A DNA stretch of 63,106 nt from an uncultured Prevotellaceae bacterium (GTDB taxonomy: Bacteria; Bacteroidota; Bacteroidia; Bacteroidales; Bacteroidaceae): NCBI GenBank assembly GCA_900318115.1, contig ONJJ01000016.1, positions 1 through 63,106 on the forward strand, given 5' to 3'. The notes beneath the pieces are model-generated. The model was not told where the DNA came from, did not search any database, and worked only from the letters and a program-made list of their open reading frames with translations. The translations under genes were made by a program, and so were the position numbers. Shown piece after piece: positions 1-63,106 of the stretch; position 1 is the stretch's first letter, and each line of letters begins with the position of its first letter.

Positions 1-513
1 AGGTCCGAAGACGACTTCCTTTAAGGGGCATCCGATGAAGGCTCCCGAACCGATAGTCTTCACGGCGTCGGGCAGGAAAGCCTTCGTCAGCCCTGTGTAA
101 CTGAAGGCTCTGTATCCCAATGAGGTCACGGCTTCGCCGCCGGTGACTTCCGTTAGGCTCGAGCACCCGTTGAAGGCGTTATCACTAATGGAAGTTATCT
201 TGGCTCCGATTTTTACCGAAAGGATTTCTTTCGCGCCGTTGAAGGCATATGACGCAATGCTCGTGACGTCATGCACCACTTCTTCTGCGTCTGTGATGGT
301 GGCTGGGATGATCAGGTGTCCGGCCAAGTCCGCGTTCTCGCTGACCGAGATAAGACTGGTCACGGAGGCTGCGCCCGTGCCGCTGTAGGAATAGCGCAGC
401 ACGTTGCCGTTGGCGTCGGCCAGGTCGATGTTCACTGCCAATGACCATAGCGGCACCAGCAGCACAGCGATGAACGCCACTACTCGTGTCTGAAGTTTAT
501 TCGTGTGAATCAT
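1..513 (-). CDS. BspA-like leucine-rich-repeat secreted protein, 3' end beyond window
   Basis: Reading leftward from the ATG at 513, the frame stays open for 171 codons to the window edge, so only the N-terminal part is present. It starts MIHTNK, followed by a hydrophobic run (VVAFIAVLLVPLWSLA) that looks like a signal peptide. From about residue 85, repeats of roughly 23 residues appear with the pattern 'I-x-x-x-A-F-x-G-C-x-x-L-x-x-V' (SIASYAFNG, SISDNAFNGCSSL, SLGYRAFSYTG, TIGSGAFIGC). This is the LRR_5 repeat of BspA-type surface proteins, which in Bacteroidales often mediate adhesion. The specific ligand cannot be told. It lies 63 bp downstream of the small peptide gene on the same strand and probably shares its transcript. 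Family assignment is secure; the C-terminal architecture is unknown. Confidence 0.85.
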   Translation of the reverse strand, partial: MIHTNKLQTRVVAFIAVLLVPLWSLAVNIDLADANGNVLRYSYSGTGAASVTSLISVSENADLAGHLIIPATITDAEEVVHDVTSIASYAFNGAKEILSVKIGAKITSISDNAFNGCSSLTEVTGGEAVTSLGYRAFSYTGLTKAFLPDAVKTIGSGAFIGCPLKEVVFGP

Positions 514-576
514 AATGTTGTGATTTTGCGTTTCTAATCGATTTGCTGTAGATGATTTACCGTAGATGAGTGCGCA

Positions 577-738
577 TCAATCATCCCAGATATCACTCCA
601 GTCGCCTTTGACGTCCATCGGAGGATTGTCATTTTCGCTGGCTGGTGGAGCATCCTTCATACTGATGGTTTGCAGTAGTCCGTCCGCGCACGCGATCGCG
701 TGCACGTTCATTGTTGGTTTAATATAAGTCTTTCTCAT
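577..738 (-). CDS. 53-residue acidic-tailed peptide upstream of BspA-like gene
   Basis: The ORF can be read from 846, but the ATG at 738 (MRKTYIKPTMNVHAIA) is the better start. It begins like a common family of short Bacteroidales peptides (M-[RK]-K-T-Y-[IV]-K-P-T), and a promoter-like box lies about 90 bp upstream. The peptide has a basic N-terminus, a short central segment with one Cys (ACADGLL), and a strongly acidic C-terminus ending WSDIWDD. No membrane segment or known domain is visible. It precedes the leucine-rich-repeat gene on the same strand. Such peptides are often found beside secreted-protein genes in this group, but I know of no established function and propose none. Confidence 0.6.
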   Translation of the reverse strand: MRKTYIKPTMNVHAIACADGLLQTISMKDAPPASENDNPPMDVKGDWSDIWDD

Positions 739-824
739 ATCAGTAGTATTTAATTTTGAATATTTTAGGTTAGCCTTGCCACTTCCTTGGTGGAAAATGG
801 CACTTCTTGGGTATAGAAATCGCA

Positions 825-832
825 CAAAACTA
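825..832 (-). promoter_or_regulatory. -7 box TAGTTTTG, leftward
   Basis: On the minus strand the bases read TAGTTTTG, matching the Bacteroidetes primary-sigma -7 consensus TAnnTTTG. It lies about 85 bp upstream of the 53-residue peptide. No well-spaced -33 TTG was found, so this is a motif match only. Confidence 0.4.
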
Positions 833-1171
833 CGGATAATATTCAATTCATAGGGCTTTTTAGTACTTAAAAAATGTTAAGAGCAGGCAGGATGTGTATA
901 AAAGTAATAAATCGACAAGGAAATGAATGGATAATGTAGGAAAAGAATTCTCTTTGTCCAGCTTATCGGGGAGGAAAATAGATACTTCCTTCTCGTTGGT
1001 CACAATCCTGTGCTCTATTGTCAGAAATGAGGAAAAAGTGGCAGTCCTCCTTATCTGCAGAAATGGCATAAAAATATGCTGTGCAACATGTTTTAATTGA
1101 CTATGGTCAACAAAAAGGCGCTTTTTTATGTTTTTTGGCATGATTTTTGTATGTATTCCAGGGAAAGTCCG
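833..1171. other. AT-rich divergent intergenic region
   Basis: This stretch lies between the leftward peptide/BspA unit and the rightward micro-peptide unit. It is AT-rich, and I see no credible gene. A 136-residue leftward frame through it has no family resemblance and would overlap the rightward promoter and micro-peptide antisense. TTTG at 1146-1149 could be the -33 element of the rightward promoter. Confidence 0.5.
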
Positions 1172-1179
1172 TACCTTTG
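1172..1179 (+). promoter_or_regulatory. -7 box TACCTTTG for micro-peptide unit
   Basis: TACCTTTG is a perfect TAnnTTTG box, with a TTTG 22 bp upstream (1146-1149) as a possible -33 element. The nearest rightward feature is the 30-residue peptide at 1272, giving a leader of roughly 85-90 nt. The leader contains a small hairpin at 1201-1214 (GGCC-AAGCGT-GGCC). Confidence 0.55.
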
Positions 1180-1271
1180 CAGCGTCAAAAGAAAAAGAAA
1201 GGCCAAGCGTGGCCGCATTAATCAACAATTTAATAAAGGATAACACAATTTTAAAAGAAAGGAAAATCACT

Positions 1272-1364
1272 ATGACAACAGTAACATCAACTATTGCTTT
1301 CGCAATTGTAGCAATTGCAGCAATCGTCAGTAACGCATCTGTTTTCAGCAGTCGCCTGAACTGA
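1272..1364 (+). CDS. 30-residue hydrophobic micro-peptide
   Basis: The ATG at 1272 follows the purine-rich AAAGAAAGGAAAATCAC. The peptide starts MTTVTSTIAFAIVAIAAIV and ends in a short polar tail (SNASVFSSRLN). The central ~17 residues are hydrophobic enough for one membrane segment. A TACCTTTG promoter box lies upstream and a strong intrinsic terminator downstream (1433-1469), so this is a complete monocistronic unit of about 290 nt. Upstream in-frame ATGs would extend it to 78 residues, but the one at 1128 lies before the promoter. I do not recognise a family. It could instead be a short reading frame on a regulatory RNA; a stem formed by 1371-1414 (ATTCTT...CAGCC / GGCTG...AAGAAT) would fit either reading. 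Confidence 0.5.
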   Translation: MTTVTSTIAFAIVAIAAIVSNASVFSSRLN

Positions 1365-1432
1365 CACAGAACATTCTTCAGCCGACAAAAGGCTGATTGC
1401 CAAAAAGAATTTAATTAACTTATTTATAAACC

Positions 1433-1469
1433 AAGCCCGTCAGGAAGTGATTCCCGGCGGGCTTTTTTT
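1433..1469 (+). terminator. Intrinsic terminator after micro-peptide
   Basis: AAGCCCGTC (1433-1441) pairs fully with GGCGGGCTT (1456-1464, one G-U pair) across a 14-nt loop and runs into seven Ts (1463-1469). It closes the micro-peptide unit and also lies downstream of the convergent valS gene. Confidence 0.85.
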
Positions 1470-1586
1470 GAAAGGGAGGATGCCGCTGCGCGGCGGAAAT
1501 GATGTCGTTGAGCGATGGAAGTTATTGAAGTTCGTGTCCGAGGTCGAGCGATTGACCTCGGACACGACATTTCAAGATTTTGCCGT

Positions 1587-4448
1587 TTACAGGTTCGCGA
1601 GGGACTCGCGGATGGAGGCGATCTTCTGTTCGGCGTCGGCCTTCTTCTTGCGCTCCATCTCGACGACGACGGCCGGTGCGTTCTGCACGAAGCGCTCGTT
1701 GGCGAGTTTCTTCTCCACGCTGACGAGGAAGCCTTCGATGCGCTGAAGTTCAGCTTCCAGCTTCTGGCGCTCGGCGTCGAGGTCTATGAGGTTGCCCAGA
1801 GGTACGGCAAATTCCGTCGTTCCGACGAGGAAGCTTGCACTGCCGCTGCTCTTCTCCGTAACGGTGTTGATGGAGGAGAGATTGGCCATCTTGACAATGG
1901 CGAGGGAAAGACCCTTTGCGCGTTCGCCAATGAGGGGAAGTGCCTGATTGTCGGCAGCGGGCTGGGCATTACTGATTATTTCCAGTGTGAGCTTCTCCTT
2001 GGGTGCAATGTTCTTCTGGCTGCGGACGGAACGCACGGCGGTGATGACCTCCTTGACAACTTCGAAGTCTGCGCAGAGCTTGCGGTCGGCGTCGGTGGCA
2101 CTGGGCAGGTGGAGTTCTGCTCGCATGATGCTCTCGCCGGGCTGGCGGTCGTAGAGGGCTTGCCAGAGCTCTTCGGTAATGAAGGGCATGAAGGGATGGA
2201 GCATCTTCAGCAGGATCTCGAAGGATTGCAGCGTGGCATCGTAGGTGGCGCGATCGATGGGTTGCGGTTTGCCATCGACGTAGGCCGGCTTAATCATTTC
2301 GAGATACCAGGAGCAGAAATCATCCCAGAAGAGCTTGTAAACGGTCATCAGGGCCTCGGAGAGGCGGTACTTGGAGAAGTCGTCGGCGATTTCCTCGGCT
2401 GCTATGCGGAGTTTGGCGGCGAACCAGTCGACAGCGGTGCGTGCAGCCTCGGGCTGCTCGACGTCGGCAACGTCCCAACCCTTGACGAGTCGGAATGCGT
2501 TCCAAATCTTGTTGTTGAAGTTGCGGCCTTGCTCGCAGAGACTCTCATCGAAGAGGATGTCGTTGCCTGCAGGGGCACTGAGCATCATGCCCATGCGCAC
2601 TCCGTCGGCACCGAAGCGTTCGATGAGATCCAGGGGATCGGGGCTGTTGCCCAGCGACTTGGACATCTTGCGGCCGAGCTTGTCGCGCACGATGCCGGTG
2701 AAATAGACGTGGCGGAAGGGCATCTTCTTTTCGTACTCGTAGCCGGCCATGATCATGCGGGCGACCCAGAAGAAGATGATGTCTGGACCGGTGACGAGGT
2801 CGGCAGTGGGGTAGTAGTACGAGATTTCAGGGTTTCCCGGATTGCGTATGCCGTCGAAGAGGCTGATGGGCCAGAGCCAGCTGGAGAACCAGGTGTCGAG
2901 GGCATCCTCGTCCTGACGGAGGTCGTTCGTCTGGAGGTCGGCGTTGCCGCTCTTCTCGCGGGCTAGTTGCAGGGCTTCCTCAACGTTTTCTGCGACGACG
3001 AAGCCGCCTGTGGGCAGATACCAGGCAGGGATGCGGTGGCCCCACCAGAGCTGACGCGAGATGCACCAGTCCTTGATGTTCTCCAGCCAGTGGCGATAGG
3101 TGTTCTTGTACTTGGCGGGGTAGAACTGGATATCATCGTTCATGACGGGGTCGAGGGCTATGTCGGCCAGGTGCTGCATCTTCAGGAACCATTGCATGGA
3201 GAGCTTCGGCTCGATGGGCACGCCTGTGCGCTCGGAGCAGCCGATTTTGTTGTCGTAGTCCTCGATCTTCTCCATGAGTCCTACCTGAACCATGTCCTCG
3301 GCAATCTGGCGACGGCAAGCGAAGCGCTCCATGCCGACGTACTTCTGAAGGTCGATGACAAACTCGGCAGACACGCTCTGCTCGGCCAGCGATTTCTGTT
3401 GGGCAGTGGCGATGCGCTCGCTGAGTGTGGCGTCGTCGTTGAAGATGTCAATGGCCTCGAGGTTATATTTCTCGCCGAGCATATAGTCGTTGACGTCATG
3501 GGCGGGGGTGACTTTCAGGCAGCCGGTACCGAACTCGATGTCCACGTACTCGTCTTCGATGACAGGGATGACGCGGCCCACGACGGGCACGATGACCTTG
3601 CGTCCTTTCAGCCACTGGTTCTTCGGGTCCTTGGGGTTGATGCACATGGCCACGTCGCCCATGATGGTCTCGGGGCGGGTGGTGGCGACGACGGCGTAGT
3701 AGCCTTTTTCATCTTTATGTACTACGTTGCCTTCCCCGGCGACGAAATCGCCAGGCACGGTCTCTGCCAGGTAGTATTTCATGTAGTAGAGCTTTGTGTG
3801 CTCTTCCTTGTAGATCACTTCTTCGTCGGAGAGGGCGGTGAGAGCCTTGGGATCCCAGTTGACCATACGCACGCCTCTGTAGATAAGCCCTTTGCGATAG
3901 AGATCCACGAAGACCTTGATGACGCTCTCGCTGCGGGGACCGTCCATGGTGAAGGCGGTGCGATCCCAGTCGCAGGAGCAGCCGAGCTTGCGGAGTTGCT
4001 TGAGGATGATGCCTCCGTGCTCCTCGGTCCAGGCCCAGGCGTGCTTCAGGAATTCTTCACGGGTGAGGTCGGCTTTCTTGATACCTTGTTCAGCCAGGCG
4101 GTTGACAACCTTGGCTTCGGTGGCGATGGAGGCATGGTCCGTGCCAGGTACCCAACAGGCGTTCTTGCCTTCCATGCGGGCGTGGCGCACGAGGATGTCC
4201 TGAATGGTCTCATTCAGCACGTGGCCCATGTGGAGGACACCTGTCACGTTGGGTGGCGGGATGACCACGGTGTAGGGCTCGCGGCCATCGGGCTTGGAGC
4301 TGAAGAGCTTGTTGTCTAACCAATACTGGTACCATTTGCCCTCGACTTCGGAGGGGGAATACTTAGAAGCAAGTCCACATCCGGACTCTCCCCCCGCCCT
4401 CCCTGTTAGGGAGGGAGCGGTTTCTTTTGAAGTTTTGTTTTCGCTCAT
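1587..4448 (-). CDS. valS: Valyl-tRNA synthetase with in-frame repeat near N-terminus
   Basis: This enzyme charges tRNA-Val with valine in the cytoplasm. Its 953 residues suit bacterial ValRS. The class I signatures are present: HMGH at residues 73-76 (in [10 protein letters not shown]) and KMSKS near 593-597 ([10 protein letters not shown]). An editing domain lies between them, and a C-terminal coiled-coil arm (~885-953, [16 protein letters not shown]...) follows the anticodon-binding domain. Residues 11-24 ([13 protein letters not shown]) are not part of the family: they are the translation of a dispersed palindromic repeat at 4384-4418, which the protein tolerates as an N-terminal extension. 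The gene begins 18 bp after mazG and is probably cotranscribed with it. A later start is possible, but none of the first conserved residues ([11 protein letters not shown], from ~30) has a nearby Met. Confidence 0.97.
4384..4418 (-). repeat. Family A palindromic repeat inside valS
   Basis: This 35-nt copy of the dispersed CTCCCTCCCT-n-AGGGAGGG element is the exact reverse complement of the copy at 4487-4521. It is in frame with valS, where it encodes [12 protein letters not shown]. The inner CCCTCCCT / AGGGAGGG arms alone can form a hairpin, and the two copies together can form a 35-bp stem. Confidence 0.9.
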
Positions 4449-4466
4449 TCTGAAATATTTTTGTTT

Positions 4467-5321
4467 TTAATCCTTGTCCGGTAATTGCTCCCTCCCTAAC
4501 AGGGAGGGCGGGGGGAGAGTCAGCTCCTGTTTCTTTGCTTCTTCCCAAATCGCATCCATTTCTGCCAACGTCATCTCCGTGAGTGGCTTGCCGATGCGTA
4601 TGCTGTGTTCCTCGAGGTAGGTGAAGCGGCGGATAAACTTGCGGTTGGTACGCTCCAGGGCGTTGTCGGGGTTGAGTTTGTAGAGGCGCGCTGCATTGAT
4701 GACGGCGAAGATGAAGTCGCCGAGTTCATCAGTGCTCTTCTCCTTGTCGTTGCGGTTGAGCTCCACTTCCAGCTCGCCCAGTTCCTCGCGCACCTTGTCC
4801 CAAACCTGTTCGCGTGTCTCCCAGTCGAAGCCCACTCCGCGGGCCTTGTCCTGGATGCGATAAGCTTTGATGAGCGAGGGCAGAGCCTCGGGCACTCCAC
4901 TCAGGACGCGCTTGTTGCCGCCCTTCTCCTTCACCTTCAGCTGTTCCCAGTTCTTGAGGACTTCGTCCACGGTGATCTCCCCTTTCTCTATGCGCTCGGC
5001 CTCCGGTCCATAGACGTGAGGGTGGCGGTAGATGAGTTTGTCGCAGAGCTGGTTGCAGACGTCGGCAATGTCAAAGTCGCCCGTCTCGCTGCCGATTTTG
5101 GCATAGAAGACGATGTGGAGCAGCACGTCGCCCAGCTCCTTGCAGATTTCTTTGCGGTCCTCGCGCAAGAGGGCGTCTGCCAGCTCGTAGGTCTCCTCGA
5201 TGGTGTTCGGCCTCAGGCTCTGGTTGGTCTGCTTGCGGTCCCAGGGGCATTTCTCCCGGAGATTGTCCATGACGTCGAGCAGCCGCCCGAAGGCTTCTAA
5301 TTTTCCTTCTCTTGTGTGCAT
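4467..5321 (-). CDS. mazG: Nucleoside triphosphate pyrophosphohydrolase MazG
   Basis: MazG hydrolyses (d)NTPs to NMP and pyrophosphate, clearing aberrant nucleotides and modulating stress responses. The 284-residue protein has both MazG all-alpha repeats: an N-terminal one with NTIEETYELADALL and ELGDVLLHIVFYAKIG, and a C-terminal one with ELGELEVELNR and DELGDFIFAVINAARL, holding the acidic metal-binding residues. The conserved domain ends near EEAKKQE. The last ~16 residues ([18 protein letters not shown]) are encoded by a dispersed palindromic repeat (4487-4521), so the native stop was probably replaced by the insertion. It is first in the mazG-valS pair, with a TAACTTTG box 20 bp upstream giving a very short leader. 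Confidence 0.95.
   Translation of the reverse strand: MHTREGKLEAFGRLLDVMDNLREKCPWDRKQTNQSLRPNTIEETYELADALLREDRKEICKELGDVLLHIVFYAKIGSETGDFDIADVCNQLCDKLIYRHPHVYGPEAERIEKGEITVDEVLKNWEQLKVKEKGGNKRVLSGVPEALPSLIKAYRIQDKARGVGFDWETREQVWDKVREELGELEVELNRNDKEKSTDELGDFIFAVINAARLYKLNPDNALERTNRKFIRRFTYLEEHSIRIGKPLTEMTLAEMDAIWEEAKKQELTLPPPSLLGREQLPDKD
4487..4521 (+). repeat. Family A palindromic repeat at mazG 3' end
   Basis: This perfect 35-nt inverted partner of 4384-4418 lies inside the last codons of mazG. The pair straddles the mazG stop and the valS start with 68 nt between, so the cotranscript could fold into a long hairpin across the gene junction. Confidence 0.9.
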
Positions 5322-5340
5322 AATGGTGCGAATTTGGGCG

Positions 5341-5348
5341 CAAAGTTA
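5341..5348 (-). promoter_or_regulatory. -7 box TAACTTTG for mazG-valS
   Basis: TAACTTTG on the minus strand fits TAnnTTTG and ends 20 bp before the mazG ATG, implying a leader of only about 10-15 nt. Confidence 0.5.
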
Positions 5349-5383
5349 CAAATAAAAGATGAATACGCGCGCACGAAAGTGCA

Positions 5384-5425
5384 AAAAAAGCAGGCGACCT
5401 GCCCAATTTCTTGCGCAGGTCGCCT
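5384..5425 (-). terminator. Intrinsic terminator after 1006-aa secreted protein
   Basis: AGGCGACCTGC (5392-5402) pairs perfectly with GCAGGTCGCCT (5415-5425) over a 12-nt loop. Read leftward it is followed by a run of seven Ts (plus-strand AAAAAAA at 5383-5389). It terminates the gene at 5447-8467. Confidence 0.85.
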
Positions 5426-5446
5426 TTTTAAGTAGTTTTTGATGCG

Positions 5447-8400
5447 TTATTTGACAAGCACCTTGTGTCCGTTCTTGACATAGATACCGCTCTTGAGCTG
5501 ACGGCCGTTGAGCTGGATACCCTGGAGGTTATAGACCTTGTTGTCGCCCTTCTGGGTGCTGATGATGTCCTTCACATCGACGGTGTCGTCGCTCTTCCAG
5601 TGAGCAGGCTTCTTCTCGCCGAAGTAAGTCAGGCGGAAGTTGTCAACAACCACCCAGTCAGCAGGAGCTGTCTCGGGATCGGCCTTGTTGATGCAGATCA
5701 TCAGCGCTTCGCCGGCGTTCTTGACCTCCACGAGGATTTCAGCCTTGTAGAATCCCATCTGGAACCAGTTGCAAGCCTCGCTCACCCAGTAGGGGAACTC
5801 GCCGATGTACTGGTATTCGCCATAGCGCTCTTCGGGATCAACCTCTTCGCCGTAGTCGCGACGTGCGCTGCTGCGGTTGCCGAGTCCGGGAGCCAGACCG
5901 ATACCCTCGGTGATGTTGGGCAGGAGGGTCCAAGCTTCGTCGCTGTCGCCAGCGTAGAACTCAGCAGCCTGCTTGGGCTCGTAGTTGGGATCTTCGGCCA
6001 CGCCTTCGGCGTAGTTCAGGAGCTGGTTGGCGTGGTCGCCGTCGCGGTAGTAACCGGTGCAGCTGACGCGGTACCATCCGGCGGGCAGGTCCTCGACGAA
6101 CTGGGAGAGCTGGAAGCTGTTGGTATTCCATCCTTCGTATGCGAAGTCGGGGTTGTTGCCGCCACGGCCGTAGATGCCTTGGCTTCCGCCGTCGGCTTCA
6201 CAATACCATGCAGTGGCGTCGTCGCGCTGGTCGAAGTTCGGGCAAGCGATGTAGAACGAAGCGTCCACGGGGTTGGACTCGCTGACGTTGTCGGCCAGCA
6301 GGAGGTCTTCACGATCGTAGCGGGAGACGAGCTTCCACTGGTTGTTGGGGTTGTCGTAGCCCTTCATGTCGGAGTGGACGACATTGTAGGTGCCGGGAGC
6401 GTAGCCGAGCATGATGTCGATATCATTGCCTTCTTCATCGGTGCCGCGGCGGCAGACGTTGTACACGCCTTCCTTGCCCTCGACGGGACGGAAGAACCAA
6501 GGATCGCGGGCGCCGGTGTCCATATAGCCGTTGTAGCCGAGGAACTCGAGTTCGCCACCGTTGTTGAGGTGTGTGTCGATGATGAAGCTGTCAGTGACTT
6601 CGAAGTTTGCATTCTCGTGGGCGAGCAGGGTCAGGGCAGCGCCGGGGAAGCCGACAGCGCAGTGTGCACCCCAGTCGTCACCACCGCAGAGGAAGCGGCC
6701 AGTGCCGATATTATAGAGGTAGAAGTCGTTGTCGCGGACAACGGGATCGCCTTCAGAGGGCTCGCTGCCCTTGAAGACGTCGGGATGAGTCTCGGCGAGG
6801 TTCACCTTACGAGCGATGCGCAGTGCGTTGAGGGCGTCGTTGACGTCGTTGATGGAAGCGGCGTTGGCTGCCTTGTCCTTGGAGCTGCTGATGATTCCGG
6901 CATCTACACCTTCCTTCTCAGCGAGAGGAATGGTAGCGAGCAGGAAGCCGTTGCGCTCGATGGCGGCGTTGGTGTTGTTGACAGCATCCTGGAGGGCGTT
7001 GGCGGCGTTCTGCAGTTCTACGAAGTCCTCCGTGTTGATCACGGCGTTAGCAGCTTCGAGGGCTGCGGGGAAGAAGGGAGGCACCCACTGGCCTTCGGTC
7101 TCGGCCTTGATGGTCTCGGCACCTGCCATGGCAGCATTCATAGCCTTGGTGGCAGCGAGGGCGTTTTGGATGTTGGTGGTAGCAGCCACGATGGGTTCGG
7201 CCTCTGTAGCCTCCAGGGCAGCGTTACCGGCTGCGATAGCAGCGGTGAGTGCGGTCAGCTTGGTGCCTTCGTAGGCCTCGGCCTCGTCGATGTTCTTCTG
7301 GAGGTTGGCCTTGATTTCGTCGAGGTCTACGCCAGTACCATAGTAAACGAGGTTGAAGTTGTCGAAGCAGAGCCAGTCGTCGCCTACGTCAGAGTCTTTG
7401 CGGAGACCGATGCGGAGGGTGCCGTCGGTGACAACCACCTTGATCTCGGGATTCTGATAGTAGCCGAGCAGGAAGGCATTGGTTGCACGGGGCAGGGCAT
7501 CGCCGCCGTCGCCGGGGCCGTAGAAGCCAGAAGTCTGGGCGAAGGTGTTCTCGACGTCCTCAGTCACACCATTTTCAACAATCGACATGAAGGGAGCCTG
7601 CACGTCGTTGGCGAAGTAGAAAGCGCGGATAACCTCCGAGCCGTCCTCGTGCTTGCCCAGCACACCGCTGGTACTGCCGTCGCGGTAGAAACCCTGAACG
7701 GTCAGACCATAAGTACCATTGGGCAGACCCTCGATGACCTGTGAGTACTCGCCGACGCCGCGGCTCCAGCACTCTGCAGCGCGGTTGCAGATCCAGCCGC
7801 CATAGCCTTCGCGGAAAGCGATTCCGGAACCGGAACCCTCGATGGTGTTGGTCCAGGCACCGTTGCGCTCGTCCTGATTAGCGAAGTCCCAGCCTCCGAT
7901 GAGCCACGTGGCGTCCTTCGGATTGTCCTTGGTAGCCTTCTGTAGGTCTGCCATGCGCTCTTCCTTCGAGACGAGCTGCCAAGTGGTATATTGGCCGAAG
8001 CTGGAGAAGTAATGATCAATGACGACTTTGTTATCATCTGTAATCTCTTCGACCTGGATGGCACTTTTATCGCCATACACAATCTCGAAGGAGTTGGGCA
8101 CGTAGGACGAGGGAATGAATTCCCAAGGAGTCAGCTCTTGGCCTGTGTCCAAATAACCGAAGGCTTCTTCGCCGCCATTGAGGCTGTGGTTGTGACCGAA
8201 GCGGGGGTCGATCTGATAGCCGCCGTCGGGCAGCTTGGTGATGATGAAGTCCAGTCCGTGTACGTCCACCTGAGCGCGGGTGGTCCAGCTGGCGCGGTCC
8301 TTGCGGTTGTTCTGCAACCAAAGACCCGTCTCTACGTTGTAGAGGTAGTACGTTCCACTTTCCTCGGGGAGTGCGTTGCCGACCCAGGGCGAGGTGGTGT

Positions 8401-8467
8401 ACGGAATCTGTGCCTGGGCAGCCATTCCTGCCACGAGGCTCAGCGCGAGAAGTAAGTTCTTTTTCAT
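5447..8467 (-). CDS. Modular secreted protein with two trefoil-like/sandwich units and sorting tail
   Basis: The frame opens at 8551, but MKKNLLLALSLVAGMAAQAQ at 8467 is an ideal signal peptide, giving 1006 residues. After it comes a trefoil-like segment (GTYYLYNVETGLWL, ~25-190). Next is a beta-sandwich-like unit (ATWLIGGWDFANQDERNGAW to FDNFNLVYYG, ~195-400). Helical FIVAR-like repeats rich in Ala and Asn follow (~405-600). A second copy of both units comes next (DFYLYNIGTGRFLCGGDDWG to VVDNFRLTYFG, ~610-960). The C-terminus (VYNLQGIQL...SGIYVKNGHKVLVK) is the Prevotella-type sorting-like tail, suggesting type IX secretion and surface display. The layout resembles the giant proteins at 31321 and 37519. 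The glycan-binding role is inferred from fold-like features and the neighbouring GH43; no catalytic residues are recognisable. Confidence 0.75.
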   Translation of the reverse strand: MKKNLLLALSLVAGMAAQAQIPYTTSPWVGNALPEESGTYYLYNVETGLWLQNNRKDRASWTTRAQVDVHGLDFIITKLPDGGYQIDPRFGHNHSLNGGEEAFGYLDTGQELTPWEFIPSSYVPNSFEIVYGDKSAIQVEEITDDNKVVIDHYFSSFGQYTTWQLVSKEERMADLQKATKDNPKDATWLIGGWDFANQDERNGAWTNTIEGSGSGIAFREGYGGWICNRAAECWSRGVGEYSQVIEGLPNGTYGLTVQGFYRDGSTSGVLGKHEDGSEVIRAFYFANDVQAPFMSIVENGVTEDVENTFAQTSGFYGPGDGGDALPRATNAFLLGYYQNPEIKVVVTDGTLRIGLRKDSDVGDDWLCFDNFNLVYYGTGVDLDEIKANLQKNIDEAEAYEGTKLTALTAAIAAGNAALEATEAEPIVAATTNIQNALAATKAMNAAMAGAETIKAETEGQWVPPFFPAALEAANAVINTEDFVELQNAANALQDAVNNTNAAIERNGFLLATIPLAEKEGVDAGIISSSKDKAANAASINDVNDALNALRIARKVNLAETHPDVFKGSEPSEGDPVVRDNDFYLYNIGTGRFLCGGDDWGAHCAVGFPGAALTLLAHENANFEVTDSFIIDTHLNNGGELEFLGYNGYMDTGARDPWFFRPVEGKEGVYNVCRRGTDEEGNDIDIMLGYAPGTYNVVHSDMKGYDNPNNQWKLVSRYDREDLLLADNVSESNPVDASFYIACPNFDQRDDATAWYCEADGGSQGIYGRGGNNPDFAYEGWNTNSFQLSQFVEDLPAGWYRVSCTGYYRDGDHANQLLNYAEGVAEDPNYEPKQAAEFYAGDSDEAWTLLPNITEGIGLAPGLGNRSSARRDYGEEVDPEERYGEYQYIGEFPYWVSEACNWFQMGFYKAEILVEVKNAGEALMICINKADPETAPADWVVVDNFRLTYFGEKKPAHWKSDDTVDVKDIISTQKGDNKVYNLQGIQLNGRQLKSGIYVKNGHKVLVK

Positions 8468-8548
8468 ACGCTTTTTTGAATTAGTTTGTATTAAGGGTTT
8501 ACTGTGAATTTTCGGTCTGTGAAGTGCCGTTTTGTCGATTTGACGCTG

Positions 8549-8556
8549 CAAATATA
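8549..8556 (-). promoter_or_regulatory. -7 box TATATTTG, leftward
   Basis: TATATTTG on the minus strand lies about 80 bp upstream of the 1006-residue secreted protein, so that gene probably has its own promoter separate from the GH43 gene at 8644. Confidence 0.5.
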
Positions 8557-8643
8557 CAGCCTTTTACGTGCGCAGGTGGAAAAACATTGTTCAATAAAGG
8601 AAAAAAGTTCGTCAATTGCTGATTTCTACCATTCCTTTTCCTC

Positions 8644-9633
8644 TTATCTACCAGCGTTTTCTCCGAACTGAGGTGCTGCGGCATTGGCGGAAGGCACTTG
8701 TCCGTCGATGAATGGCCAGCCTTGGGCGTCCCACTGAACGCGGTCCAGATAGACCTTGCGCCCGCCGTCGATGTCCTTGGCGTCGAAGCCGTGGTAGAGG
8801 ATCCAGTCCTGCCCGGCATCGTCCTGCACGATTTCGGAGCAGTGGCCGGGTCCCACGACGAGGTCGCTGCGGTGGAGCAGCATCTCGAAATGGTTCTGCA
8901 TCGCGGAGCCTCCCTTGCGGTCGAGGTAGGGGCCGAAGACGTTCTTGGCCCGTGCCACCACGAGGTGGTAGGTGCTCCGCTCGCCTTCGCAGCAGGTGCC
9001 CGCCGAACCGATGAGGTAGTAGTATCCATCGCGGTAGTGGATGTAGGTGCCCTCGGTGTGGGTGCCGGCAATCTGCACTTTCTCGGCTCCCTGGCGCACA
9101 CTCAGTCCGTCGTCGGCGAGCTCGATGCCGTAGATTCCGCGGAAACTGCCCCAGAAGAGGTACTTGCGGCCGTGGTCTTCGATGTAGAAGGGGTCGATGC
9201 TGTTCTGTACGCCTATCTCGTTGCTGATGAACAGCTTGCCTACGTCAGTGAAGGGACCTTGGGGCTGCTCGGCCGTGGCCACTCCGATGCCGCATTCCCA
9301 TTCGCCTCCCCACTCGGACTTGGAGTAGTAGAGGACGTAGCGGTCGCCGATGCGGTTGATGTCCGGAGCCCAAATGCGTCCACGGGGCACCATCTGCGGG
9401 CGGGTCTCGTCGGTGAAGCAGGTGCCCGTGAAGTTCCAGTGAACCAGGTCGCGCGAAGTATAAATAGGTGTGTTGCGGATGTTTTCCGTGGCGTAGAGGT
9501 AGAAGTCCTGGCCGACGCGGATGACGGTGGGGTCGGGCAGGCTCTGGTTGATGACGGGGTTGACGTACCACGCTTGTGCGTGAGCCATCGTCACCTGTGC
9601 GGACAGCAGTAGCAGGGTCAGGAACTTCTTCAT
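8644..9633 (-). CDS. Secreted GH43 family glycoside hydrolase
   Basis: This is a predicted arabinofuranosidase or xylosidase of family GH43 (five-bladed beta-propeller, inverting). The ATG at 9633 gives MKKFLTLLLLSAQVTMAHAQ, a clear signal peptide; the longer frame from 9714 adds a non-conserved leader. All three catalytic positions are visible: the general base Asp34 in SLPDPTVIR, the pKa-modulating Asp147 in NSIDPFYI, and the general acid Glu194 in HTEGTYIH. At 329 residues it is a single catalytic domain with no binding module or lipobox, so it is probably periplasmic or soluble. It is divergent from the HTCS regulator 225 bp away. Linkage specificity cannot be read from sequence alone. 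Confidence 0.9.
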   Translation of the reverse strand: MKKFLTLLLLSAQVTMAHAQAWYVNPVINQSLPDPTVIRVGQDFYLYATENIRNTPIYTSRDLVHWNFTGTCFTDETRPQMVPRGRIWAPDINRIGDRYVLYYSKSEWGGEWECGIGVATAEQPQGPFTDVGKLFISNEIGVQNSIDPFYIEDHGRKYLFWGSFRGIYGIELADDGLSVRQGAEKVQIAGTHTEGTYIHYRDGYYYLIGSAGTCCEGERSTYHLVVARAKNVFGPYLDRKGGSAMQNHFEMLLHRSDLVVGPGHCSEIVQDDAGQDWILYHGFDAKDIDGGRKVYLDRVQWDAQGWPFIDGQVPSANAAAPQFGENAGR

Positions 9634-9661
9634 GATGCAGTTTGTGTTAGGTTTCTGGGTG

Positions 9662-9669
9662 CGAAGATA
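9662..9669 (-). promoter_or_regulatory. Possible -7 box for GH43 gene (TATCTTCG)
   Basis: TATCTTCG on the minus strand is one mismatch from TAnnTTTG and lies 28 bp upstream of the GH43 ATG. It is weaker than the other boxes in this window. Confidence 0.3.
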
Positions 9670-9796
9670 CACAGAGTTTGCGATAAAACGCAAAAAAATG
9701 TGCCCGAAATTCAAGAAAACGAAAGAAAAAGCACCAAATCGACTTGTTTCTTGCCTTTTTTTGTCCGGTTTTTGGCGTTGAGTCGCGCAAAAACCT

Positions 9797-9804
9797 TACC
9801 TTTG
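9797..9804 (+). promoter_or_regulatory. -7 box TACCTTTG for HTCS regulator
   Basis: This is a perfect TAnnTTTG box, 53 bp before the chosen HTCS start, with TTTG at 9771-9774 as a plausible -33 element. Confidence 0.55.
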
Positions 9805-9857
9805 CACACCTTCACCTAAAAAACTGCAAACTCTCAACGTTCAACAGCCGATTCAAA

Positions 9858-12800
9858 ATGTTTCGCCGCTACACCTTATTATATATATGTTCGCTTCTGC
9901 TCTTGCTCGCGCAGCCCCTTGGCGCCAGCCGGCTGGCTTTCAAGAGCTATATGGCTGTCGATGGCCTCTCGGACAACTCCGTGCTTTGCGGCTTGCGTGA
10001 CAGCTATGGCTTCATGTGGCTGGGCACGAGCAATGGCCTGAACTGCTTCGACGGCAAGCACAACACCGTTTACCGCAACATGGTGGGCACCGACGTCTCC
10101 TTCGAGAACAACTTGATAACCTCGTTGTTGGAGCAGGATGGCGACATCTGGTTCGGTGGCTCGTTCGGACTCTACGTCTATGAGCGCCAGTCGAACACCT
10201 TTTCGCGCTTCCGTGTCCGGACGAAGTACGGCGTGGTTGTCAGCTCCACCGTACAACACATGGAGCGCACCCCCAACGGACTCATCTGGATCTGCACGCT
10301 GGGGCAGGGCATCTTCTTCTACGATACGGCGTCGGGCACTCTGCGGCAGGACAGCCGGCACAATGCTTTCATCACCGATATCGTTGTCGGAGCCGACGAT
10401 CATGTGTACCTCACCACCCTCGATGGTCACCTCTTGACTTATGACACGGATGGCCGCTACGAGCGTCAGTATGCGGTTCCAGGCTACGTCTCGGACAAGA
10501 GCCGGCTGTGCGTCGAACGTCTGGGCGCCCGCCTGTTTGTGGGCTGTGAGCAGGGCCTCTTCAGCCTGAACACGTCCTCGGATGCCGTGGAATCGGTGCC
10601 ATTGCCGCAGAACGTGGGATTCATCCGCGACCTGCTGTCGATGGACGGCAACCTGGTGATGGGCACGGACCATGGGCTCTACGAATACGACCCCTCTACG
10701 TTGGCTCTCGAGCGTCTGGATGTGGGCGAACACGTACTGACCGACGATCTCATCAACGCCCTCTTGACTGATGCCGACGGCACACTATGGGTGCTCACGG
10801 AGCATGGTGGCGTGTGCTATCGTCCGGCTTCGCCCAGCAGCCTTGAGGTCATTGACCTACCTCCACTGATGGGCAGCGGCACCCGCAATATGGTGCGTGC
10901 CTTCGCCTCCTCCGCTGATGGTAATGTCTGGATTGGAACCGACGCGGGCATCTACCGCTACGACCTCCATCACCCCGCTTCTGTCGGCGCAGCCCCGGTC
11001 AGCACGTTCCCCAGCGAGGTCAACACCCTGCTCGTGGACGGCAGCTCCCTTTGGGTGGGCACTCAGCGTGAAGGGCTCTATGTCATCGACACCTCTTCCG
11101 GCGCTCGTCGCCATTACACCTACTCGCCCGATCGCCCCTACACCCTTCCCAGCAACGTGGTCAATTGCTTGCTGCGCACCCGCTCCGGTGATATCTACGT
11201 CGGCACCAGCTGGGGGCTTCGCCGCTTCGACCGCGCTACGGAGCAGTTTATGGGATTCCTCGAAATCAACTCAATGACGGCTTTCGTCAGTCTCGCCGAG
11301 GATGCTGAGGGCAACATCTGGGCTGCCAGTGCCAACCACGGCCTCTTCCGCAAGGACCGTGCTTCCTCCTCGTTCCGTAACTATGTGGCTCATGCCGACG
11401 ACCCGGGCTCGCTCCCCAGCAACGCTATTACCTGTGTCTGCTGCGACCGTCAGGGCACCGTCTGGGTGACGGCCAAGGAAGGAGGCCTCTGCCGCTATGT
11501 GCCTGAGAGTGATTCCTTTGAATCCTATGGCACCTCGGACCAGTTCTTCGCCCGTAGCCGCATCTATTTCCTCCAGGAAGATGCCCAGCAGAACCTTTGG
11601 CTGGGAACGGAGAACGGGCTCGTCCGGATTGATGCCGACCGCCAGCACTTCACAGAGACCGTCAGCTTCCCCGATGACAAGCAGCGCGAGCAGAAGCCTT
11701 ACAACGCCACGTGCCGCCTGAGCGACGGCCAGATTCTCATGGGCAGCAACAACAACCTGCTGCGTATGAATCCTTCCCGTATGCAGATTTCAGCCCAGAC
11801 CAGCCCTGTTTATATCATGGCTGTCAGTCTTCCCTTCGTGGCCGACGGAAAGAAGGAACTGGCCGAGAAGGGGTTGGACCATCCGCTCTACGTCTCGGAT
11901 GAGATCACTCTCGCGTATCGTGACAACAGTTTCACGCTGCACTTCGCCTCGCCTCGCTTCGATAGCCGCCGCCTGCTGCGCTATGAATATATGCTCCAAG
12001 GCTTCGACAAGAACTGGGCGCGGGGTACCGAAAACGCAGAGGCCACCTATACCAATTTGCCTCCCGGCACCTATGAGTTCCTGCTCCGCGAGGCTGGCAA
12101 CGACAATCCGGATTCCTACGCACGGCTGCGGATGATCATCTTGCCGCCCTGGTACCGCACGGCCTGGGCCTATCTGATTTATGTCCTCCTGCTGGCGGTG
12201 GTCCTGGTCTATGGTGTGCGACGTGCCAATCGTGCCTTCGTCCGCCGCTACGACAAACGCCTGGAAGAATTTCGTCTGACGCAGGAGAAGGAGAACTTCC
12301 AGTCGAAGATCAACTTCTTCATCAACCTCGTCCACGAAATCCGTACGCCCCTCAGCCTCATTAGCTTGCCCCTGGAGCAGATGGAGGATAGCCCCCTCAG
12401 CGATGCCGATCGTCGCCACGTGGGCAGCATCCGACGGAATATGAACTACCTCCTCGGCATCACCAACCAGCTGCTGGATTTCCAGAAAGCAGAGAACGGA
12501 AAGGTCAACCTTCACCTCACTGGCACCGATGTGGGAGAACTCCTGAACCAGATATTCAGTCAGTTCGACGATGCCATGGAGTCGCAGGGCAAGCGTCTGC
12601 AGCTCCAGCTGCCCGAGACAGCCATCGTTGCCAAACTCGACCGCGACAAGGTGTCGAAGGTGATGATGAACCTCCTCGGCAACGCCCTCAAGTACGCTCG
12701 TACGGAGGTCATCCTCCGGCTGGAGCAGACGGACGACGAGCATTTCCGGATTTCGGTCATCGACGATGGACCGGGTATTCCGCCGGCCGAGCGCGAACAT

Positions 12801-13910
12801 ATCTTTGATGTTTACTATCAGATTGCCGGCGACGACACCGCCGCCACCCTCGGGACAGGGCTGGGCTTGGCCTACGCCAAGATGCTCGCCCGCGCTCACG
12901 GCGGCGACCTCGATGAGGTGGATTCCATCGGCGGAGGCTCGAACTTCATGCTTACGATGCCTTTGAGCGGTCCCGATGGGAAAGCCGGTGCCCAAGCTAT
13001 CCCCGTCCTGGAGGAGAACGCTTCCCTCCAAGATGAGTTGTTGAACGACGAGCTCTTGCAGAAAGATAACTCGATGGATGCGAATGAGCCCTCGGAGCAG
13101 GCGACGTCTCCTTCCGGCAAGGAAGGGCAGGGGAGTGGAGCCAAGCTCCACCGCATCCTCGTCGTCGAGGACAACGAGGAACTGCTGGCTTCCGTAAGCG
13201 AGGGACTGCGGAAGTGGTACAAGGTTCTCAAGGCGCGCGATGGCGTGGAGGCACTGGATGTGCTACAGCACCAGGATGTGGACATCGTCGTCAGTGACGT
13301 CATGATGCCGCGCATGGATGGCAACGAACTTTGCCGCACCATTCGCCAGGACATCAACTTCTCCCACCTGCCCGTCATCCTGCTCACCGCCAAGACCACT
13401 GTTGAGGCGAAGGTAGAGGGTATGCAGAGCGGGGCTGATATCTACCTCGAGAAGCCTTTCTCCATGAAGCAGTTGCACCTCCAGCTGCAGAACCTCCTGC
13501 GTATGCGCCAAAACTTCTACGAACGCATGCGGCAGCTGGATGGCTCGCATCTCTCAGAGGAACCTCTGGGTGAGTTCGGAATGAACGAGCAGGACCAGAA
13601 ATTCATGCTCCGCCTCCAGGAACTCATCCAACAGAACTTGCGCGACGAGGAATTTTCCATCGATGTCCTGGCCGAGCAGATGAACATGAGTCGAAGTAGC
13701 TTCTATCGCAAGATCAAGGCGCTGACGGACCAGACTCCCATCGATTTCCTCAAGACCCAGCGCTTGGAGCGCGCCGCCTACCTCCTTCGTCGGGGAGGTC
13801 GCATCACGGAAGTTGCCGCCCAGGTCGGCTTCACCTCCAGCAGCTACTTCGCCAAGTGCTTCCGTGCCAAGTTCGGAGTCCTCCCGAAGGAATACGTTGC
13901 CGGCGAATAG
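9858..13910 (+). CDS. Hybrid two-component system sensor/regulator (HTCS)
   Basis: This one-protein inner-membrane sensor and transcription activator is typical of glycan loci. The ATG at 9858 (MFRRYTLLYICSLLLLL) gives a signal peptide and 1350 residues. The periplasmic part is a two-component-regulator beta-propeller (repeats such as GDIWFGGSFGLYVY and GNVWIGTDAGIYRY), then a Y_Y_Y domain and a membrane segment (AWAYLIYVLLLAVVLVYGV). The cytoplasmic part has HisKA (His826 in FFINLVHEIRTPLS) and HATPase (MMNLLGNALKYA, DDGPGIP, GTGLGLAYAK). A receiver domain (phospho-acceptor Asp1147 in VVSDVMMPRMDG) and a C-terminal AraC-type helix-turn-helix (IDVLAEQMNMSRSSFYRKI) complete it. Every key residue is intact. 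It most likely binds an oligosaccharide released from the locus's substrate and activates the operon from 15914. Confidence 0.96.
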   Translation: MFRRYTLLYICSLLLLLAQPLGASRLAFKSYMAVDGLSDNSVLCGLRDSYGFMWLGTSNGLNCFDGKHNTVYRNMVGTDVSFENNLITSLLEQDGDIWFGGSFGLYVYERQSNTFSRFRVRTKYGVVVSSTVQHMERTPNGLIWICTLGQGIFFYDTASGTLRQDSRHNAFITDIVVGADDHVYLTTLDGHLLTYDTDGRYERQYAVPGYVSDKSRLCVERLGARLFVGCEQGLFSLNTSSDAVESVPLPQNVGFIRDLLSMDGNLVMGTDHGLYEYDPSTLALERLDVGEHVLTDDLINALLTDADGTLWVLTEHGGVCYRPASPSSLEVIDLPPLMGSGTRNMVRAFASSADGNVWIGTDAGIYRYDLHHPASVGAAPVSTFPSEVNTLLVDGSSLWVGTQREGLYVIDTSSGARRHYTYSPDRPYTLPSNVVNCLLRTRSGDIYVGTSWGLRRFDRATEQFMGFLEINSMTAFVSLAEDAEGNIWAASANHGLFRKDRASSSFRNYVAHADDPGSLPSNAITCVCCDRQGTVWVTAKEGGLCRYVPESDSFESYGTSDQFFARSRIYFLQEDAQQNLWLGTENGLVRIDADRQHFTETVSFPDDKQREQKPYNATCRLSDGQILMGSNNNLLRMNPSRMQISAQTSPVYIMAVSLPFVADGKKELAEKGLDHPLYVSDEITLAYRDNSFTLHFASPRFDSRRLLRYEYMLQGFDKNWARGTENAEATYTNLPPGTYEFLLREAGNDNPDSYARLRMIILPPWYRTAWAYLIYVLLLAVVLVYGVRRANRAFVRRYDKRLEEFRLTQEKENFQSKINFFINLVHEIRTPLSLISLPLEQMEDSPLSDADRRHVGSIRRNMNYLLGITNQLLDFQKAENGKVNLHLTGTDVGELLNQIFSQFDDAMESQGKRLQLQLPETAIVAKLDRDKVSKVMMNLLGNALKYARTEVILRLEQTDDEHFRISVIDDGPGIPPAEREHIFDVYYQIAGDDTAATLGTGLGLAYAKMLARAHGGDLDEVDSIGGGSNFMLTMPLSGPDGKAGAQAIPVLEENASLQDELLNDELLQKDNSMDANEPSEQATSPSGKEGQGSGAKLHRILVVEDNEELLASVSEGLRKWYKVLKARDGVEALDVLQHQDVDIVVSDVMMPRMDGNELCRTIRQDINFSHLPVILLTAKTTVEAKVEGMQSGADIYLEKPFSMKQLHLQLQNLLRMRQNFYERMRQLDGSHLSEEPLGEFGMNEQDQKFMLRLQELIQQNLRDEEFSIDVLAEQMNMSRSSFYRKIKALTDQTPIDFLKTQRLERAAYLLRRGGRITEVAAQVGFTSSSYFAKCFRAKFGVLPKEYVAGE

Positions 13911-13922
13911 CCCCCTTCCCCT

Positions 13923-14120
13923 GGTGTATCGCCTCCTGCGCCTCGATGTATAGTCTCCTGCACCCTGATGTATCGCCTCCTACACCCTGATGTATCGCCT
14001 CCTACACCCTGTTGTATCGCCTTCTGCACGCTGATGTATCGCCTTCTGCACGCTGATGTATCGCCTCCTGCGCCTCGCTGTATCACCTCCTGCGCCCTGA
14101 TATATCGTCCCCTGTCCCCT
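13923..14120. repeat. 22-bp minisatellite, nine units
   Basis: Nine contiguous 22-bp units follow the HTCS stop by 12 bp, with consensus GATGTATCGCCTCCTGCACC plus CT. Units 3 and 4 are identical; the outer units have diverged. The period is not a multiple of three, so it is not a peptide repeat. With no spacers between units it is not a CRISPR array. Confidence 0.95.
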
Positions 14121-14545
14121 GATGGGTTCGCCTGAAGAGTCGCATCTTATTCTTGGGCTTATGCATTATAATATGGTTCGCGCTTACGCGTGCGCGTGAT
14201 AGCGAGGGCCTCGAAATCACGTCATTTCGTCACAGGAATCGATGTTTCGTTCAGAACTATTTGTGAATGAGTAACTTATGCGTGTGACGTAAGGTGTGAC
14301 GAATTGCGGAAATACGTGACGAAGTGACGAAAAGCATGTTTTTTGCCGTAAATTTGGACAAAAAAGTCACAAAGTCACACCACGTCACACCTTTCGTCAC
14401 ATTGCACTCGGCAGATATTCAGGGCTTTGTGAGCGCCTGTGACGAAGTGACGTGACTTTTCCTTTCCTTACGTGTTTCGGGCTAAGTGAAATTCGTGGAA
14501 TTCGTTGTTCTAAGAATAACCGAAAGTTGAGTTGCGTGTTTCGGA
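14121..14545. repeat. Non-coding region rich in GTGACG/CGTCAC inverted motifs
   Basis: No credible gene is seen. GTGACGTAAGGTGTGACG (14284-14301) and its near-perfect inverted copy (14383-14400, one mismatch) flank further GTGACGAAGTGACG and GTCACAAAGTCACACC blocks, and another block follows at 14440-14453. The whole stretch could fold into a long imperfect hairpin. It separates the HTCS gene from the convergent GH43 lipoprotein gene, so termination is one possible role. Confidence 0.7.
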
Positions 14546-15700
14546 CTACGGAATCGATGCGGGCTTCCCGAAGTCGGGCAGTCCATCGTCGCCCCAGCGG
14601 ACATTGCCGAGGAAGGTGGCGCGGTGCTCGGTCTCGTCGGCTGAGAACCACATCCCTTCGTAGAGCAGGGGAGTGTGGCGGCCGTCGTCGGTGGTGATGA
14701 GGCGCGAGGTGGCAGCGTCGGCAACCAGACAGATATTGGAGGTGCCGCAAAGCGTGGTGAATTGATGAGCGAGGCGCGAGGTGCTGGCCTCCTGTGCTTC
14801 GGTGTCCTTCTCGTCGATGGAGCCCTCCTCCGCCATGATACCCGTGAACAACGGCTCGGGCGACTTGGTCCACGAGGCGGGATCCAGGAGGTCGGCGTTG
14901 GCAGGGGCTGTCAGCATACCCAGCACATGATAGATGGTCCAAATTCCGCTGGCAGAGTAGCAGATGCAGACGTGACGACCATCGGGTGTCAGGAAGGCTT
15001 CGGGGTTCTCGTTGACGTAGATGGGGTAGGCGAGGCGGTTGCCATTGGGATTGATCCACTGCAACTCCCATTCGTATTCGGGATGAGAGAGCATCACTCG
15101 CTCCGAACCGACAGTCCAGGGGTCATCCAGGCGGGCGATGTAGATACATTGTGTCTCTATCTCCGTTCGGCGCTTAGGCCATCCGGACCAGAGGAGATAG
15201 AGGTCGCTGCCAGTGTTCAGCACGGTGGGGTGGAGTCCGAAGTTCCATTCATCGTTGGTCCGCAGCACACCCTTCATCTGCCAGGTGCCCTTCAGCGGGT
15301 CGTCGTTGGTGTTCTCGAGGACGTAGAGGTGGTGGTTGTCCATATTGCCGTCATCGGCTTCGAAATAGATGTACCACGCGCCGCGCAGGCGATGGAGCTC
15401 AGGCGACCAGATATGGAAGAACTTTCCGGTGGTGTCGGGGGTCCATACGGCTTGCGGCTTCGCTTGGGCGATGTCTTCCAGCCGCTCTGTGGCCGTGAGG
15501 TAGATGGTGTCGGCGGCAGGCTGGCTGGTGAAAAAGTAACGTCCCTCGAAGAAGGTGGCGTAGGGGTACTTGCCCTGCGTCAGCATCACAGGGGGCTCGC
15601 CGGTGGAGGAAGCGGTGGGCCGACAGGCTCCCAGGAGCACGCTAAGCCCTATGACGGCCAGCCCTGCGAGCATGATTATGGTCTGACGGGTATTTTTCAT
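14546..15700 (-). CDS. GH43-like lipoprotein glycosidase
   Basis: The ATG at 15700 gives MKNTRQTIIMLAGLAVIGLSVLLGACRP, a lipoprotein signal peptide whose lipobox LLGAC places Cys near residue 26. The mature 384-residue precursor has beta-propeller features of family 43: KFFHIWSPELHRLRGAWYIYF, then WNFGLHPTVL, then NPEAFLTPDGRHVCICYSASG. The last is typical of GH43 subgroups acting on arabinans and related substrates. It is probably anchored at the outer membrane. It is transcribed leftward, convergent with the HTCS gene and divergent from the operon at 15914, with a TACCTTTG box 33 bp upstream. It probably removes arabinose-type side groups. I could not place the catalytic triad with confidence. 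Confidence 0.8.
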   Translation of the reverse strand: MKNTRQTIIMLAGLAVIGLSVLLGACRPTASSTGEPPVMLTQGKYPYATFFEGRYFFTSQPAADTIYLTATERLEDIAQAKPQAVWTPDTTGKFFHIWSPELHRLRGAWYIYFEADDGNMDNHHLYVLENTNDDPLKGTWQMKGVLRTNDEWNFGLHPTVLNTGSDLYLLWSGWPKRRTEIETQCIYIARLDDPWTVGSERVMLSHPEYEWELQWINPNGNRLAYPIYVNENPEAFLTPDGRHVCICYSASGIWTIYHVLGMLTAPANADLLDPASWTKSPEPLFTGIMAEEGSIDEKDTEAQEASTSRLAHQFTTLCGTSNICLVADAATSRLITTDDGRHTPLLYEGMWFSADETEHRATFLGNVRWGDDGLPDFGKPASIP

Positions 15701-15733
15701 CGCGGTTTCGTAATTAATCGTTTCTTTCGGCTG

Positions 15734-15741
15734 CAAAGGTA
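15734..15741 (-). promoter_or_regulatory. -7 box TACCTTTG for GH43 lipoprotein
   Basis: This perfect box on the minus strand, followed by CAG, ends 33 bp before the ATG. Confidence 0.55.
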
Positions 15742-15867
15742 TAAATTTATGTTGTATTAGCGAAAAAATAGGGGCAGGAGATTACTCTTTTTGCACGAAA
15801 ATCGCCTTATGAACGTTTTTTTTTGTGATTTGAAGAGGATTTTGCATTTATTTATCTAAAAAAACGT

Positions 15868-15875
15868 TTACTTTG
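15868..15875 (+). promoter_or_regulatory. Possible -7 box of the sus-like operon (TTACTTTG)
   Basis: TTACTTTG differs from TAnnTTTG at one base and lies 38 bp before the first gene of the rightward operon. It is the natural position for the HTCS-regulated promoter; activator-dependent promoters often have poorer core boxes. No operator repeat was recognised. Confidence 0.4.
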
Positions 15876-15913
15876 TGGCAGAAATCCAAACTAACACCAA
15901 AAAACAAACCACA

Positions 15914-18358
15914 ATGAAGAGACTTTTGACCCTTTCGTTGGTACTTTCGGCAGCTCTCGTCGGCAGCGTGAGTTGCACAGGTAGTACCGAGCCCTCTGCC
16001 GAGCTGTTTCAGCCCTACAAGACAACAGCCCTGCGCACTCCCTCCGTGCCCCTGGTCGTTTCGGACCCGTATTTCTCCATCTGGTCGCCGTATGATCAGC
16101 TCATCGACGGCACCACGCGCCACTGGACGAACGACGAGAAGCCCCTCGACGGCTTCCTGACCGTGGACGGCCAGACCTATCGCTGGATGGGTGCCGAGCG
16201 CACCATCCTCGCAACCATTGTTCCCATGGCCGATGAGGAGGCCTGGACCGCACAGTACAGCCGCACCGTCCAGCCCGAAGGATGGCAGCAACCCACCTTC
16301 GCACCCGGCAACAGCTGGCAGGAAGGTCAGGCCGCCTGGGGCTCCGACGGACTCAGCTACGTCCGCACCCACTGGAGCGACCTGAACAGCGACCTCTACG
16401 TCCGTCGTATCGTCAGCCTCAGCGAAGAGGACCTGAAGGAAGACCTCTATCTGGTCTATTCCCACGACGACGTCTTCGAACTCTATCTCAATGGCACGAA
16501 GGTGGCCGACACGGGCGAGACCTGGGTCGAGGGCGTACAGCTCCACCTCACTCCCGAACTCAAGGGCCTGCTGCACAGCGGCGAGAACCTCATCGCTGCG
16601 CACTGCCACAACACGACAGGCGGCGCCTACACCGACTTCGGCCTCTACAAGAACACCAACAAGTCCGGCAAGGATATCAAGATTGCCGAGCAGAAGAGCG
16701 TGGATGTGCTCGCCACCAACACCTATTATACGTTCGTGTGCGGACCCGTGGAACTGGATGTGGTCTTCACGGCTCCCTTCCTGATGGATGACTACGACCT
16801 GCTCTCTTCGCCCATCAACTACATCTCCTACCAGGTGCGCTCCACCGACGGCAAGCAGCACGACGTCCGCCTCGACTTCGCCGCCGCCAAGGAACTGGCC
16901 CTGAACAAGACCTCCCAAAAGACCCGCTCCGAGATGGTCAACGTCGGTGGTGTGGATTACGCCAAGTGCGGCACCATCGAACAGCCCATCCTCGCCAAGA
17001 AGGGCGACGGCATCTGCATCGACTGGGGCTACCTCTACCTGCCCGCTATCAATGGTCAGGTCAGCGTGGCCGAGGACGGCTCGCTCTGCTACACCCACGA
17101 CTTCGGTAAGACCCAGCAGGCTGCCAGCTACCTCATGCTCGGCTACGACGAGATTCAGGACATCGAATATATGTACAAGCGCTACAAAGCCTACTGGGCC
17201 CACGAGGGCAAGGTCAGCATCTTCGATATGTTCCAGCGCCTGCAGCGCGACTACGCCAGCATCATGCAGCGCTGCCGTGACTTCGACAAGGTCATCTATG
17301 ACGACGCCCTCGCCTCCGGCAACGAACACTATGCCGAGATCCTCAGCGCCAGCTACCGCCACGTTATCGCTGCCCACAAGCTCTTCCAGGACGAGGACGG
17401 CAACCTGCTCTTCTTCTCCAAGGAGAACAACTCCAACGGTTGTGTGAACACCGTGGACCTCACCTATCCCGAGTCTCCCCTGTTCCTCATCTACAACCCC
17501 GACCTGCAGAAGGCCCAGATGACCTCCATCTTCGACTACAGCCTCAGCGGCCGCTGGACCAAGCCCTTCGCAGCCCACGACCTCGGCACCTATCCTATTG
17601 CCAACGGTCAGGTTTACGGCGGCGACATGCCTCTGGAGGAAGCCGGCAACATGCTCACCCTGGCTGCACAGATCAGCCGCATCGAAGGCAACACCAAGTA
17701 CGTGGAGAAGTACTGGGATGTCATCACCACCTGGGCTGACTATCTCTCCGAGAACGGTCAGGATCCCTCCAACCAGCTCTGCACCGACGACTTCGCCGGG
17801 CACTGGGCTCACAACTGCAACCTGAGCATCAAGGCCATCATGGGTGTGGCCGGTTACGCCGAGATGGCCCGCATCAAGGGCGACCAGGAGACCGCCGATA
17901 AATATATGAATCGCGCGCGAGAGATGGCACAGAAGTGGGAGCAGGATGCCCGCGAGGACGACCACTACCGCCTGGCCTTCGACCGCGAAGACACCTGGAG
18001 CCAGAAGTACAACATGATCTGGGACAAGCTCTGGAACCTCAACCTCTTCCCCAACGATGCCATGCAGCGCGACGTGAAGTACTACCTCACGAAGCAGAAC
18101 CAGTATGGCCTGCCCCTGGACTGCCGCAAGGACTACACCAAGAGCGACTGGATCATGTGGACGGCTGGAATGGCTGACTCCAAGGAGGATTTCCTCCAGT
18201 TCGTGGAACCCCTCTACGCCTACATGAACGAGACCCCCTCCCGCGTGCCGACCAGCGACTGGTACGACACCAAGACCTCCTCGATGATCGGCTTCAAGGC
18301 ACGCTCCGTCATCGCAGGCCACTGGATGCGGGTCCTCGTGGACAAACTTGCTAAATAA
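15914..18358 (+). CDS. Glutaminase-like DUF4965/DUF5127 lipoprotein
   Basis: The ATG at 15914 gives a lipoprotein signal (MKRLLTLSLVLSAALVGSVSC) and 814 residues. The N-terminal part (TTALRTPSVPLVVSDPYFSI, WSPYDQLIDGTTRHW) matches proteins annotated with DUF4964/DUF5127 plus a central GtaA-like (alpha/alpha)6 domain. The central region shows SASYRHVIAAHKLFQDEDG and the C-terminal part DDFAGHWAHNCNLSIKAIMG. The family is named after a fungal glutaminase, but many Bacteroidetes members sit in glycan loci, where a glycosidase or glycopeptide role is equally possible. It is first in an operon with 26 bp to the IPT protein, then SusC/D, GH92 and GH76. I am confident of the family, not the substrate. 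Confidence 0.85.
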   Translation: MKRLLTLSLVLSAALVGSVSCTGSTEPSAELFQPYKTTALRTPSVPLVVSDPYFSIWSPYDQLIDGTTRHWTNDEKPLDGFLTVDGQTYRWMGAERTILATIVPMADEEAWTAQYSRTVQPEGWQQPTFAPGNSWQEGQAAWGSDGLSYVRTHWSDLNSDLYVRRIVSLSEEDLKEDLYLVYSHDDVFELYLNGTKVADTGETWVEGVQLHLTPELKGLLHSGENLIAAHCHNTTGGAYTDFGLYKNTNKSGKDIKIAEQKSVDVLATNTYYTFVCGPVELDVVFTAPFLMDDYDLLSSPINYISYQVRSTDGKQHDVRLDFAAAKELALNKTSQKTRSEMVNVGGVDYAKCGTIEQPILAKKGDGICIDWGYLYLPAINGQVSVAEDGSLCYTHDFGKTQQAASYLMLGYDEIQDIEYMYKRYKAYWAHEGKVSIFDMFQRLQRDYASIMQRCRDFDKVIYDDALASGNEHYAEILSASYRHVIAAHKLFQDEDGNLLFFSKENNSNGCVNTVDLTYPESPLFLIYNPDLQKAQMTSIFDYSLSGRWTKPFAAHDLGTYPIANGQVYGGDMPLEEAGNMLTLAAQISRIEGNTKYVEKYWDVITTWADYLSENGQDPSNQLCTDDFAGHWAHNCNLSIKAIMGVAGYAEMARIKGDQETADKYMNRAREMAQKWEQDAREDDHYRLAFDREDTWSQKYNMIWDKLWNLNLFPNDAMQRDVKYYLTKQNQYGLPLDCRKDYTKSDWIMWTAGMADSKEDFLQFVEPLYAYMNETPSRVPTSDWYDTKTSSMIGFKARSVIAGHWMRVLVDKLAK

Positions 18359-18384
18359 TATCACCAATACTAACTTCAACTTTT

Positions 18385-20172
18385 ATGACTAAGAAACTGA
18401 AACGTAAACAGTTGATGTCGCTGATGCTCGCTGCCGCCCTGTGCGGCACGGGCTTCAGCGTTGTCGGCTGTCAGTCCTCTACGACCGTGGAGGACTACTA
18501 TGGCGTCCAGAGTTCTGCCGCCTTCGACCCCTCGAAGCCAGTCGTCATCTCCCAGTTCACCCCGAACAAGGGCAGCGTGGGTCAGCAGATTGTCATTGAG
18601 GGCAGTAACTTCGGCAACGACCCCGAGAAGATTCAGGTCACCATCGGTGGCAAGAAAGCCGTGGTCGTCAGCGTGCGCAGCACGTCGCTCTACGCCTATG
18701 TCCCCAGTGCCGCCTACGACAAGATCGAGGGTCAGAACCTCTCCGGCTCCGTGGAAGTATCCGTCACCGACGGCAACACCACCCAGAGCGCCACAGCCCC
18801 AGGCGTCTTCACCTACGAGCGCAAGATGGTGGCCGGCCGCCTCTGCGGCAAGTTCTACGAGCGCGAGGAAGATGCCGTCTGGATCGATGGCAGCTTCGAA
18901 GAGTGCAGTGGCTTCAAGAACGACGGCGTGATGCAGTTCTCGCCCTACAACCACGACCAACTCTTCATCGTCTATGACCAGGAACCTCACTTCGGAACCG
19001 TGGCCCATGGTATCCAGTTGCTGGACCTGAAGGAACGCACCGTGAAGACCATCCTGCCCCTGAACAAGTTCTCGCAGCAGCGTCTGCGCACCATCGACTT
19101 TGCCGTGGATCCCTTCATGTACAACGAGGATGGCACCTACGCTTGGCGTCTGGACGAGGACGGCAACAAGACCGGCTACGCCGATGCTGCCTGGGAAGCC
19201 TCTGCCACTCCCGACCAGCTGAAGTGGCGCGAACACCTCATCATTTCCGCCGATAATGACAACTCCGAGTACCGCGCCAACTCCGTGTACATCGTAGATC
19301 GCGACCCCAATGGCGACTTCAGCGCATCATCCACCGTGCGCCAGCTGGCCAACTACCGCCAGTGCAATGGTGCCTCGCTGCATCCCGTCAACGGCGAACT
19401 CTACTTCACCAGCTACACCCAAGGTGAGGTCATCCGTCTGGATATGGACACCTATTGGAACACCATCCTCCCCGACAGCGTCGGTGGTCAGGGGGCCAAC
19501 TGGTCGCCCTATGTGCTCCAGAACGAGACCACTTCCACGGGCAGCTCCAGTGGCCATGGCGCCTTCGAGCGTCTGTTCACCGTGCAGGATACGTCCTGGG
19601 AGTTCCAGATTGACATCCATCCCAGCGGTAAGTACGCCTACATCGTCGTCATCAACCGCAACTACATCCTGCGCACCGACTACAACGAGAAGACCAAGAA
19701 GTTCTCTGCACCCTACCGTATCGCGGGTGACATGAGTCATGCCGGATTCCAGGATGGCGTAGGACTCTCGGCCCTGCTCAACCGTCCGTACCAGGGTACC
19801 TTCGTCAAGAACGAGCAATATGAGGCCGAGGGCAAGGATGACATCTATGATTTCTACTTCTGCGACAGCCGCAACGATGCTATCCGCCTGCTCACCCCCG
19901 AAGGTATCGTGAAGACCTACGCCGGAGGTAGCGCCGCCACACACGCCGACGGCTATACGTACGGCAATGAGAACGGCGAGCTGCGTGACTTCGCCCGCTT
20001 CCACCGTCCCACGGGTCTCGTCAATGACGTCCACCGCGATGCCATCACCGGCCAGAACACCCTGATATTCTACATCCTCGACACCAGCAACTTCTGCATC
20101 CGCACCATCACCATGGAGGAGAGCACGGAGGGCGAAACCGGCGGCAACGAGGATAATACAACTAACGAGTAG
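18385..20172 (+). CDS. IPT/TIG and NHL-repeat surface lipoprotein
   Basis: The 595 residues begin with a lipoprotein signal (MTKKLKRKQLMSLMLAAALC...VVGC, lipobox Cys near 29). An IPT/TIG immunoglobulin-like domain follows at ~50-150 (ISQFTPNKGSVGQQIVIEGS). The rest is a six-bladed NHL-like propeller (IDIHPSGKYAYIVVINRNY; YFCDSRNDAIRLLTPEG; DFARFHRPTGLVNDV). Proteins of this type sit in the SusE/SusF position of many Bacteroidetes loci and act as surface glycan-binding proteins. It is tightly spaced (22 bp) before SusC. Binding specificity is unknown; no catalytic motif was seen. Confidence 0.85.
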   Translation: MTKKLKRKQLMSLMLAAALCGTGFSVVGCQSSTTVEDYYGVQSSAAFDPSKPVVISQFTPNKGSVGQQIVIEGSNFGNDPEKIQVTIGGKKAVVVSVRSTSLYAYVPSAAYDKIEGQNLSGSVEVSVTDGNTTQSATAPGVFTYERKMVAGRLCGKFYEREEDAVWIDGSFEECSGFKNDGVMQFSPYNHDQLFIVYDQEPHFGTVAHGIQLLDLKERTVKTILPLNKFSQQRLRTIDFAVDPFMYNEDGTYAWRLDEDGNKTGYADAAWEASATPDQLKWREHLIISADNDNSEYRANSVYIVDRDPNGDFSASSTVRQLANYRQCNGASLHPVNGELYFTSYTQGEVIRLDMDTYWNTILPDSVGGQGANWSPYVLQNETTSTGSSSGHGAFERLFTVQDTSWEFQIDIHPSGKYAYIVVINRNYILRTDYNEKTKKFSAPYRIAGDMSHAGFQDGVGLSALLNRPYQGTFVKNEQYEAEGKDDIYDFYFCDSRNDAIRLLTPEGIVKTYAGGSAATHADGYTYGNENGELRDFARFHRPTGLVNDVHRDAITGQNTLIFYILDTSNFCIRTITMEESTEGETGGNEDNTTNE

Positions 20173-20194
20173 GAATTGTAAACAATAGACTATT

Positions 20195-23100
20195 ATGAAA
20201 AAATATATTGCCACTCTACTGCTCCTGCTCGGCACCGCATTTTCAGTGTTTGCGCAGCAGCAGGTTACAGTAACAGGTGTCGTCAACGACGACACGGGCG
20301 AACCCCTCCCGGGTGTCAATGTCAGCGTCAAGAACACCACGGGACTGGGCACCATCACCGATATCGATGGTAAATATTCTATCAAGGTAGAACAGTACAA
20401 GACCCTGGTCTTCTCCTACATGGGCTTCGAGACCCAGGAGGTCATGGTCAAGGACCAGACTACAGTCAACGTCACACTCTCCGAGAAGAAAATCAGCGCC
20501 ATGGACGAGGTCGTCGTCACCGGTATGACGGCTCAGAAGAAACTCACCTTGACGGGTGCCGTGACGAACGTGAAAATGGATGAACTGAAGCACTTCAACA
20601 CCTCCAACCTCACGAACACCCTCGCCGGTAACGTCGCCGGTATCATGGCCTTCCAGAAGAGCGGTCAGCCTGGTAAGAACACCTCGGAGTTCTGGATCCG
20701 CGGTATCTCCACCTTCGGCGCCAGCAACAAGGCCTACATCCTCGTGGACGGCTTCGAGCGCGAAAACCTCGATGACATCAACATCGAGGATATCGAGTCA
20801 TTCTCCGTCCTGAAGGATGCTTCCGCCACCGCCATCTACGGTTCCAAGGGCGCTAACGGCGTCGTCCTCATCACCACCAAGCACGGTAAGGCCGGCAAGG
20901 TCGATATCAACGCCAAGTTCGAGACTTCCTACAACACCCGCACCATCACTCCGGAGTTCGTCAGCGGTTTCGACTACGCCAACTACCTGAACGAGGCACG
21001 CGTCACCCGCAACCTCGGCGTGCTCTACCAACCCGTGGAGCTCGGCATCATTCGTGACGGACTCGATCCCGACCTCTATCCGAACGTCGACTGGCAGGAC
21101 CTCCTGCTGAAGAAAGGTGCCATGAGCTATCGTGCCAACCTGAACATCCAAGGTGGTGGCGAGACGGCGCGCTACTACGTCTCCATGGCCTACACCTCCG
21201 ACCAGGGTATGTACAAGACCGACAAAACCCTGAAGGAGCGCTATGATACCAACGCCAACTACGACCGCTGGAACTACCGCATGAACGTCGATGTCGATGT
21301 CACCAAGACCACCGTCCTGAAGCTCGGTATCAGCGGTAATCTGAACAAGCGCAACAGCCCGGGTATCGGCGACGACAAAGTCTGGGGACAGATGTTCGGC
21401 TACAACCCGCTCTACACCCCGGTGCTCTACAGCAACGGCACCTTCCCCGCCAAGGGCGTGTTCAACGAGTCGGAGGAGAACGGTGTCACCGTTTACACCC
21501 TCGACGAGAACTACATCAACCCCTGGGTCAGCTCCACACAGACCGGTTACAACACCGAATGGCAGAACAACATCCAGACGAACGTCACCCTCGAACAGGA
21601 TCTGAGGTTCATCACCAAGGGCCTGAAGTTCACCGGACGATTCGGTTACGACACCTATAATAATAATAGCATCCAGCACCACCGCCTGCCCGCCCTCTAT
21701 GCAGCACGCAGCCGCAACACCGAGACGGGTCTGCTGGACTTCCAGCAGGTGCAGTCCGCACGCGATATGACCCAGAGCAGTGCCAACGACGGCTCGCGCC
21801 GCGAGTTCCTCGACCTCCTGCTCCACTGGGACCGCCAGTTCTGGGATGCCCACAACTTCGCTGCTAACGTGAAGTTCACGCAGGACCAGAACATCTCGAC
21901 CCAGAACCTGGGCGATGACATCAAGAACTCTGTCTCCCGCAAGAACAAGGGTCTGGCTGCCCAGTTCACCTACAACTTCGCTTCCCGCTACTTTGTGGAC
22001 TTCAACTTCGGCTACAACGGTTCTGAGAACTTTGCCGACGGTCACCGCTGGGGCTTCTTCCCCGCGTGGTCTGTGGCTTGGAACGTGGGCGAGGAACCCT
22101 GGGTCAAGGGTAAGCTCAACTGGCTGGATATGTTCAAGATTCGCTTCTCCAACGGTCGCGTGGGTTCCGACACCACCGGCAGCAACCGCTTCCCCTACCT
22201 CTACACCCTCGAGGCCAGCGGCAACGGTTACTACTGGGGCCAGAACCACACCAACAACTACGGCGGCGTTCGCTACCGCCAGGTGGCATCAGAATATGTC
22301 ACGTGGGAAGTAGCTACGAAGAATGACCTCGGTATCGACCTCGTGCTCTTCAACAACAAGTTCTCCCTCACCCTCGACTACTTCCATGAGAAGCGTACCG
22401 GCATCTTCCAGGAACGACGCTTCCTCCCGACCACCGTCGGTCTGGAATACTGGGATAACGGAGGCTGGAACTACCCGAAGGCCAATGTGGGTGCCGTCAC
22501 CTCCAAGGGCTTCGACGGCAACTTCAGCTACAATGACAAATTCGGCGACGTCGGTCTGACCGTGCGCGGTAACATCACCTACAGCAAGAGCCGCATCGAC
22601 GAGTACGACGAGGAAAACAACGTCTATCCCTACCAGAACCAGTACGGCTACCGCGTGGATCAGGTCCGCGGCCTCATTGCCGAAGGACTCTTCAAGGACT
22701 ACGACGATATCCGCAACAGCCCCACCCAGACCTTCGGCACCGTCCAGCCTGGTGACATCAAGTACAAGGACGTCAACGGCGACGGTATCATCGACGGCGG
22801 CGACGAGTGTGCCATCGGTGCCACCAGTCGTCCCGGCCTCATCTACGGTCTCGGTTTCACCGTCACTTGGAAAGGCTTCGACTTCAACGTCCACCTGCAG
22901 GGTGCCGGCAAGAGCACCTTCATGACCTACGGTAAGTGCGTCTATGCCTTCAGCGAGAACCAGTGGGGTAACATCTTCAAGGGTGTGCTCGAGAACCGCT
23001 GGGTGGACAGCCAGACAGCAGAGCTCCTGGGTATTCAGGCCAACGAAAATGTCAATGCGGACTATCCGCGTCTGAGCTACGGCGGCAATGCAAACAACTA

Positions 23101-23350
23101 TCGCAACTCCACCTTCTGGCTGCGCGATGGCCGCTACCTCCGTCTGAAGAACCTCGATATCGGTTACACGCTGCCCAAGCACATCGTCAACCGCATTCAC
23201 TTCAATAACATCCGCGTTTATGTCTCGGCTACGAACCTCTTCTTCCTCCACAAGAAGTTCGACACCTGGGATCCTGAATCCCTGCAGCCGCGCGGCGAGG
23301 ACTATCCTATCACCAAGGCCATCACTGCTGGTCTGCAAGTTAATATCTAA
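20195..23350 (+). CDS. susC: SusC-like TonB-dependent outer-membrane transporter
   Basis: This protein imports oligosaccharides across the outer membrane using TonB energy. It has 1051 residues, normal for SusC. A signal peptide (MKKYIATLLLLLGTAFSVFAQ) leads into a carboxypeptidase-regulatory-like domain (GVVNDDTGEPLPGVNVSVK, ~27-100) and the TonB-box region (DEVVVTGMTAQKK). The plug domain (WIRGISTFGASNKAYILVDG; SVLKDASATAIYGSKGANGV) and the 22-strand barrel follow, ending in the aromatic-rich C-terminus. SusD follows after 15 bp, as in nearly all such pairs. The symbol denotes family membership, not starch specificity; the locus points to mannose-rich glycan. Confidence 0.96.
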   Translation: MKKYIATLLLLLGTAFSVFAQQQVTVTGVVNDDTGEPLPGVNVSVKNTTGLGTITDIDGKYSIKVEQYKTLVFSYMGFETQEVMVKDQTTVNVTLSEKKISAMDEVVVTGMTAQKKLTLTGAVTNVKMDELKHFNTSNLTNTLAGNVAGIMAFQKSGQPGKNTSEFWIRGISTFGASNKAYILVDGFERENLDDINIEDIESFSVLKDASATAIYGSKGANGVVLITTKHGKAGKVDINAKFETSYNTRTITPEFVSGFDYANYLNEARVTRNLGVLYQPVELGIIRDGLDPDLYPNVDWQDLLLKKGAMSYRANLNIQGGGETARYYVSMAYTSDQGMYKTDKTLKERYDTNANYDRWNYRMNVDVDVTKTTVLKLGISGNLNKRNSPGIGDDKVWGQMFGYNPLYTPVLYSNGTFPAKGVFNESEENGVTVYTLDENYINPWVSSTQTGYNTEWQNNIQTNVTLEQDLRFITKGLKFTGRFGYDTYNNNSIQHHRLPALYAARSRNTETGLLDFQQVQSARDMTQSSANDGSRREFLDLLLHWDRQFWDAHNFAANVKFTQDQNISTQNLGDDIKNSVSRKNKGLAAQFTYNFASRYFVDFNFGYNGSENFADGHRWGFFPAWSVAWNVGEEPWVKGKLNWLDMFKIRFSNGRVGSDTTGSNRFPYLYTLEASGNGYYWGQNHTNNYGGVRYRQVASEYVTWEVATKNDLGIDLVLFNNKFSLTLDYFHEKRTGIFQERRFLPTTVGLEYWDNGGWNYPKANVGAVTSKGFDGNFSYNDKFGDVGLTVRGNITYSKSRIDEYDEENNVYPYQNQYGYRVDQVRGLIAEGLFKDYDDIRNSPTQTFGTVQPGDIKYKDVNGDGIIDGGDECAIGATSRPGLIYGLGFTVTWKGFDFNVHLQGAGKSTFMTYGKCVYAFSENQWGNIFKGVLENRWVDSQTAELLGIQANENVNADYPRLSYGGNANNYRNSTFWLRDGRYLRLKNLDIGYTLPKHIVNRIHFNNIRVYVSATNLFFLHKKFDTWDPESLQPRGEDYPITKAITAGLQVNI

Positions 23351-23365
23351 TAAGGTGCATCGACT

Positions 23366-25597
23366 ATGAAAAAGAATATAGCAAAATATATGCTGCTGCT
23401 GGCCTGTGGTACAGGCTTCATGACAGCTTGCGCCGACCTCGATTCCGACAAATACTTCGGTGACCGCAAGACTCTGGAGAGTGTGTTCACCGACCGTCAG
23501 CAGGTAGATCAGTGGCTGGCTCACGCCTACTCCTTCCTCGACGGTTGCAACTTCGAGGTCTGCTCCAAGGGTGCTACCGGTGCCGACGGCGGCAACTGGA
23601 ACCCTTTCAACTTTGCCGACGATATGTATTATGGCGACCGCGATAATACCTTCGGCGACTCCAAGGATGCAGACTACGCCTCCTACAACTCCTTCCGCGA
23701 AGGCAACTATGACGAGAGCGTAGGTCAGAACTCATGGGTGCGCTGCTATCAGGGTATCAACCAGGCTACCCTCTTCATGCAGAACATCGATTCCCACGAT
23801 TGGAACTACGACCTCAGCCTTGAGGACCGAATCGACCGCAAGGGACAGGCCCGTTTCGTGCGTGCCTACTTCTACTGGTTGCTGCTCCGTAAGTTCGGTC
23901 CGGTGCCCATCCTGCCCGACGAGGGCTTGGACTACACCCTTGAGTACGACGACCTGGCTACACCGCGTGCTACCTATGAGGAATGTGCTGAGTGGATTGC
24001 CAGTGAGATGCTGAAGGCTGCAGGCGAACTGAAGTACTACACCCGCGACGAGTCCAACGTCATGCGTCCCACCATCGGTGCCGCCCTGGCTGTGCGCGCC
24101 ATCGTCTATACCTACGCTGCCAGTCCCCTGGCCAACGGACAGCTGAAGAATGGCGAGCACCCGGAAAACGTATCGGACAATATCGCCAAGGAACTGAAGA
24201 ACTTCGATGGCACTTATCTCCTCTCACTGGACTACGACGAGAGCAAGTGGGCACGGGCTGCTGCGGCTTGCAAGGATGTCATGGACCTTGGAGTCTATGA
24301 TCTTTACACCGAGTCCTACAATGATGTTGCCTCTGACGGTACCCCACACACCGTCACGCCTCCTGACACTGTCATCTATGGTCCCAACAGTGGCGCCGGC
24401 TTCGAGGACAACTTTGCCAATCAGAACTGGCCCAAGGGATGGAAGAACATCGACCCGTATCTCTCCTACCGCAACCTCTTCAATGGTATCGCTGCACCCT
24501 CCAGCAACCCCGAACTCATCTTCACCCGTGGCAACATGAACAAGAACGACCATGATAATGGCATCGGCTCGCTCGTGCTGCACTCCATGCCCGTCTCTGT
24601 CAACGGATGGAACACCCACGGCCTGACCCAGAAGATGGTGGACACCTATTATATGAAGGATGGCACAGACGTCGATGGTATGTACAAGGAATGGCGCACA
24701 CCGGGTGCTACCACCACCCTGAATCCCGGTAACGACAATCCGCGTCCGGAAGGCTTCATAACACGTGCCGAAGCTCAGTCCGGAAACTATCCCGAAGTGC
24801 TTGTGAATCCCACAGCACGAAGCAGCGTGCAGATGCAGCAACTGCTGCAGGTGGCACACCAGTACGTTGGTCGCGAGCCTCGTTTCTACGCTTCAGTGGC
24901 TTACAACGGCACGCTCTGGGAGATGCTGAAGCACCCGACATCCTCCCTCTGGAACTCTCAGATCACCTACTACCGTGGTGGCACCGACGGCTACAAGAAC
25001 TCCTTCTCCTACCTCCGTACGGGCATCGGTATGAAGAAGTACTACAACCCCAACGACTACATCCCCGCACAGAACAGCTACGATGGTATCTGCGAGAAGT
25101 TCGAACCTGCCATCCGCTATGCAGACATCCTCCTGCAGTACGCCGAAGCCCTGAACGAGCTGACCCAGTCCTACACCCTGAAGAACTGGAAGGGCGAGGA
25201 CGTCACCATCAGCCGCAACATCGAAGAGATGAAGAAGGGCATCCAGCCCGTGCGTATCCGTGCCGGACTGCATGACTACCCCGCTGCTGACTATGCCGAC
25301 GCCAACAAACTGCGTGCACGCATCAAGCGCGAGCGTATGATTGAGTTCATGGCTGAGGGCAAGCGCTACTTCGACCTCCGTCGCTGGATGGACGCTCCCA
25401 TCGAGGAGAACAAGCGAGTCTATGGACTCAACGTCTTCCAGACCTCTGCCAACAAGGACGATTTCATGCAGGTCATTCCTGTCTATAACCTCTCCGCCAC
25501 CTTCACGGACAAGATGTACTTCTGGCCCATCTCCTTCACAGACCTCAAGCGCAACAAGAACCTCGTCCAGAACCCCGGATGGAAGTATAATGACTAA
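23366..25597 (+). CDS. susD: SusD/RagB-like surface glycan-binding lipoprotein
   Basis: This is the lid of the SusC transporter, capturing glycan on the cell surface. A lipoprotein signal (MKKNIAKYMLLLACGTGFMTAC) is followed by a SusD-type TPR scaffold. Visible landmarks are RFVRAYFYWLLLRKFGPVPILPD, a stretch typical of RagB/SusD N-terminal domains, and the C-terminal ERMIEFMAEGKRYFDLRRWM signature. At 743 residues it is longer than starch SusD (~550), in line with SusD partners of loci for complex glycans. It is cotranscribed with SusC and the lipoprotein at 25676. Confidence 0.95.
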   Translation: MKKNIAKYMLLLACGTGFMTACADLDSDKYFGDRKTLESVFTDRQQVDQWLAHAYSFLDGCNFEVCSKGATGADGGNWNPFNFADDMYYGDRDNTFGDSKDADYASYNSFREGNYDESVGQNSWVRCYQGINQATLFMQNIDSHDWNYDLSLEDRIDRKGQARFVRAYFYWLLLRKFGPVPILPDEGLDYTLEYDDLATPRATYEECAEWIASEMLKAAGELKYYTRDESNVMRPTIGAALAVRAIVYTYAASPLANGQLKNGEHPENVSDNIAKELKNFDGTYLLSLDYDESKWARAAAACKDVMDLGVYDLYTESYNDVASDGTPHTVTPPDTVIYGPNSGAGFEDNFANQNWPKGWKNIDPYLSYRNLFNGIAAPSSNPELIFTRGNMNKNDHDNGIGSLVLHSMPVSVNGWNTHGLTQKMVDTYYMKDGTDVDGMYKEWRTPGATTTLNPGNDNPRPEGFITRAEAQSGNYPEVLVNPTARSSVQMQQLLQVAHQYVGREPRFYASVAYNGTLWEMLKHPTSSLWNSQITYYRGGTDGYKNSFSYLRTGIGMKKYYNPNDYIPAQNSYDGICEKFEPAIRYADILLQYAEALNELTQSYTLKNWKGEDVTISRNIEEMKKGIQPVRIRAGLHDYPAADYADANKLRARIKRERMIEFMAEGKRYFDLRRWMDAPIEENKRVYGLNVFQTSANKDDFMQVIPVYNLSATFTDKMYFWPISFTDLKRNKNLVQNPGWKYND

Positions 25598-25637
25598 GAC
25601 CCACCTCTCACCCTCCCTTTGGGGAGGGGGTGGTGAC
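25598..25637 (-). repeat. Family A-related repeat after susD
   Basis: GACCCACCTCTCACCCTCCC followed by TTTGGGGAGGGGGTGGTGAC is a diverged copy of the CTCCCTCCCT/AGGGAGGG element. It starts right after the susD stop codon and fills most of the gap to the next gene. Confidence 0.75.
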
Positions 25638-25675
25638 TTTCCAAAAATGATAAACAATAGTAAAATTCAAGCACA

Positions 25676-26746
25676 ATGATTACTAAAGAAAGCTATATAC
25701 TAAGGTATAGTGGAGTGGGTCTGCTCCTGCTGTTGGTAGTGCCCTTCCTCACCTCCTGCAACGATGAGTGGAAGGACGAGCAATATGCCCACTACGTTAG
25801 CTTCAAGGCTCCCTTGAACGACAATGGCGTCACGGCTGTATATGTCCCCTATACCCGCCACAACGACGACGGAACACCTGAAATCGGTAAGGGTAAGTCC
25901 TACTATGACCTGCCGGTGCTCGTCAGCGGTTCTACCGACAACGACCAGAACCTGAACGTGAAGATCGGTATCAGTGACACCCTGCAGACGCTCAACTTTG
26001 AGCGATTCGGCAATCCCACCTACCGCAACGACATCACCGACCTCTACTACAAGAACATGCAGCAGTATGCTTCTTTCCCCTCGGAGATCCAGATTCCGAA
26101 GGGTGAGAACAAAACCCTGATGCGTGTCAACTTCGACTTCACCAAGGATGGTGGCATCGATATGGTCGAGAAATGGGTGCTTCCGCTGGAAATCCTCAAA
26201 GATCCAGGCTACCAGCCTCATCCGCGTAAGAACTACGCCAAAGCTATGCTGCGCGTCTATCCCTACAACGATTACTCGGGCAACTACTCCGCCACGACAC
26301 TGACCGTTTCCAACAAAGGCGACGAGACCAATGCCACGGGTATGGAGACTGCTCGCGGCTACGTGGTGGACGAGAACACCATCTTCTTCTACGCCGGTAC
26401 CATCGACGAGACCCGCACCGACCGTAGGAACTACAAGGTGTTCTTCAAGTTCATTCCCGAAGACGAGAGTGGCGAGAAGGGTTCTGTACAAATCACCTCT
26501 GACAATGCCGCCAACAACGGCTTCGTGAACAACGGCACACGTACCCGCTACCAGATCTACGAACAGCAGGATGACATCCAGCCGTGGTTGCTCCACCGCT
26601 ACGTCATCATCAGCGACATCGACTACGAGTACATCGATGAACCCGTGGCTGGTGTACAGATGCCCTATGTCGTCCGCGGAATCCTGACCCTCGAGCGCCA
26701 GCTCAACACCCAGATTCCGAACGAGGACCAGGCTATTCAGTGGTAA
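25676..26746 (+). CDS. DUF1735/DUF4973 surface lipoprotein
   Basis: The 356 residues start with a lipoprotein signal (YSGVGLLLLLVVPFLTSC, Cys near 29) followed by CNDEWKDEQYAHYVSFKAPL, the usual opening of DUF1735-type SusE-position proteins. The N-terminal half contains the DUF1735 pattern (ISDTLQTLNFERFG...YYKNMQQYASFP...KGENKTLMRVNFDF). The C-terminal half has the DUF4973 pattern (DYSGNYSATTLTV...RNYKVFFKFIPEDE...IRGILTLER-like end). Such proteins are thought to bind glycans at the surface beside SusCD. Repeats flank it on both sides (25598-25637, 26767-26800). No catalytic role is evident. Confidence 0.85.
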   Translation: MITKESYILRYSGVGLLLLLVVPFLTSCNDEWKDEQYAHYVSFKAPLNDNGVTAVYVPYTRHNDDGTPEIGKGKSYYDLPVLVSGSTDNDQNLNVKIGISDTLQTLNFERFGNPTYRNDITDLYYKNMQQYASFPSEIQIPKGENKTLMRVNFDFTKDGGIDMVEKWVLPLEILKDPGYQPHPRKNYAKAMLRVYPYNDYSGNYSATTLTVSNKGDETNATGMETARGYVVDENTIFFYAGTIDETRTDRRNYKVFFKFIPEDESGEKGSVQITSDNAANNGFVNNGTRTRYQIYEQQDDIQPWLLHRYVIISDIDYEYIDEPVAGVQMPYVVRGILTLERQLNTQIPNEDQAIQW

Positions 26747-26766
26747 TAGAAAGACAAGAGCTCCCG

Positions 26767-26800
26767 GACTCTCCCCCCGCCCTCCCTTTAGGGAGGGAGC
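26767..26800 (-). repeat. Family A palindromic repeat
   Basis: A 34-nt copy in the same orientation as 4384-4418, starting 20 bp after the DUF4973 stop. The copies at 27109 and 27169 lie in the opposite orientation, giving a facing inverted arrangement that spans the intergenic region. Confidence 0.85.
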
Positions 26801-26844
26801 GATTACCTAATAAGAACAATAAGTAATGATAAAAATAAGTTCCT

Positions 26845-27000
26845 AAAGTTTGCCTCCGTAGGGACATACCCCGTGTATGTCCGAAAAGAATACATCCACG
26901 GTCGCAGGTGTCGGTGGTGGTATTTCGGACATACACGGGGTATGTCCCTACGGTGGGTGTTATCAGTGTATCGGAAGATGTCCCTACGGAGGCAAACTTT
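26845..27000. repeat. 156-bp MITE-like element with nested inverted repeats (family B)
   Basis: The outer arms are perfect 22-nt inverted repeats (26845-26866 and 26979-27000, AAAGTTTGCCTCCGTAGGGA plus CA). Inside are perfect 31-nt arms (26856-26886 and 26923-26953) containing GGGACATACCCCGTGTATGT, with a 36-nt loop between. No reading frame is present, and no flanking target duplication is obvious. It occupies most of the 293-bp gap between the DUF4973 gene and the GH92 gene. Confidence 0.85.
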
Positions 27001-27039
27001 CCGAAGTCATTTTTTAACGCCTACTAATCAAAAAATGCA

Positions 27040-29535
27040 ATGAAAAAATTATTCGTTTTATTATTTCCCATATTATCAACATTTTCTCTCCTGTCCGCAA
27101 AGGTATTCGCTCCCTCCCTTCAAGGGAGGGCGGGGGGAGAGTCCGCCCTCCAGTCCGCAAAGGTAACCGCTCCCTCCCTCGAAGGGAGGGCGGGGGGAGG
27201 GTCCACGGGGGGAGGGTCTTCTTCTTCCTCCTACGTCAACGTCCTCGTCGGCACGATGTCCAAGCACTCCCTCAGCACGGGCAACACCTACCCGGCCATT
27301 GCCCTGCCCTGGGGCATGAACTTCTGGACGCCGCAGACGGGGCGAATGGGGGATGGATGGGCTTACGTCTATACCGAAGACAAATTGCGCGGTATCAAGC
27401 AGACCCACCAGCCGTCGCCGTGGATCAACGACTACGGACAGTTTGCCTTGATGCCCACCACACGGACCGTCTTCAAGGAGGACGACCGGGCCAGTTGGTT
27501 CAGCCATAAGGCTGAGGTCGCTACACCTTATTATTATAAGGTTTACCTTGCCGACTGGGATGTCGTGGCCGAGCTGACCCCGACAGAGCGCGCTGCCATG
27601 ATGAGGCTGACCTATCCAGCTACCGATGAGGGGCGGTTGGTCATCGATCCTTTCGATAAAGGATCATACGTCTTTGTCGATCAGGACCATCGCCGTGTGC
27701 TCGGCTACACGACGAAGAACTCCGGCGGCGTGCCCGAGAACTTCAAGAACTACTTCGTCATCGAGTTCTCTCATCCCATCTCTTTCGTCGCCACCGCCGA
27801 TGGCGACCAGTTGCAAGAGGGGCGCGTCGAACTGAAGGCAGACCACGCCCAGGCTGTCGTGGGCTTCCCCACGCTCCGGCGAGGCGAGCAGGTCACGCTG
27901 CGCATTGCTTCCTCTTTCATTAGCTTTGAGCAGGCTCAGCTGAATCTGCGCGAGCTGGGAACACGTTCCTTCGATGAGGTATGTGCCGCTGGCCGCCAGC
28001 GCTGGGATGAGGTGCTGGGCCGCATCGAAATTGAGGATCCTGACATTGATCACCTCCGCACCTTCTATTCCTGCCTCTATCGCAGTGTGCTCTTCCCCCG
28101 CTCGTTCTTCGAGTACGGAGCAGACGGCAAGCCTGTCCACTACAGCCCCCACACAGGTGAAGTCCTGCCGGGCCGCTATTTCACCGACACCGGTTTCTGG
28201 GATACCTTCCGTTGCCTCTTCCCCCTCTTGAACCTCGTTTATCCCGAGATGAACATCCAGATGCAGGAAGGCCTCGTCAATTGCTACAAGGAAAGCGGCT
28301 TCCTGCCCGAGTGGGCCAGCCCCGGCCATCGCGGCTGCATGGTAGGCAACAACTCCGCCTCCGTCGTCGCCGACGCCTACCTGAAATTATCCTCCCCCGG
28401 TATTTTGCCCGCCAGTTCTTCCGCCAGTGTGCCCGGCGGTTTTCCCGCCGGGGCCACCACCCCTTATGACATCGAAGCCCTCTGGCAAGCCGTCACCCAC
28501 GGCGCCAACGCCGTGCACCCCCGTGTCTCCTCCACCGGTCGCCTCGGTTTCGATTACTACAACCGCCTCGGCTATGTCCCATACGACGTCAAGATCAACG
28601 AGTCCGTGGCCCGCACTCTCGAATATGCCTATGACGACTGGTGTATCTACCAGCTCGGCAAGAAACTCGGCAAGCCGGAGGCCGAGCTGAAGCCGTTCCG
28701 CGAGCATGCCATGAACTACAAGAACGTCTTCGACCCTGAAACCCGCCTCATGCGCGGCAGGATGAAAGACGGCAAGTTCCAGGCCCCCTTCAATCCCCTC
28801 AAGTGGGGCGACGCCTTCACCGAAGGCAATGCATGGCACTACACCTGGTCCGTCTTCCACGACCCCGAAGGCCTTATCCGCCTGATGGGCGGCCGCGAAT
28901 CCTTTGTCGCAATGCTCGACTCCGTCTTCAACGTCCCGCCCCTCTTTGATGAGAGCTACTATGGCGGCGTCATTCATGAGATCCGTGAGATGCAGATTAT
29001 GAATATGGGTAACTACGCTCATGGCAACCAGCCCATCCAACACATGATCTACCTCTATGACTGGGCCGCCGAGCCTTGGAAGGCCCAACAGCGTGTACGC
29101 GAAGTCATGGACCGCTTCTATACGCCGCTGCCCGATGGCTACTGCGGCGATGAGGACAACGGCCAGACCTCTGCCTGGTATGTCTTCTCTGCCCTCGGCT
29201 TCTATCCCGTCTGTCCCGGTTCAGGCGAGTACGCCCTCGGCACCCCCTATTTCCACAAGGCCACCCTCCACTTCCCCAACCAGAAGGACCTCGTCATCAC
29301 CGCCTCCGCCCCTGCCACCTCCGCCGTGGTGGCCTCGCCGTCCGGCGAGGTCTCCTCCTTCCTTCCCCCCTTCATCCAGCGAATGACCTTCAATGGCGCC
29401 CCCTATGACCGTAACTTCCTTCGCCACGAAGACCTCGTGCGCGGCGGTAGCATCACCTTTGAACTCGGCCAGCAGCCTAATCGCCAGCGAGGCACCTCGC
29501 CCTCTTCTGCTCCCTACAGCTTCAGCAAGGAGTAA
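27040..29535 (+). CDS. GH92 alpha-mannosidase with in-frame repeat insertions
   Basis: GH92 enzymes are calcium-dependent exo-alpha-mannosidases that trim mannose from N-glycans or yeast mannan. A signal peptide (MKKLFVLLFPILSTFSLLSA) is followed by two 20-residue repeat-encoded copies (APSLQGRAGGES, APSLEGRAGGGS) and a Gly/Ser linker. The family then starts at YVNVLVGTMSKHSLSTGNTY. Catalytic-domain landmarks are CYKESGFLPEWASPGHRG (~415-428), GNQPIQHMIYLYDWA (~662) and GDEDNGQTSAWYVFSALGFY (~703), the last holding the likely general-base aspartates. Further in-frame hairpins lie near residues 448-475, 765-770 and 815-821. It is 24 bp upstream of the GH76 gene. Despite the insertions the frame and catalytic motifs are intact. 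Confidence 0.95.
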   Translation: MKKLFVLLFPILSTFSLLSAKVFAPSLQGRAGGESALQSAKVTAPSLEGRAGGGSTGGGSSSSSYVNVLVGTMSKHSLSTGNTYPAIALPWGMNFWTPQTGRMGDGWAYVYTEDKLRGIKQTHQPSPWINDYGQFALMPTTRTVFKEDDRASWFSHKAEVATPYYYKVYLADWDVVAELTPTERAAMMRLTYPATDEGRLVIDPFDKGSYVFVDQDHRRVLGYTTKNSGGVPENFKNYFVIEFSHPISFVATADGDQLQEGRVELKADHAQAVVGFPTLRRGEQVTLRIASSFISFEQAQLNLRELGTRSFDEVCAAGRQRWDEVLGRIEIEDPDIDHLRTFYSCLYRSVLFPRSFFEYGADGKPVHYSPHTGEVLPGRYFTDTGFWDTFRCLFPLLNLVYPEMNIQMQEGLVNCYKESGFLPEWASPGHRGCMVGNNSASVVADAYLKLSSPGILPASSSASVPGGFPAGATTPYDIEALWQAVTHGANAVHPRVSSTGRLGFDYYNRLGYVPYDVKINESVARTLEYAYDDWCIYQLGKKLGKPEAELKPFREHAMNYKNVFDPETRLMRGRMKDGKFQAPFNPLKWGDAFTEGNAWHYTWSVFHDPEGLIRLMGGRESFVAMLDSVFNVPPLFDESYYGGVIHEIREMQIMNMGNYAHGNQPIQHMIYLYDWAAEPWKAQQRVREVMDRFYTPLPDGYCGDEDNGQTSAWYVFSALGFYPVCPGSGEYALGTPYFHKATLHFPNQKDLVITASAPATSAVVASPSGEVSSFLPPFIQRMTFNGAPYDRNFLRHEDLVRGGSITFELGQQPNRQRGTSPSSAPYSFSKE
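27093..27212 (+). repeat. 60-bp tandem duplication containing two family A repeats
   Basis: Two 60-bp units (27093-27152, 27153-27212) each begin GTCCGCAAAGGT and carry one palindromic element (27109-27144, 27169-27204). The unit is a multiple of three, so GH92 reads through as two similar 20-residue blocks between signal peptide and catalytic domain. Confidence 0.9.
28432..28452. repeat. In-frame hairpin in GH92 gene
   Basis: CCCGGCGG and CCGCCGGG form a perfect 8-bp stem with a 5-nt loop inside an Ala/Ser/Pro/Gly-rich insert (SSPGILPASSSASVPGG) between VADAYLK and YDIEALW, which are normally almost adjacent in GH92 proteins. Confidence 0.6.
29333..29350. repeat. In-frame hairpin in GH92 gene
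   Basis: CCTCGCCG-TC-CGGCGAGG is a perfect 8-bp palindrome translated as ASPSGEV in a surface-loop-like stretch. Confidence 0.55.
29487..29500. repeat. In-frame hairpin near GH92 C-terminus
   Basis: GCGAGG-CA-CCTCGC is a perfect 6-bp palindrome encoding part of RQRGTSPSS in the non-conserved C-terminal tail. Confidence 0.5.
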
Positions 29536-29559
29536 TCACCTTAAAATATAAGAACCACG

Positions 29560-31005
29560 ATGAAAAGATACTTCCTTCATTTCCTCCTGTTTTGTGTCGC
29601 CTGCGGCTCTGCCGCAGCGCAGTCCACCTTCACCATCACTGACTCCATGCAATGGAAGGCCTACGAAGACTTCAACGAAGCCTTGCTCGATAAGTCCCGC
29701 TATATCTACAAGGCCGATACCGAGCAGAAAAACGCTGACCACCGCGGCAACGGAGCACGAGACAACGACCGCTCGGGCTGTGCCGCGGCCATCTGGTGCC
29801 AGGCTATCTATTACGACATGGTCATCAACGCCTACAACCGTGCGAAGAACGAAGGCAACGAGGAACTGATGAAGAAATACAAAGCACTCCACAGCAAAAT
29901 CTACAAGGGCGAGAAGACCCATTATGTGGACTTCGACTTCCATAACTCTAACACCAACAACGGATGGTTCGTCTATGATGACATCATGTGGTGGACCTGC
30001 GCCCTGGCCCGTGCTTATGAGGCCTTCGGTCTGAAAGACCTCCTGAACTATTCCGAGCGCAGCTTCTGCCGGGTCTGGTACGGTAGCGCCACGGTGGGCG
30101 ACGACGGCTCCTACGCCGACCCCGCCCGTTTCAGCGGCAAGTACGGCGGTGGTATGTTCTGGGAGTGGCAACCCATAGACCACGCCAAGCCCCACAACCC
30201 CGGGGACTTCCGCTCGGCTTGTATCAATTTCCCCACGGTCATCGCTGCCTGTCTCCTCCACCAGCTGGTTCCTACCGGGCGCACGGCTCCCACACAGACC
30301 CGCCCCACTCGCCAGACCAAGGAATGGTATCTGGAGAAGGCGATAGAGATCTATGACTGGGCAGACAAGACCTTGGTCTCCAGCGGACGTGTGGCCGATG
30401 GTATCCATGGGGGAGGGCCGGAGTTCACGGATCATCTCTACAACCAGGCCACCTATATCGGTGCCAGCTGCCTGCTGTATAAGATCACGGGTGACGACAA
30501 GTACAAGTCACGCGCCATCAACGGCACGAAGTATGTGTTCAACAAGATGGTGAACGGCAACAAAATCCTCAACTTCGAGAATGGCTATGAGCAAGGTATC
30601 TACGTCGCCATCTTTGCACAGTACCTTCCCATGGTGATCTATGATCTCCAGCAGACCACCTACCTCAAGTACATTCAGCGCAACATGCAGAAGGCTTGGG
30701 ATAATCGTGATGTCGAGCGAGGCCTTCAGGCCGGTAACTTCTTGAACAAGACGTCCGGCTCCGATGTCGTGGAGAGCTATGGCGGCAGCGCCCTGCCGGC
30801 CCTCATGCTGATGTTCCCGGCCCACATCACGGCAGACGACATTGTCAACGAGGTCGAAACCGTTTCCTCTGCCGTCGCTCCCGCCGATGATAATATCTAC
30901 ACCCTGGACGGCAAGCTGGTCATGAAGAAAGCCGACTTCTGTCAAGTGGCCCACCTGAACAAGGGTCTCTACATCTTCCGAAACAAGAAGATCATGATAA
31001 AATAA
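29560..31005 (+). CDS. GH76 endo-alpha-1,6-mannanase with sorting tail
   Basis: GH76 enzymes cleave alpha-1,6-linked mannan backbones, as in yeast cell-wall mannan. The 481 residues begin with a signal peptide (MKRYFLHFLLFCVACGSAAAQ). The catalytic Asp pair is visible as Asp140-Asp141 in FVYDDIMWWTCALARAYE. Other family landmarks include SGCAAAIWCQAIYYDMVI and FTDHLYNQATYIGASCLLY. After the catalytic domain (~25-420) comes a short beta tail ending YTLDGKLVMKK...NKGLYIFRNKKIMIK, the same sorting-like end as in the giant proteins, so surface display is likely. With GH92 directly upstream it makes alpha-mannan the best guess for the locus's substrate. Confidence 0.93.
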   Translation: MKRYFLHFLLFCVACGSAAAQSTFTITDSMQWKAYEDFNEALLDKSRYIYKADTEQKNADHRGNGARDNDRSGCAAAIWCQAIYYDMVINAYNRAKNEGNEELMKKYKALHSKIYKGEKTHYVDFDFHNSNTNNGWFVYDDIMWWTCALARAYEAFGLKDLLNYSERSFCRVWYGSATVGDDGSYADPARFSGKYGGGMFWEWQPIDHAKPHNPGDFRSACINFPTVIAACLLHQLVPTGRTAPTQTRPTRQTKEWYLEKAIEIYDWADKTLVSSGRVADGIHGGGPEFTDHLYNQATYIGASCLLYKITGDDKYKSRAINGTKYVFNKMVNGNKILNFENGYEQGIYVAIFAQYLPMVIYDLQQTTYLKYIQRNMQKAWDNRDVERGLQAGNFLNKTSGSDVVESYGGSALPALMLMFPAHITADDIVNEVETVSSAVAPADDNIYTLDGKLVMKKADFCQVAHLNKGLYIFRNKKIMIK

Positions 31006-31030
31006 TCTTCGGACACCCTCTCTCCCTGCC

Positions 31031-31067
31031 AATCCCCGCCAACTTCAATCTGTGGTTGTCGGGGATT
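31031..31067 (+). terminator. Hairpin after GH76 (end of glycan operon)
   Basis: AATCCCCGCCAAC (31031-31043) pairs with GTTGTCGGGGATT (31055-31067) with one mismatch. The following TATATAATAA is AT-rich but has no true T tract, so termination is likely but not certain. Confidence 0.6.
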
Positions 31068-31193
31068 ATATAATAAGGTACACGCGCTCGCGCGAGGAGG
31101 ACTCTCAAAGAGGCAATTATGTTAAATTTTAATTTTAAACGCATTTTTAACAATTTTTTTTGGATTTCCTTTCGTTAGTTCACAGAAAATATC

Positions 31194-31201
31194 TACATTT
31201 G
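31194..31201 (+). promoter_or_regulatory. -7 box TACATTTG for giant secreted protein
   Basis: A perfect TAnnTTTG box sits about 120 bp before the 31321 gene. The leader holds a perfect 6-bp hairpin (TGGGTC-TTT-GACCCA, 31248-31262) and a long AT-rich stretch before the ATG. The remaining gap (31068-31193) shows only a CG-rich palindrome near 31083-31096. Confidence 0.55.
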
Positions 31202-31320
31202 CGCGCTGAAAGTGCATGAACTATGCTCTTATGTCAATAGCCAATACTGGGTCTTTGACCCATTCAACATATGTAAACAATTTAAAAACAATTTATTAAC
31301 CCTTTAAAAATTTTAATCAC

Positions 31321-34300
31321 ATGAACAAAGTTTTACGAACAGCTCTGTTGTTCTGTCTTGCATGTGTTAGTATGTTCGCTTCCGCGCAGGCTCCCTTCGT
31401 GGATGGCGACTACTACTTCAAGACAACTTATGACGGAAAAGACTACTACTTTGGCCCTAACAACAACTGGGGAACCCAAGCGAGTCTTGTTAAGCACAGT
31501 GTGCCCTGGAAGCTTCACAAGCAAGCCGACAACGTCTATCAGTTGGAAGCCGTTACCAGTAATGGTGGCACCAATTATTTCCTGAATGGTGGTTGGTGCG
31601 ATGGCGCTGCTCAGAACATCTATTTCTCTGAGCAGTCTGATGGCACTTATGTGCTTTCCATTAATCCAGCTGCTAATTATTATCGGGTTGCGTCTGCTTC
31701 TGGCAGTGCTAAGACACCCGTCCTCGATGTGGAAGGCGATCTCGCTTCAGCTCTGAAGTGGACGATTGTTCCTGCTGACGTCGCAAGCATCCAGCAGTAC
31801 GATGATGTGACCTTCCTCATCAAGGATGCTGACTTCGGCCGCAACAACCGTTATGGTGCTGCTTGGGTAGTCAATGCTTCCAATAAAAACTTGGCTGGTG
31901 GCGCTAACCATAACTTCTGCGCAGAGTCCTGGCGGTCTGCTTTCGAGGTTTCTCAAAAGCTGGTGAACCTGCCTAACGGTTTCTATACGATGACCGTACA
32001 GGCTGCCGTTCAAGATTATGCTGAATTGTACGATGGCGCTAATTATCCCGTAGCTTACATCAACGAGGCAACTATTCCTTTCCATGATCACCAGGAAGGT
32101 CATCGCGGTAAGGGAATGGGCGATTTCTCTAATTACTTTGCTGATGGTGAATATCTTCTTACCGTTCCCGTGCTTGTCAAGAATGGTGAGATTACTGTCG
32201 GTGTCAAGGGTACCCGTGCTGATACATGGTGTATCTGGGATGCCTTCGGTTTGAAGTTCATGGGTGATGATGACTCTGACTTCCCCGCTGATGCCAAGGA
32301 AGGTGCTGCCGCTGATTATCTCGCTATGGCTTATGACGAGGTGAAGGCTGCTCTTGACGACACACAGGCTCAGATTGGTCAGTTCGATGCTTACACTCAG
32401 GCTCAGGTCGCTACAGATCTGCAGGCTATCGTGGATGCGCTCGCTGGAGCCAAGACTGCTATTGACAACGCCAAGACCAATGGTACCAGTGTTGCTGACA
32501 AGGCTGGCATCCTTGCTGCTCTTGATCCTCTGCCGGCTCAGCTTGAGACTCTTCTGGCTACTGCTCAGACTATAGATACCGGTTATCAGGATCTCGTCAC
32601 TGAGTTTGATGCCGCTGAGACCACTTGGCGTGATGCTACTAAGGAAATCACCGAGCTCGATGCTAAGTATGGCAATGAAATCAACACTCCCGCTGTTCTC
32701 GATAAGATGAACGAGGCTAACAGCCTGCTCAAGGGCGTGAAGGATGCTATTGCCGACGGTTCCGTCGTCATCGCTGACGCGAACACTGACATCGCCGCTG
32801 CTCTCGCTCTCATCGCTGAGGCCAAGTCTCTGGCTCAGGCCAACGTGAAGGAATATCTGGCTCTGCCCGCTGGCGAGTACTACCTGAAGACTACCTATGA
32901 TGGTAAGGACTTCTTCCTCGGTGGCGCTAACAACTGGGGTACTCACGCAGCCCTCATCCCGAACTCTGTCCTCTGGAACCTCGAGAAGGTTGAAGCAGGT
33001 GTCTATCGCCTCGATTCTTACCAGAGCAATGGCGGTGATAATCACTACCTCGGCAGCAACAGCTTCATTGACGCTGGCGCTGTGAACATCTACTTCACCG
33101 AACAGGGCGAAGGAACTGGCGTTTACACACTCTCTCTCGCTGCTGACGCTCAGTACCTCGCAGTAGAGGCTATGGGTTGCCACAACCTGCCTAACCTGAA
33201 TTGGGCTGGAGACGCTACTACTGCTCTGAAGTTCAAGGTCGTCTCTAAGGATGCTGAAATCCAGAAGTACGATGATGTTACCTATCTGCTCCGCAATGCT
33301 AACTTCGACACCAACAACCGTTGGGGTGGTCACCGTGACTACGACCAGGCTTGGACGATGGAAGCCGACAACCAGAAGCTCCGCGGTGGTGAAGCTCCCA
33401 ACACTTGCGCTGAGTCCTGGCACTCTGCATTCACTCTCAGCCAGACCATCGAGGGTGTGCCCAATGGTTACTACACCATGACTGTTCAGGCTGCTGTCCG
33501 CGATGACTCTGAAGCTGCTCAGGCTGCTTACAATGCAGGTGCTGCAACCTTCGCTATCGCCGACGCTCCTGTCGCTTACATCAACGAGGCTACCGCTCCC
33601 TTCATCGAAATGGAGAACGTGAAGTATGAGAACTACACCATCTATCGTTGGAGTGCAGAGACTTATACTTCCACCTTCACTCCTGCTCTCAACGGCAGTG
33701 CCAACATGTATGGCTTCAGCCAGATGTTTGCTGAAGGTAAGTACAAGCTCACCATCCCCGTCGAGGTTAAGGACAATAAGATCACTCTCGGTGTCAAGGG
33801 CACTCGCACCGATACCTGGTGTATCTTTGATAACTTCACCCTGAAGTTCATGGGTGACGATGCTACCGATGTCAATGAAATTCCTTATGCTGACCTCAAC
33901 GCTGCTTACGACGAGGCTAAGGCTAAGTTCGATGCTGCCAAGGCTGAAGTGGCCGCTTACGATGACTTCGTGAAGACCGCCGTTGCCGGTGACGAGACCG
34001 CTATCACCAAGAAGCTCGATGAGGCTAAGGCTGCTATCGAGAAGGCTCACACCGACATCAAGTGCGCTGAGCAGAAGGAAACCATCCTTGCTTCTATCGC
34101 AGAGATTAATGCCGCTACCGAGGCTTACGCTGAAAAGGCTAAGAACCTCCAGGAGGGCAATGACAACGCTTACGCCAAGATGGACGAGGCTTATGCAGCT
34201 CTCGTAGAGAAGTGGCAGAGCGCTTACGACAAGATCAACACCGAGTACAAGGAATACCTCAACAGCAACGCTGAGGCTTATGACGGTTACCTCAAGCAGC

Positions 34301-37300
34301 TCAACAGCCTTTGGGTTGACATCGACGCTCTCGACGCTACCATCGATGGCTACAAGGCCGCCGGTACCGCTGAGAAGAACGAGGCTGCTACCCTCGAGCT
34401 CATCGCTAAGGACGCTGAGAACGTGGACAACATTCTCGCTACTGCTCTGAACAACTACAACGACGAAGTTTGCGTGGCTAACCAGAAGGCTTACGAGGCT
34501 GTCACCAAGAAGGCTGACGCCATCACCGCTGCCTACAAGGAAGCTATCGTGAAGGTGAGCGAGCACTATGCTCAGTTCCACTCCGAGGCTGCTGCCGACG
34601 CTCAGGTCGCTCTCTTCGATATCTATCAGAAGGTTCAGACCATGAAGGCTGATGCTACCACAGCTTACACCAACATCGAGGCTTCCAACAAGGTGAAGTT
34701 CGATGCTGAGGATCTCCCGCTCGCTGACTTCATCAACACCGCTTATCTCGCTGACCTCGACATCAATAGCGAGGCTGCTATCAACGACATCATGGCTGAC
34801 GTAGAGGCTGCTGCCGCTGCTGAGAGCAAGGCTCAGGCTGACGAACTCATCGCTAAGTTCGAGGCCCAGAAGACCGCTCTGGCTCAGGCTGAGGACCTCA
34901 TCGCTGCCTATGGCCTTGACGCTGCCAAATACGCAGACGCTCTCAAGTCCATCAACGACCACTTTGTGGCTACAAGAAGTGCTCTCTATCCCACCGCTCA
35001 GATGACCTTCACCCGTCGTAATGGTAACTACGACAATGGTGTCATCCTTGAATGGGCTGTCTATGGAAGCAACGATGCTGCCGCTCCTGAGTCTGCTTGG
35101 ACACAGCTCGCTACCTTCGAGACTCCTGAGGGCGAAGAGACCGTCTTCACTCGCGACTTCGTTGCAGAGAACTACAAGTACCTCCGCTTCTACTTCGTGA
35201 AGAATAAGGCTAACACCGTCTTCGGTCACATGTCCGAGTTCCAGGTGCTGCTCAATGGTGAGAAACTCATCACGAACAACGCTCAGCTCACCTCTCCCTG
35301 TGGTGACAGTTCTGAGGGCCAGCATATCGAATACCTCCTCGATGGTGATATCAACACCATGTGGCACTCCGACTGGCACGGTGCTTACACCGCCGGCGCT
35401 CACTACGTTCAGGTTGAACTCGTCGAGCCCATCGGCGCTAACGCTCACGGCGAAAACTTCTGCGGCGTAGAAGATGCAGAAGCTGTCAACGCTGAGATTG
35501 CAGCTGCTAAGGCTGAAATCGAAGCTCTCGTCAACACCGTGAAGGGCGACCGCAGCGATGACCTCCTTGCTGCTATCAAGGAGAAGGCCGGCGCTGCTAA
35601 GGATGCTCTGGCTGCTGCCGTTCCCGAGACCTATGAGGACGCTGTCAAGACCAAGTTCGCTGACAAGGTGGCTGAAATTACCAAGAAGATTGAGGATGTC
35701 GTCACCGAAGCTACTGCTGCCGACGAGGCTGGCACACTCATCACCAAGTTCGGTGCTCTCGATGCTAAGCTCGGCGAATCCACCGACGTATATTCTGATG
35801 TGAACGTGATTGCCGTCACCATGGCTAAGGGTACTGGTACCTCTTATGATGATGGCACCGTGAATGGTAAGTTCTGCATCAAGGTTGGTACTTCCAGCAA
35901 GACTGGTTCCGCTCACATCGTGGTTCCCGCTGGCGTGAAGACCGTGACCTTCAATGCTGCTGCTTGGAAGGGTATTGCCGACCTCGTGCTGACCATCACC
36001 GACGGTTCCGCTAATCCCGCTAAGAACATCACCATCCATGGTAACGACGGTGCTACCAGCAACTCGCCCTTCACCATCGATGAGGCTGGTACTTCCTACA
36101 CCTACACCTTCGATGCTCTCACCACTGCTGAGGTTACTCTCGACCTCGCTGCTGACAAGCGCTTCATCATCTGGAATGCTCAGGGTAGTGATGGCGCAGC
36201 TGCTGTGAACAGCGCTTACGCTGAGATCAACAAGCTCGCTGTCGATGCTGAGAACGAGAACTACTACGTCCTCGACCAGGCTCAGATTGCAACTCTGAAG
36301 GCTAACTACAACTCTGCTAAGAACGTCATCACCGGTCTCGGTGCAGACAAGGCTACCGAGCTCGCTGTCATCAACGGCGAAATCTCCGCTGTCAACACCA
36401 AGGTGAAGAACGCTTACGAGGCTGTTGAACTCGCCGCTAAGGATGCTGAGATCGCTGGCGACGTCGAGACCGTTCAGGAGCACATCGACGCTCTCCTCGC
36501 TGTCGTCTACCAGGCTGACCTCCAGCAGAAGATTGGTGACGTGAAGGCTACTTGGAACGTTGAGTATGCTAAGGAGAAGGAGCACATGACTGCTGACCAG
36601 AAGGCTCTCTACGACGAGATCTATGATAAGATTGAGATCCTTGCTAACTTGATTGAAGCTACCACTGACTACGATGCTAAGAAGTATGAAGAGCATAAGG
36701 CTGCTGTTGCTGACCTCGCTCTCTTCTTCGAAGACTACAGCCAGTGGGTGAAGGACAACTACATCCTCGGCGATGCAAACCTCGACAGTGACGTCACCGT
36801 TTCCGACGCTGTGCTCACCGTCAGCTTTGCTCTCGAATCCGCTACTCCCAACGAGCGTCAGCAGTACACTGCCGATGCCAACGAGGATGGCGTTATCACT
36901 GTCACTGACGCTGTCAGCGTGATCGACATCGCTCTCGGTGTTGAGCCTGCTGCTGGTGTCAAGGGCATTGATGCAGCTGTTGCTTCCAACGACTACCTCG
37001 TGCTCAATGGCGCTGAGATCAGCCTGATTAACGAAATGAGCTATCGCGGCTTCCAGATGGATATCGCTGCTGATGGTGAAGTTGAAGTTGAACTTGCTGC
37101 TCGCGCTGCTGGTCTCCAGATCTTCAAGAACAAGCTCGCTAATGGCAACACCCGCATCCTGGCTATGTCCATGAACGGTGGCGTCATCGATGCTCAGGAA
37201 GGTCTTCTCCTGACTGTCAAGGGTGCTAAGGACATCACCATCTCCAACGTTGAGTTCACCGGTACCGACAAGGTTGCTTACGAACTCGGTGTTCAGGTTG

Positions 37301-37431
37301 TCACCGGTATCAACGGTATCAACGCTGACTTCGCTGGCGAATCCATCTATACTCTCGGTGGCGCTCGCGTCTCCAAGATTCAGAAGGGTGGCGTCTACAT
37401 CATCAACGGCAAGAAGATGCTCGTAAAGTAA
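31321..37431 (+). CDS. 2036-residue modular secreted protein with dockerin-like and cohesin-like segments
   Basis: A signal peptide (MNKVLRTALLFCLACVSMFASAQ) is followed by two copies of a trefoil-like unit (DYYFKTTYDGKDYYFGPNNN ~27-150; EYYLKTTYDGKDFFLGGANN ~513-645). Each copy is followed by a beta-sandwich unit ending FGLKFMGDD or FTLKFMGDD (~155-320, ~650-850). Long Ala-rich helices fill ~335-505, ~855-1215 and ~1640-1810. A discoidin-like segment (YLLDGDINTMWHSDWHG) lies near 1345. Two EF-hand-like dockerin repeats occur at ~1817 (GDANLDSDVTVSDAV) and ~1853 (ADANEDGVITVTDAV), then a cohesin-like fold (~1890-2000) and the tail GVYIINGKKMLVK. It probably acts as a surface scaffold or glycan-binding fibre; this is inference. 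Ala codons are mostly GCT, unlike the glycan operon. Confidence 0.75.
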   Translation: MNKVLRTALLFCLACVSMFASAQAPFVDGDYYFKTTYDGKDYYFGPNNNWGTQASLVKHSVPWKLHKQADNVYQLEAVTSNGGTNYFLNGGWCDGAAQNIYFSEQSDGTYVLSINPAANYYRVASASGSAKTPVLDVEGDLASALKWTIVPADVASIQQYDDVTFLIKDADFGRNNRYGAAWVVNASNKNLAGGANHNFCAESWRSAFEVSQKLVNLPNGFYTMTVQAAVQDYAELYDGANYPVAYINEATIPFHDHQEGHRGKGMGDFSNYFADGEYLLTVPVLVKNGEITVGVKGTRADTWCIWDAFGLKFMGDDDSDFPADAKEGAAADYLAMAYDEVKAALDDTQAQIGQFDAYTQAQVATDLQAIVDALAGAKTAIDNAKTNGTSVADKAGILAALDPLPAQLETLLATAQTIDTGYQDLVTEFDAAETTWRDATKEITELDAKYGNEINTPAVLDKMNEANSLLKGVKDAIADGSVVIADANTDIAAALALIAEAKSLAQANVKEYLALPAGEYYLKTTYDGKDFFLGGANNWGTHAALIPNSVLWNLEKVEAGVYRLDSYQSNGGDNHYLGSNSFIDAGAVNIYFTEQGEGTGVYTLSLAADAQYLAVEAMGCHNLPNLNWAGDATTALKFKVVSKDAEIQKYDDVTYLLRNANFDTNNRWGGHRDYDQAWTMEADNQKLRGGEAPNTCAESWHSAFTLSQTIEGVPNGYYTMTVQAAVRDDSEAAQAAYNAGAATFAIADAPVAYINEATAPFIEMENVKYENYTIYRWSAETYTSTFTPALNGSANMYGFSQMFAEGKYKLTIPVEVKDNKITLGVKGTRTDTWCIFDNFTLKFMGDDATDVNEIPYADLNAAYDEAKAKFDAAKAEVAAYDDFVKTAVAGDETAITKKLDEAKAAIEKAHTDIKCAEQKETILASIAEINAATEAYAEKAKNLQEGNDNAYAKMDEAYAALVEKWQSAYDKINTEYKEYLNSNAEAYDGYLKQLNSLWVDIDALDATIDGYKAAGTAEKNEAATLELIAKDAENVDNILATALNNYNDEVCVANQKAYEAVTKKADAITAAYKEAIVKVSEHYAQFHSEAAADAQVALFDIYQKVQTMKADATTAYTNIEASNKVKFDAEDLPLADFINTAYLADLDINSEAAINDIMADVEAAAAAESKAQADELIAKFEAQKTALAQAEDLIAAYGLDAAKYADALKSINDHFVATRSALYPTAQMTFTRRNGNYDNGVILEWAVYGSNDAAAPESAWTQLATFETPEGEETVFTRDFVAENYKYLRFYFVKNKANTVFGHMSEFQVLLNGEKLITNNAQLTSPCGDSSEGQHIEYLLDGDINTMWHSDWHGAYTAGAHYVQVELVEPIGANAHGENFCGVEDAEAVNAEIAAAKAEIEALVNTVKGDRSDDLLAAIKEKAGAAKDALAAAVPETYEDAVKTKFADKVAEITKKIEDVVTEATAADEAGTLITKFGALDAKLGESTDVYSDVNVIAVTMAKGTGTSYDDGTVNGKFCIKVGTSSKTGSAHIVVPAGVKTVTFNAAAWKGIADLVLTITDGSANPAKNITIHGNDGATSNSPFTIDEAGTSYTYTFDALTTAEVTLDLAADKRFIIWNAQGSDGAAAVNSAYAEINKLAVDAENENYYVLDQAQIATLKANYNSAKNVITGLGADKATELAVINGEISAVNTKVKNAYEAVELAAKDAEIAGDVETVQEHIDALLAVVYQADLQQKIGDVKATWNVEYAKEKEHMTADQKALYDEIYDKIEILANLIEATTDYDAKKYEEHKAAVADLALFFEDYSQWVKDNYILGDANLDSDVTVSDAVLTVSFALESATPNERQQYTADANEDGVITVTDAVSVIDIALGVEPAAGVKGIDAAVASNDYLVLNGAEISLINEMSYRGFQMDIAADGEVEVELAARAAGLQIFKNKLANGNTRILAMSMNGGVIDAQEGLLLTVKGAKDITISNVEFTGTDKVAYELGVQVVTGINGINADFAGESIYTLGGARVSKIQKGGVYIINGKKMLVK

Positions 37432-37445
37432 TAGAATCATGAATA

Positions 37446-37474
37446 GGTGAGGGCGGCTTCCCGCCGCCCTTACC
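37446..37474 (+). terminator. Hairpin after 2036-residue gene
   Basis: GGTGAGGGCGGC (37446-37457) and GCCGCCCTTACC (37463-37474) form a 12-bp stem with one G-T pair and a 5-nt loop, followed by TTCCTCTCTG. It may only partly stop transcription before the next giant gene, 45 bp on. Confidence 0.65.
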
Positions 37475-37518
37475 TTCCTCTCTGAAAAATATTATTAACT
37501 TTATACAACTTACAACTC

Positions 37519-40500
37519 ATGAACAACAAGACTATGAAAAAGTGGTTCTCGATGTTCGCCCTCTTCCTCCTGGCAGGCTTCAGCAGTGCTTCTGCTCAGC
37601 AGCTCGTCATCGATGATGTCCAGTTGAAGGCCGGCGAGACCGCAGAACTCAAAGTCAAGCTTGCAAGCGGTGCAATCACCGTTTATGGATTCCAGACGGA
37701 CATCGTTCTGCCCGAAGCTCTGACGATGGAAGTAGCTCCCAAGGGCGTTGCCGCTTCAATGGCGGACGACACGGATCCTGCCTTCTCTGTCAACCAGCAG
37801 GCTGACGGTGCTTACCGTATTGCTGCTTTCTCCCTTGGTGGCGCTGCCTTCAAGCCCGAGACTGCTGTTGCTACTTTCACCGTGAAGGCTGCTGAAGACT
37901 TCAGCAACGTCAATGGTGCTTACGTCGGTATTGCCCTCAAGAACACGAAGTACACGGTGGATTCCAATGGTACTGAAGTCGCTGGTGCTACTACAGGCAA
38001 TGTGGTTGATGCAGGCCTCTACACCTATCCTGTACGTCCCGTTACGATTGGTTTTGAGGATACACCTTCCGTTCCTGCTGGTATCGTGACTTATGCTGCT
38101 GACCGCGAAGGTCTCCAGGTGAGTGGTATGCAGCCCGTTCGTGGCTGGACTGCCGCTTCCAACGGCGACGCTCGTGCAGCTGGTGTCTTCGACGCTGGTT
38201 CTGCCACCTCCTTCCTGGGCTCCACTGGTTTCTACGCTCCTGCTACCAACCCCGATGGCCTTACTCCCAAGATGCTGGGTATCCTGGCTGTCTGGACCGC
38301 TACTGCTCAGTACAAGCAGAATGTCTTCCTCAAGGCCGGTGAGTACTACATGACCGTTAATGTCTACAACGCTGGCGGCACCACCGCTATCGCTAAGAAC
38401 CTGATCGGTTTCGTCGCCGAGGATGGTACTGAGTACTTCGCTGAGACCACCGAATATCCCGTCGGTGCGTGGACGACCGAACAGATCCGCATCGTCCTCC
38501 CCGAAGATACCTACGGCGCATTTTCTCTCGGTTACACCGCACAGGATGCCAGCAAGACTGACATGCCTCACCTCTTCTTCGATGGTGTGAACTTCAGCAA
38601 TGAAATCTTCCCCAACAACTTCCGTGCTTATCACTTCAAGAGCCAGCGTGGTTCTCTCGGTGTCCGCAGTACCCTCGTTACCGTTACCAACGGCGATGCT
38701 GCTCAGTATGGCATCTATGCTGCTGAGGTTACCGACTTTGCTGTCGTGACCTACGACAATAAGACCTATCTCTACAGCATCAACGACAAGAAGTTCGTGA
38801 AGGAAGTTGTCAGCAACGCCCTCGTTACCACAAACTATGATCCTCAGCCCTTCACCATCTCTGAGTGGCCTGCTGGTGGTTATCACTTCATCTTTGGAGG
38901 CAACACGCTCAACATCAATAATAGCAACCGTGGTGGTTACGTAATCAATTCTTGGGCTTATGCCGATGCAGGCAACCAGATTCAGGTTGAGAGCGTAGGT
39001 GACTTCGATCCCACCGAGGCTCTTGCTATCCTGGCTGCTCCCGAGGCTACTCCCGCTGTCACCACCACTCCTGTGGCTGGTCTGGCTGGCCTGAGCAATA
39101 CCAAGGCTTATGTCATCAATGGCGTGCGTTCCCTGTACTGGGGCGTTACAGATAAGACTGTGACTTGCAACCCTGTTCTTCTTCCTAACGAAGAGAAGGA
39201 GCAGTTTGCAGTGCTCCAGGCTGGTGGTAACTACTATCTCTACAGCATCGCTGCCAAGAAGTTCCTTGCTCGTGCAGAAGACGGTCACTTTGCTCTGACC
39301 GCTGAGCCTGCTGTCGTCGAGATCGTTGAGACTGGCAATGCAGACTATCCCTTCTTATTCAAGTATGACACTTATACCGTCAACTTCAATGGTACTGCTG
39401 CTGCCAGCAAGCACATTATTGATGGTTGGAGCGCTCAGGATGATGGCAACCGCTACGCTATCAGCGAGGTCGGTGACTTCGACGCTTCTGATGTCATGGC
39501 TCTGCTGCCCCAGGAACTGGGTGACGGCGACTATGTCTTCCAGAACTGCGAGACTGGTCAGTTCCTCTTCGGTGCCAACGACTGGAACACCAAGGCTTCT
39601 CTGATTCCCTTCAGCCAGCACCTGACGCTACATAAGCTCGAGGATGGCCGCTTCAACATCGAATCTCAGCAGAACAACGGTGGTGAAAGCTACTGGGTAG
39701 GCTGGGGTGACATCAACGCCAAGAACTCCATCTTTGTTGACTGCGACATCGCCCGCGCTATCGCATTCACGATTGAGCCCGTCGGCGAAGGTATCTACAG
39801 CATGATGACCGACACCGATCTGTTCCTCGCTTCTGAGGAAGGCACGACAGTTGTCGCTATGATCGAAGACGGTGCTGCTGAGGCTGCTAAGTGGCGCATC
39901 GTTCCTGCTACTATGGCTTCTCTGGCTGCTGCCACCGAGGAGAATCCTGTGAACGCTACCTTCCTCATCAAGGCTGCCGGCTTCGACCGCAACAACCGCA
40001 ACGCTGACGCTTGGACCATGACGGCCAGCAACAAGAACCTCTGCGGCGGTACAAATGAAAACAAAGTTGCTGAGAGCTGGCACAGCACCTTCGAGTTGAA
40101 GCAGACCATTGCCAATGCTCCTAAGGGTGTCTATCGCCTCTCCGCTAATGCATTCTATCGCGACGACTCCAACGGTGCCCTCACCAAGCTTCCCGTGCTC
40201 TATGCCAATGAGTTTGAGTCCGAGTTCCCGCAGGTTGAGGACGGCACTCTGCCCGATGGCAGAAAGTACCGCGACCAGGGTGTCCTCCAGATGGGCGACG
40301 CCTCCAACTGGTTCTTCGCAGGTCAGTATCCCGTTGCTCCTGTCTTCTTCGAACTCACTGCTGACGGCGACATCACCGTTGGTGTGAAGTACGACCAGCC
40401 CGAACTGCTGTGGGCTATCTGGGATAACTTCAACCTCGTTTACTATGGTCCCGATGCAGACATCACCAGCGTACAGATCGAAGGTCGCGATGCTATCCTC

Positions 40501-42345
40501 GATGAGCTGTATGACAAGGCTGTTGACCTCGCTGACGATGGTTATCCCGAAGAGATCACCATCGCTCTGGGTCACGCTATCGAAACTGCTGACGACGTTA
40601 AGGCTCTCGTGCCTCCCACGAAGGAAGCTTATGACAAGGCTATTGCCGAACTGCAGGAGGCTATCGCCGCTGCTGACGCTTACGTCTTCCCCGCAACTGA
40701 GATGAACGTTGACATCAAACTTGAATGTGGTGGTGGTTACGAAGGCGTTAGCGCATCGGTTGACGTCGCTGCTATCCTTGCAGAGCTTGGTGCTACTTCT
40801 CTCGACCAAGTCGTGATTGCAGCTGTTCAGCCTGATGGCACTTACGATCGCAGCTACAATCTCGGTCCCACCGACGGTTGGCGTAACGCAGAAGGTGGTT
40901 GGCAAGCCTGGACTGGAAATGTTGATGATCCTCATTTCTTCTACGTAAAGGCTGACTTCAGCCGAGAAGATAATCAACTCTATGAGATTGGTGGCTATCC
41001 TGGCAAGACCGATGAGCCTTCCACCTTCACAGCTGTCTATTCCTTCAAGTATGCTAAGGCAGAGGTTCTCCTCAAGGTCAATGTTATCTACAGTGCTCCC
41101 ACCATGGAGTCCATGTATGCCGATGCTCTCGAACAGATTGAAGATGGCGCAAATTATCTCATCAGCACTGTAGTTGATGGTACCAAGTACTATTTGACCG
41201 CTGCTGGTACCCTCTCTGCTGATAAGGCTGTGGCCGGCCAGTTCACCTTCGCCAAGGCCTCTGCTGCAAGTCACCAGTGGGAGTATGGCTTTAAGCTCTC
41301 CTCTCAGAACAACAAGCGCTTCAGTAATCCCTACACAACCACGGAAGAAGCTCTGACTAATGGTGGCCTGAATACTTCTACCAACAATCGTGATGACTGG
41401 GAAGCTCAAGTCTTCTTCCTTAATAGCGATGGTTTGTATGCTGTTCGTTCCACCAACGCTCCTTACAATAATGAGACCTCTGGTTGGAATTGGATTGGTA
41501 ATACTTATTGGACAGTCAATGAAGGTCCTCTGGCAGAGTACAGCTGGGAACCCCAGTTTGTCTGGAACCTCGAGAAGAACGTTATTATCGATGTTGTGGC
41601 CAACCTCGTTGTCAATGGCAACGTCGTTGCAACGGAGACTGTAAACATGGCAGTTGGTAATGCTCCTCTTGCTCCGGCAAGCTTCGTTGACCAATATCAT
41701 GGTCTCTACAGCTTCCAGGCTGACGTTGATGTTGTGGCTGAGTCCACGACGGAAATCAACTTCACTCCTGTATGGGGTGGTCTGTTCCAGATTTCTTCCA
41801 GCTATGCTTCTGCTCGTTGGTATAAGATGAATATCCGCACCAGTTATTGGGTATCTTGGGACGAGAGTGAACCATACTATCCCACAACTGATAAGGATCT
41901 CAATGCCGAGGCCAGCCACTGGGCGTTCCTGCCCGTTGAAGGCGAACCTTTCCAGTTCTACATCATTAACCAAGAGGCTGGTTCTTCCGAGTCCCTCTCT
42001 GTTGATGGCGAAAATGTAGTGATTCGTCCGCAAATGACTGCCTGGGAGCTCTTTGGAAATAATGGTGGCTTCGTCATGCGTCCTGTGGGCGGCGGTGAAA
42101 ATGATTGGGTGAACCAGAATGGTGGTGCCTCCGGTCCACTGCAGTTCTGGCACAGCGCCAATGGTCGTACTGATGACGGTTCCACCTTCCGCATTGAACC
42201 CGTCATTCCTGATGGCATCTATGAGCTCAGCGAAACTCCTTCCTTCGAGCAGGGTGTTGCTTATGACCTCAATGGCCGCAAGGTTGTGAAGATGCAGGTC
42301 GGTGGCATCTACATCGTCAATGGTAAGAAGGTTATGGTTAAGTAA
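37519..42345 (+). CDS. 1608-residue modular secreted protein with N-terminal cohesin-like domain
   Basis: The start at 37519 gives MNNKTMKKWFSMFALFLLAGF, a signal peptide; the ATG at 37534 (MKKW) is an equal alternative. Residues ~28-160 look like a cohesin (QLVIDDVQLKAGETAELKVK; VYGFQTDIVLPEALTME; ATFTVKAAEDF). A beta-sandwich (~170-375) and short repeats (YLYSINDKKFVKEV, YLYSIAAKKFLARA) follow. The trefoil-like unit (DYVFQNCETGQFLFGANDWN, ~668) and the sandwich unit (NATFLIKAAGFDRNN ~811 to FNLVYYG ~972) are shared with the 5447 and 31321 proteins. The C-terminus is VAYDLNGRKVVKMQ...GGIYIVNGKKVMVK, the sorting-like tail. With a cohesin here and a dockerin in the upstream neighbour, the two could bind each other on the surface. 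That interaction is inferred only. Confidence 0.75.
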   Translation: MNNKTMKKWFSMFALFLLAGFSSASAQQLVIDDVQLKAGETAELKVKLASGAITVYGFQTDIVLPEALTMEVAPKGVAASMADDTDPAFSVNQQADGAYRIAAFSLGGAAFKPETAVATFTVKAAEDFSNVNGAYVGIALKNTKYTVDSNGTEVAGATTGNVVDAGLYTYPVRPVTIGFEDTPSVPAGIVTYAADREGLQVSGMQPVRGWTAASNGDARAAGVFDAGSATSFLGSTGFYAPATNPDGLTPKMLGILAVWTATAQYKQNVFLKAGEYYMTVNVYNAGGTTAIAKNLIGFVAEDGTEYFAETTEYPVGAWTTEQIRIVLPEDTYGAFSLGYTAQDASKTDMPHLFFDGVNFSNEIFPNNFRAYHFKSQRGSLGVRSTLVTVTNGDAAQYGIYAAEVTDFAVVTYDNKTYLYSINDKKFVKEVVSNALVTTNYDPQPFTISEWPAGGYHFIFGGNTLNINNSNRGGYVINSWAYADAGNQIQVESVGDFDPTEALAILAAPEATPAVTTTPVAGLAGLSNTKAYVINGVRSLYWGVTDKTVTCNPVLLPNEEKEQFAVLQAGGNYYLYSIAAKKFLARAEDGHFALTAEPAVVEIVETGNADYPFLFKYDTYTVNFNGTAAASKHIIDGWSAQDDGNRYAISEVGDFDASDVMALLPQELGDGDYVFQNCETGQFLFGANDWNTKASLIPFSQHLTLHKLEDGRFNIESQQNNGGESYWVGWGDINAKNSIFVDCDIARAIAFTIEPVGEGIYSMMTDTDLFLASEEGTTVVAMIEDGAAEAAKWRIVPATMASLAAATEENPVNATFLIKAAGFDRNNRNADAWTMTASNKNLCGGTNENKVAESWHSTFELKQTIANAPKGVYRLSANAFYRDDSNGALTKLPVLYANEFESEFPQVEDGTLPDGRKYRDQGVLQMGDASNWFFAGQYPVAPVFFELTADGDITVGVKYDQPELLWAIWDNFNLVYYGPDADITSVQIEGRDAILDELYDKAVDLADDGYPEEITIALGHAIETADDVKALVPPTKEAYDKAIAELQEAIAAADAYVFPATEMNVDIKLECGGGYEGVSASVDVAAILAELGATSLDQVVIAAVQPDGTYDRSYNLGPTDGWRNAEGGWQAWTGNVDDPHFFYVKADFSREDNQLYEIGGYPGKTDEPSTFTAVYSFKYAKAEVLLKVNVIYSAPTMESMYADALEQIEDGANYLISTVVDGTKYYLTAAGTLSADKAVAGQFTFAKASAASHQWEYGFKLSSQNNKRFSNPYTTTEEALTNGGLNTSTNNRDDWEAQVFFLNSDGLYAVRSTNAPYNNETSGWNWIGNTYWTVNEGPLAEYSWEPQFVWNLEKNVIIDVVANLVVNGNVVATETVNMAVGNAPLAPASFVDQYHGLYSFQADVDVVAESTTEINFTPVWGGLFQISSSYASARWYKMNIRTSYWVSWDESEPYYPTTDKDLNAEASHWAFLPVEGEPFQFYIINQEAGSSESLSVDGENVVIRPQMTAWELFGNNGGFVMRPVGGGENDWVNQNGGASGPLQFWHSANGRTDDGSTFRIEPVIPDGIYELSETPSFEQGVAYDLNGRKVVKMQVGGIYIVNGKKVMVK

Positions 42346-42366
42346 TCATCATTCTATCTGATAACG

Positions 42367-42401
42367 GGCGGGGCGACCATCTATGGCCGCCCCGCCTTTT
42401 T
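42367..42401 (+). terminator. Intrinsic terminator after 1608-residue gene
   Basis: GGCGGGGCG (42367-42375) pairs with CGCCCCGCC (42388-42396), extended inward by CCAT/ATGG, and is followed by TTTTT. A strong terminator. Confidence 0.88.
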
Positions 42402-42575
42402 CTTTTGACATCTTTGCTGCTTTAAACCGTTCTATGCAGCCAGTGGGCACATTCCTTGCTGTATGTGGCTATGCTGACTTGGTACAGAAAAGACCTCACT
42501 CCTCACCAAATGGCCTTTTGCCACGTAGTAGTGAGAAGTGAGGACTTTTGCAAAAGCTTTTGCGTGAACTATTTC

Positions 42576-43403
42576 TTATCTGCGTACGATGAACCAAGGG
42601 TTATGTAGGTCCTCCTTATTATATATAAGGGGCTGACCCGTCTGCGCATTTATGACCTCGCAGCCAGCAGCACGCGCTATGGCATCTCCCGCTGCGGTGT
42701 CCCATTCCATGGTGGGTGCATGGCGTGGATAAATGTCTGCCTTGCCTTCAGCCACGAGGCAAATCTTCAGGCTGCTGCCACTGCTGATGAGTTGCAGGTC
42801 GGGGTGCTGCTTGCGTAGTTCATTAATGAATGCCTCTGTTTCGGGGCTAAGGTGGCTGCGTGAGGCGACAACCGTAAATGGTCGATTTGTTTCTGTAGGG
42901 CCATACCCCTGTGTATGGCCGAGGTTATCGGCTACCCCTATCGGCCATACACAGGGGTATGGCCCAACGGAGCTTACGATCACTTTTCTAATACCTTCTT
43001 GTTGAATGCCGTAGTACAATTCATTCTTCACAGGCACATAGATCACCCCCAATACCGGCACAGCGTCCTCCACCAGCGCGATGTTCACCGTGAATTCGCC
43101 GTTTCGCTTGATGAATTCCTTGGTGCCGTCTAATGGATCAACGACCCACAGTCGGTGCCAGGTGCGGCGTGTGGAGTAGGGTAGTTGGGTACCTTCCTCG
43201 CTCAGGACGGGAATCCCCGTGGGTTCGAGAAAGGACATGATGCGGGCGTGAGCGGCCTTGTCTGCACGTGTCAGTGGCGAGTTGTCCGCCTTACGTTCGA
43301 TGCCGAAGTCTGCATTCGGGTCCGTGTAGATATTCATGATGTCGCGTCCGGCTGCCAGGGTGGCCCGGATAGCGATATTGAGGAGTGCTGTTGTCGTTTC
43401 CAT
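42576..43403 (-). CDS. cysQ: 3'(2'),5'-bisphosphate nucleotidase CysQ with in-frame palindrome
   Basis: CysQ removes the 3'-phosphate of PAP, a by-product of sulfate assimilation, with Mg2+. The inositol-monophosphatase-type motifs are intact: EE at 69-70 (VLSEEG), DPLDGT at 89-94, and the late WDTAAGDAI. The 275 residues exceed the usual ~245-260. The excess is residues ~145-171 (VGPYPCVWPIGVADNLGHTQ, then GYGPTE), which is the translation of a perfect 25-bp inverted repeat. It sits after IQQEGIRKV and before NRPFTVVASRSHLSPE, where relatives have a short variable loop, so activity may be kept. The -7 box lies only 6 bp before the ATG, suggesting a nearly leaderless transcript. Confidence 0.93.
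   Translation of the reverse strand: METTTALLNIAIRATLAAGRDIMNIYTDPNADFGIERKADNSPLTRADKAAHARIMSFLEPTGIPVLSEEGTQLPYSTRRTWHRLWVVDPLDGTKEFIKRNGEFTVNIALVEDAVPVLGVIYVPVKNELYYGIQQEGIRKVIVSSVGPYPCVWPIGVADNLGHTQGYGPTETNRPFTVVASRSHLSPETEAFINELRKQHPDLQLISSGSSLKICLVAEGKADIYPRHAPTMEWDTAAGDAIARAAGCEVINAQTGQPLIYNKEDLHNPWFIVRR
42898..42965. repeat. Family B palindromic element in frame inside cysQ
   Basis: Perfect 25-bp arms (42898-42922 and 42941-42965) contain GGGCCATACCCCTGTGTATG, with an 18-nt spacer. The arms resemble those of the intergenic element at 26856-26953 (GGGACATACCCCGTGTATGT). It reads through without a stop in the cysQ frame. Confidence 0.9.
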
Positions 43404-43408
43404 GGCTG

Positions 43409-43416
43409 CAAAGGTA
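43409..43416 (-). promoter_or_regulatory. -7 box TACCTTTG for cysQ
   Basis: The minus strand reads TACCTTTGCAGCCATG, so the box ends 5 bp before the start codon; transcription would begin at or next to the ATG. Confidence 0.55.
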
Positions 43417-43587
43417 CATTTTTTCTTCCGCTTATCCTCCTTCCGGCATCATTCTTTTCTACTTTTTTCTTCTTTTTGACTATCTTTGCCGCCAGAAGGG
43501 TCATACTCGCCAGCGTCAAATGCAGGTAATATTTCTGGATGAGAAGATATTTCCGCCACTTTTTTTGGCGCTTCACGATATTTACGC

Positions 43588-43595
43588 TACCTTTG
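43588..43595 (+). promoter_or_regulatory. -7 box TACCTTTG for GH84 gene
   Basis: A perfect box 35 bp upstream of the GH84 ATG. The rest of the 43404-43630 gap is AT-rich with no gene seen. Confidence 0.55.
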
Positions 43596-43630
43596 TCCAC
43601 GAAATCATCATTACCTAATATGACTATCCT

Positions 43631-45571
43631 ATGAAATGTGTTGATTACGTCATCAAGATTTGCAGCTTGTTGTGTATAGCTTGCGGGGTCTGTATCCTGT
43701 CAGCAACGGCCCAGCCCTATACCATCTATCCCATTCCTCAGCAGCAGTTGTCTCTATCAGGCCGCGCCCGTGTGGCCTTGCCTGTCTGCATCATGGCGGA
43801 GCAAGGCATCGACGAAGCTACGGTGGAGCGTGCCAAGCAGGTGTTGACAGACCACGGCATTCCTTTCACTACTTCCGACCGTAAGCAGAAGGGTGTTACC
43901 AATCTGCTGCTGGGCATCAATGGCTCACATGGTTTGGCCGATAAAGAAGCTTCGCGCCAGATGCTGAGCCGCGAGGTTTTTGCTCAACCAAAATATGACC
44001 GCCACCTGCTCCACCTCACGGCAGACAAGCAGGGGCTGGCGCAGCTGCTCATCCTGGGTGAACATACCGATGCCGTGTTCTATGGGTTGGCCTCGTTGGA
44101 ACAAATGCTCGATGGCGGTATGCAAGAGATGCCTTGTGTCACCCTCTATGACTACGCCGATATCCGCGACCGCGGCATCATCGAGGGTTACTATGGTGTC
44201 CCCTACAGTGCCGAGGTGACGAAGGATTTGTTCCGCTTCATGGCACGTTACAAGATGAACACTTATATGTATGGTGCCAAGTCTGATCCCTATCACTCAC
44301 AGCTTTGGGCAGATCCCTATCCCGTTAGCATCACACCCGAGCAGTTGCGCATCGGGTATCTGACGCAGGATATGTTGCGCGAAATCACTGCCGTGGGTCA
44401 TGCCACGAAGGTGAACTTCATCTGGGCTATACATCCGGGAACGGCTTTCACGAATGCCGCCAACGATCAGGTCCTCGCGCAAATCATGCATAAATTCAGC
44501 GATATGCACTCCCTGGGTGTCCGCCAGTTCGGAGTCTTCGTGGACGATGTGGGTGTGCCCAATGACGATGCTACCTTGCGCCTTGGTGCCGACCGCCTGA
44601 CCGAGTTGCAGCGTCGCATAGACGAGCGCTGGAACCGGCCTGGAGCCGTACCCGCCGACACGGTGAAACCGCTGCATTATGTTCCTCAACTCTATGCCTA
44701 CTCCTGGGTGTCAAGGGAACAGGCCGCCCGCTTCTTCGGCTCGCTCAGCAAGGTGCCCGAGAAGGTGCGCATCTATATCACGGGTGCTGCCGTCTGGACC
44801 GTGCCCAACAGTGCAGACCTCACGACCGTCAGCCAGTGGTTGGGGCACGGCACCAGCTGGTGGTGGAACTATCCGTGCAACGACAATGACGTGACCAAGC
44901 TCTTCCCCATGGACACCTACGGCAACTTCCATGACGAGCAGCACATCCGCACGCTCGCCCGACTGGAACCGTCGTTGAAGGGCACGCCGACGCTCATCAT
45001 CAATCCTATGCAGCAGGGTGAAGTCTCGAAGATTGCGCTTTTCAGTGTGGCCGACTATGCCTGGAACAATCGTGCCTTCGACAACCATCAGAGCTGGGAG
45101 GCCGCCTTGCCTGCCGTAGTGGGGCAGAAATATGCTTCAGCGTTGCGGCAGCTTGCACCCTATCTTCGTTATTTCGATTCCGATGCCCTCAGCTATGCAG
45201 CCCGCAATTACCGTCGCTCGGTGGAGGAGGGCTCGCCGCGTCCCGGAGCGCTCATCGGCGAACTGCGTCGCGTCTTGCAGGCTTGTGAGACGCTGGAAGC
45301 CATGAAGAACTCGCCACGACAGCAGGATGTCCTCTTCTATGAAGACGTGCGTCCCTGGCTGCTCAAGCTGAAGGCCATGGCCGCCGAAACCGTGGAGCGG
45401 CTCGAAGACCGCAAGCCGGCTGCCGTGGATCTCAATGGCACTCCAGACTTCCAGTTCCCCATCCTCACGGGGCTGGGCAATGACATTAAGCTCAGCGTGA
45501 AGACGGCAGAACCTGCCGCTGAAGTGCTGCAACCCCTATTGGAATGGCTCCGCACGCGGGATGGTCAATGA
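43631..45571 (+). CDS. GH84 beta-N-acetylglucosaminidase (hyaluronidase/O-GlcNAcase family)
   Basis: GH84 enzymes release beta-GlcNAc by substrate-assisted catalysis; gut Bacteroides homologues act on O-GlcNAc or host glycans. A signal peptide (ICSLLCIACGVCILSATAQ) leads to a GH20b-like N-terminal domain (~25-150). The TIM barrel opens with RGIIEGYYGVPYS (~178). The catalytic pair is Asp305-Asp306 in FGVFVDDVGVP, and a substrate-pocket Trp/Asn region follows (HGTSWWWNYPCNDND; VADYAWNN). The helical C-terminal part ends near residue 646 without a sorting tail. It stands alone with its own promoter box, and a strong bidirectional terminator follows. Confidence 0.93.
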   Translation: MKCVDYVIKICSLLCIACGVCILSATAQPYTIYPIPQQQLSLSGRARVALPVCIMAEQGIDEATVERAKQVLTDHGIPFTTSDRKQKGVTNLLLGINGSHGLADKEASRQMLSREVFAQPKYDRHLLHLTADKQGLAQLLILGEHTDAVFYGLASLEQMLDGGMQEMPCVTLYDYADIRDRGIIEGYYGVPYSAEVTKDLFRFMARYKMNTYMYGAKSDPYHSQLWADPYPVSITPEQLRIGYLTQDMLREITAVGHATKVNFIWAIHPGTAFTNAANDQVLAQIMHKFSDMHSLGVRQFGVFVDDVGVPNDDATLRLGADRLTELQRRIDERWNRPGAVPADTVKPLHYVPQLYAYSWVSREQAARFFGSLSKVPEKVRIYITGAAVWTVPNSADLTTVSQWLGHGTSWWWNYPCNDNDVTKLFPMDTYGNFHDEQHIRTLARLEPSLKGTPTLIINPMQQGEVSKIALFSVADYAWNNRAFDNHQSWEAALPAVVGQKYASALRQLAPYLRYFDSDALSYAARNYRRSVEEGSPRPGALIGELRRVLQACETLEAMKNSPRQQDVLFYEDVRPWLLKLKAMAAETVERLEDRKPAAVDLNGTPDFQFPILTGLGNDIKLSVKTAEPAAEVLQPLLEWLRTRDGQ

Positions 45572-45574
45572 TAC

Positions 45575-45620
45575 AAAAAACGCCTCCGTGTCCTTCTCAC
45601 TGGACACGGAGGCGTTTTTT
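45575..45620. terminator. Bidirectional terminator between GH84 and transporter genes
   Basis: AAAAAACGCCTCCGTGTCC (45575-45593) and GGACACGGAGGCGTTTTTT (45602-45620) form a perfect 19-bp stem with an 8-nt loop. T runs lie on both strands, serving the two convergent genes. Confidence 0.95.
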
Positions 45621-45636
45621 CGTTTTATAACCTGCA

Positions 45637-47349
45637 TCACACCACGGAGTAGAGCAGCAGGATAATCAGTTGCGCCGTGAGAATACGCAGGAACATACAG
45701 AGTGGATAGACGGTGCTGTAGCCTACGGCAGGTGCATCGTTGTTCGCTGTCTGGTTGGCGTAGGCCAGGGCGGGCGGGTCGGTGGTAGCACCGGCAATGA
45801 GACCCATCAGCGTGAAGTAGTTCATCTTATACTTCAGACGTGCAAGCACGCCGATGAGCAGGATAGGAATGACCGTGATGAGGAAGCCGGACCAGACGTA
45901 AGTGAGTCCGTCGCCCTCGGTGACGGTCTGCCAGAACGTAGCTCCAGCCTTGATACCCACCGATGCCAGGAAGAGGACGAGTCCGAACTCGCGTAGCATC
46001 AGGTTGGCTGATGTCGTGGTGTAGGAGACGAGGTGTGCCTTGTAGCCGAAGCGACCGATAAGGATGGCCACAATGAGCGGTCCGCCAGCCAGACCCAGCT
46101 TCACGGGAGTGGGCACGCCCGGCAGTGCGATGGGCATCATGCCGAAGACGATGCCTACGACGATGCCGATGAACAATGCTGCGAGGTTCGGGTGATCCAG
46201 ACGCTTCATCTCGTTGCCAAGCACGACGGCCACGCGTTGCACGGCGTCCTCGGGCCCCACGCAGACCACTTTGTCACCGATCTGCACGCGCAGGTTCTGA
46301 TCGGCAAAGAGGTTCATGCCGTTGCGCAGGATGCGGGTGACATTGACGCCATAGACGCTGGAGAAGTGCAGCTGGCCGAAGGTCTTGCCGTTCACGTTGG
46401 GCTGGGTCACCAGGATGTTCCTTGACACCATGGGCACGTCCTGCTCCTCCCATTCCACGTGGTCCACGGGACCGATGAATGCCGAAATGGCTTCCCAGTC
46501 ATCCTCGGCGCAGGTGATGTACATCAGGTCGCCCTCGTTGATGATGGTGTCGCGGTTGGGGATGGTCACGTGGCCCTCGTGCAGGAATCTGGAGCAGACG
46601 AAGTTGCGCCCCAGAAACTCGCGGATCTGCAGGATGGTGCGCCCGCTCAGGGCTTTGTTCTCCGCGCGCAGCGTCATGCGGTGGGGCTTGGCGTGCGGGT
46701 TCTCGTTCATTTCCTGCGCAATCTGTTCCTCTTCTTTCTTCAGGCTGATGCCGCATAGATAGCGGAGGGCGATGGTGGCTCCGATGATGCCCACCACACC
46801 GAGGGGGTAGGCGCAGGCGTAGCCCGAGGCAATCTGGGGAATCTGCGCGGCACCTTTGTAGATGGTGTTCACGGCTTCGGAGGCGGCACCCAGACCCGGT
46901 GTGTTGGTGATGGCTCCGCAGAGCACGCCCGTCATCATCGAGAGGTTCCAGACGTTGTCCCCGCCATGGACAGACGGATTGTAGAAGAGAATGAAATAGA
47001 GTGCCAGCATCGTAATCACATTCAGGCCCACGATGCCCATGGCCAGGGCGTTGGCCGTGACTCCTCCTTTGGCAAAGCTCTCGAAGAAACCAGGACCTAC
47101 TTGCAGACCGATGCAGTAGACGAAGAGGATGAGACCGAAGTCCTGGACATAGTTCAGTACGGCAGGGGTGCCGGTGAACCCGATGTGTCCGGCCAGGATG
47201 CCTGCGAACAACACAAAGGTGACACCAAGGGAGATGCCGAAAATCTTGAAGCGGCCGAGGAATATACCCACGGCGATGACCAACGAGTAGAGCACCACGA
47301 TGTGCGCGATGCTGTCGGTCTGAGTAAAAAGGTTGATTAGCCAGTCCAT
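45637..47349 (-). CDS. AspT/YidE-family putative transporter with RCK_C domains
   Basis: The 570-residue inner-membrane protein is of the aspartate-alanine exchanger (AspT/YidE) family. N-terminal helices (~1-200) include the repeat signature [20 protein letters not shown]. Two TrkA_C/RCK_C regulatory domains lie in the middle (~235-300, [18 protein letters not shown]; ~310-385, [17 protein letters not shown]). A second helix bundle has the matching repeat [17 protein letters not shown]. The ending [16 protein letters not shown] is characteristic of the family. Substrate is unknown; in the characterised member it is aspartate/alanine. A promoter box lies ~85 bp upstream, divergent from mrp. 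Confidence 0.92.
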
Positions 47350-47433
47350 TATGTAGTTTGGGGTTTAGTGTTTGGGGCTTATAAATACATATAAAATAAA
47401 TGTGAACATCTATGTCACAGAATAATTCGGCTG

Positions 47434-47441
47434 CAAAGGTA
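47434..47441 (-). promoter_or_regulatory. -7 box TACCTTTG for AspT-like transporter
   Basis: A perfect box on the minus strand about 85 bp upstream of the transporter ATG. Confidence 0.55.
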
Positions 47442-47515
47442 CGGCTTTTTGCCCGTTTTTCCCTACTCCGAGACATATTTTCTGCTTTCCCTGCCGTTTT
47501 CCGCGGCTTTTTCCT

Positions 47516-47523
47516 TATCTTTG
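47516..47523 (+). promoter_or_regulatory. -7 box TATCTTTG for mrp
   Basis: A perfect TAnnTTTG match 107 bp before the chosen mrp start; the leader shows no strong hairpin. Confidence 0.5.
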
Positions 47524-47630
47524 CAGCCCAAAAGCAGGGCTTGGGGCTCTGAATGCCCCGCAAGGGCTTGCTCGCTTGCCCTTTCAAGAACTCTCGAAAA
47601 CTCTCGACTTTAAACAACTCTCAACCCATT

Positions 47631-48737
47631 ATGACTCTCTATCCTCAGCAAATAATAGATGCCCTCAAGACCGTTCGCTATCCCGGCACCGGCAAGAGCA
47701 TTGTGGAGATGCAAATGGTGGAGGACGACCTACGTATCGCAGGACTGCATGTGTCCTTCTCCCTCATCTTTGACAAACCTACGAATCCCTTCCTGAAGTC
47801 TCTCATCAAGGCCTCCGAGGCAGCCATCCATGCCTACGTGGGCAAGGAAGTGGAGGTGGAGATAAAGACAAAGACCCAGGCTGCCGCCACGACTCAGGCC
47901 ACTCAGAGCACTCCAACCTTCCCTAACTTGGGCAACATCATTGCCGTCTCTTCGGGCAAGGGTGGGGTAGGCAAGAGCACTGTGGCCGCCAACCTCGCTG
48001 TGGCCTTGGCTCGCCTGGGACATCGTGTGGGCCTTCTGGATTGCGACATCTTCGGCCCCTCGGTTCCCAAGATGTTCCAGCTCGAAGGCGAACAGATCTA
48101 CAGTGAGGAGCGCGATGGCAAGACCCTTATCATCCCTGCCGAGAAGTATGGGGTGAAGGTGCTCTCCATCGGTTTCTTCGTGGACCCCGACACCCCCACG
48201 CTCTGGCGCGGCGGCATGGCCTCGAACGCCCTGAAGCAACTCATCGGCGAGGCCGACTGGGGCGACCTCGACTACTTCATCCTCGACACGCCTCCGGGCA
48301 CGAGTGACATCCATCTGACACTGGTGCAGACGCTGCCCGTCACGGGTGCCATCATCGTATCCACCCCGCAGCAGGTGGCGCTGGCCGATGCACGCAAGGG
48401 ACTGCACATGTACACGAACGAGAAAGTCAACGTCCCCATCCTCGGGTTGGTGGAGAATATGTCATGGTTCACGCCTGCCGAACTGCCGGAGAACCGCTAC
48501 TACATCTTCGGCCACGAAGGCGTGAAGCAACTGGCCGAGGAGACCGGCGTGCCCTTGCTGGCTCAGATCCCGTTGGTGCAGAGTGTCTGCGAGAACGGCG
48601 ACGCCGGAACCCCGGCTGCACTCGACCCCTCCAGCCCCACGGGAAATGCCTTCCTGCAGCTGGCTGCACGCGTGGTCACGCAGACCGACAAGCGCAACGC
48701 CGAGTTGGCAAAAACCGAGATTGTGCAGACACATTAA
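47631..48737 (+). CDS. mrp: Mrp/ApbC-type iron-sulfur carrier ATPase
   Basis: Mrp/ApbC proteins are P-loop NTPases that carry and transfer Fe-S clusters. The ATG at 47631 (MTLYPQQIIDALKTV) starts the conserved MIP18/DUF59 domain (~1-80); the frame from 47553 only adds leader sequence. A deviant Walker A is at 107-116 (SSGKGGVGKS), followed by LLDCDIFGPSVPKM, LDTPPGTSDIHLTL and TPQQVALADARKG. The usual Cys-x-x-Cys cluster motif after ENMS is absent: the sequence reads ENMSWFTPAELPENRYYIFG, which I believe is common in Bacteroidetes versions. It ends at 368 residues. Not in an obvious operon. Confidence 0.92.
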   Translation: MTLYPQQIIDALKTVRYPGTGKSIVEMQMVEDDLRIAGLHVSFSLIFDKPTNPFLKSLIKASEAAIHAYVGKEVEVEIKTKTQAAATTQATQSTPTFPNLGNIIAVSSGKGGVGKSTVAANLAVALARLGHRVGLLDCDIFGPSVPKMFQLEGEQIYSEERDGKTLIIPAEKYGVKVLSIGFFVDPDTPTLWRGGMASNALKQLIGEADWGDLDYFILDTPPGTSDIHLTLVQTLPVTGAIIVSTPQQVALADARKGLHMYTNEKVNVPILGLVENMSWFTPAELPENRYYIFGHEGVKQLAEETGVPLLAQIPLVQSVCENGDAGTPAALDPSSPTGNAFLQLAARVVTQTDKRNAELAKTEIVQTH

Positions 48738-48811
48738 TATAAATAATGTGAAAAAGCCCGCTTCCCAAGGAAAAACTCTAAACTTTGGACTTTAAACTTT
48801 AAACTTTTCAT

Positions 48812-48819
48812 TACCTTTG
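48812..48819 (+). promoter_or_regulatory. -7 box TACCTTTG for small membrane protein / eno region
   Basis: A perfect box 22 bp before the ATG at 48842. The preceding bases are a low-complexity AAACTTTGGACTTTAAACTT run. No separate box was found directly before eno, so this may also drive it. Confidence 0.5.
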
Positions 48820-48841
48820 CAGCCAAGAAATCCTCAGAACG

Positions 48842-50529
<1,688 letters not shown>

Positions 50530-50555
50530 GATCTGCTTTCAGAGACAATAATAGG

Positions 50556-50587
50556 AAAGTCCCCAGCCTGGTGGTTGGGGACTTTTC
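50556..50587 (+). terminator. Intrinsic terminator after eno
   Basis: AAAGTCCCCA (50556-50565) pairs perfectly with TGGGGACTTT (50576-50585) and runs into TTTTC. Confidence 0.88.
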
Positions 50588-50671
50588 TTCTTTTCTTGGG
50601 CTCGGGGCCTCTGGAAGTTCTGGAAGCTCTGGATTTTTGGTTCTTCTATATTATATAGGTGGTGTCACCGC

Positions 50672-51463
50672 TCAGGGTCTGACATAGAGCTGTTCCGCAG
50701 AATCGACGGCTGCGAGGTCGCGCAAGAGTTCGGCATAGCGCAACGCTACGTCGTGCGTGTGGCGTGCTCCTTTCTCTGCGGTTGCAAGGTGCGGATTGCC
50801 GATTCCCGTGTCGTCCGATACGAGGTTCCAATGGCGGGGAAGCCAGGCGGTCTTTGCTCTAAGTGATGGGAGGGCAAAGGGGTGGCTGGTGCCATCGCCA
50901 GCCAAGTCCATTCTCACAAGTTCGGGGTGGTAGTGGAGCATGGCTGAGGTCTCCAGCTCGTCTGCGTGGTCACCCGGCTCGTCGAAGTAGTCCCGGGCTG
51001 GGAGCACCGAATACCAATCGGAGAGGAGGATGAGCATATCCGGGAAGTCCACGAGTAGGTCGCGGATAATGCCTTTTAGCGTGTTCCCGCCATGTCCATT
51101 GACAATGAGCAGGCGACGGAAGCCTTGATGGTGAAGGGATTCTACGATGTCGCGGAGAATGGCTTGCTGCGTGTGTACGTGGTAGTGGATACAGAACGGC
51201 AGTTCGCGTTGTCCAGGGTTCTGAGCTCCCATAGCCACAGGTGGCAAAACCATGGCGCGAACTCCATGGAGCTCTTGTGCCAGACGGGCTGCGTCCACTG
51301 CCACGTCGTGGGAGAGGATGCAGTCCGTCAGGTACGGCAGATGGCGGTTGTGCGGTTCGGTTGCGCCCCAGGGGAGGAGCACGACGTCATATTGGTTCCC
51401 CTGCACTTCGCCGTAGGTGCAGGCGGTGAGGTCTGATGGAGGTTGTTGGGATTCTTTTTTCAT
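50672..51463 (-). CDS. Creatininase-family amidohydrolase
   Basis: The 263 residues belong to the creatininase/FAPy-deformylase/ArfB superfamily of metal-dependent amidohydrolases. Motifs are VVLLPWGATEPHNRHLPYLTD (a metal-site region usually written GSxEQHG-HLPxxTD; here the first His motif is EPHNRH), LLIVNGHGGN, and the acidic DHADELETSAML. Family members open cyclic amides such as creatinine or riboflavin-pathway intermediates; this one's substrate is unknown. It starts 62 bp after the radA stop on the same strand, separated by a short 9-bp repeat, and may be cotranscribed. Confidence 0.88.
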   Translation of the reverse strand: MKKESQQPPSDLTACTYGEVQGNQYDVVLLPWGATEPHNRHLPYLTDCILSHDVAVDAARLAQELHGVRAMVLPPVAMGAQNPGQRELPFCIHYHVHTQQAILRDIVESLHHQGFRRLLIVNGHGGNTLKGIIRDLLVDFPDMLILLSDWYSVLPARDYFDEPGDHADELETSAMLHYHPELVRMDLAGDGTSHPFALPSLRAKTAWLPRHWNLVSDDTGIGNPHLATAEKGARHTHDVALRYAELLRDLAAVDSAEQLYVRP

Positions 51464-51478
51464 AGGGGGTATGGGGGA

Positions 51479-51523
51479 ATTATGGGGTTAATGGGTTTAA
51501 TGGGGCTAATGGGTTTTATGGGT
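51479..51523. repeat. 9-bp tandem repeat between radA and creatininase gene
   Basis: Five 9-bp units of the type TTAATGGGT (ATTATGGGG, TTAATGGGT, TTAATGGGG, CTAATGGGT, TTTATGGGT) fill the gap. Confidence 0.85.
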
Positions 51524-51525
51524 TA

Positions 51526-52926
51526 TTATCCGAAGAGGGCCCGAAAGGCATCTTCCACTTTTCGGCAGGGAATGATTTGGATGGAATAGTTGTGCGGGTT
51601 CACCGCCTTGAGGCTCGCTGCAGGAATGAGGATGCGTGAGAATCCCAGTCGCTGTGCCTCTGCTATGCGTTGGTCGATACGGCTGATGGGGCGCAGCTCG
51701 CCCGAAAGTCCAACCTCGGCACAGAGGGCTGTCTCGTGGTCCAGTGGGGTGTCGGTATTGCTGCTGAGGATGGCGGCAATGACGGCCAGGTCCGTGGCCG
51801 TGTCGGTCACCCGCAGGCCTCCGGCAATGTTTAGGAACACATCCTTCTGCGCAAGCTTGAAGCCAACCCGTTTCTCCAGCACAGCCAGGAGCATATTCAG
51901 TCGTCGGTAGTCGAAACCCGTGGCAGAGCGCTGCGCTGTGCCATAGGCTGCTGTGCTCACCAGTGCCTGCACTTCAATGAGGAAGGGCCGCACGCCCTCC
52001 ACGGCAGCAGCGATGGCTATTCCGCTGAGATCTTCCTGATGTTCACTGAGCAAGAGCTCGCTGGGGTTGGTCACGGGGCGCAGACCATCCTGCCGCATCT
52101 CGTAGATGCCTAACTCGGAGGTGGAGCCGAAACGGTTCTTCTGTGAACGCAGGATTCGGTAGAGATAGTGTTGGTCGCCCTCGAATTGAAGCACCGTATC
52201 TACGATGTGTTCCAGCACTTTCGGCCCCGCCAGACTGCCTTCCTTGGTGATGTGACCGATAAGGATGATGCTCGGACCGCCACTTTTGGCATGTCGCAAT
52301 AGCGCAGCCGCACACTCGCGAATCTGACTGAGACTGCCAGGAGAACTTTCCACCGTTTCGGTCGAAATGGTTTGGATGGAGTCGATGATGACGAGGTCGG
52401 GTTGCTCGGTCTCGATGTGCTGGAAGATGTTTTCGAGCGCGGTGTCGCAGACGACGAGCAGGTCAGACTCTCCTTGTCGGGAGTCCTGTAGCCTGTCGGC
52501 TCTCAGCTTCAATTGCCGTGCACTCTCCTCGCCGCTGACGTAGAGCACTTTCTTGTCCGTGAGGCGCAAGATGGTCTGGAGTACCAGCGTACTTTTTCCG
52601 ATGCCCGGTTCTCCGCCAAGCAGCACCAAACTACCAGGTACCAGTCCTCCTCCCAACACGCGGTTCAGTTCCGGATCCATCAGATCCATGCGTGGTTCGG
52701 CATCGGCACGTATCTCAGAGAGAGGAATGGGACGCGAAGCCGCCTCGCGTCCGCCTCCTGCAGATAAGGGAGTCTTCCCCCCTTGGAGGGAGTTGGAGGG
52801 GGGCTTCGAGGCTACACGTATTTCCTTGAACGTGTTCCACTGTCCGCAGCTTGGGCATTTGCCCAGCCACTTCGAACTCTCTTGCCCGCAGTTGTCGCAG
52901 ACGTACATCAGTTTATCTTTTGCCAT
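51526..52926 (-). CDS. radA: DNA repair protein RadA with in-frame repeat in linker
   Basis: RadA (Sms) is a RecA-like, Lon-related ATPase helping branch migration in recombinational repair. An N-terminal zinc finger (CDNCGQESSKWLGKCPSCGQW, Cys 10/13/24/27), Walker A at 104-112 (LLGGEPGIGKST), and the family signature KNRFGSTSELGIYEM are present. The Lon-like C-terminal domain ends near RKVEDAFRALFG. Residues ~41-65 (KPPSNSLQGGKTPLSAGGGR, then EAASR) in the flexible linker between finger and ATPase are Gly/Ser/Pro-rich and look repeat-derived; relatives have an unrelated linker there. Length 466. A TATATTTG box is 62 bp upstream. Confidence 0.97.
   Translation of the reverse strand: MAKDKLMYVCDNCGQESSKWLGKCPSCGQWNTFKEIRVASKPPSNSLQGGKTPLSAGGGREAASRPIPLSEIRADAEPRMDLMDPELNRVLGGGLVPGSLVLLGGEPGIGKSTLVLQTILRLTDKKVLYVSGEESARQLKLRADRLQDSRQGESDLLVVCDTALENIFQHIETEQPDLVIIDSIQTISTETVESSPGSLSQIRECAAALLRHAKSGGPSIILIGHITKEGSLAGPKVLEHIVDTVLQFEGDQHYLYRILRSQKNRFGSTSELGIYEMRQDGLRPVTNPSELLLSEHQEDLSGIAIAAAVEGVRPFLIEVQALVSTAAYGTAQRSATGFDYRRLNMLLAVLEKRVGFKLAQKDVFLNIAGGLRVTDTATDLAVIAAILSSNTDTPLDHETALCAEVGLSGELRPISRIDQRIAEAQRLGFSRILIPAASLKAVNPHNYSIQIIPCRKVEDAFRALFG
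52741..52806. repeat. GC-rich repeat in radA linker
   Basis: The stretch around GGGAGTCTTCCCCCCTTGGA and GGGAGTTGGAGGGGGG is purine/pyrimidine-skewed and partly self-complementary (CCCCCCTT / GGAGGGGG). It encodes the non-conserved linker. It resembles the family A repeats in composition but is a different sequence. Confidence 0.55.
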
Positions 52927-52988
52927 ATTCTTTCAATCAATCGGCTCGTTTTTTGCATTTATGAGTTGGTTTTTTGTATTTCTGTGTG

Positions 52989-52996
52989 CAAATATA
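52989..52996 (-). promoter_or_regulatory. -7 box TATATTTG for radA
   Basis: A perfect box on the minus strand, 62 bp before the radA ATG. Confidence 0.5.
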
Positions 52997-53039
52997 GGAA
53001 AAAGTTGACTCTTCTCGGTCTTAAGTTGAAAGTTTTTCT

Positions 53040-53047
53040 TACCTTTG
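53040..53047 (+). promoter_or_regulatory. -7 box TACCTTTG for coiled-coil protein
   Basis: A perfect box 21 bp before the ATG at 53069, divergent from the radA promoter. Confidence 0.55.
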
Positions 53048-53068
53048 CCACGAAATTTGGCAAAAATA

Positions 53069-53947
53069 ATGAATAAGAAGACTATTATCACCCTTGCAGG
53101 AACCGTCATTGTCCTCCTCTTGGTGGGCATGGGTTACTTGATTTATTCGCTCAACAAGTCCAATGAGGAGAATAAACAGATGTTGGAACTCGCCGAGATG
53201 GACAAACGCGAGATGGAGAATGAATATGCCGATTTTGCCCGTCAGTACAACGAGATGAAGACGCAAGTCAACAACGACTCATTGATGGCTCAGCTGGAGC
53301 AGGAACAGCAGCGGACTCAGGAACTCCTGGAGGAACTGCGGCGCACGAAGAACAATGATGCGGCAGAGATTACCCGACTGAAAAAGGAATTGGCCACCAT
53401 GCGCCAGGTGCTGAAGAGCTTTGTAGCAGAAATCGACTCGCTGAACCGCCTGAACGAACAGCTGATGGGCGAGAACGAGAACTTGCGGCAGCAGCAAGTG
53501 CAGCAGCAACAACAGATTTCCACCCTCAGTGAGGAGAAGGAGTCGCTGTCCGACAAGGTGGCTATTGCCAGTCAGCTGGATGCCACAGGGTTGCACATCA
53601 GTGCTCTGAACAAACGTGGCAAGGAGGCCAAGAAGACCAAGGATGTCAAGAAGTTCCAGATCAGCTTCAGCGTGGCTCGGAATGTCACCGCCGCAGCTGG
53701 TAATCGAACCATCTACGTCCGCATCCTCAAGCCAACGGGCGAGGTGGTGAATGGCGGAGGTACCTTCCCCTTCGAGAACCGCAACCTGGAGTATTCCATC
53801 CGTAAGGATATCGAATACAACGGCGAGGAGACGCCCGTCACCGTTTACTGGGATGTCAACGAAATGCTCATCGCCGGTCTGTACCGCGTGATGATCTTTG
53901 CCGACGGAAACAACATTGGAAGCGGCAGCATATCGTTCGAGAAGTAG
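53069..53947 (+). CDS. Membrane-anchored coiled-coil protein with C-terminal beta domain
   Basis: The ATG at 53069 gives MNKKTIITLAGTVIVLLLVG, an N-terminal membrane anchor (~6-27), and 292 residues. A long coiled coil follows (~35-175: EENKQMLELAEMDKREMENE, EQEQQRTQELLEELRR, LNRLNEQLMGENENLRQQQ). After a basic linker (NKRGKEAKKTKDVKK) comes a beta-rich domain (~195-292: FQISFSVARNVTAAAGNRTI, NGEETPVTVYWDVNEMLIAG). Bacteroidales carry similar proteins of unknown function, often labelled as SMC-like because of the coiled coil. It is probably periplasmic, anchored in the inner membrane. I infer a structural role only. Confidence 0.8.
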   Translation: MNKKTIITLAGTVIVLLLVGMGYLIYSLNKSNEENKQMLELAEMDKREMENEYADFARQYNEMKTQVNNDSLMAQLEQEQQRTQELLEELRRTKNNDAAEITRLKKELATMRQVLKSFVAEIDSLNRLNEQLMGENENLRQQQVQQQQQISTLSEEKESLSDKVAIASQLDATGLHISALNKRGKEAKKTKDVKKFQISFSVARNVTAAAGNRTIYVRILKPTGEVVNGGGTFPFENRNLEYSIRKDIEYNGEETPVTVYWDVNEMLIAGLYRVMIFADGNNIGSGSISFEK

Positions 53948-53984
53948 ACCCACCCCCCGCCCTCCCTGTGAGGGAGGGAGTGGT
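53947..53984 (-). repeat. Family A palindromic repeat after coiled-coil gene
   Basis: GACCCACCCCCCGCCCTCCC then TGTGAGGGAGGGAGTGGT overlaps the end of the stop codon (TAG at 53945-53947). It faces the inverted copy at 54101-54136. Confidence 0.85.
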
Positions 53985-54100
53985 CACCATCGATTCTTGT
54001 TTTCTTGATTTAACAAGGAGTTGTCATCATCGATTTTGGTATTCCTGAAATAAATAATTAAATGTTTAACAAATAAAATCCTTTACCCACCAAGGTAACT

Positions 54101-54136
54101 ACTCCCTCCCTCACAGGGAGGGTGAGGGGTGGGTCT
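54101..54136 (+). repeat. Family A palindromic repeat before gatC-like gene
   Basis: ACTCCCTCCCTCACAGGGAG then GGTGAGGGGTGGGTCT is the inverted partner of 53947-53984 and ends 3 bp before the permease ATG, where it would affect the ribosome-binding region. Confidence 0.85.
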
Positions 54137-54139
54137 CCT

Positions 54140-55528
54140 ATGGAAGCAGTATTCTCTTACATCATCTCGCTGGGAGCATCTGTCATGATGCCTATCCTTT
54201 TTACTATTATTGGCTTGTGCATTGGACTCAAGTTCGGAAAATCGCTGCAAAGCGGCCTCTACGTGGGTGTCGGATTCGTGGGATTGGGCATAGTGACAGC
54301 CCTGCTGACCACCAACTTCAACGGTCCGTTGAAGAACATCTCTGACATCTATGACCTGCAGCTCGGCATCTTCGATATGGGTTGGCCTGCCGCTGCCGCA
54401 GTAGCCTACAACACCGCCGTGGGCGCCCTCATCATTCCCATCTGTCTGGGAGTGAACTTCCTAATGGTGCTGACGAAGACCACGCGAACGGTGAATATCG
54501 ACCTGTGGAACTACTGGCACTTTGCCTTTATCGGTGCCGTGGTCTATTTCGTTCAGGGCGAGAGCCTTGGCTGGGGTTACTTCGCCGCCATCGTATGTTA
54601 TATGTTCACGCTCGTGATGGCCGACCTGACCGCCGAGAAGTTCCAGAAACACTATGACCTGGACGGCATCAGCATCCCTCAGCCCTTCTGCCAGAGTTTT
54701 GTGCCTTTCGCCCTCGCCATCAACTGGCTGTTGGACAAGATTCCCGGCTTCTCGAAGCTCGACATTGATGCCGAAGGACTGAAGAAGAAGTTCGGCGTGC
54801 TGGGCGATCCGCTCATCCTCGGTGTCATCGTGGGAGCACTGATAGGTGCCTTGAGTGTGAAGGAGTGGAACGGCGATGCCGCTAAGACTATCCTCTCATT
54901 AGGTGTCATCATGGGTGCCGTGATGGAGCTCATTCCCCGTATCACCAAGCTCTTCATCGACGGTCTGATGCCCATCAGCCAGAAGACGAAGGAAGTGGTG
55001 GAGAAGAAGTTCAATGGCAAGAAAGTACACATCGGCATGTCGCCCGCCCTCGTCATCGGTCATCCTACCACGCTGGTGGTCAGCCTGCTGCTGATTCCTA
55101 CGGTGCTGTTCCTCGCTGTCGTGCTGCCTGGCAACCAGTTCCTGCCGTTAGCTTCGCTGGCTGGCATGTTCTACCTCTTCCCCCTGGTGCTGCCCATCAC
55201 GAAGAATAATGTGGTGAAGACCTTTATCATCGGCCTTGTGGCGCTCATCGTCGGTCTGTATTTCGTCACCGACATGAGTGCAGACTTCACCGCCGCCGCC
55301 AACTCGGTGTATGCCGCCACGCAGGATGCTGCGGCCCACGTTCCCGACGGCTTCCTGGCCGGCGCCCTCGACTTCTGCTCCTCGCTCTTCGGATGGGTCA
55401 TCTTCCGCGCTTGCAAGAGTCTGGACTACATCGGCATGGGTCTGCTCTCTGGCTTCACCGTTGTCATGATGTTCATCAACAGAAGGCATATCGTTGCCGA
55501 TGAGAAAGCAAATGCTAATGCACAGTGA
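54140..55528 (+). CDS. GatC-like PTS IIC-type membrane permease (orphan)
   Basis: The chosen ATG at 54140 ([20 protein letters not shown]) gives 462 residues; an earlier frame start at 54122 lies inside the repeat. The protein is a polytopic membrane protein of the galactitol PTS IIC family, with about ten hydrophobic segments and typical stretches [19 protein letters not shown] and VGHPTTL-like ([16 protein letters not shown]). No IIA, IIB, HPr or enzyme I gene is nearby. Bacteroidetes often carry such lone IIC proteins, so it may transport by a non-PTS mechanism. It is 38 bp upstream of kduI, suggesting a sugar-acid or hexuronate-related substrate; this is inference from context. Confidence 0.88.
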
Positions 55529-55566
55529 TTTTTCCGACTGTTTTTAAATTCAATATTTTCGAAACA

Positions 55567-56541
55567 ATGAAAAAGTTATTTCTTTCCCTAGCCCTGCTGT
55601 CCGTGGCATTAGTTTCTTCAGCCCAGCAGAAAGTTAATTTCCAGACCGCCTGCCATCCCGAAGATGTCAAGCACTACGACACCAAGACCCTGCGCGAGCG
55701 CTTCGTCATGGAGAAGGTCATGGTTGCCGATGAGATTAACCTGACCTATTCCCACTACGACCGCTTCATCTTCGGTGGCGCCATGCCTGTCACGAAGACC
55801 CTGAAGCTGGAAAACTTCCTCGAACTTGGTCTCGACGTAGATCCAGGTATCACGGACAAGTATTTCCTCTACAATCGCGAGCTCGGCGTTGTGAACTGCG
55901 GCGCAGGCGACGGCGTGGTCATCGTCGATGGCAAGGAGTATGCCCTCGCACCGAAGGAAGCTCTCTACATCGGTCGCGGCCACATCGCCAAGGGCAAGGA
56001 TGTCAATAAGGAAGTGCTCTTCCGCTCAAAGGACGCCAGCAAGCCCGCCAAGTTCTACCTCAACAGCGCCACCGCCCACCAGCACTACAAGACTCAATGG
56101 ATCACCCTCGATGGCCGCAAGGGTTCGCTGAAGGCCGCCGTGTGGGGACCTGTAGGCTCGCTTGAGGAGTGCAACAACCGTACCGTCTATAAGCTCATCG
56201 TCAACGATGTGCTTGAGGAAGGTCCTTGCCAGCTGCAGCTCGGACTGACGCAGCTCAACCCTGGGGCAGCCTGGAATACCATGCCGCCTCACACCCACGG
56301 TCGTCGCATCGAGGCCTATTACTACTTCAATCTCCCCGAAGAGCAGACCATCGCCCACATCATGGGTGAACCGCAGGAAAGCCGCGTCGTCTGGCTCCAC
56401 AACGAGCAGGCCATCATGTCGCCCGAATGGAGCATCCACGCCGCAGCCGGCACCTATTATTACACCTTCATCTGGGGTATGGCAGGCGAGAACCTCTATT
56501 ACAACGACAAGGACAACATCCCCGTCATCGACATTAAGTAA
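55567..56541 (+). CDS. kduI: 5-dehydro-4-deoxy-D-glucuronate isomerase KduI with signal peptide
   Basis: KduI isomerises 5-keto-4-deoxyuronate to 3-deoxy-D-glycero-2,5-hexodiulosonate in pectin and glycosaminoglycan breakdown. The cupin metal site is intact: His242, His244 and Glu249 in [15 protein letters not shown], with a later His in [14 protein letters not shown]. The 324 residues exceed the ~278 of cytoplasmic KduI because of an N-terminal [20 protein letters not shown], a clear signal peptide. The enzyme therefore seems periplasmic, unlike the standard cytoplasmic one. The preceding permease gene suggests import of the product or a related compound. No kduD is adjacent; the SDR at 57554 looks like FabG. 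Confidence 0.93.
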
Positions 56542-56566
56542 GTTCCTGCCGGGATAGTACAACAAG

Positions 56567-56605
56567 TCGCCGCCATTTGACTCTGAACTGAGCAGATGGC
56601 GGCGA
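56567..56605 (+). terminator. Hairpin after kduI
   Basis: TCGCCGCCAT (56567-56576) pairs perfectly with ATGGCGGCGA (56596-56605) over a 19-nt loop, followed by TTTAGGTTT. A probable terminator for gatC-kduI. Confidence 0.7.
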
Positions 56606-56662
56606 TTTAGGTTTGGTTGTAAACAAAAAAGAAAGGGAAGTTAATCTTCCCTTTCTCTATAG

Positions 56663-56735
56663 TTGCGGAGGTTGGACTCGAACCGACGACCTCCAGGTTA
56701 TGAGCCTGGCGAGCTACCAACTGCTCCACTCCGCG
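56663..56735 (-). tRNA. Initiator tRNA-fMet (CAT)
   Basis: On the minus strand the gene starts CGCGGAGTGGAGCAGTTGGT and folds as a cloverleaf. Acceptor CGCGGAG/CTCCGCA has a C-A mismatch at position 1-72, the mark of an initiator. Anticodon arm CCAGG-CTCATAA-CCTGG carries anticodon CAT. The T arm reads GTCGG-TTCGAGT-CCAAC, with one C-A mismatch in its stem where GTTGG would pair fully. CCA is not encoded. A TACCTTTG box is 23 bp upstream. Confidence 0.93.
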
Positions 56736-56757
56736 ATGTATTTCTCGTTTGCGGGTG

Positions 56758-56765
56758 CAAAGGTA
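56758..56765 (-). promoter_or_regulatory. -7 box TACCTTTG for initiator tRNA
   Basis: A perfect box on the minus strand 22 bp before the mature tRNA 5' end. Confidence 0.55.
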
Positions 56766-56881
56766 CGGCAAAAAAGTGGAACCACCAAACTTTTTGGGTA
56801 AAAAGTAAAGGAAAAACAGCTTTTTTGCACACTTGCGCAAAAAGTGTGCCCTGTTTTCTTGGCTAAATCAATGAAAACTGC

Positions 56882-56889
56882 TACTTTTG
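56882..56889 (+). promoter_or_regulatory. -7 box TACTTTTG for tetR-fabG-rluA
   Basis: A perfect TAnnTTTG match ending 26 bp before the tetR ATG; likely shared by the three-gene run. Confidence 0.5.
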
Positions 56890-56915
56890 TGCCGCAAAGC
56901 AGAAAAAGAAACGTT

Positions 56916-57515
56916 ATGCCTCAACAAAAGACAAGACAACTGCTGACCGATGTAGCCAGACAACTGTTTGCCCGCAAGGGTTTCGAGAACACGACGATGA
57001 ACGACATCGCGGAGGCCTCGGGCAAGGGGCGCCGCACGCTCTACACTTACTTCAAGAGCAAGGATGAGGTGTATTCGGCCGTCATCAATGGCGAGCTGAT
57101 GCGCATCTCATCAACTTTCCTGGCCGTGGCCAGAAAGCAGTTGCCCCCGCTGGAGAAACTGGTGGAATTGCTGTTTGCGCACCTGAGCTTGATGAAAGAG
57201 GCAGTGGAGCGCAATGGCAATCTCCGTGCTGAGTTCTTCCGCAATATTTGGCAGGTGGAGCGTGTGCGCAAGAAATACGACAAGAAAGAGCGTGACATCT
57301 TTGCCAAGACGCTGGAAGAAGGACAGCGGGCCGGGGTGTTCGACATCGACAACCTGGAACTCTACACCGATATCATTCAGGGGTGCGCACGTGGACTGGA
57401 GGTCCCCTACATCTACGGCCGCCTGGGATTCGGCATGAATATTGAGGTGACCCGTCCCATTGTCACCAAGATCCTGCGAAAGGCACTTGGTCGTGAGCGA
57501 AACTTGGTATTGTGA
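56916..57515 (+). CDS. TetR/AcrR-family transcriptional regulator
   Basis: The ATG at 56916 (MPQQKTRQLLTDVARQLFAR) gives 199 residues. The TetR DNA-binding helix-turn-helix is clear at ~8-55: FARKGFENTTMNDIAEASGK then GRRTLYTYFKSKDEVY. The helical C-terminal half (~60-199) is the variable ligand-binding domain and gives no clue to ligand. The fabG gene follows after 38 bp, an arrangement I recall from other Bacteroidetes, which suggests control of fatty-acid synthesis genes. Earlier in-frame ATGs lie upstream of the promoter box and were rejected. Confidence 0.9.
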   Translation: MPQQKTRQLLTDVARQLFARKGFENTTMNDIAEASGKGRRTLYTYFKSKDEVYSAVINGELMRISSTFLAVARKQLPPLEKLVELLFAHLSLMKEAVERNGNLRAEFFRNIWQVERVRKKYDKKERDIFAKTLEEGQRAGVFDIDNLELYTDIIQGCARGLEVPYIYGRLGFGMNIEVTRPIVTKILRKALGRERNLVL

Positions 57516-57553
57516 GATTTTATGATTGATAATTGACTATTGAAATATAGATT

Positions 57554-58291
57554 ATGAATTTATTACAAGGAAAGACTGCGCTGATTACAGGCGCAGCACG
57601 GGGTATTGGCAAGGCCATTGCCCTGCGTTTTGCTGCTGAGGGTGCGAACATCGCTTTCACGGACCTCGCGGTGAACGAAGAAACCCAGGCCGAGATTGCG
57701 GCACTGGGTGTTCAGTGCAAGAGCTATGCATCTAATGCTGCCGACTTTGCCGAGACAGAGGCCTTGGTGAAGCAAGTGAAGGAAGATTTCGGAAGCATTG
57801 ATGTGCTGGTGAACAATGCCGGCATCACCAAGGACGGTCTGATGCTGCGCATGACTGAACAGCAGTGGGATGCTGTGATCGGTGTGAACCTGAAGTCCGC
57901 ATTCAACTTCATTCATGCTGTGGTGCCTGTGATGATGCGTCAGCGCGGCGGTTCCATCATCAATATGGCCAGTGTCGTGGGTGTCCATGGTAATGCCGGT
58001 CAGGCCAACTATGCCGCCTCCAAGGCTGGCATGATTGCTCTGGCGAAGAGCATTGCCCAGGAGATGGGTCCGAAGGGCATTCGTGCCAACGCCATCGCTC
58101 CCGGTTTCATTGAGACTGCCATGACGGCAGCGCTTCCCGATGCTGTTCGTGAGGATTGGATGAAGAAGATACCTCTGCGCCGCGGTGGCAAGCCGGAAGA
58201 TGTGGCAGACGTAGCCCTCTTCCTCGCATCGGACCTCAGTTCTTATGTCAGCGGACAGGTGATTCAGATTGACGGCGGAATGAATATGTAG
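57554..58291 (+). CDS. fabG: 3-oxoacyl-ACP reductase FabG
   Basis: This is an NADPH-dependent short-chain reductase of type II fatty-acid synthesis. The 245 residues have the Rossmann motif TGAARGIGKAIALRFA (~12-27), NNAGITKDGLMLRM (~86-99), catalytic Ser in NMASVVGVHGNAGQ, and Tyr/Lys in NYAASKAGMIALAKS. The NAIAPGFIETAMT and IQIDGGMNM ends are characteristic of FabG. KduD-type SDRs have different versions of these stretches, so FabG is preferred despite kduI nearby. rluA-like follows after 4 bp. Confidence 0.94.
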   Translation: MNLLQGKTALITGAARGIGKAIALRFAAEGANIAFTDLAVNEETQAEIAALGVQCKSYASNAADFAETEALVKQVKEDFGSIDVLVNNAGITKDGLMLRMTEQQWDAVIGVNLKSAFNFIHAVVPVMMRQRGGSIINMASVVGVHGNAGQANYAASKAGMIALAKSIAQEMGPKGIRANAIAPGFIETAMTAALPDAVREDWMKKIPLRRGGKPEDVADVALFLASDLSSYVSGQVIQIDGGMNM

Positions 58292-58295
58292 TAGA

Positions 58296-58961
58296 ATGAC
58301 AGTTCTCTACGAAGATAACCATATAATCATCGTCTCGAAGAGTGCAGGAGAAATCGTCCAGGGCGACAAGACTGGCGACACCCCTCTCTCCGAGACGGTG
58401 AAGTTGTATATCAAGGAGAAGTATGCCAAGCCGGGTGCCGTCTTCTTGGGCGTGGTGCATCGCCTGGATCGTCCGGTCAGCGGGGTCGTGGTCTTTGCAC
58501 GTACCAGCAAGGCGCTGGCTCGCCTGAATGAGATGTTCCGCACGGGAGCCGTCCAGAAGACCTATTGGGCTCTGGTGCAGAACGAGCCTCGCCAGAGCGA
58601 AGCCACCCTGACGCACTACTTGGTGCGCAATGAGCAGAAGAACAAGAGTTTCGCTTACGACCACGAACGACAGGGAGCCAAAAAGGCAGTGCTGGATTAC
58701 TGCGTCATAGGTCATTCCGAGCGCTACCATTTATTGGAAGTACATCTCCATACGGGCCGCCACCATCAGATTCGTTGTCAGTTGTCAGCCATCGGGTGTC
58801 CTATCCGAGGTGATCTGAAGTATGGTGCCCCACGCAGCAATACGGATGGCAGCATCAGTTTGCATGCTCGTAGTATTCGCTTCGAACATCCCGTATCGCA
58901 TCAGGAAATCTATGTCGAAGCGCCGCCTCCTATGGAAGGGCCTTGGCAGGCCTTTCTCTAA
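58296..58961 (+). CDS. RluA-family pseudouridine synthase
   Basis: The enzyme isomerises uridine to pseudouridine in rRNA or tRNA. The 221 residues open with MTVLYEDNHIIIVSKSAGEI. The catalytic Asp lies in VVHRLDRPVSGVVVFARTS (~54-72), and LLEVHLHTGRHHQIRCQLS closes the fold. There is no N-terminal S4 domain, as in the short RluA-type group. It starts 4 bp after fabG and is probably translationally coupled. The exact RNA target is not deducible. Confidence 0.93.
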   Translation: MTVLYEDNHIIIVSKSAGEIVQGDKTGDTPLSETVKLYIKEKYAKPGAVFLGVVHRLDRPVSGVVVFARTSKALARLNEMFRTGAVQKTYWALVQNEPRQSEATLTHYLVRNEQKNKSFAYDHERQGAKKAVLDYCVIGHSERYHLLEVHLHTGRHHQIRCQLSAIGCPIRGDLKYGAPRSNTDGSISLHARSIRFEHPVSHQEIYVEAPPPMEGPWQAFL

Positions 58962-58999
58962 AGAATCCTGAGGCTGTTAATAGCAAGTACATACCATTT

Positions 59000-59995
59000 T
59001 TATCTTTCGCTTTTGCGAAGTTCATCCACCGTCTGCATGACTGCCAATGAGTGGTCAAGCAGTTGGTTCATAGTCTCGTAGTCTTGGTGATGGAAGAGGT
59101 CGGCGAAGGCCGCAAATTCAGGCGCCAGACGATGGCTCACGGGCGATAGCGGAATCTGGCGGGGTTGGTGTCCTCGAAGGCAGAGGGTGATGGATGAGAG
59201 GGTGCTGACGGGTCCGTCAATGCGAAGCCATCCGCAGTCACCTTGCAGGAGCCCGAAGCTGGGCGCGTCAGTCGTCTTTGAGGATGTGAGAAGAGCAATG
59301 ACAGAGGATTTTGAAGAGCCTTGGCTTTCAGGGTATTCCAGTACTGCAGTGCCCGTCAGGTCAACTTCATTGAAGCCTCGGCAGCAGAGATACGTGGCGC
59401 GATAAGGGCGACCCAGAAGCGAGAGGACAAAGTGGAGATTGTAGATATTCAGGTCCATCAGCGCTCCGCCACCCGCCTCTGGGTCGAATGCGGGCAAGAC
59501 TTCACCTCGGAGATAAGCATCGTAGCGGCTGGAGCGTTGGCTGTAGTTGCACTCTACATGGCGAATGGTCCCCAACAGCTCCAGAAGTTCCTCTCGCAGG
59601 ATCTTGAAAGAAGGCAGGTGCAGCAGTGTCACGGCCTCCATGAGCATCAGATGCCGCGCACGTGCTTCCTCGACAAGTTGTTGGAACTCCTCGGCAAAGA
59701 GGCAGGCGGGTTTCTCGAGTATTACATGCTTGCCAGCTTGCAGGGCGCGCATTGCATAGCTGAAGTGGACGCTGTTAATGAGTGCTATGTACACGACTTC
59801 GACGACATCATCAGTCAGCACGGCCTCATAGTCTGTGCATACGAGTGGAATGCCATAGGTCTCGGCCATCGCCTCGGCGCGCTGCAAAGAGTGCTCGCGG
59901 GCGAGGATGCTACGTATGAAAATGCCGTCAGTGGCAGCAATGACAGGAAGTGCCTCCTGGACAATCTTGCCCGTTCCGATGATGCTGATGTTCAT
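59000..59995 (-). CDS. Gfo/Idh/MocA-family NAD(P)-dependent oxidoreductase
   Basis: The ATG at 59995 gives MNISIIGTGKIVQEALPVIA, whose Rossmann G-x-G motif follows at once; the frame from 60052 adds a spurious leader. The 331 residues show the family EKPACLFAEEF motif (~93-103, Lys-Pro of the catalytic site) and the C-terminal alpha/beta fold. The substrate could be a sugar, inositol or biliverdin-like compound; the sequence does not tell. Its start overlaps the FeoB-associated small protein by 68 bp in another frame, so translation may be coupled. Confidence 0.88.
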   Translation of the reverse strand: MNISIIGTGKIVQEALPVIAATDGIFIRSILAREHSLQRAEAMAETYGIPLVCTDYEAVLTDDVVEVVYIALINSVHFSYAMRALQAGKHVILEKPACLFAEEFQQLVEEARARHLMLMEAVTLLHLPSFKILREELLELLGTIRHVECNYSQRSSRYDAYLRGEVLPAFDPEAGGGALMDLNIYNLHFVLSLLGRPYRATYLCCRGFNEVDLTGTAVLEYPESQGSSKSSVIALLTSSKTTDAPSFGLLQGDCGWLRIDGPVSTLSSITLCLRGHQPRQIPLSPVSHRLAPEFAAFADLFHHQDYETMNQLLDHSLAVMQTVDELRKSER

Positions 59996-60146
59996 GGGGT
60001 TGATGCTTATGGGTGCAGGTCTCTGCCAGTGGGCAACCTTCGCAGCGAACATCCTTGGCCGGCGGTGCTGTCAGCCGGCGCCAGATGCGGCGCACGGTGT
60101 AGGCGACACAGCAGATGAGGATGAGTATGACGAGAAGAGTCTGCAC
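59928..60146 (-). CDS. FeoB-associated Cys/His-rich small membrane protein
   Basis: Directly after feoB (32 bp) a GTG at 60146 starts VQTLLVILILICCVAYTVRR, one membrane helix with a basic cytoplasmic flank. Then comes CEGCPLAETC, the Cys motif of FeoB-associated proteins that replace FeoC in Bacteroidetes and Firmicutes. The family usually ends soon after. Here the frame goes on with a His/Cys-rich tail (HKHQPHEHQHHRNGQDC, then PGGTSCHCCH) that overlaps the first 22 codons of the oxidoreductase gene. The tail may be a real metal-binding segment or a fortuitous read-through. Total 72 residues. The start codon could lie further upstream, inside the end of feoB. Confidence 0.7.
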   Translation of the reverse strand: MQTLLVILILICCVAYTVRRIWRRLTAPPAKDVRCEGCPLAETCTHKHQPHEHQHHRNGQDCPGGTSCHCCH

Positions 60147-60178
60147 GGATAGGGGAATAAATAATGAATGGATTCTTT

Positions 60179-62560
60179 TCAGAAGAACAGTCCTGCTTGT
60201 ACCACTGCCGCTGAGACGAGCCAGGCCACGAGGGTGGTATAGGTGGCTGCGAAGAGTGCCCAGCGCCAACTGCCCGTCTCGTTCTTGATAGCGACGATGG
60301 TGGCCAGACACGGGAAGTAGAGCAGGATGAATAGCAGGTAGGCGTAGGCCACGAGTGGTGTGAGGCCTTCGGCTGTCATCAGTTGTTGCAGGCGGGTGTA
60401 CTTGTCGGTGTCTTCGCTGAAGGAGTCATCGTCGCCGAAGCTGTCGTCCCCCGAGTAGAGTACGCCCATCGTGGATGCCACGATTTCCTTGGCTCCCACA
60501 CCGGCGATGAGGCTGACGTCCAGCTTCCAGTTAAAACCTTGTGGTGCAAAGACGGGCTCTATGGTCTTTCCCATGCGGCCAATGTAGCTCTCCTCCATGT
60601 TCTCGGCAGTGTCAATGGGTCCCGTCGCGGACGGACCGAAGTAACTCAGCGCCCATACGATGATGCTTGCCACGAGAATGATGCCTCCCATCTTCTTGAG
60701 GTATTCCTTGACTTTCTCCCACGTGTGGCGGGCAATGGCTTTGGCTGTGGGCCAGCGGTAGGGCGGCAGTTCCATCACGAAGGGTGTGTCTTCACCGGGA
60801 ATGACAAAGCGGGAGAGCAGCCTTGAGATGATGACCGCCACGGCAATGCCCACGGCGTAGAGCGAGATCATCACCCACGAGCGCCATTGTGCGGTAAAGA
60901 ATGTTCCCACGATCATGATATAAATAGGTAGGCGCGCGGAGCAGGACATGAAAGGCAGAATCATCATGGTAATCAGGCGCGAGCGGCGGCTCTCAATCGT
61001 TCGTGTGGCCATCACGGCGGGCACGTTGCAGCCGAACCCCATCACCAGCGGAATGAATGACTTGCCGTGGAGTCCCATGCGATGCATCAGCTTATCCATG
61101 ATGAACGCAGCTCTGCTCATATAGCCCGAATCCTCCATTATCGAGATGAAGAAATAGAGGATGAGTATTTGCGGGAGGAAGACGATGACACTGCCCACAC
61201 CGCCGATGACTCCGTCGACGAGCATCGAGCGCAGGGGACCTTCGTTCATCGACGCCCCAATCCATTCGCCCAACCAGGCCACTCCGGCCTCAATCCAATC
61301 CATGGGGTATTGGCCCAGGGTGAAGGTCGTCTGAAACATGACGAAGAGGATGAGAAAGAAAATGGGAAAACCGAAGTACTTGCTCGACAGCACATTGTCG
61401 ATGAAGTGTGTCCATCGGTATGTGTCTTCCTCGGTGCCCGTCTGGAATTCCGCTTCTGCCAGCGCACCGTGGATGAATCCGTACTTGGCATCCATGATGG
61501 CCGTTTCTGCATCGGTACCCGTCTCCTCGAGCACGCGCGCAGCAGCCCGGTCGCGGGCGGCCAGGAGCCTGTCGCGGTCTTCCGTGTTATGCTCCTCCAG
61601 CAGGTGTCGGGTGATGTACTCCGTGGCATGCTGATCGTTCTCCAGCAATTTCAGGCTCAGGTAGCGTGTGGAGTATCGCTGTCTGATGTGTTCATCGGCC
61701 TTAAGGTATTGCTGAATGTGGGCTATGCCATCTTCGATTTCATGTCCGTAGTTGATATGCAGGTGTCGTGCCACTTTGTTTTGTCCTTCATAGACGGAAA
61801 TGACCGTACTGAACAGTTCCTCGACTCCGCGACCGCTCTTGAAGGACGTGGGTATCATGGGTACGCCCATCAGCGTTTGTAGTACGTCAATGTCAACGTG
61901 GTCGCCACGACGTTCGAATTCATCGAACATATTCAGGGCGCATACCATCCTCACGTTCATGTCCACCAACTGAGTCGTCAGGTAGAGGTTGCGCTCTAAG
62001 TTGGAGGAGTCGATGACGTTAATGACCACGTCCGGTGTTCGCTCTGTCAGGTGTTCCCGAACGTAGAGTTCTTCGGGTGAGTAGCACGAGAGGGAGTAGG
62101 TGCCTGGGAGGTCTGTGAGGTTGAAGGTGTAGTCCCCGAAGGTAGCTTTGGCCATGGTGGCATCCACGGTGACCCCCGAGTAGTTACCCACGTGAGCATG
62201 TGCCCCGCTGGCGAAATTGAATAGCGAGGTCTTTCCGCAGTTGGGGTTGCCCACGAGTGCCACATTGATGGTGTGGCGATGTCGCCGTGCCGCAGCCCGC
62301 AGTTCGTCCTCTCCGATGTGTTCCAAGGTCAGGGGCTCTGGATTCGCATCGGCGTTCTCACCTTTCAGCTCGGCTTCCGCCTCTGCCTGTCCCACGACTT
62401 CAATCATGTCTGCTTCATCGCGGCGCAGGCTCACCTCATACCCCATGATGCGGTATTTCACGGGGTCTTGCAGAGGCGCGTTGAGTAGCACCTCCACGTC
62501 TTGTCCGGCAATGAATCCCATCTCGATGATGCGTTTGCGGAATCCTCCGTGTCCGCTCAT
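60179..62560 (-). CDS. feoB: Ferrous iron transporter FeoB with partial N-terminal FeoA domain
   Basis: FeoB imports Fe2+ across the inner membrane, using a GTPase-like cytoplasmic domain. In 793 residues: a FeoA-like piece (~1-55, GHGGFRKRIIEMGFIAGQDV), a linker, and a G domain (G1 GNPNCGKTS 104-112; G2/G3 NYSGVTVDA, DLPGTYSLS; G4 NMFD). The membrane part has two Gate motifs (SRAAFIMDKLMHRMGLHGKS; GFGCNVPAVMATRTIESRRS). The FeoA domain lacks its first ~20 residues (the usual LSELKTGE-like start). The likely cause is that the sequence changes to a foreign GC-rich type just upstream, so the 5' end may be lost at an assembly join. The apparent ATG at 62560 has a GAGGAG 7-12 bp upstream. Confidence 0.9.
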   Translation of the reverse strand: MSGHGGFRKRIIEMGFIAGQDVEVLLNAPLQDPVKYRIMGYEVSLRRDEADMIEVVGQAEAEAELKGENADANPEPLTLEHIGEDELRAAARRHRHTINVALVGNPNCGKTSLFNFASGAHAHVGNYSGVTVDATMAKATFGDYTFNLTDLPGTYSLSCYSPEELYVREHLTERTPDVVINVIDSSNLERNLYLTTQLVDMNVRMVCALNMFDEFERRGDHVDIDVLQTLMGVPMIPTSFKSGRGVEELFSTVISVYEGQNKVARHLHINYGHEIEDGIAHIQQYLKADEHIRQRYSTRYLSLKLLENDQHATEYITRHLLEEHNTEDRDRLLAARDRAAARVLEETGTDAETAIMDAKYGFIHGALAEAEFQTGTEEDTYRWTHFIDNVLSSKYFGFPIFFLILFVMFQTTFTLGQYPMDWIEAGVAWLGEWIGASMNEGPLRSMLVDGVIGGVGSVIVFLPQILILYFFISIMEDSGYMSRAAFIMDKLMHRMGLHGKSFIPLVMGFGCNVPAVMATRTIESRRSRLITMMILPFMSCSARLPIYIMIVGTFFTAQWRSWVMISLYAVGIAVAVIISRLLSRFVIPGEDTPFVMELPPYRWPTAKAIARHTWEKVKEYLKKMGGIILVASIIVWALSYFGPSATGPIDTAENMEESYIGRMGKTIEPVFAPQGFNWKLDVSLIAGVGAKEIVASTMGVLYSGDDSFGDDDSFSEDTDKYTRLQQLMTAEGLTPLVAYAYLLFILLYFPCLATIVAIKNETGSWRWALFAATYTTLVAWLVSAAVVQAGLFF

Positions 62561-62620
62561 GGGTTCTCCTCGTTTCGGTTGGTTGTCTGATACGGTAAGT
62601 GCCCGTGGCGCCGCGAAAGG

Positions 62621-63106
62621 TTACGGCCAGAAGATCTGGATGTCGTCGCCGTCCGGGAGCGCGGCGTCGAGCCGCGCGACGAGCGGGTCCCAGTCCTCGG
62701 CCTCGTCGATCACCCCGCCGTCCGGGCCGGAGACGGCGTAGTGCACGCCGTCCTCGTCGGCCGCGACGGAGAGGCCCGCCTCGCCCTCGGCCAGGAGCCG
62801 ACCCTTGGCGGCGGCCGAGAGCAGCAGGATCGCCAGGCGGAGCGCCGAGCCGACGCGAAGGGCGTCGAGGGCCCGCTCCTCCTCGTCGGAAAGGACCCGC
62901 TCGCAGGGCAGCACGAAGTCGATCGACAGCTCCTCCGACTCCCACGAGAAGACGAAGACGCGGCTCTGCAGCCCGTGGCCCTCCACGAACCGCGAGAGCC
63001 CCTCTCCCGATTCCAGCTCCGCCAGCGCGGCCCGGAGCTCCTCGATCGTGGCAGCGCCGAAGCGCTCCTTGGTGGCCTTGCCGGTGGCCAGCGCCTCCAG
63101 ACAGTC
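62621..63106 (-). CDS. GC-rich gene fragment of unknown function, foreign composition
   Basis: Reading leftward from the window edge, the frame is open for 161 codons and ends with TAA at 62621 (last residues DDIQIFWP). The start lies beyond the window. An internal GTG at 62986 is a possible but unneeded start. Nearly every third codon position is G or C, quite unlike the Bacteroidales genes in the rest of the window. The protein is acidic and Ala/Leu-rich (LRLAILLLSAAAKGRLLAEG) with a short Tyr/Val-Ser-Gly strand (VHYAVSGPDGGVIDEAEDW). I recognise no family. Confidence 0.6.
   Translation of the reverse strand, partial: DCLEALATGKATKERFGAATIEELRAALAELESGEGLSRFVEGHGLQSRVFVFSWESEELSIDFVLPCERVLSDEEERALDALRVGSALRLAILLLSAAAKGRLLAEGEAGLSVAADEDGVHYAVSGPDGGVIDEAEDWDPLVARLDAALPDGDDIQIFWP

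Follow-up and report, generated by a model that had tools for sequence, protein, structure and literature searches.

Palindromic inserts that genes carry in frame are best known from Rickettsia. In the portions of the literature available to us, Rickettsia palindromic elements (RPEs) are described as palindromic sequences of ~150 bp that lie in frame in unrelated genes and encode a conserved peptide (PMC10969869; PMC3733652). The accessible part of a report on enterobacteria describes small mobile sequences that are inverted-repeat-like and have ORFs fused to genes (PMC2759123), and the corresponding part of a study of Nematomorpha mitochondria describes perfect inverted repeats inside protein-coding genes, with both arms encoding conserved protein regions (PMC6649704). 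Among titles and abstract openings, we found no recognition of the family described below in Bacteroidales; descriptions of Porphyromonas gingivalis MITEs and most subscription journals lay outside this comparison.

The locus considered here lies in a 63,106-nucleotide window (the whole stretch of DNA that was analysed) from a group of uncultured gut bacteria, whose closest named relatives are largely of ruminant origin; our evidence consists of draft genomes and their sequences. At the junction of mazG and valS, both of which are recognised by Pfam, two 35-nt repeat arms lie 68 nt apart and are 100% complementary (35/35), with the coordinates and reading frames that the original prediction had given them (Table 1). 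The prediction also regarded them as copies of a dispersed repeat, and 59 copies were found across the host genome. Because the palindromic core has 34 exact matches and the tail has 59 matches with up to two mismatches, against none for the reversed pattern, the occurrence of the family is not due to chance. With up to one mismatch, the tail is present in 64 of the 139 genomes of the genus, the densest of which has 111 copies.

Table 1. Repeat copies of the window and the two genes of the mazG-valS junction
Feature	Position	Strand	Remarks
valS, valine--tRNA ligase	1587..4448	-	953 aa, N-terminal extension; Pfam, 1gax
REP-like arm within valS	4384..4418	-	encodes 12-residue peptide, ValS residues 11-22, near ValS start
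68-nt spacer	4419..4486	no strand	has mazG stop 4467-4469, valS start 4446-4448, valS codons 1 to about 10
mazG, nucleotide pyrophosphohydrolase	4467..5321	-	284 aa, C-terminal extension; Pfam
REP-like arm in mazG last codons	4487..4521	+ (mazG on -)	encodes 12-residue peptide near MazG end
Further copy	26767..26801	-	21 nt from 3' end of upstream ORF
Copy in GH92 glycosidase ORF 27040-29535	27109..27143	+	in frame, N-terminal region
Second copy, GH92 ORF 27040-29535	27169..27203	+	in frame
Further copy	53947..53981	-	touches 3' end of upstream ORF; faces copy at 54101
Copy at start of EIIC-GAT permease ORF	54101..54135	+	in-frame ATG directly after

All 59 host-genome copies were examined with their flanks. 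Where neighbouring copies lie no more than 400 nt apart (n=19), 17 are inverted with their tails pointing outwards, one is -- and one is ++. In a comparison of 17 pairs, the two arms of a pair resemble each other more closely than shuffled arms do (3.24 versus 5.38 mismatches, p 0.0008), and five of these pairs have identical arms. One contig of the host genome (C67, at the end of locus L173) stops one base past a repeat copy; the assembly may break at the repeat, in which case copies would be undercounted. We note two further repeats in the window: a second dispersed inverted-repeat family (arms e.g. CCTCCGTAGGGACATACCCCGTGTATGTCC), found between two copies of the first at 26831-27014 and alone at 42892-42971, and a tandem array with a 22-nt period at 13897-14138.

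The original prediction treated the in-frame placement as exceptional, but most copies in this genome are placed in this way: 37 of the 59 overlap 30 coding-scored ORFs, the score being codon usage trained on 22 long ORFs of the window and not the output of a gene finder. These copies occupy N-termini, linkers or loops and, in a single case, a C-terminus; 19 lie within 60 residues of the start (one being an arm of the L169 pair), 17 are internal and one is C-terminal. Of the 22 copies outside coding-scored ORFs, 15 are found 60 nt or less from the 3' end of such an ORF. For 28 of the 30 repeat-bearing ORFs, a Pfam family was found with an E-value no higher than 0.001 (in L168 below the curated cut-off of the family); at this threshold, L162:2444-3079 and L169 gave none. 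Besides valS and mazG, the recognised hosts include formyltransferase, Sua5/YrdC, RuvB, quinolinate phosphoribosyltransferase, GH92, M16 peptidase, outer-membrane-barrel, FecR and aminotransferase-CbiA-GATase_3 proteins; names that go beyond that of the Pfam family, such as NadC and CobD-CobQ-like, are our presumption. Repeat pairs separate domains in two proteins (aminotransferase from CbiA and DHODB_Fe-S from Fer4_20), and a single copy lies between APH and RapZ_C. Frame offset 0 is used by 25 of the 29 copies in gene orientation and by seven of the eight in the opposite orientation, although the repeat has one or more other open frames in either direction; since the copies are related, these counts are not independent trials. 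The family is probably translated as extra residues, mostly in one fixed reading frame. The copy at the start of the permease ORF, though counted among the 37, is probably untranslated because an in-frame ATG directly follows it.

MazG was found in 125 of the 139 genomes of the genus that were searched, and the junctions of the best 30 loci and of 80 named loci of a second collection were read. After removal of duplicates, mazG and valS lie on the same strand in 32 loci; 28 are comparable, and four were set aside because the insert was degenerate or of another kind or the gap exceeded 800 nt. Read by eye, 12 of the 28 are filled, with the repeat in frame in valS, and 16 are empty and short (27-39 nt), with ValS starting MEISSKYSP, MELASKYSP or near-identically. 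The filled junctions carry two variants of the repeat, one encoding a 12-residue peptide and the other TPLPAREGQGGGS or alike, and differ from the empty ones by replacement of ~30 nt. The mazG-side arm forms the last mazG codons in the host and some relatives, and lies 3' of the stop codon in L042 and L043; the mazG-valS junction of L048 has a single arm only. As proposed, the pair adds residues to both proteins: relatives without the DNA also lack the residues, and no repeat-free relative with the same terminal residues was found among the junctions compared. On this comparison, the added ValS and MazG residues are real differences among relatives. The host genome (filled) and G088 (empty) are sisters on both gene trees (100/99 support). 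Since at least eight filled/empty changes are needed on each of the two trees (a count made with no shuffled control, on trees with weak support at 13 and 12 of 29 inner branches), gain, loss or exchange of the junction repeat is, as far as the trees show, frequent. On the same number of changes we reject a single ancestral insertion inherited vertically. At the junction of G023 (L040), a different repeat-like insert (CACAGATTTCACAGATT...) occupies the same place.

The copies might instead be untranslated leaders of mis-annotated genes whose true starts lie downstream, an error in start annotation against which the available text of a 2013 survey cautions (PMC3733652). We examined 16 N-terminal ORFs for starts past the repeat, leaving out two more of this class. 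Six of the 15 that have a Pfam domain do permit such a start; the other nine have no in-frame ATG, GTG or TTG between the repeat and the start of the domain. In six of these nine, the first start past the repeat comes just 1-8 residues into the Pfam match, which does not firmly exclude a late start. The other three have a wide margin: ValS (next start at residue 61, domain from 38), the NadC-like protein (55/43) and the DUF4369 ORF (74/43). For valS, where no in-frame start lies between the repeat and the catalytic domain, the repeat is therefore almost certainly translated; the alignment with the best structure match, the solved valyl-tRNA synthetase 1gax, begins at residue 26, past the repeat-coded residues. 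Internal copies and pairs cannot be leaders at all. We give the leader reading very little credence and infer that the repeat is translated in most cases. A second alternative accepts the residues as a by-product and assumes that a regulatory RNA hairpin (uncoupling, attenuation or mRNA protection) is selected at mazG-valS. The mRNA strand of the junction does have a strong predicted fold (-89.1 kcal/mol, z -10.5), whereas a 131-nt stretch at the empty junction of G088 folds like shuffled sequence (z 0.14); the arms are identical over 35 nt, and the mazG stop and valS start lie within the loop. However, comparable hairpins are predicted in the middle of ORFs (L163, -89.3 kcal/mol; L156, -104.7 kcal/mol), and translation of L163 would need to pass through its hairpin. 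Moreover, identical arms are not unique to the junction, G088 has no arm and L048 one, and in L042 and L043 the mazG-side arm comes after the stop. We regard selection for such a hairpin as quite unlikely. Because comparable predicted hairpins occur mid-ORF, uncoupling is not the general role of the hairpin; the prediction that it serves to uncouple mazG and valS is unsupported as it was stated, and uncoupling at this single junction is possible.

Typical REPINs mobilised by a RAYT transposase would account for the prevalence of inverted neighbouring copies with outward tails, and REPs inside ORFs are on record in the available text of the survey (PMC3733652). The transposases speak against this. 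The host genome has one full-length Y1 match (L031) and two partial ones, and the RAYT model was run on two Y1 proteins, L031 and one from G138. The tested 114-aa stretch of the G138 protein weakly matches REP_Tyr_transpos (22.6 bits, cut-off 80) but fits IS200 far better (78.6, cut-off 55), and L031 matches IS200 below the cut-off and does not match REP_Tyr_transpos. Two of the three Y1 contigs of the host (C53 and C26) are without a repeat copy. Y1 matches do not track the repeat across genomes: G010, G011 (92% complete), G022, G028, G030 and G034 have the repeat and are listed without a Y1 match, and the repeat-bearing G097 and G114 fall outside the 62 Y1-matching genomes, all of these being incomplete genomes. 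Y1_Tnp searches, the repeat-flanking loci and NCBIfam on the two Y1 proteins, all in draft genomes, identified no mobilising enzyme; they gave no support to a RAYT link, and we consider a typical REPIN improbable. Neither a target-site duplication nor a clean insertion could be made out at the filled and empty sites compared, which yielded no recent, clean pair of the two forms. A search of the host genome with 10.5 kb of G088, made to find a clean empty site, gave a near-identical counterpart for the first 1.9 kb only. Further short matches fall at about 8969-9089 of this query and are candidates for the second dispersed inverted-repeat family of the window.

Inside genes, copies often occur as inverted pairs that keep the frame and measure 113 or 116 nt. 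Pairs were collected from all host copies, 30 of 41 loci of G088 and 30 of 111 of G138, with extra regions from G138, G001, G006, G010, G017 and G018 selected by pair length. Among 30 distinct short pairs (98-119 nt, host and seven other genomes), 27 have a length of 2 mod 3, and 22 are enclosed by an ORF that shows coding signal to either side of the pair; among 22 longer pairs (127-189 nt) the figures are six and three. Read in the coding direction, 28 of 29 short units keep the common frame open, and 24 do so both ways; by an arithmetic estimate about half would be expected to be open in reverse with random spacers, and the actual spacers are related. At six orthologous sites, the arms are 31-35/35 identical and the flanks 74-97%. 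In five of them the spacer has the same orientation (in one, L297/L357, with only weak likeness). At the sixth, an outer-membrane-protein site compared between G088 and the host, the spacer occupies its place in inverted orientation: it is 40/43 identical when reversed and not in the same orientation, both arms are identical, the flanks are 95% and 94% identical, and the sequence is open both ways. A spacer flanked by inverted repeats can be placed the wrong way round when short reads are assembled. The unit could be an invertible coding cassette, in which the 43- or 46-nt spacer flips between the 35-nt arms, exchanges 14-15 residues without closing the frame in either direction and could yield protein variants within a population; with one inverted site in six comparisons of draft assemblies, we put this forward as a doubtful, although not negligible, possibility. 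A 155-nt repeat pair in G088 (L326, contig C48) has a spacer that looks partly duplicated in frame, and its encoded peptide is longer.

The predicted structure of the M16 peptidase (mean pLDDT 79.2) falls below 50 at residues 233-265, nearly the repeat-coded 230-267. This is one of three such segments (the others being 1-27 and 308-311); the loop is variable in relatives and the alignment has 15 rows, which may by itself account for the low pLDDT. The model of the histidine kinase (mean pLDDT 51.6) was unusable. In the loops of CobDQ, the kinase and M16, different linkers, in part repeat-like, or no insert at all are found in relatives, and the kinase of G015 and G071 and the CobDQ of G108 are without the repeat. 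These loops are, by sequence comparison, generally insertion-tolerant places, and the presence of other inserts at the same loops weakens the case for a special function of the repeat. The CobDQ linker of L210 (G018) and L211 (G017) encodes another repeat-like peptide (NDESRSARNDES ... HSSFVIRHSSL), with a shorter form in L213 (G129); this is perhaps a second translated repeat family.

We think it likely that the repeat is a non-autonomous palindromic MITE/REP-like element, which host genes carry in frame as they do RPEs. The open frames of the element would let genes carry copies in frame. Its commonest in-gene unit, a 35-nt inverted pair around a 43- or 46-nt spacer, would encode 12 residues, 14-15 variable residues and then 12 residues, and because the unit is palindromic the flanking peptides would be the same whichever way it is inserted. 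Single arms at gene ends would supply the first or last codons, and the junction-spanning version at mazG-valS would give ValS its N-terminal and MazG its C-terminal extension. We infer that the element is mobile and that open frames, together with tolerance of its peptide as a flexible segment, allow it to persist in genes. Such spread would be neutral or selfish, filtered by selection for an open frame, and would bring the host no specific benefit. The preferred frame, the in-frame unit length and the two-way openness make selection for harmlessness when translated testable. In annotating starts in such genomes, repeat-coded residues should not be trimmed off.

The element resembles REP, BIME and REPIN sequences in its short palindromes (20-40 nt), many copies, inverted pairs and frequent position near gene 3' ends. 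It differs from the predominantly extragenic REPs and REPINs in that just 22 of the 59 host-genome copies lie outside coding-scored ORFs, and from REPINs in that an associated RAYT was not identified in these draft genomes, two Y1 proteins having been compared with the RAYT model. Its ends, read by eye, are GACTC or GACCC and GAGTC or GGGTC with varied neighbours, unlike the GTAG and CGTC REP superfamilies, whose end tetranucleotide was not seen as a consistent tag. Like a MITE, it has terminal inverted repeats and no transposase gene, and its 113- and 116-nt units fall within 70-300 bp. With the enterobacterial small mobile sequences, as far as the available account goes, it shares a small inverted-repeat-like form and frames fused to genes; unlike them, the unit is REP-built and belongs to Bacteroidales, and neither a parent insertion sequence nor a target-site duplication was found. 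The Nematomorpha mitochondrial repeats, in the part of the study available, are likewise perfect inverted repeats in coding genes, but the arms here are added residues. RPEs, on the descriptions available, are similar in lying in frame in unrelated, apparently functional genes, and the present repeat is likewise absent from the same gene in relatives (mazG-valS, the kinase and CobDQ). The host here is of another phylum, the unit consists of a pair of 35-nt arms enclosing a spacer, which in most cases is open whichever way it is read, and the likeness is one of mode of occurrence, drawn from RPE descriptions and not from compared sequences. Gut Bacteroidales show the same in-frame habit, some of their genomes having dozens of copies, in genes that include valS, mazG and those of formyltransferase, RuvB and NadC types, which suggests that mobile palindromes can give rise to new protein termini and linkers more widely.
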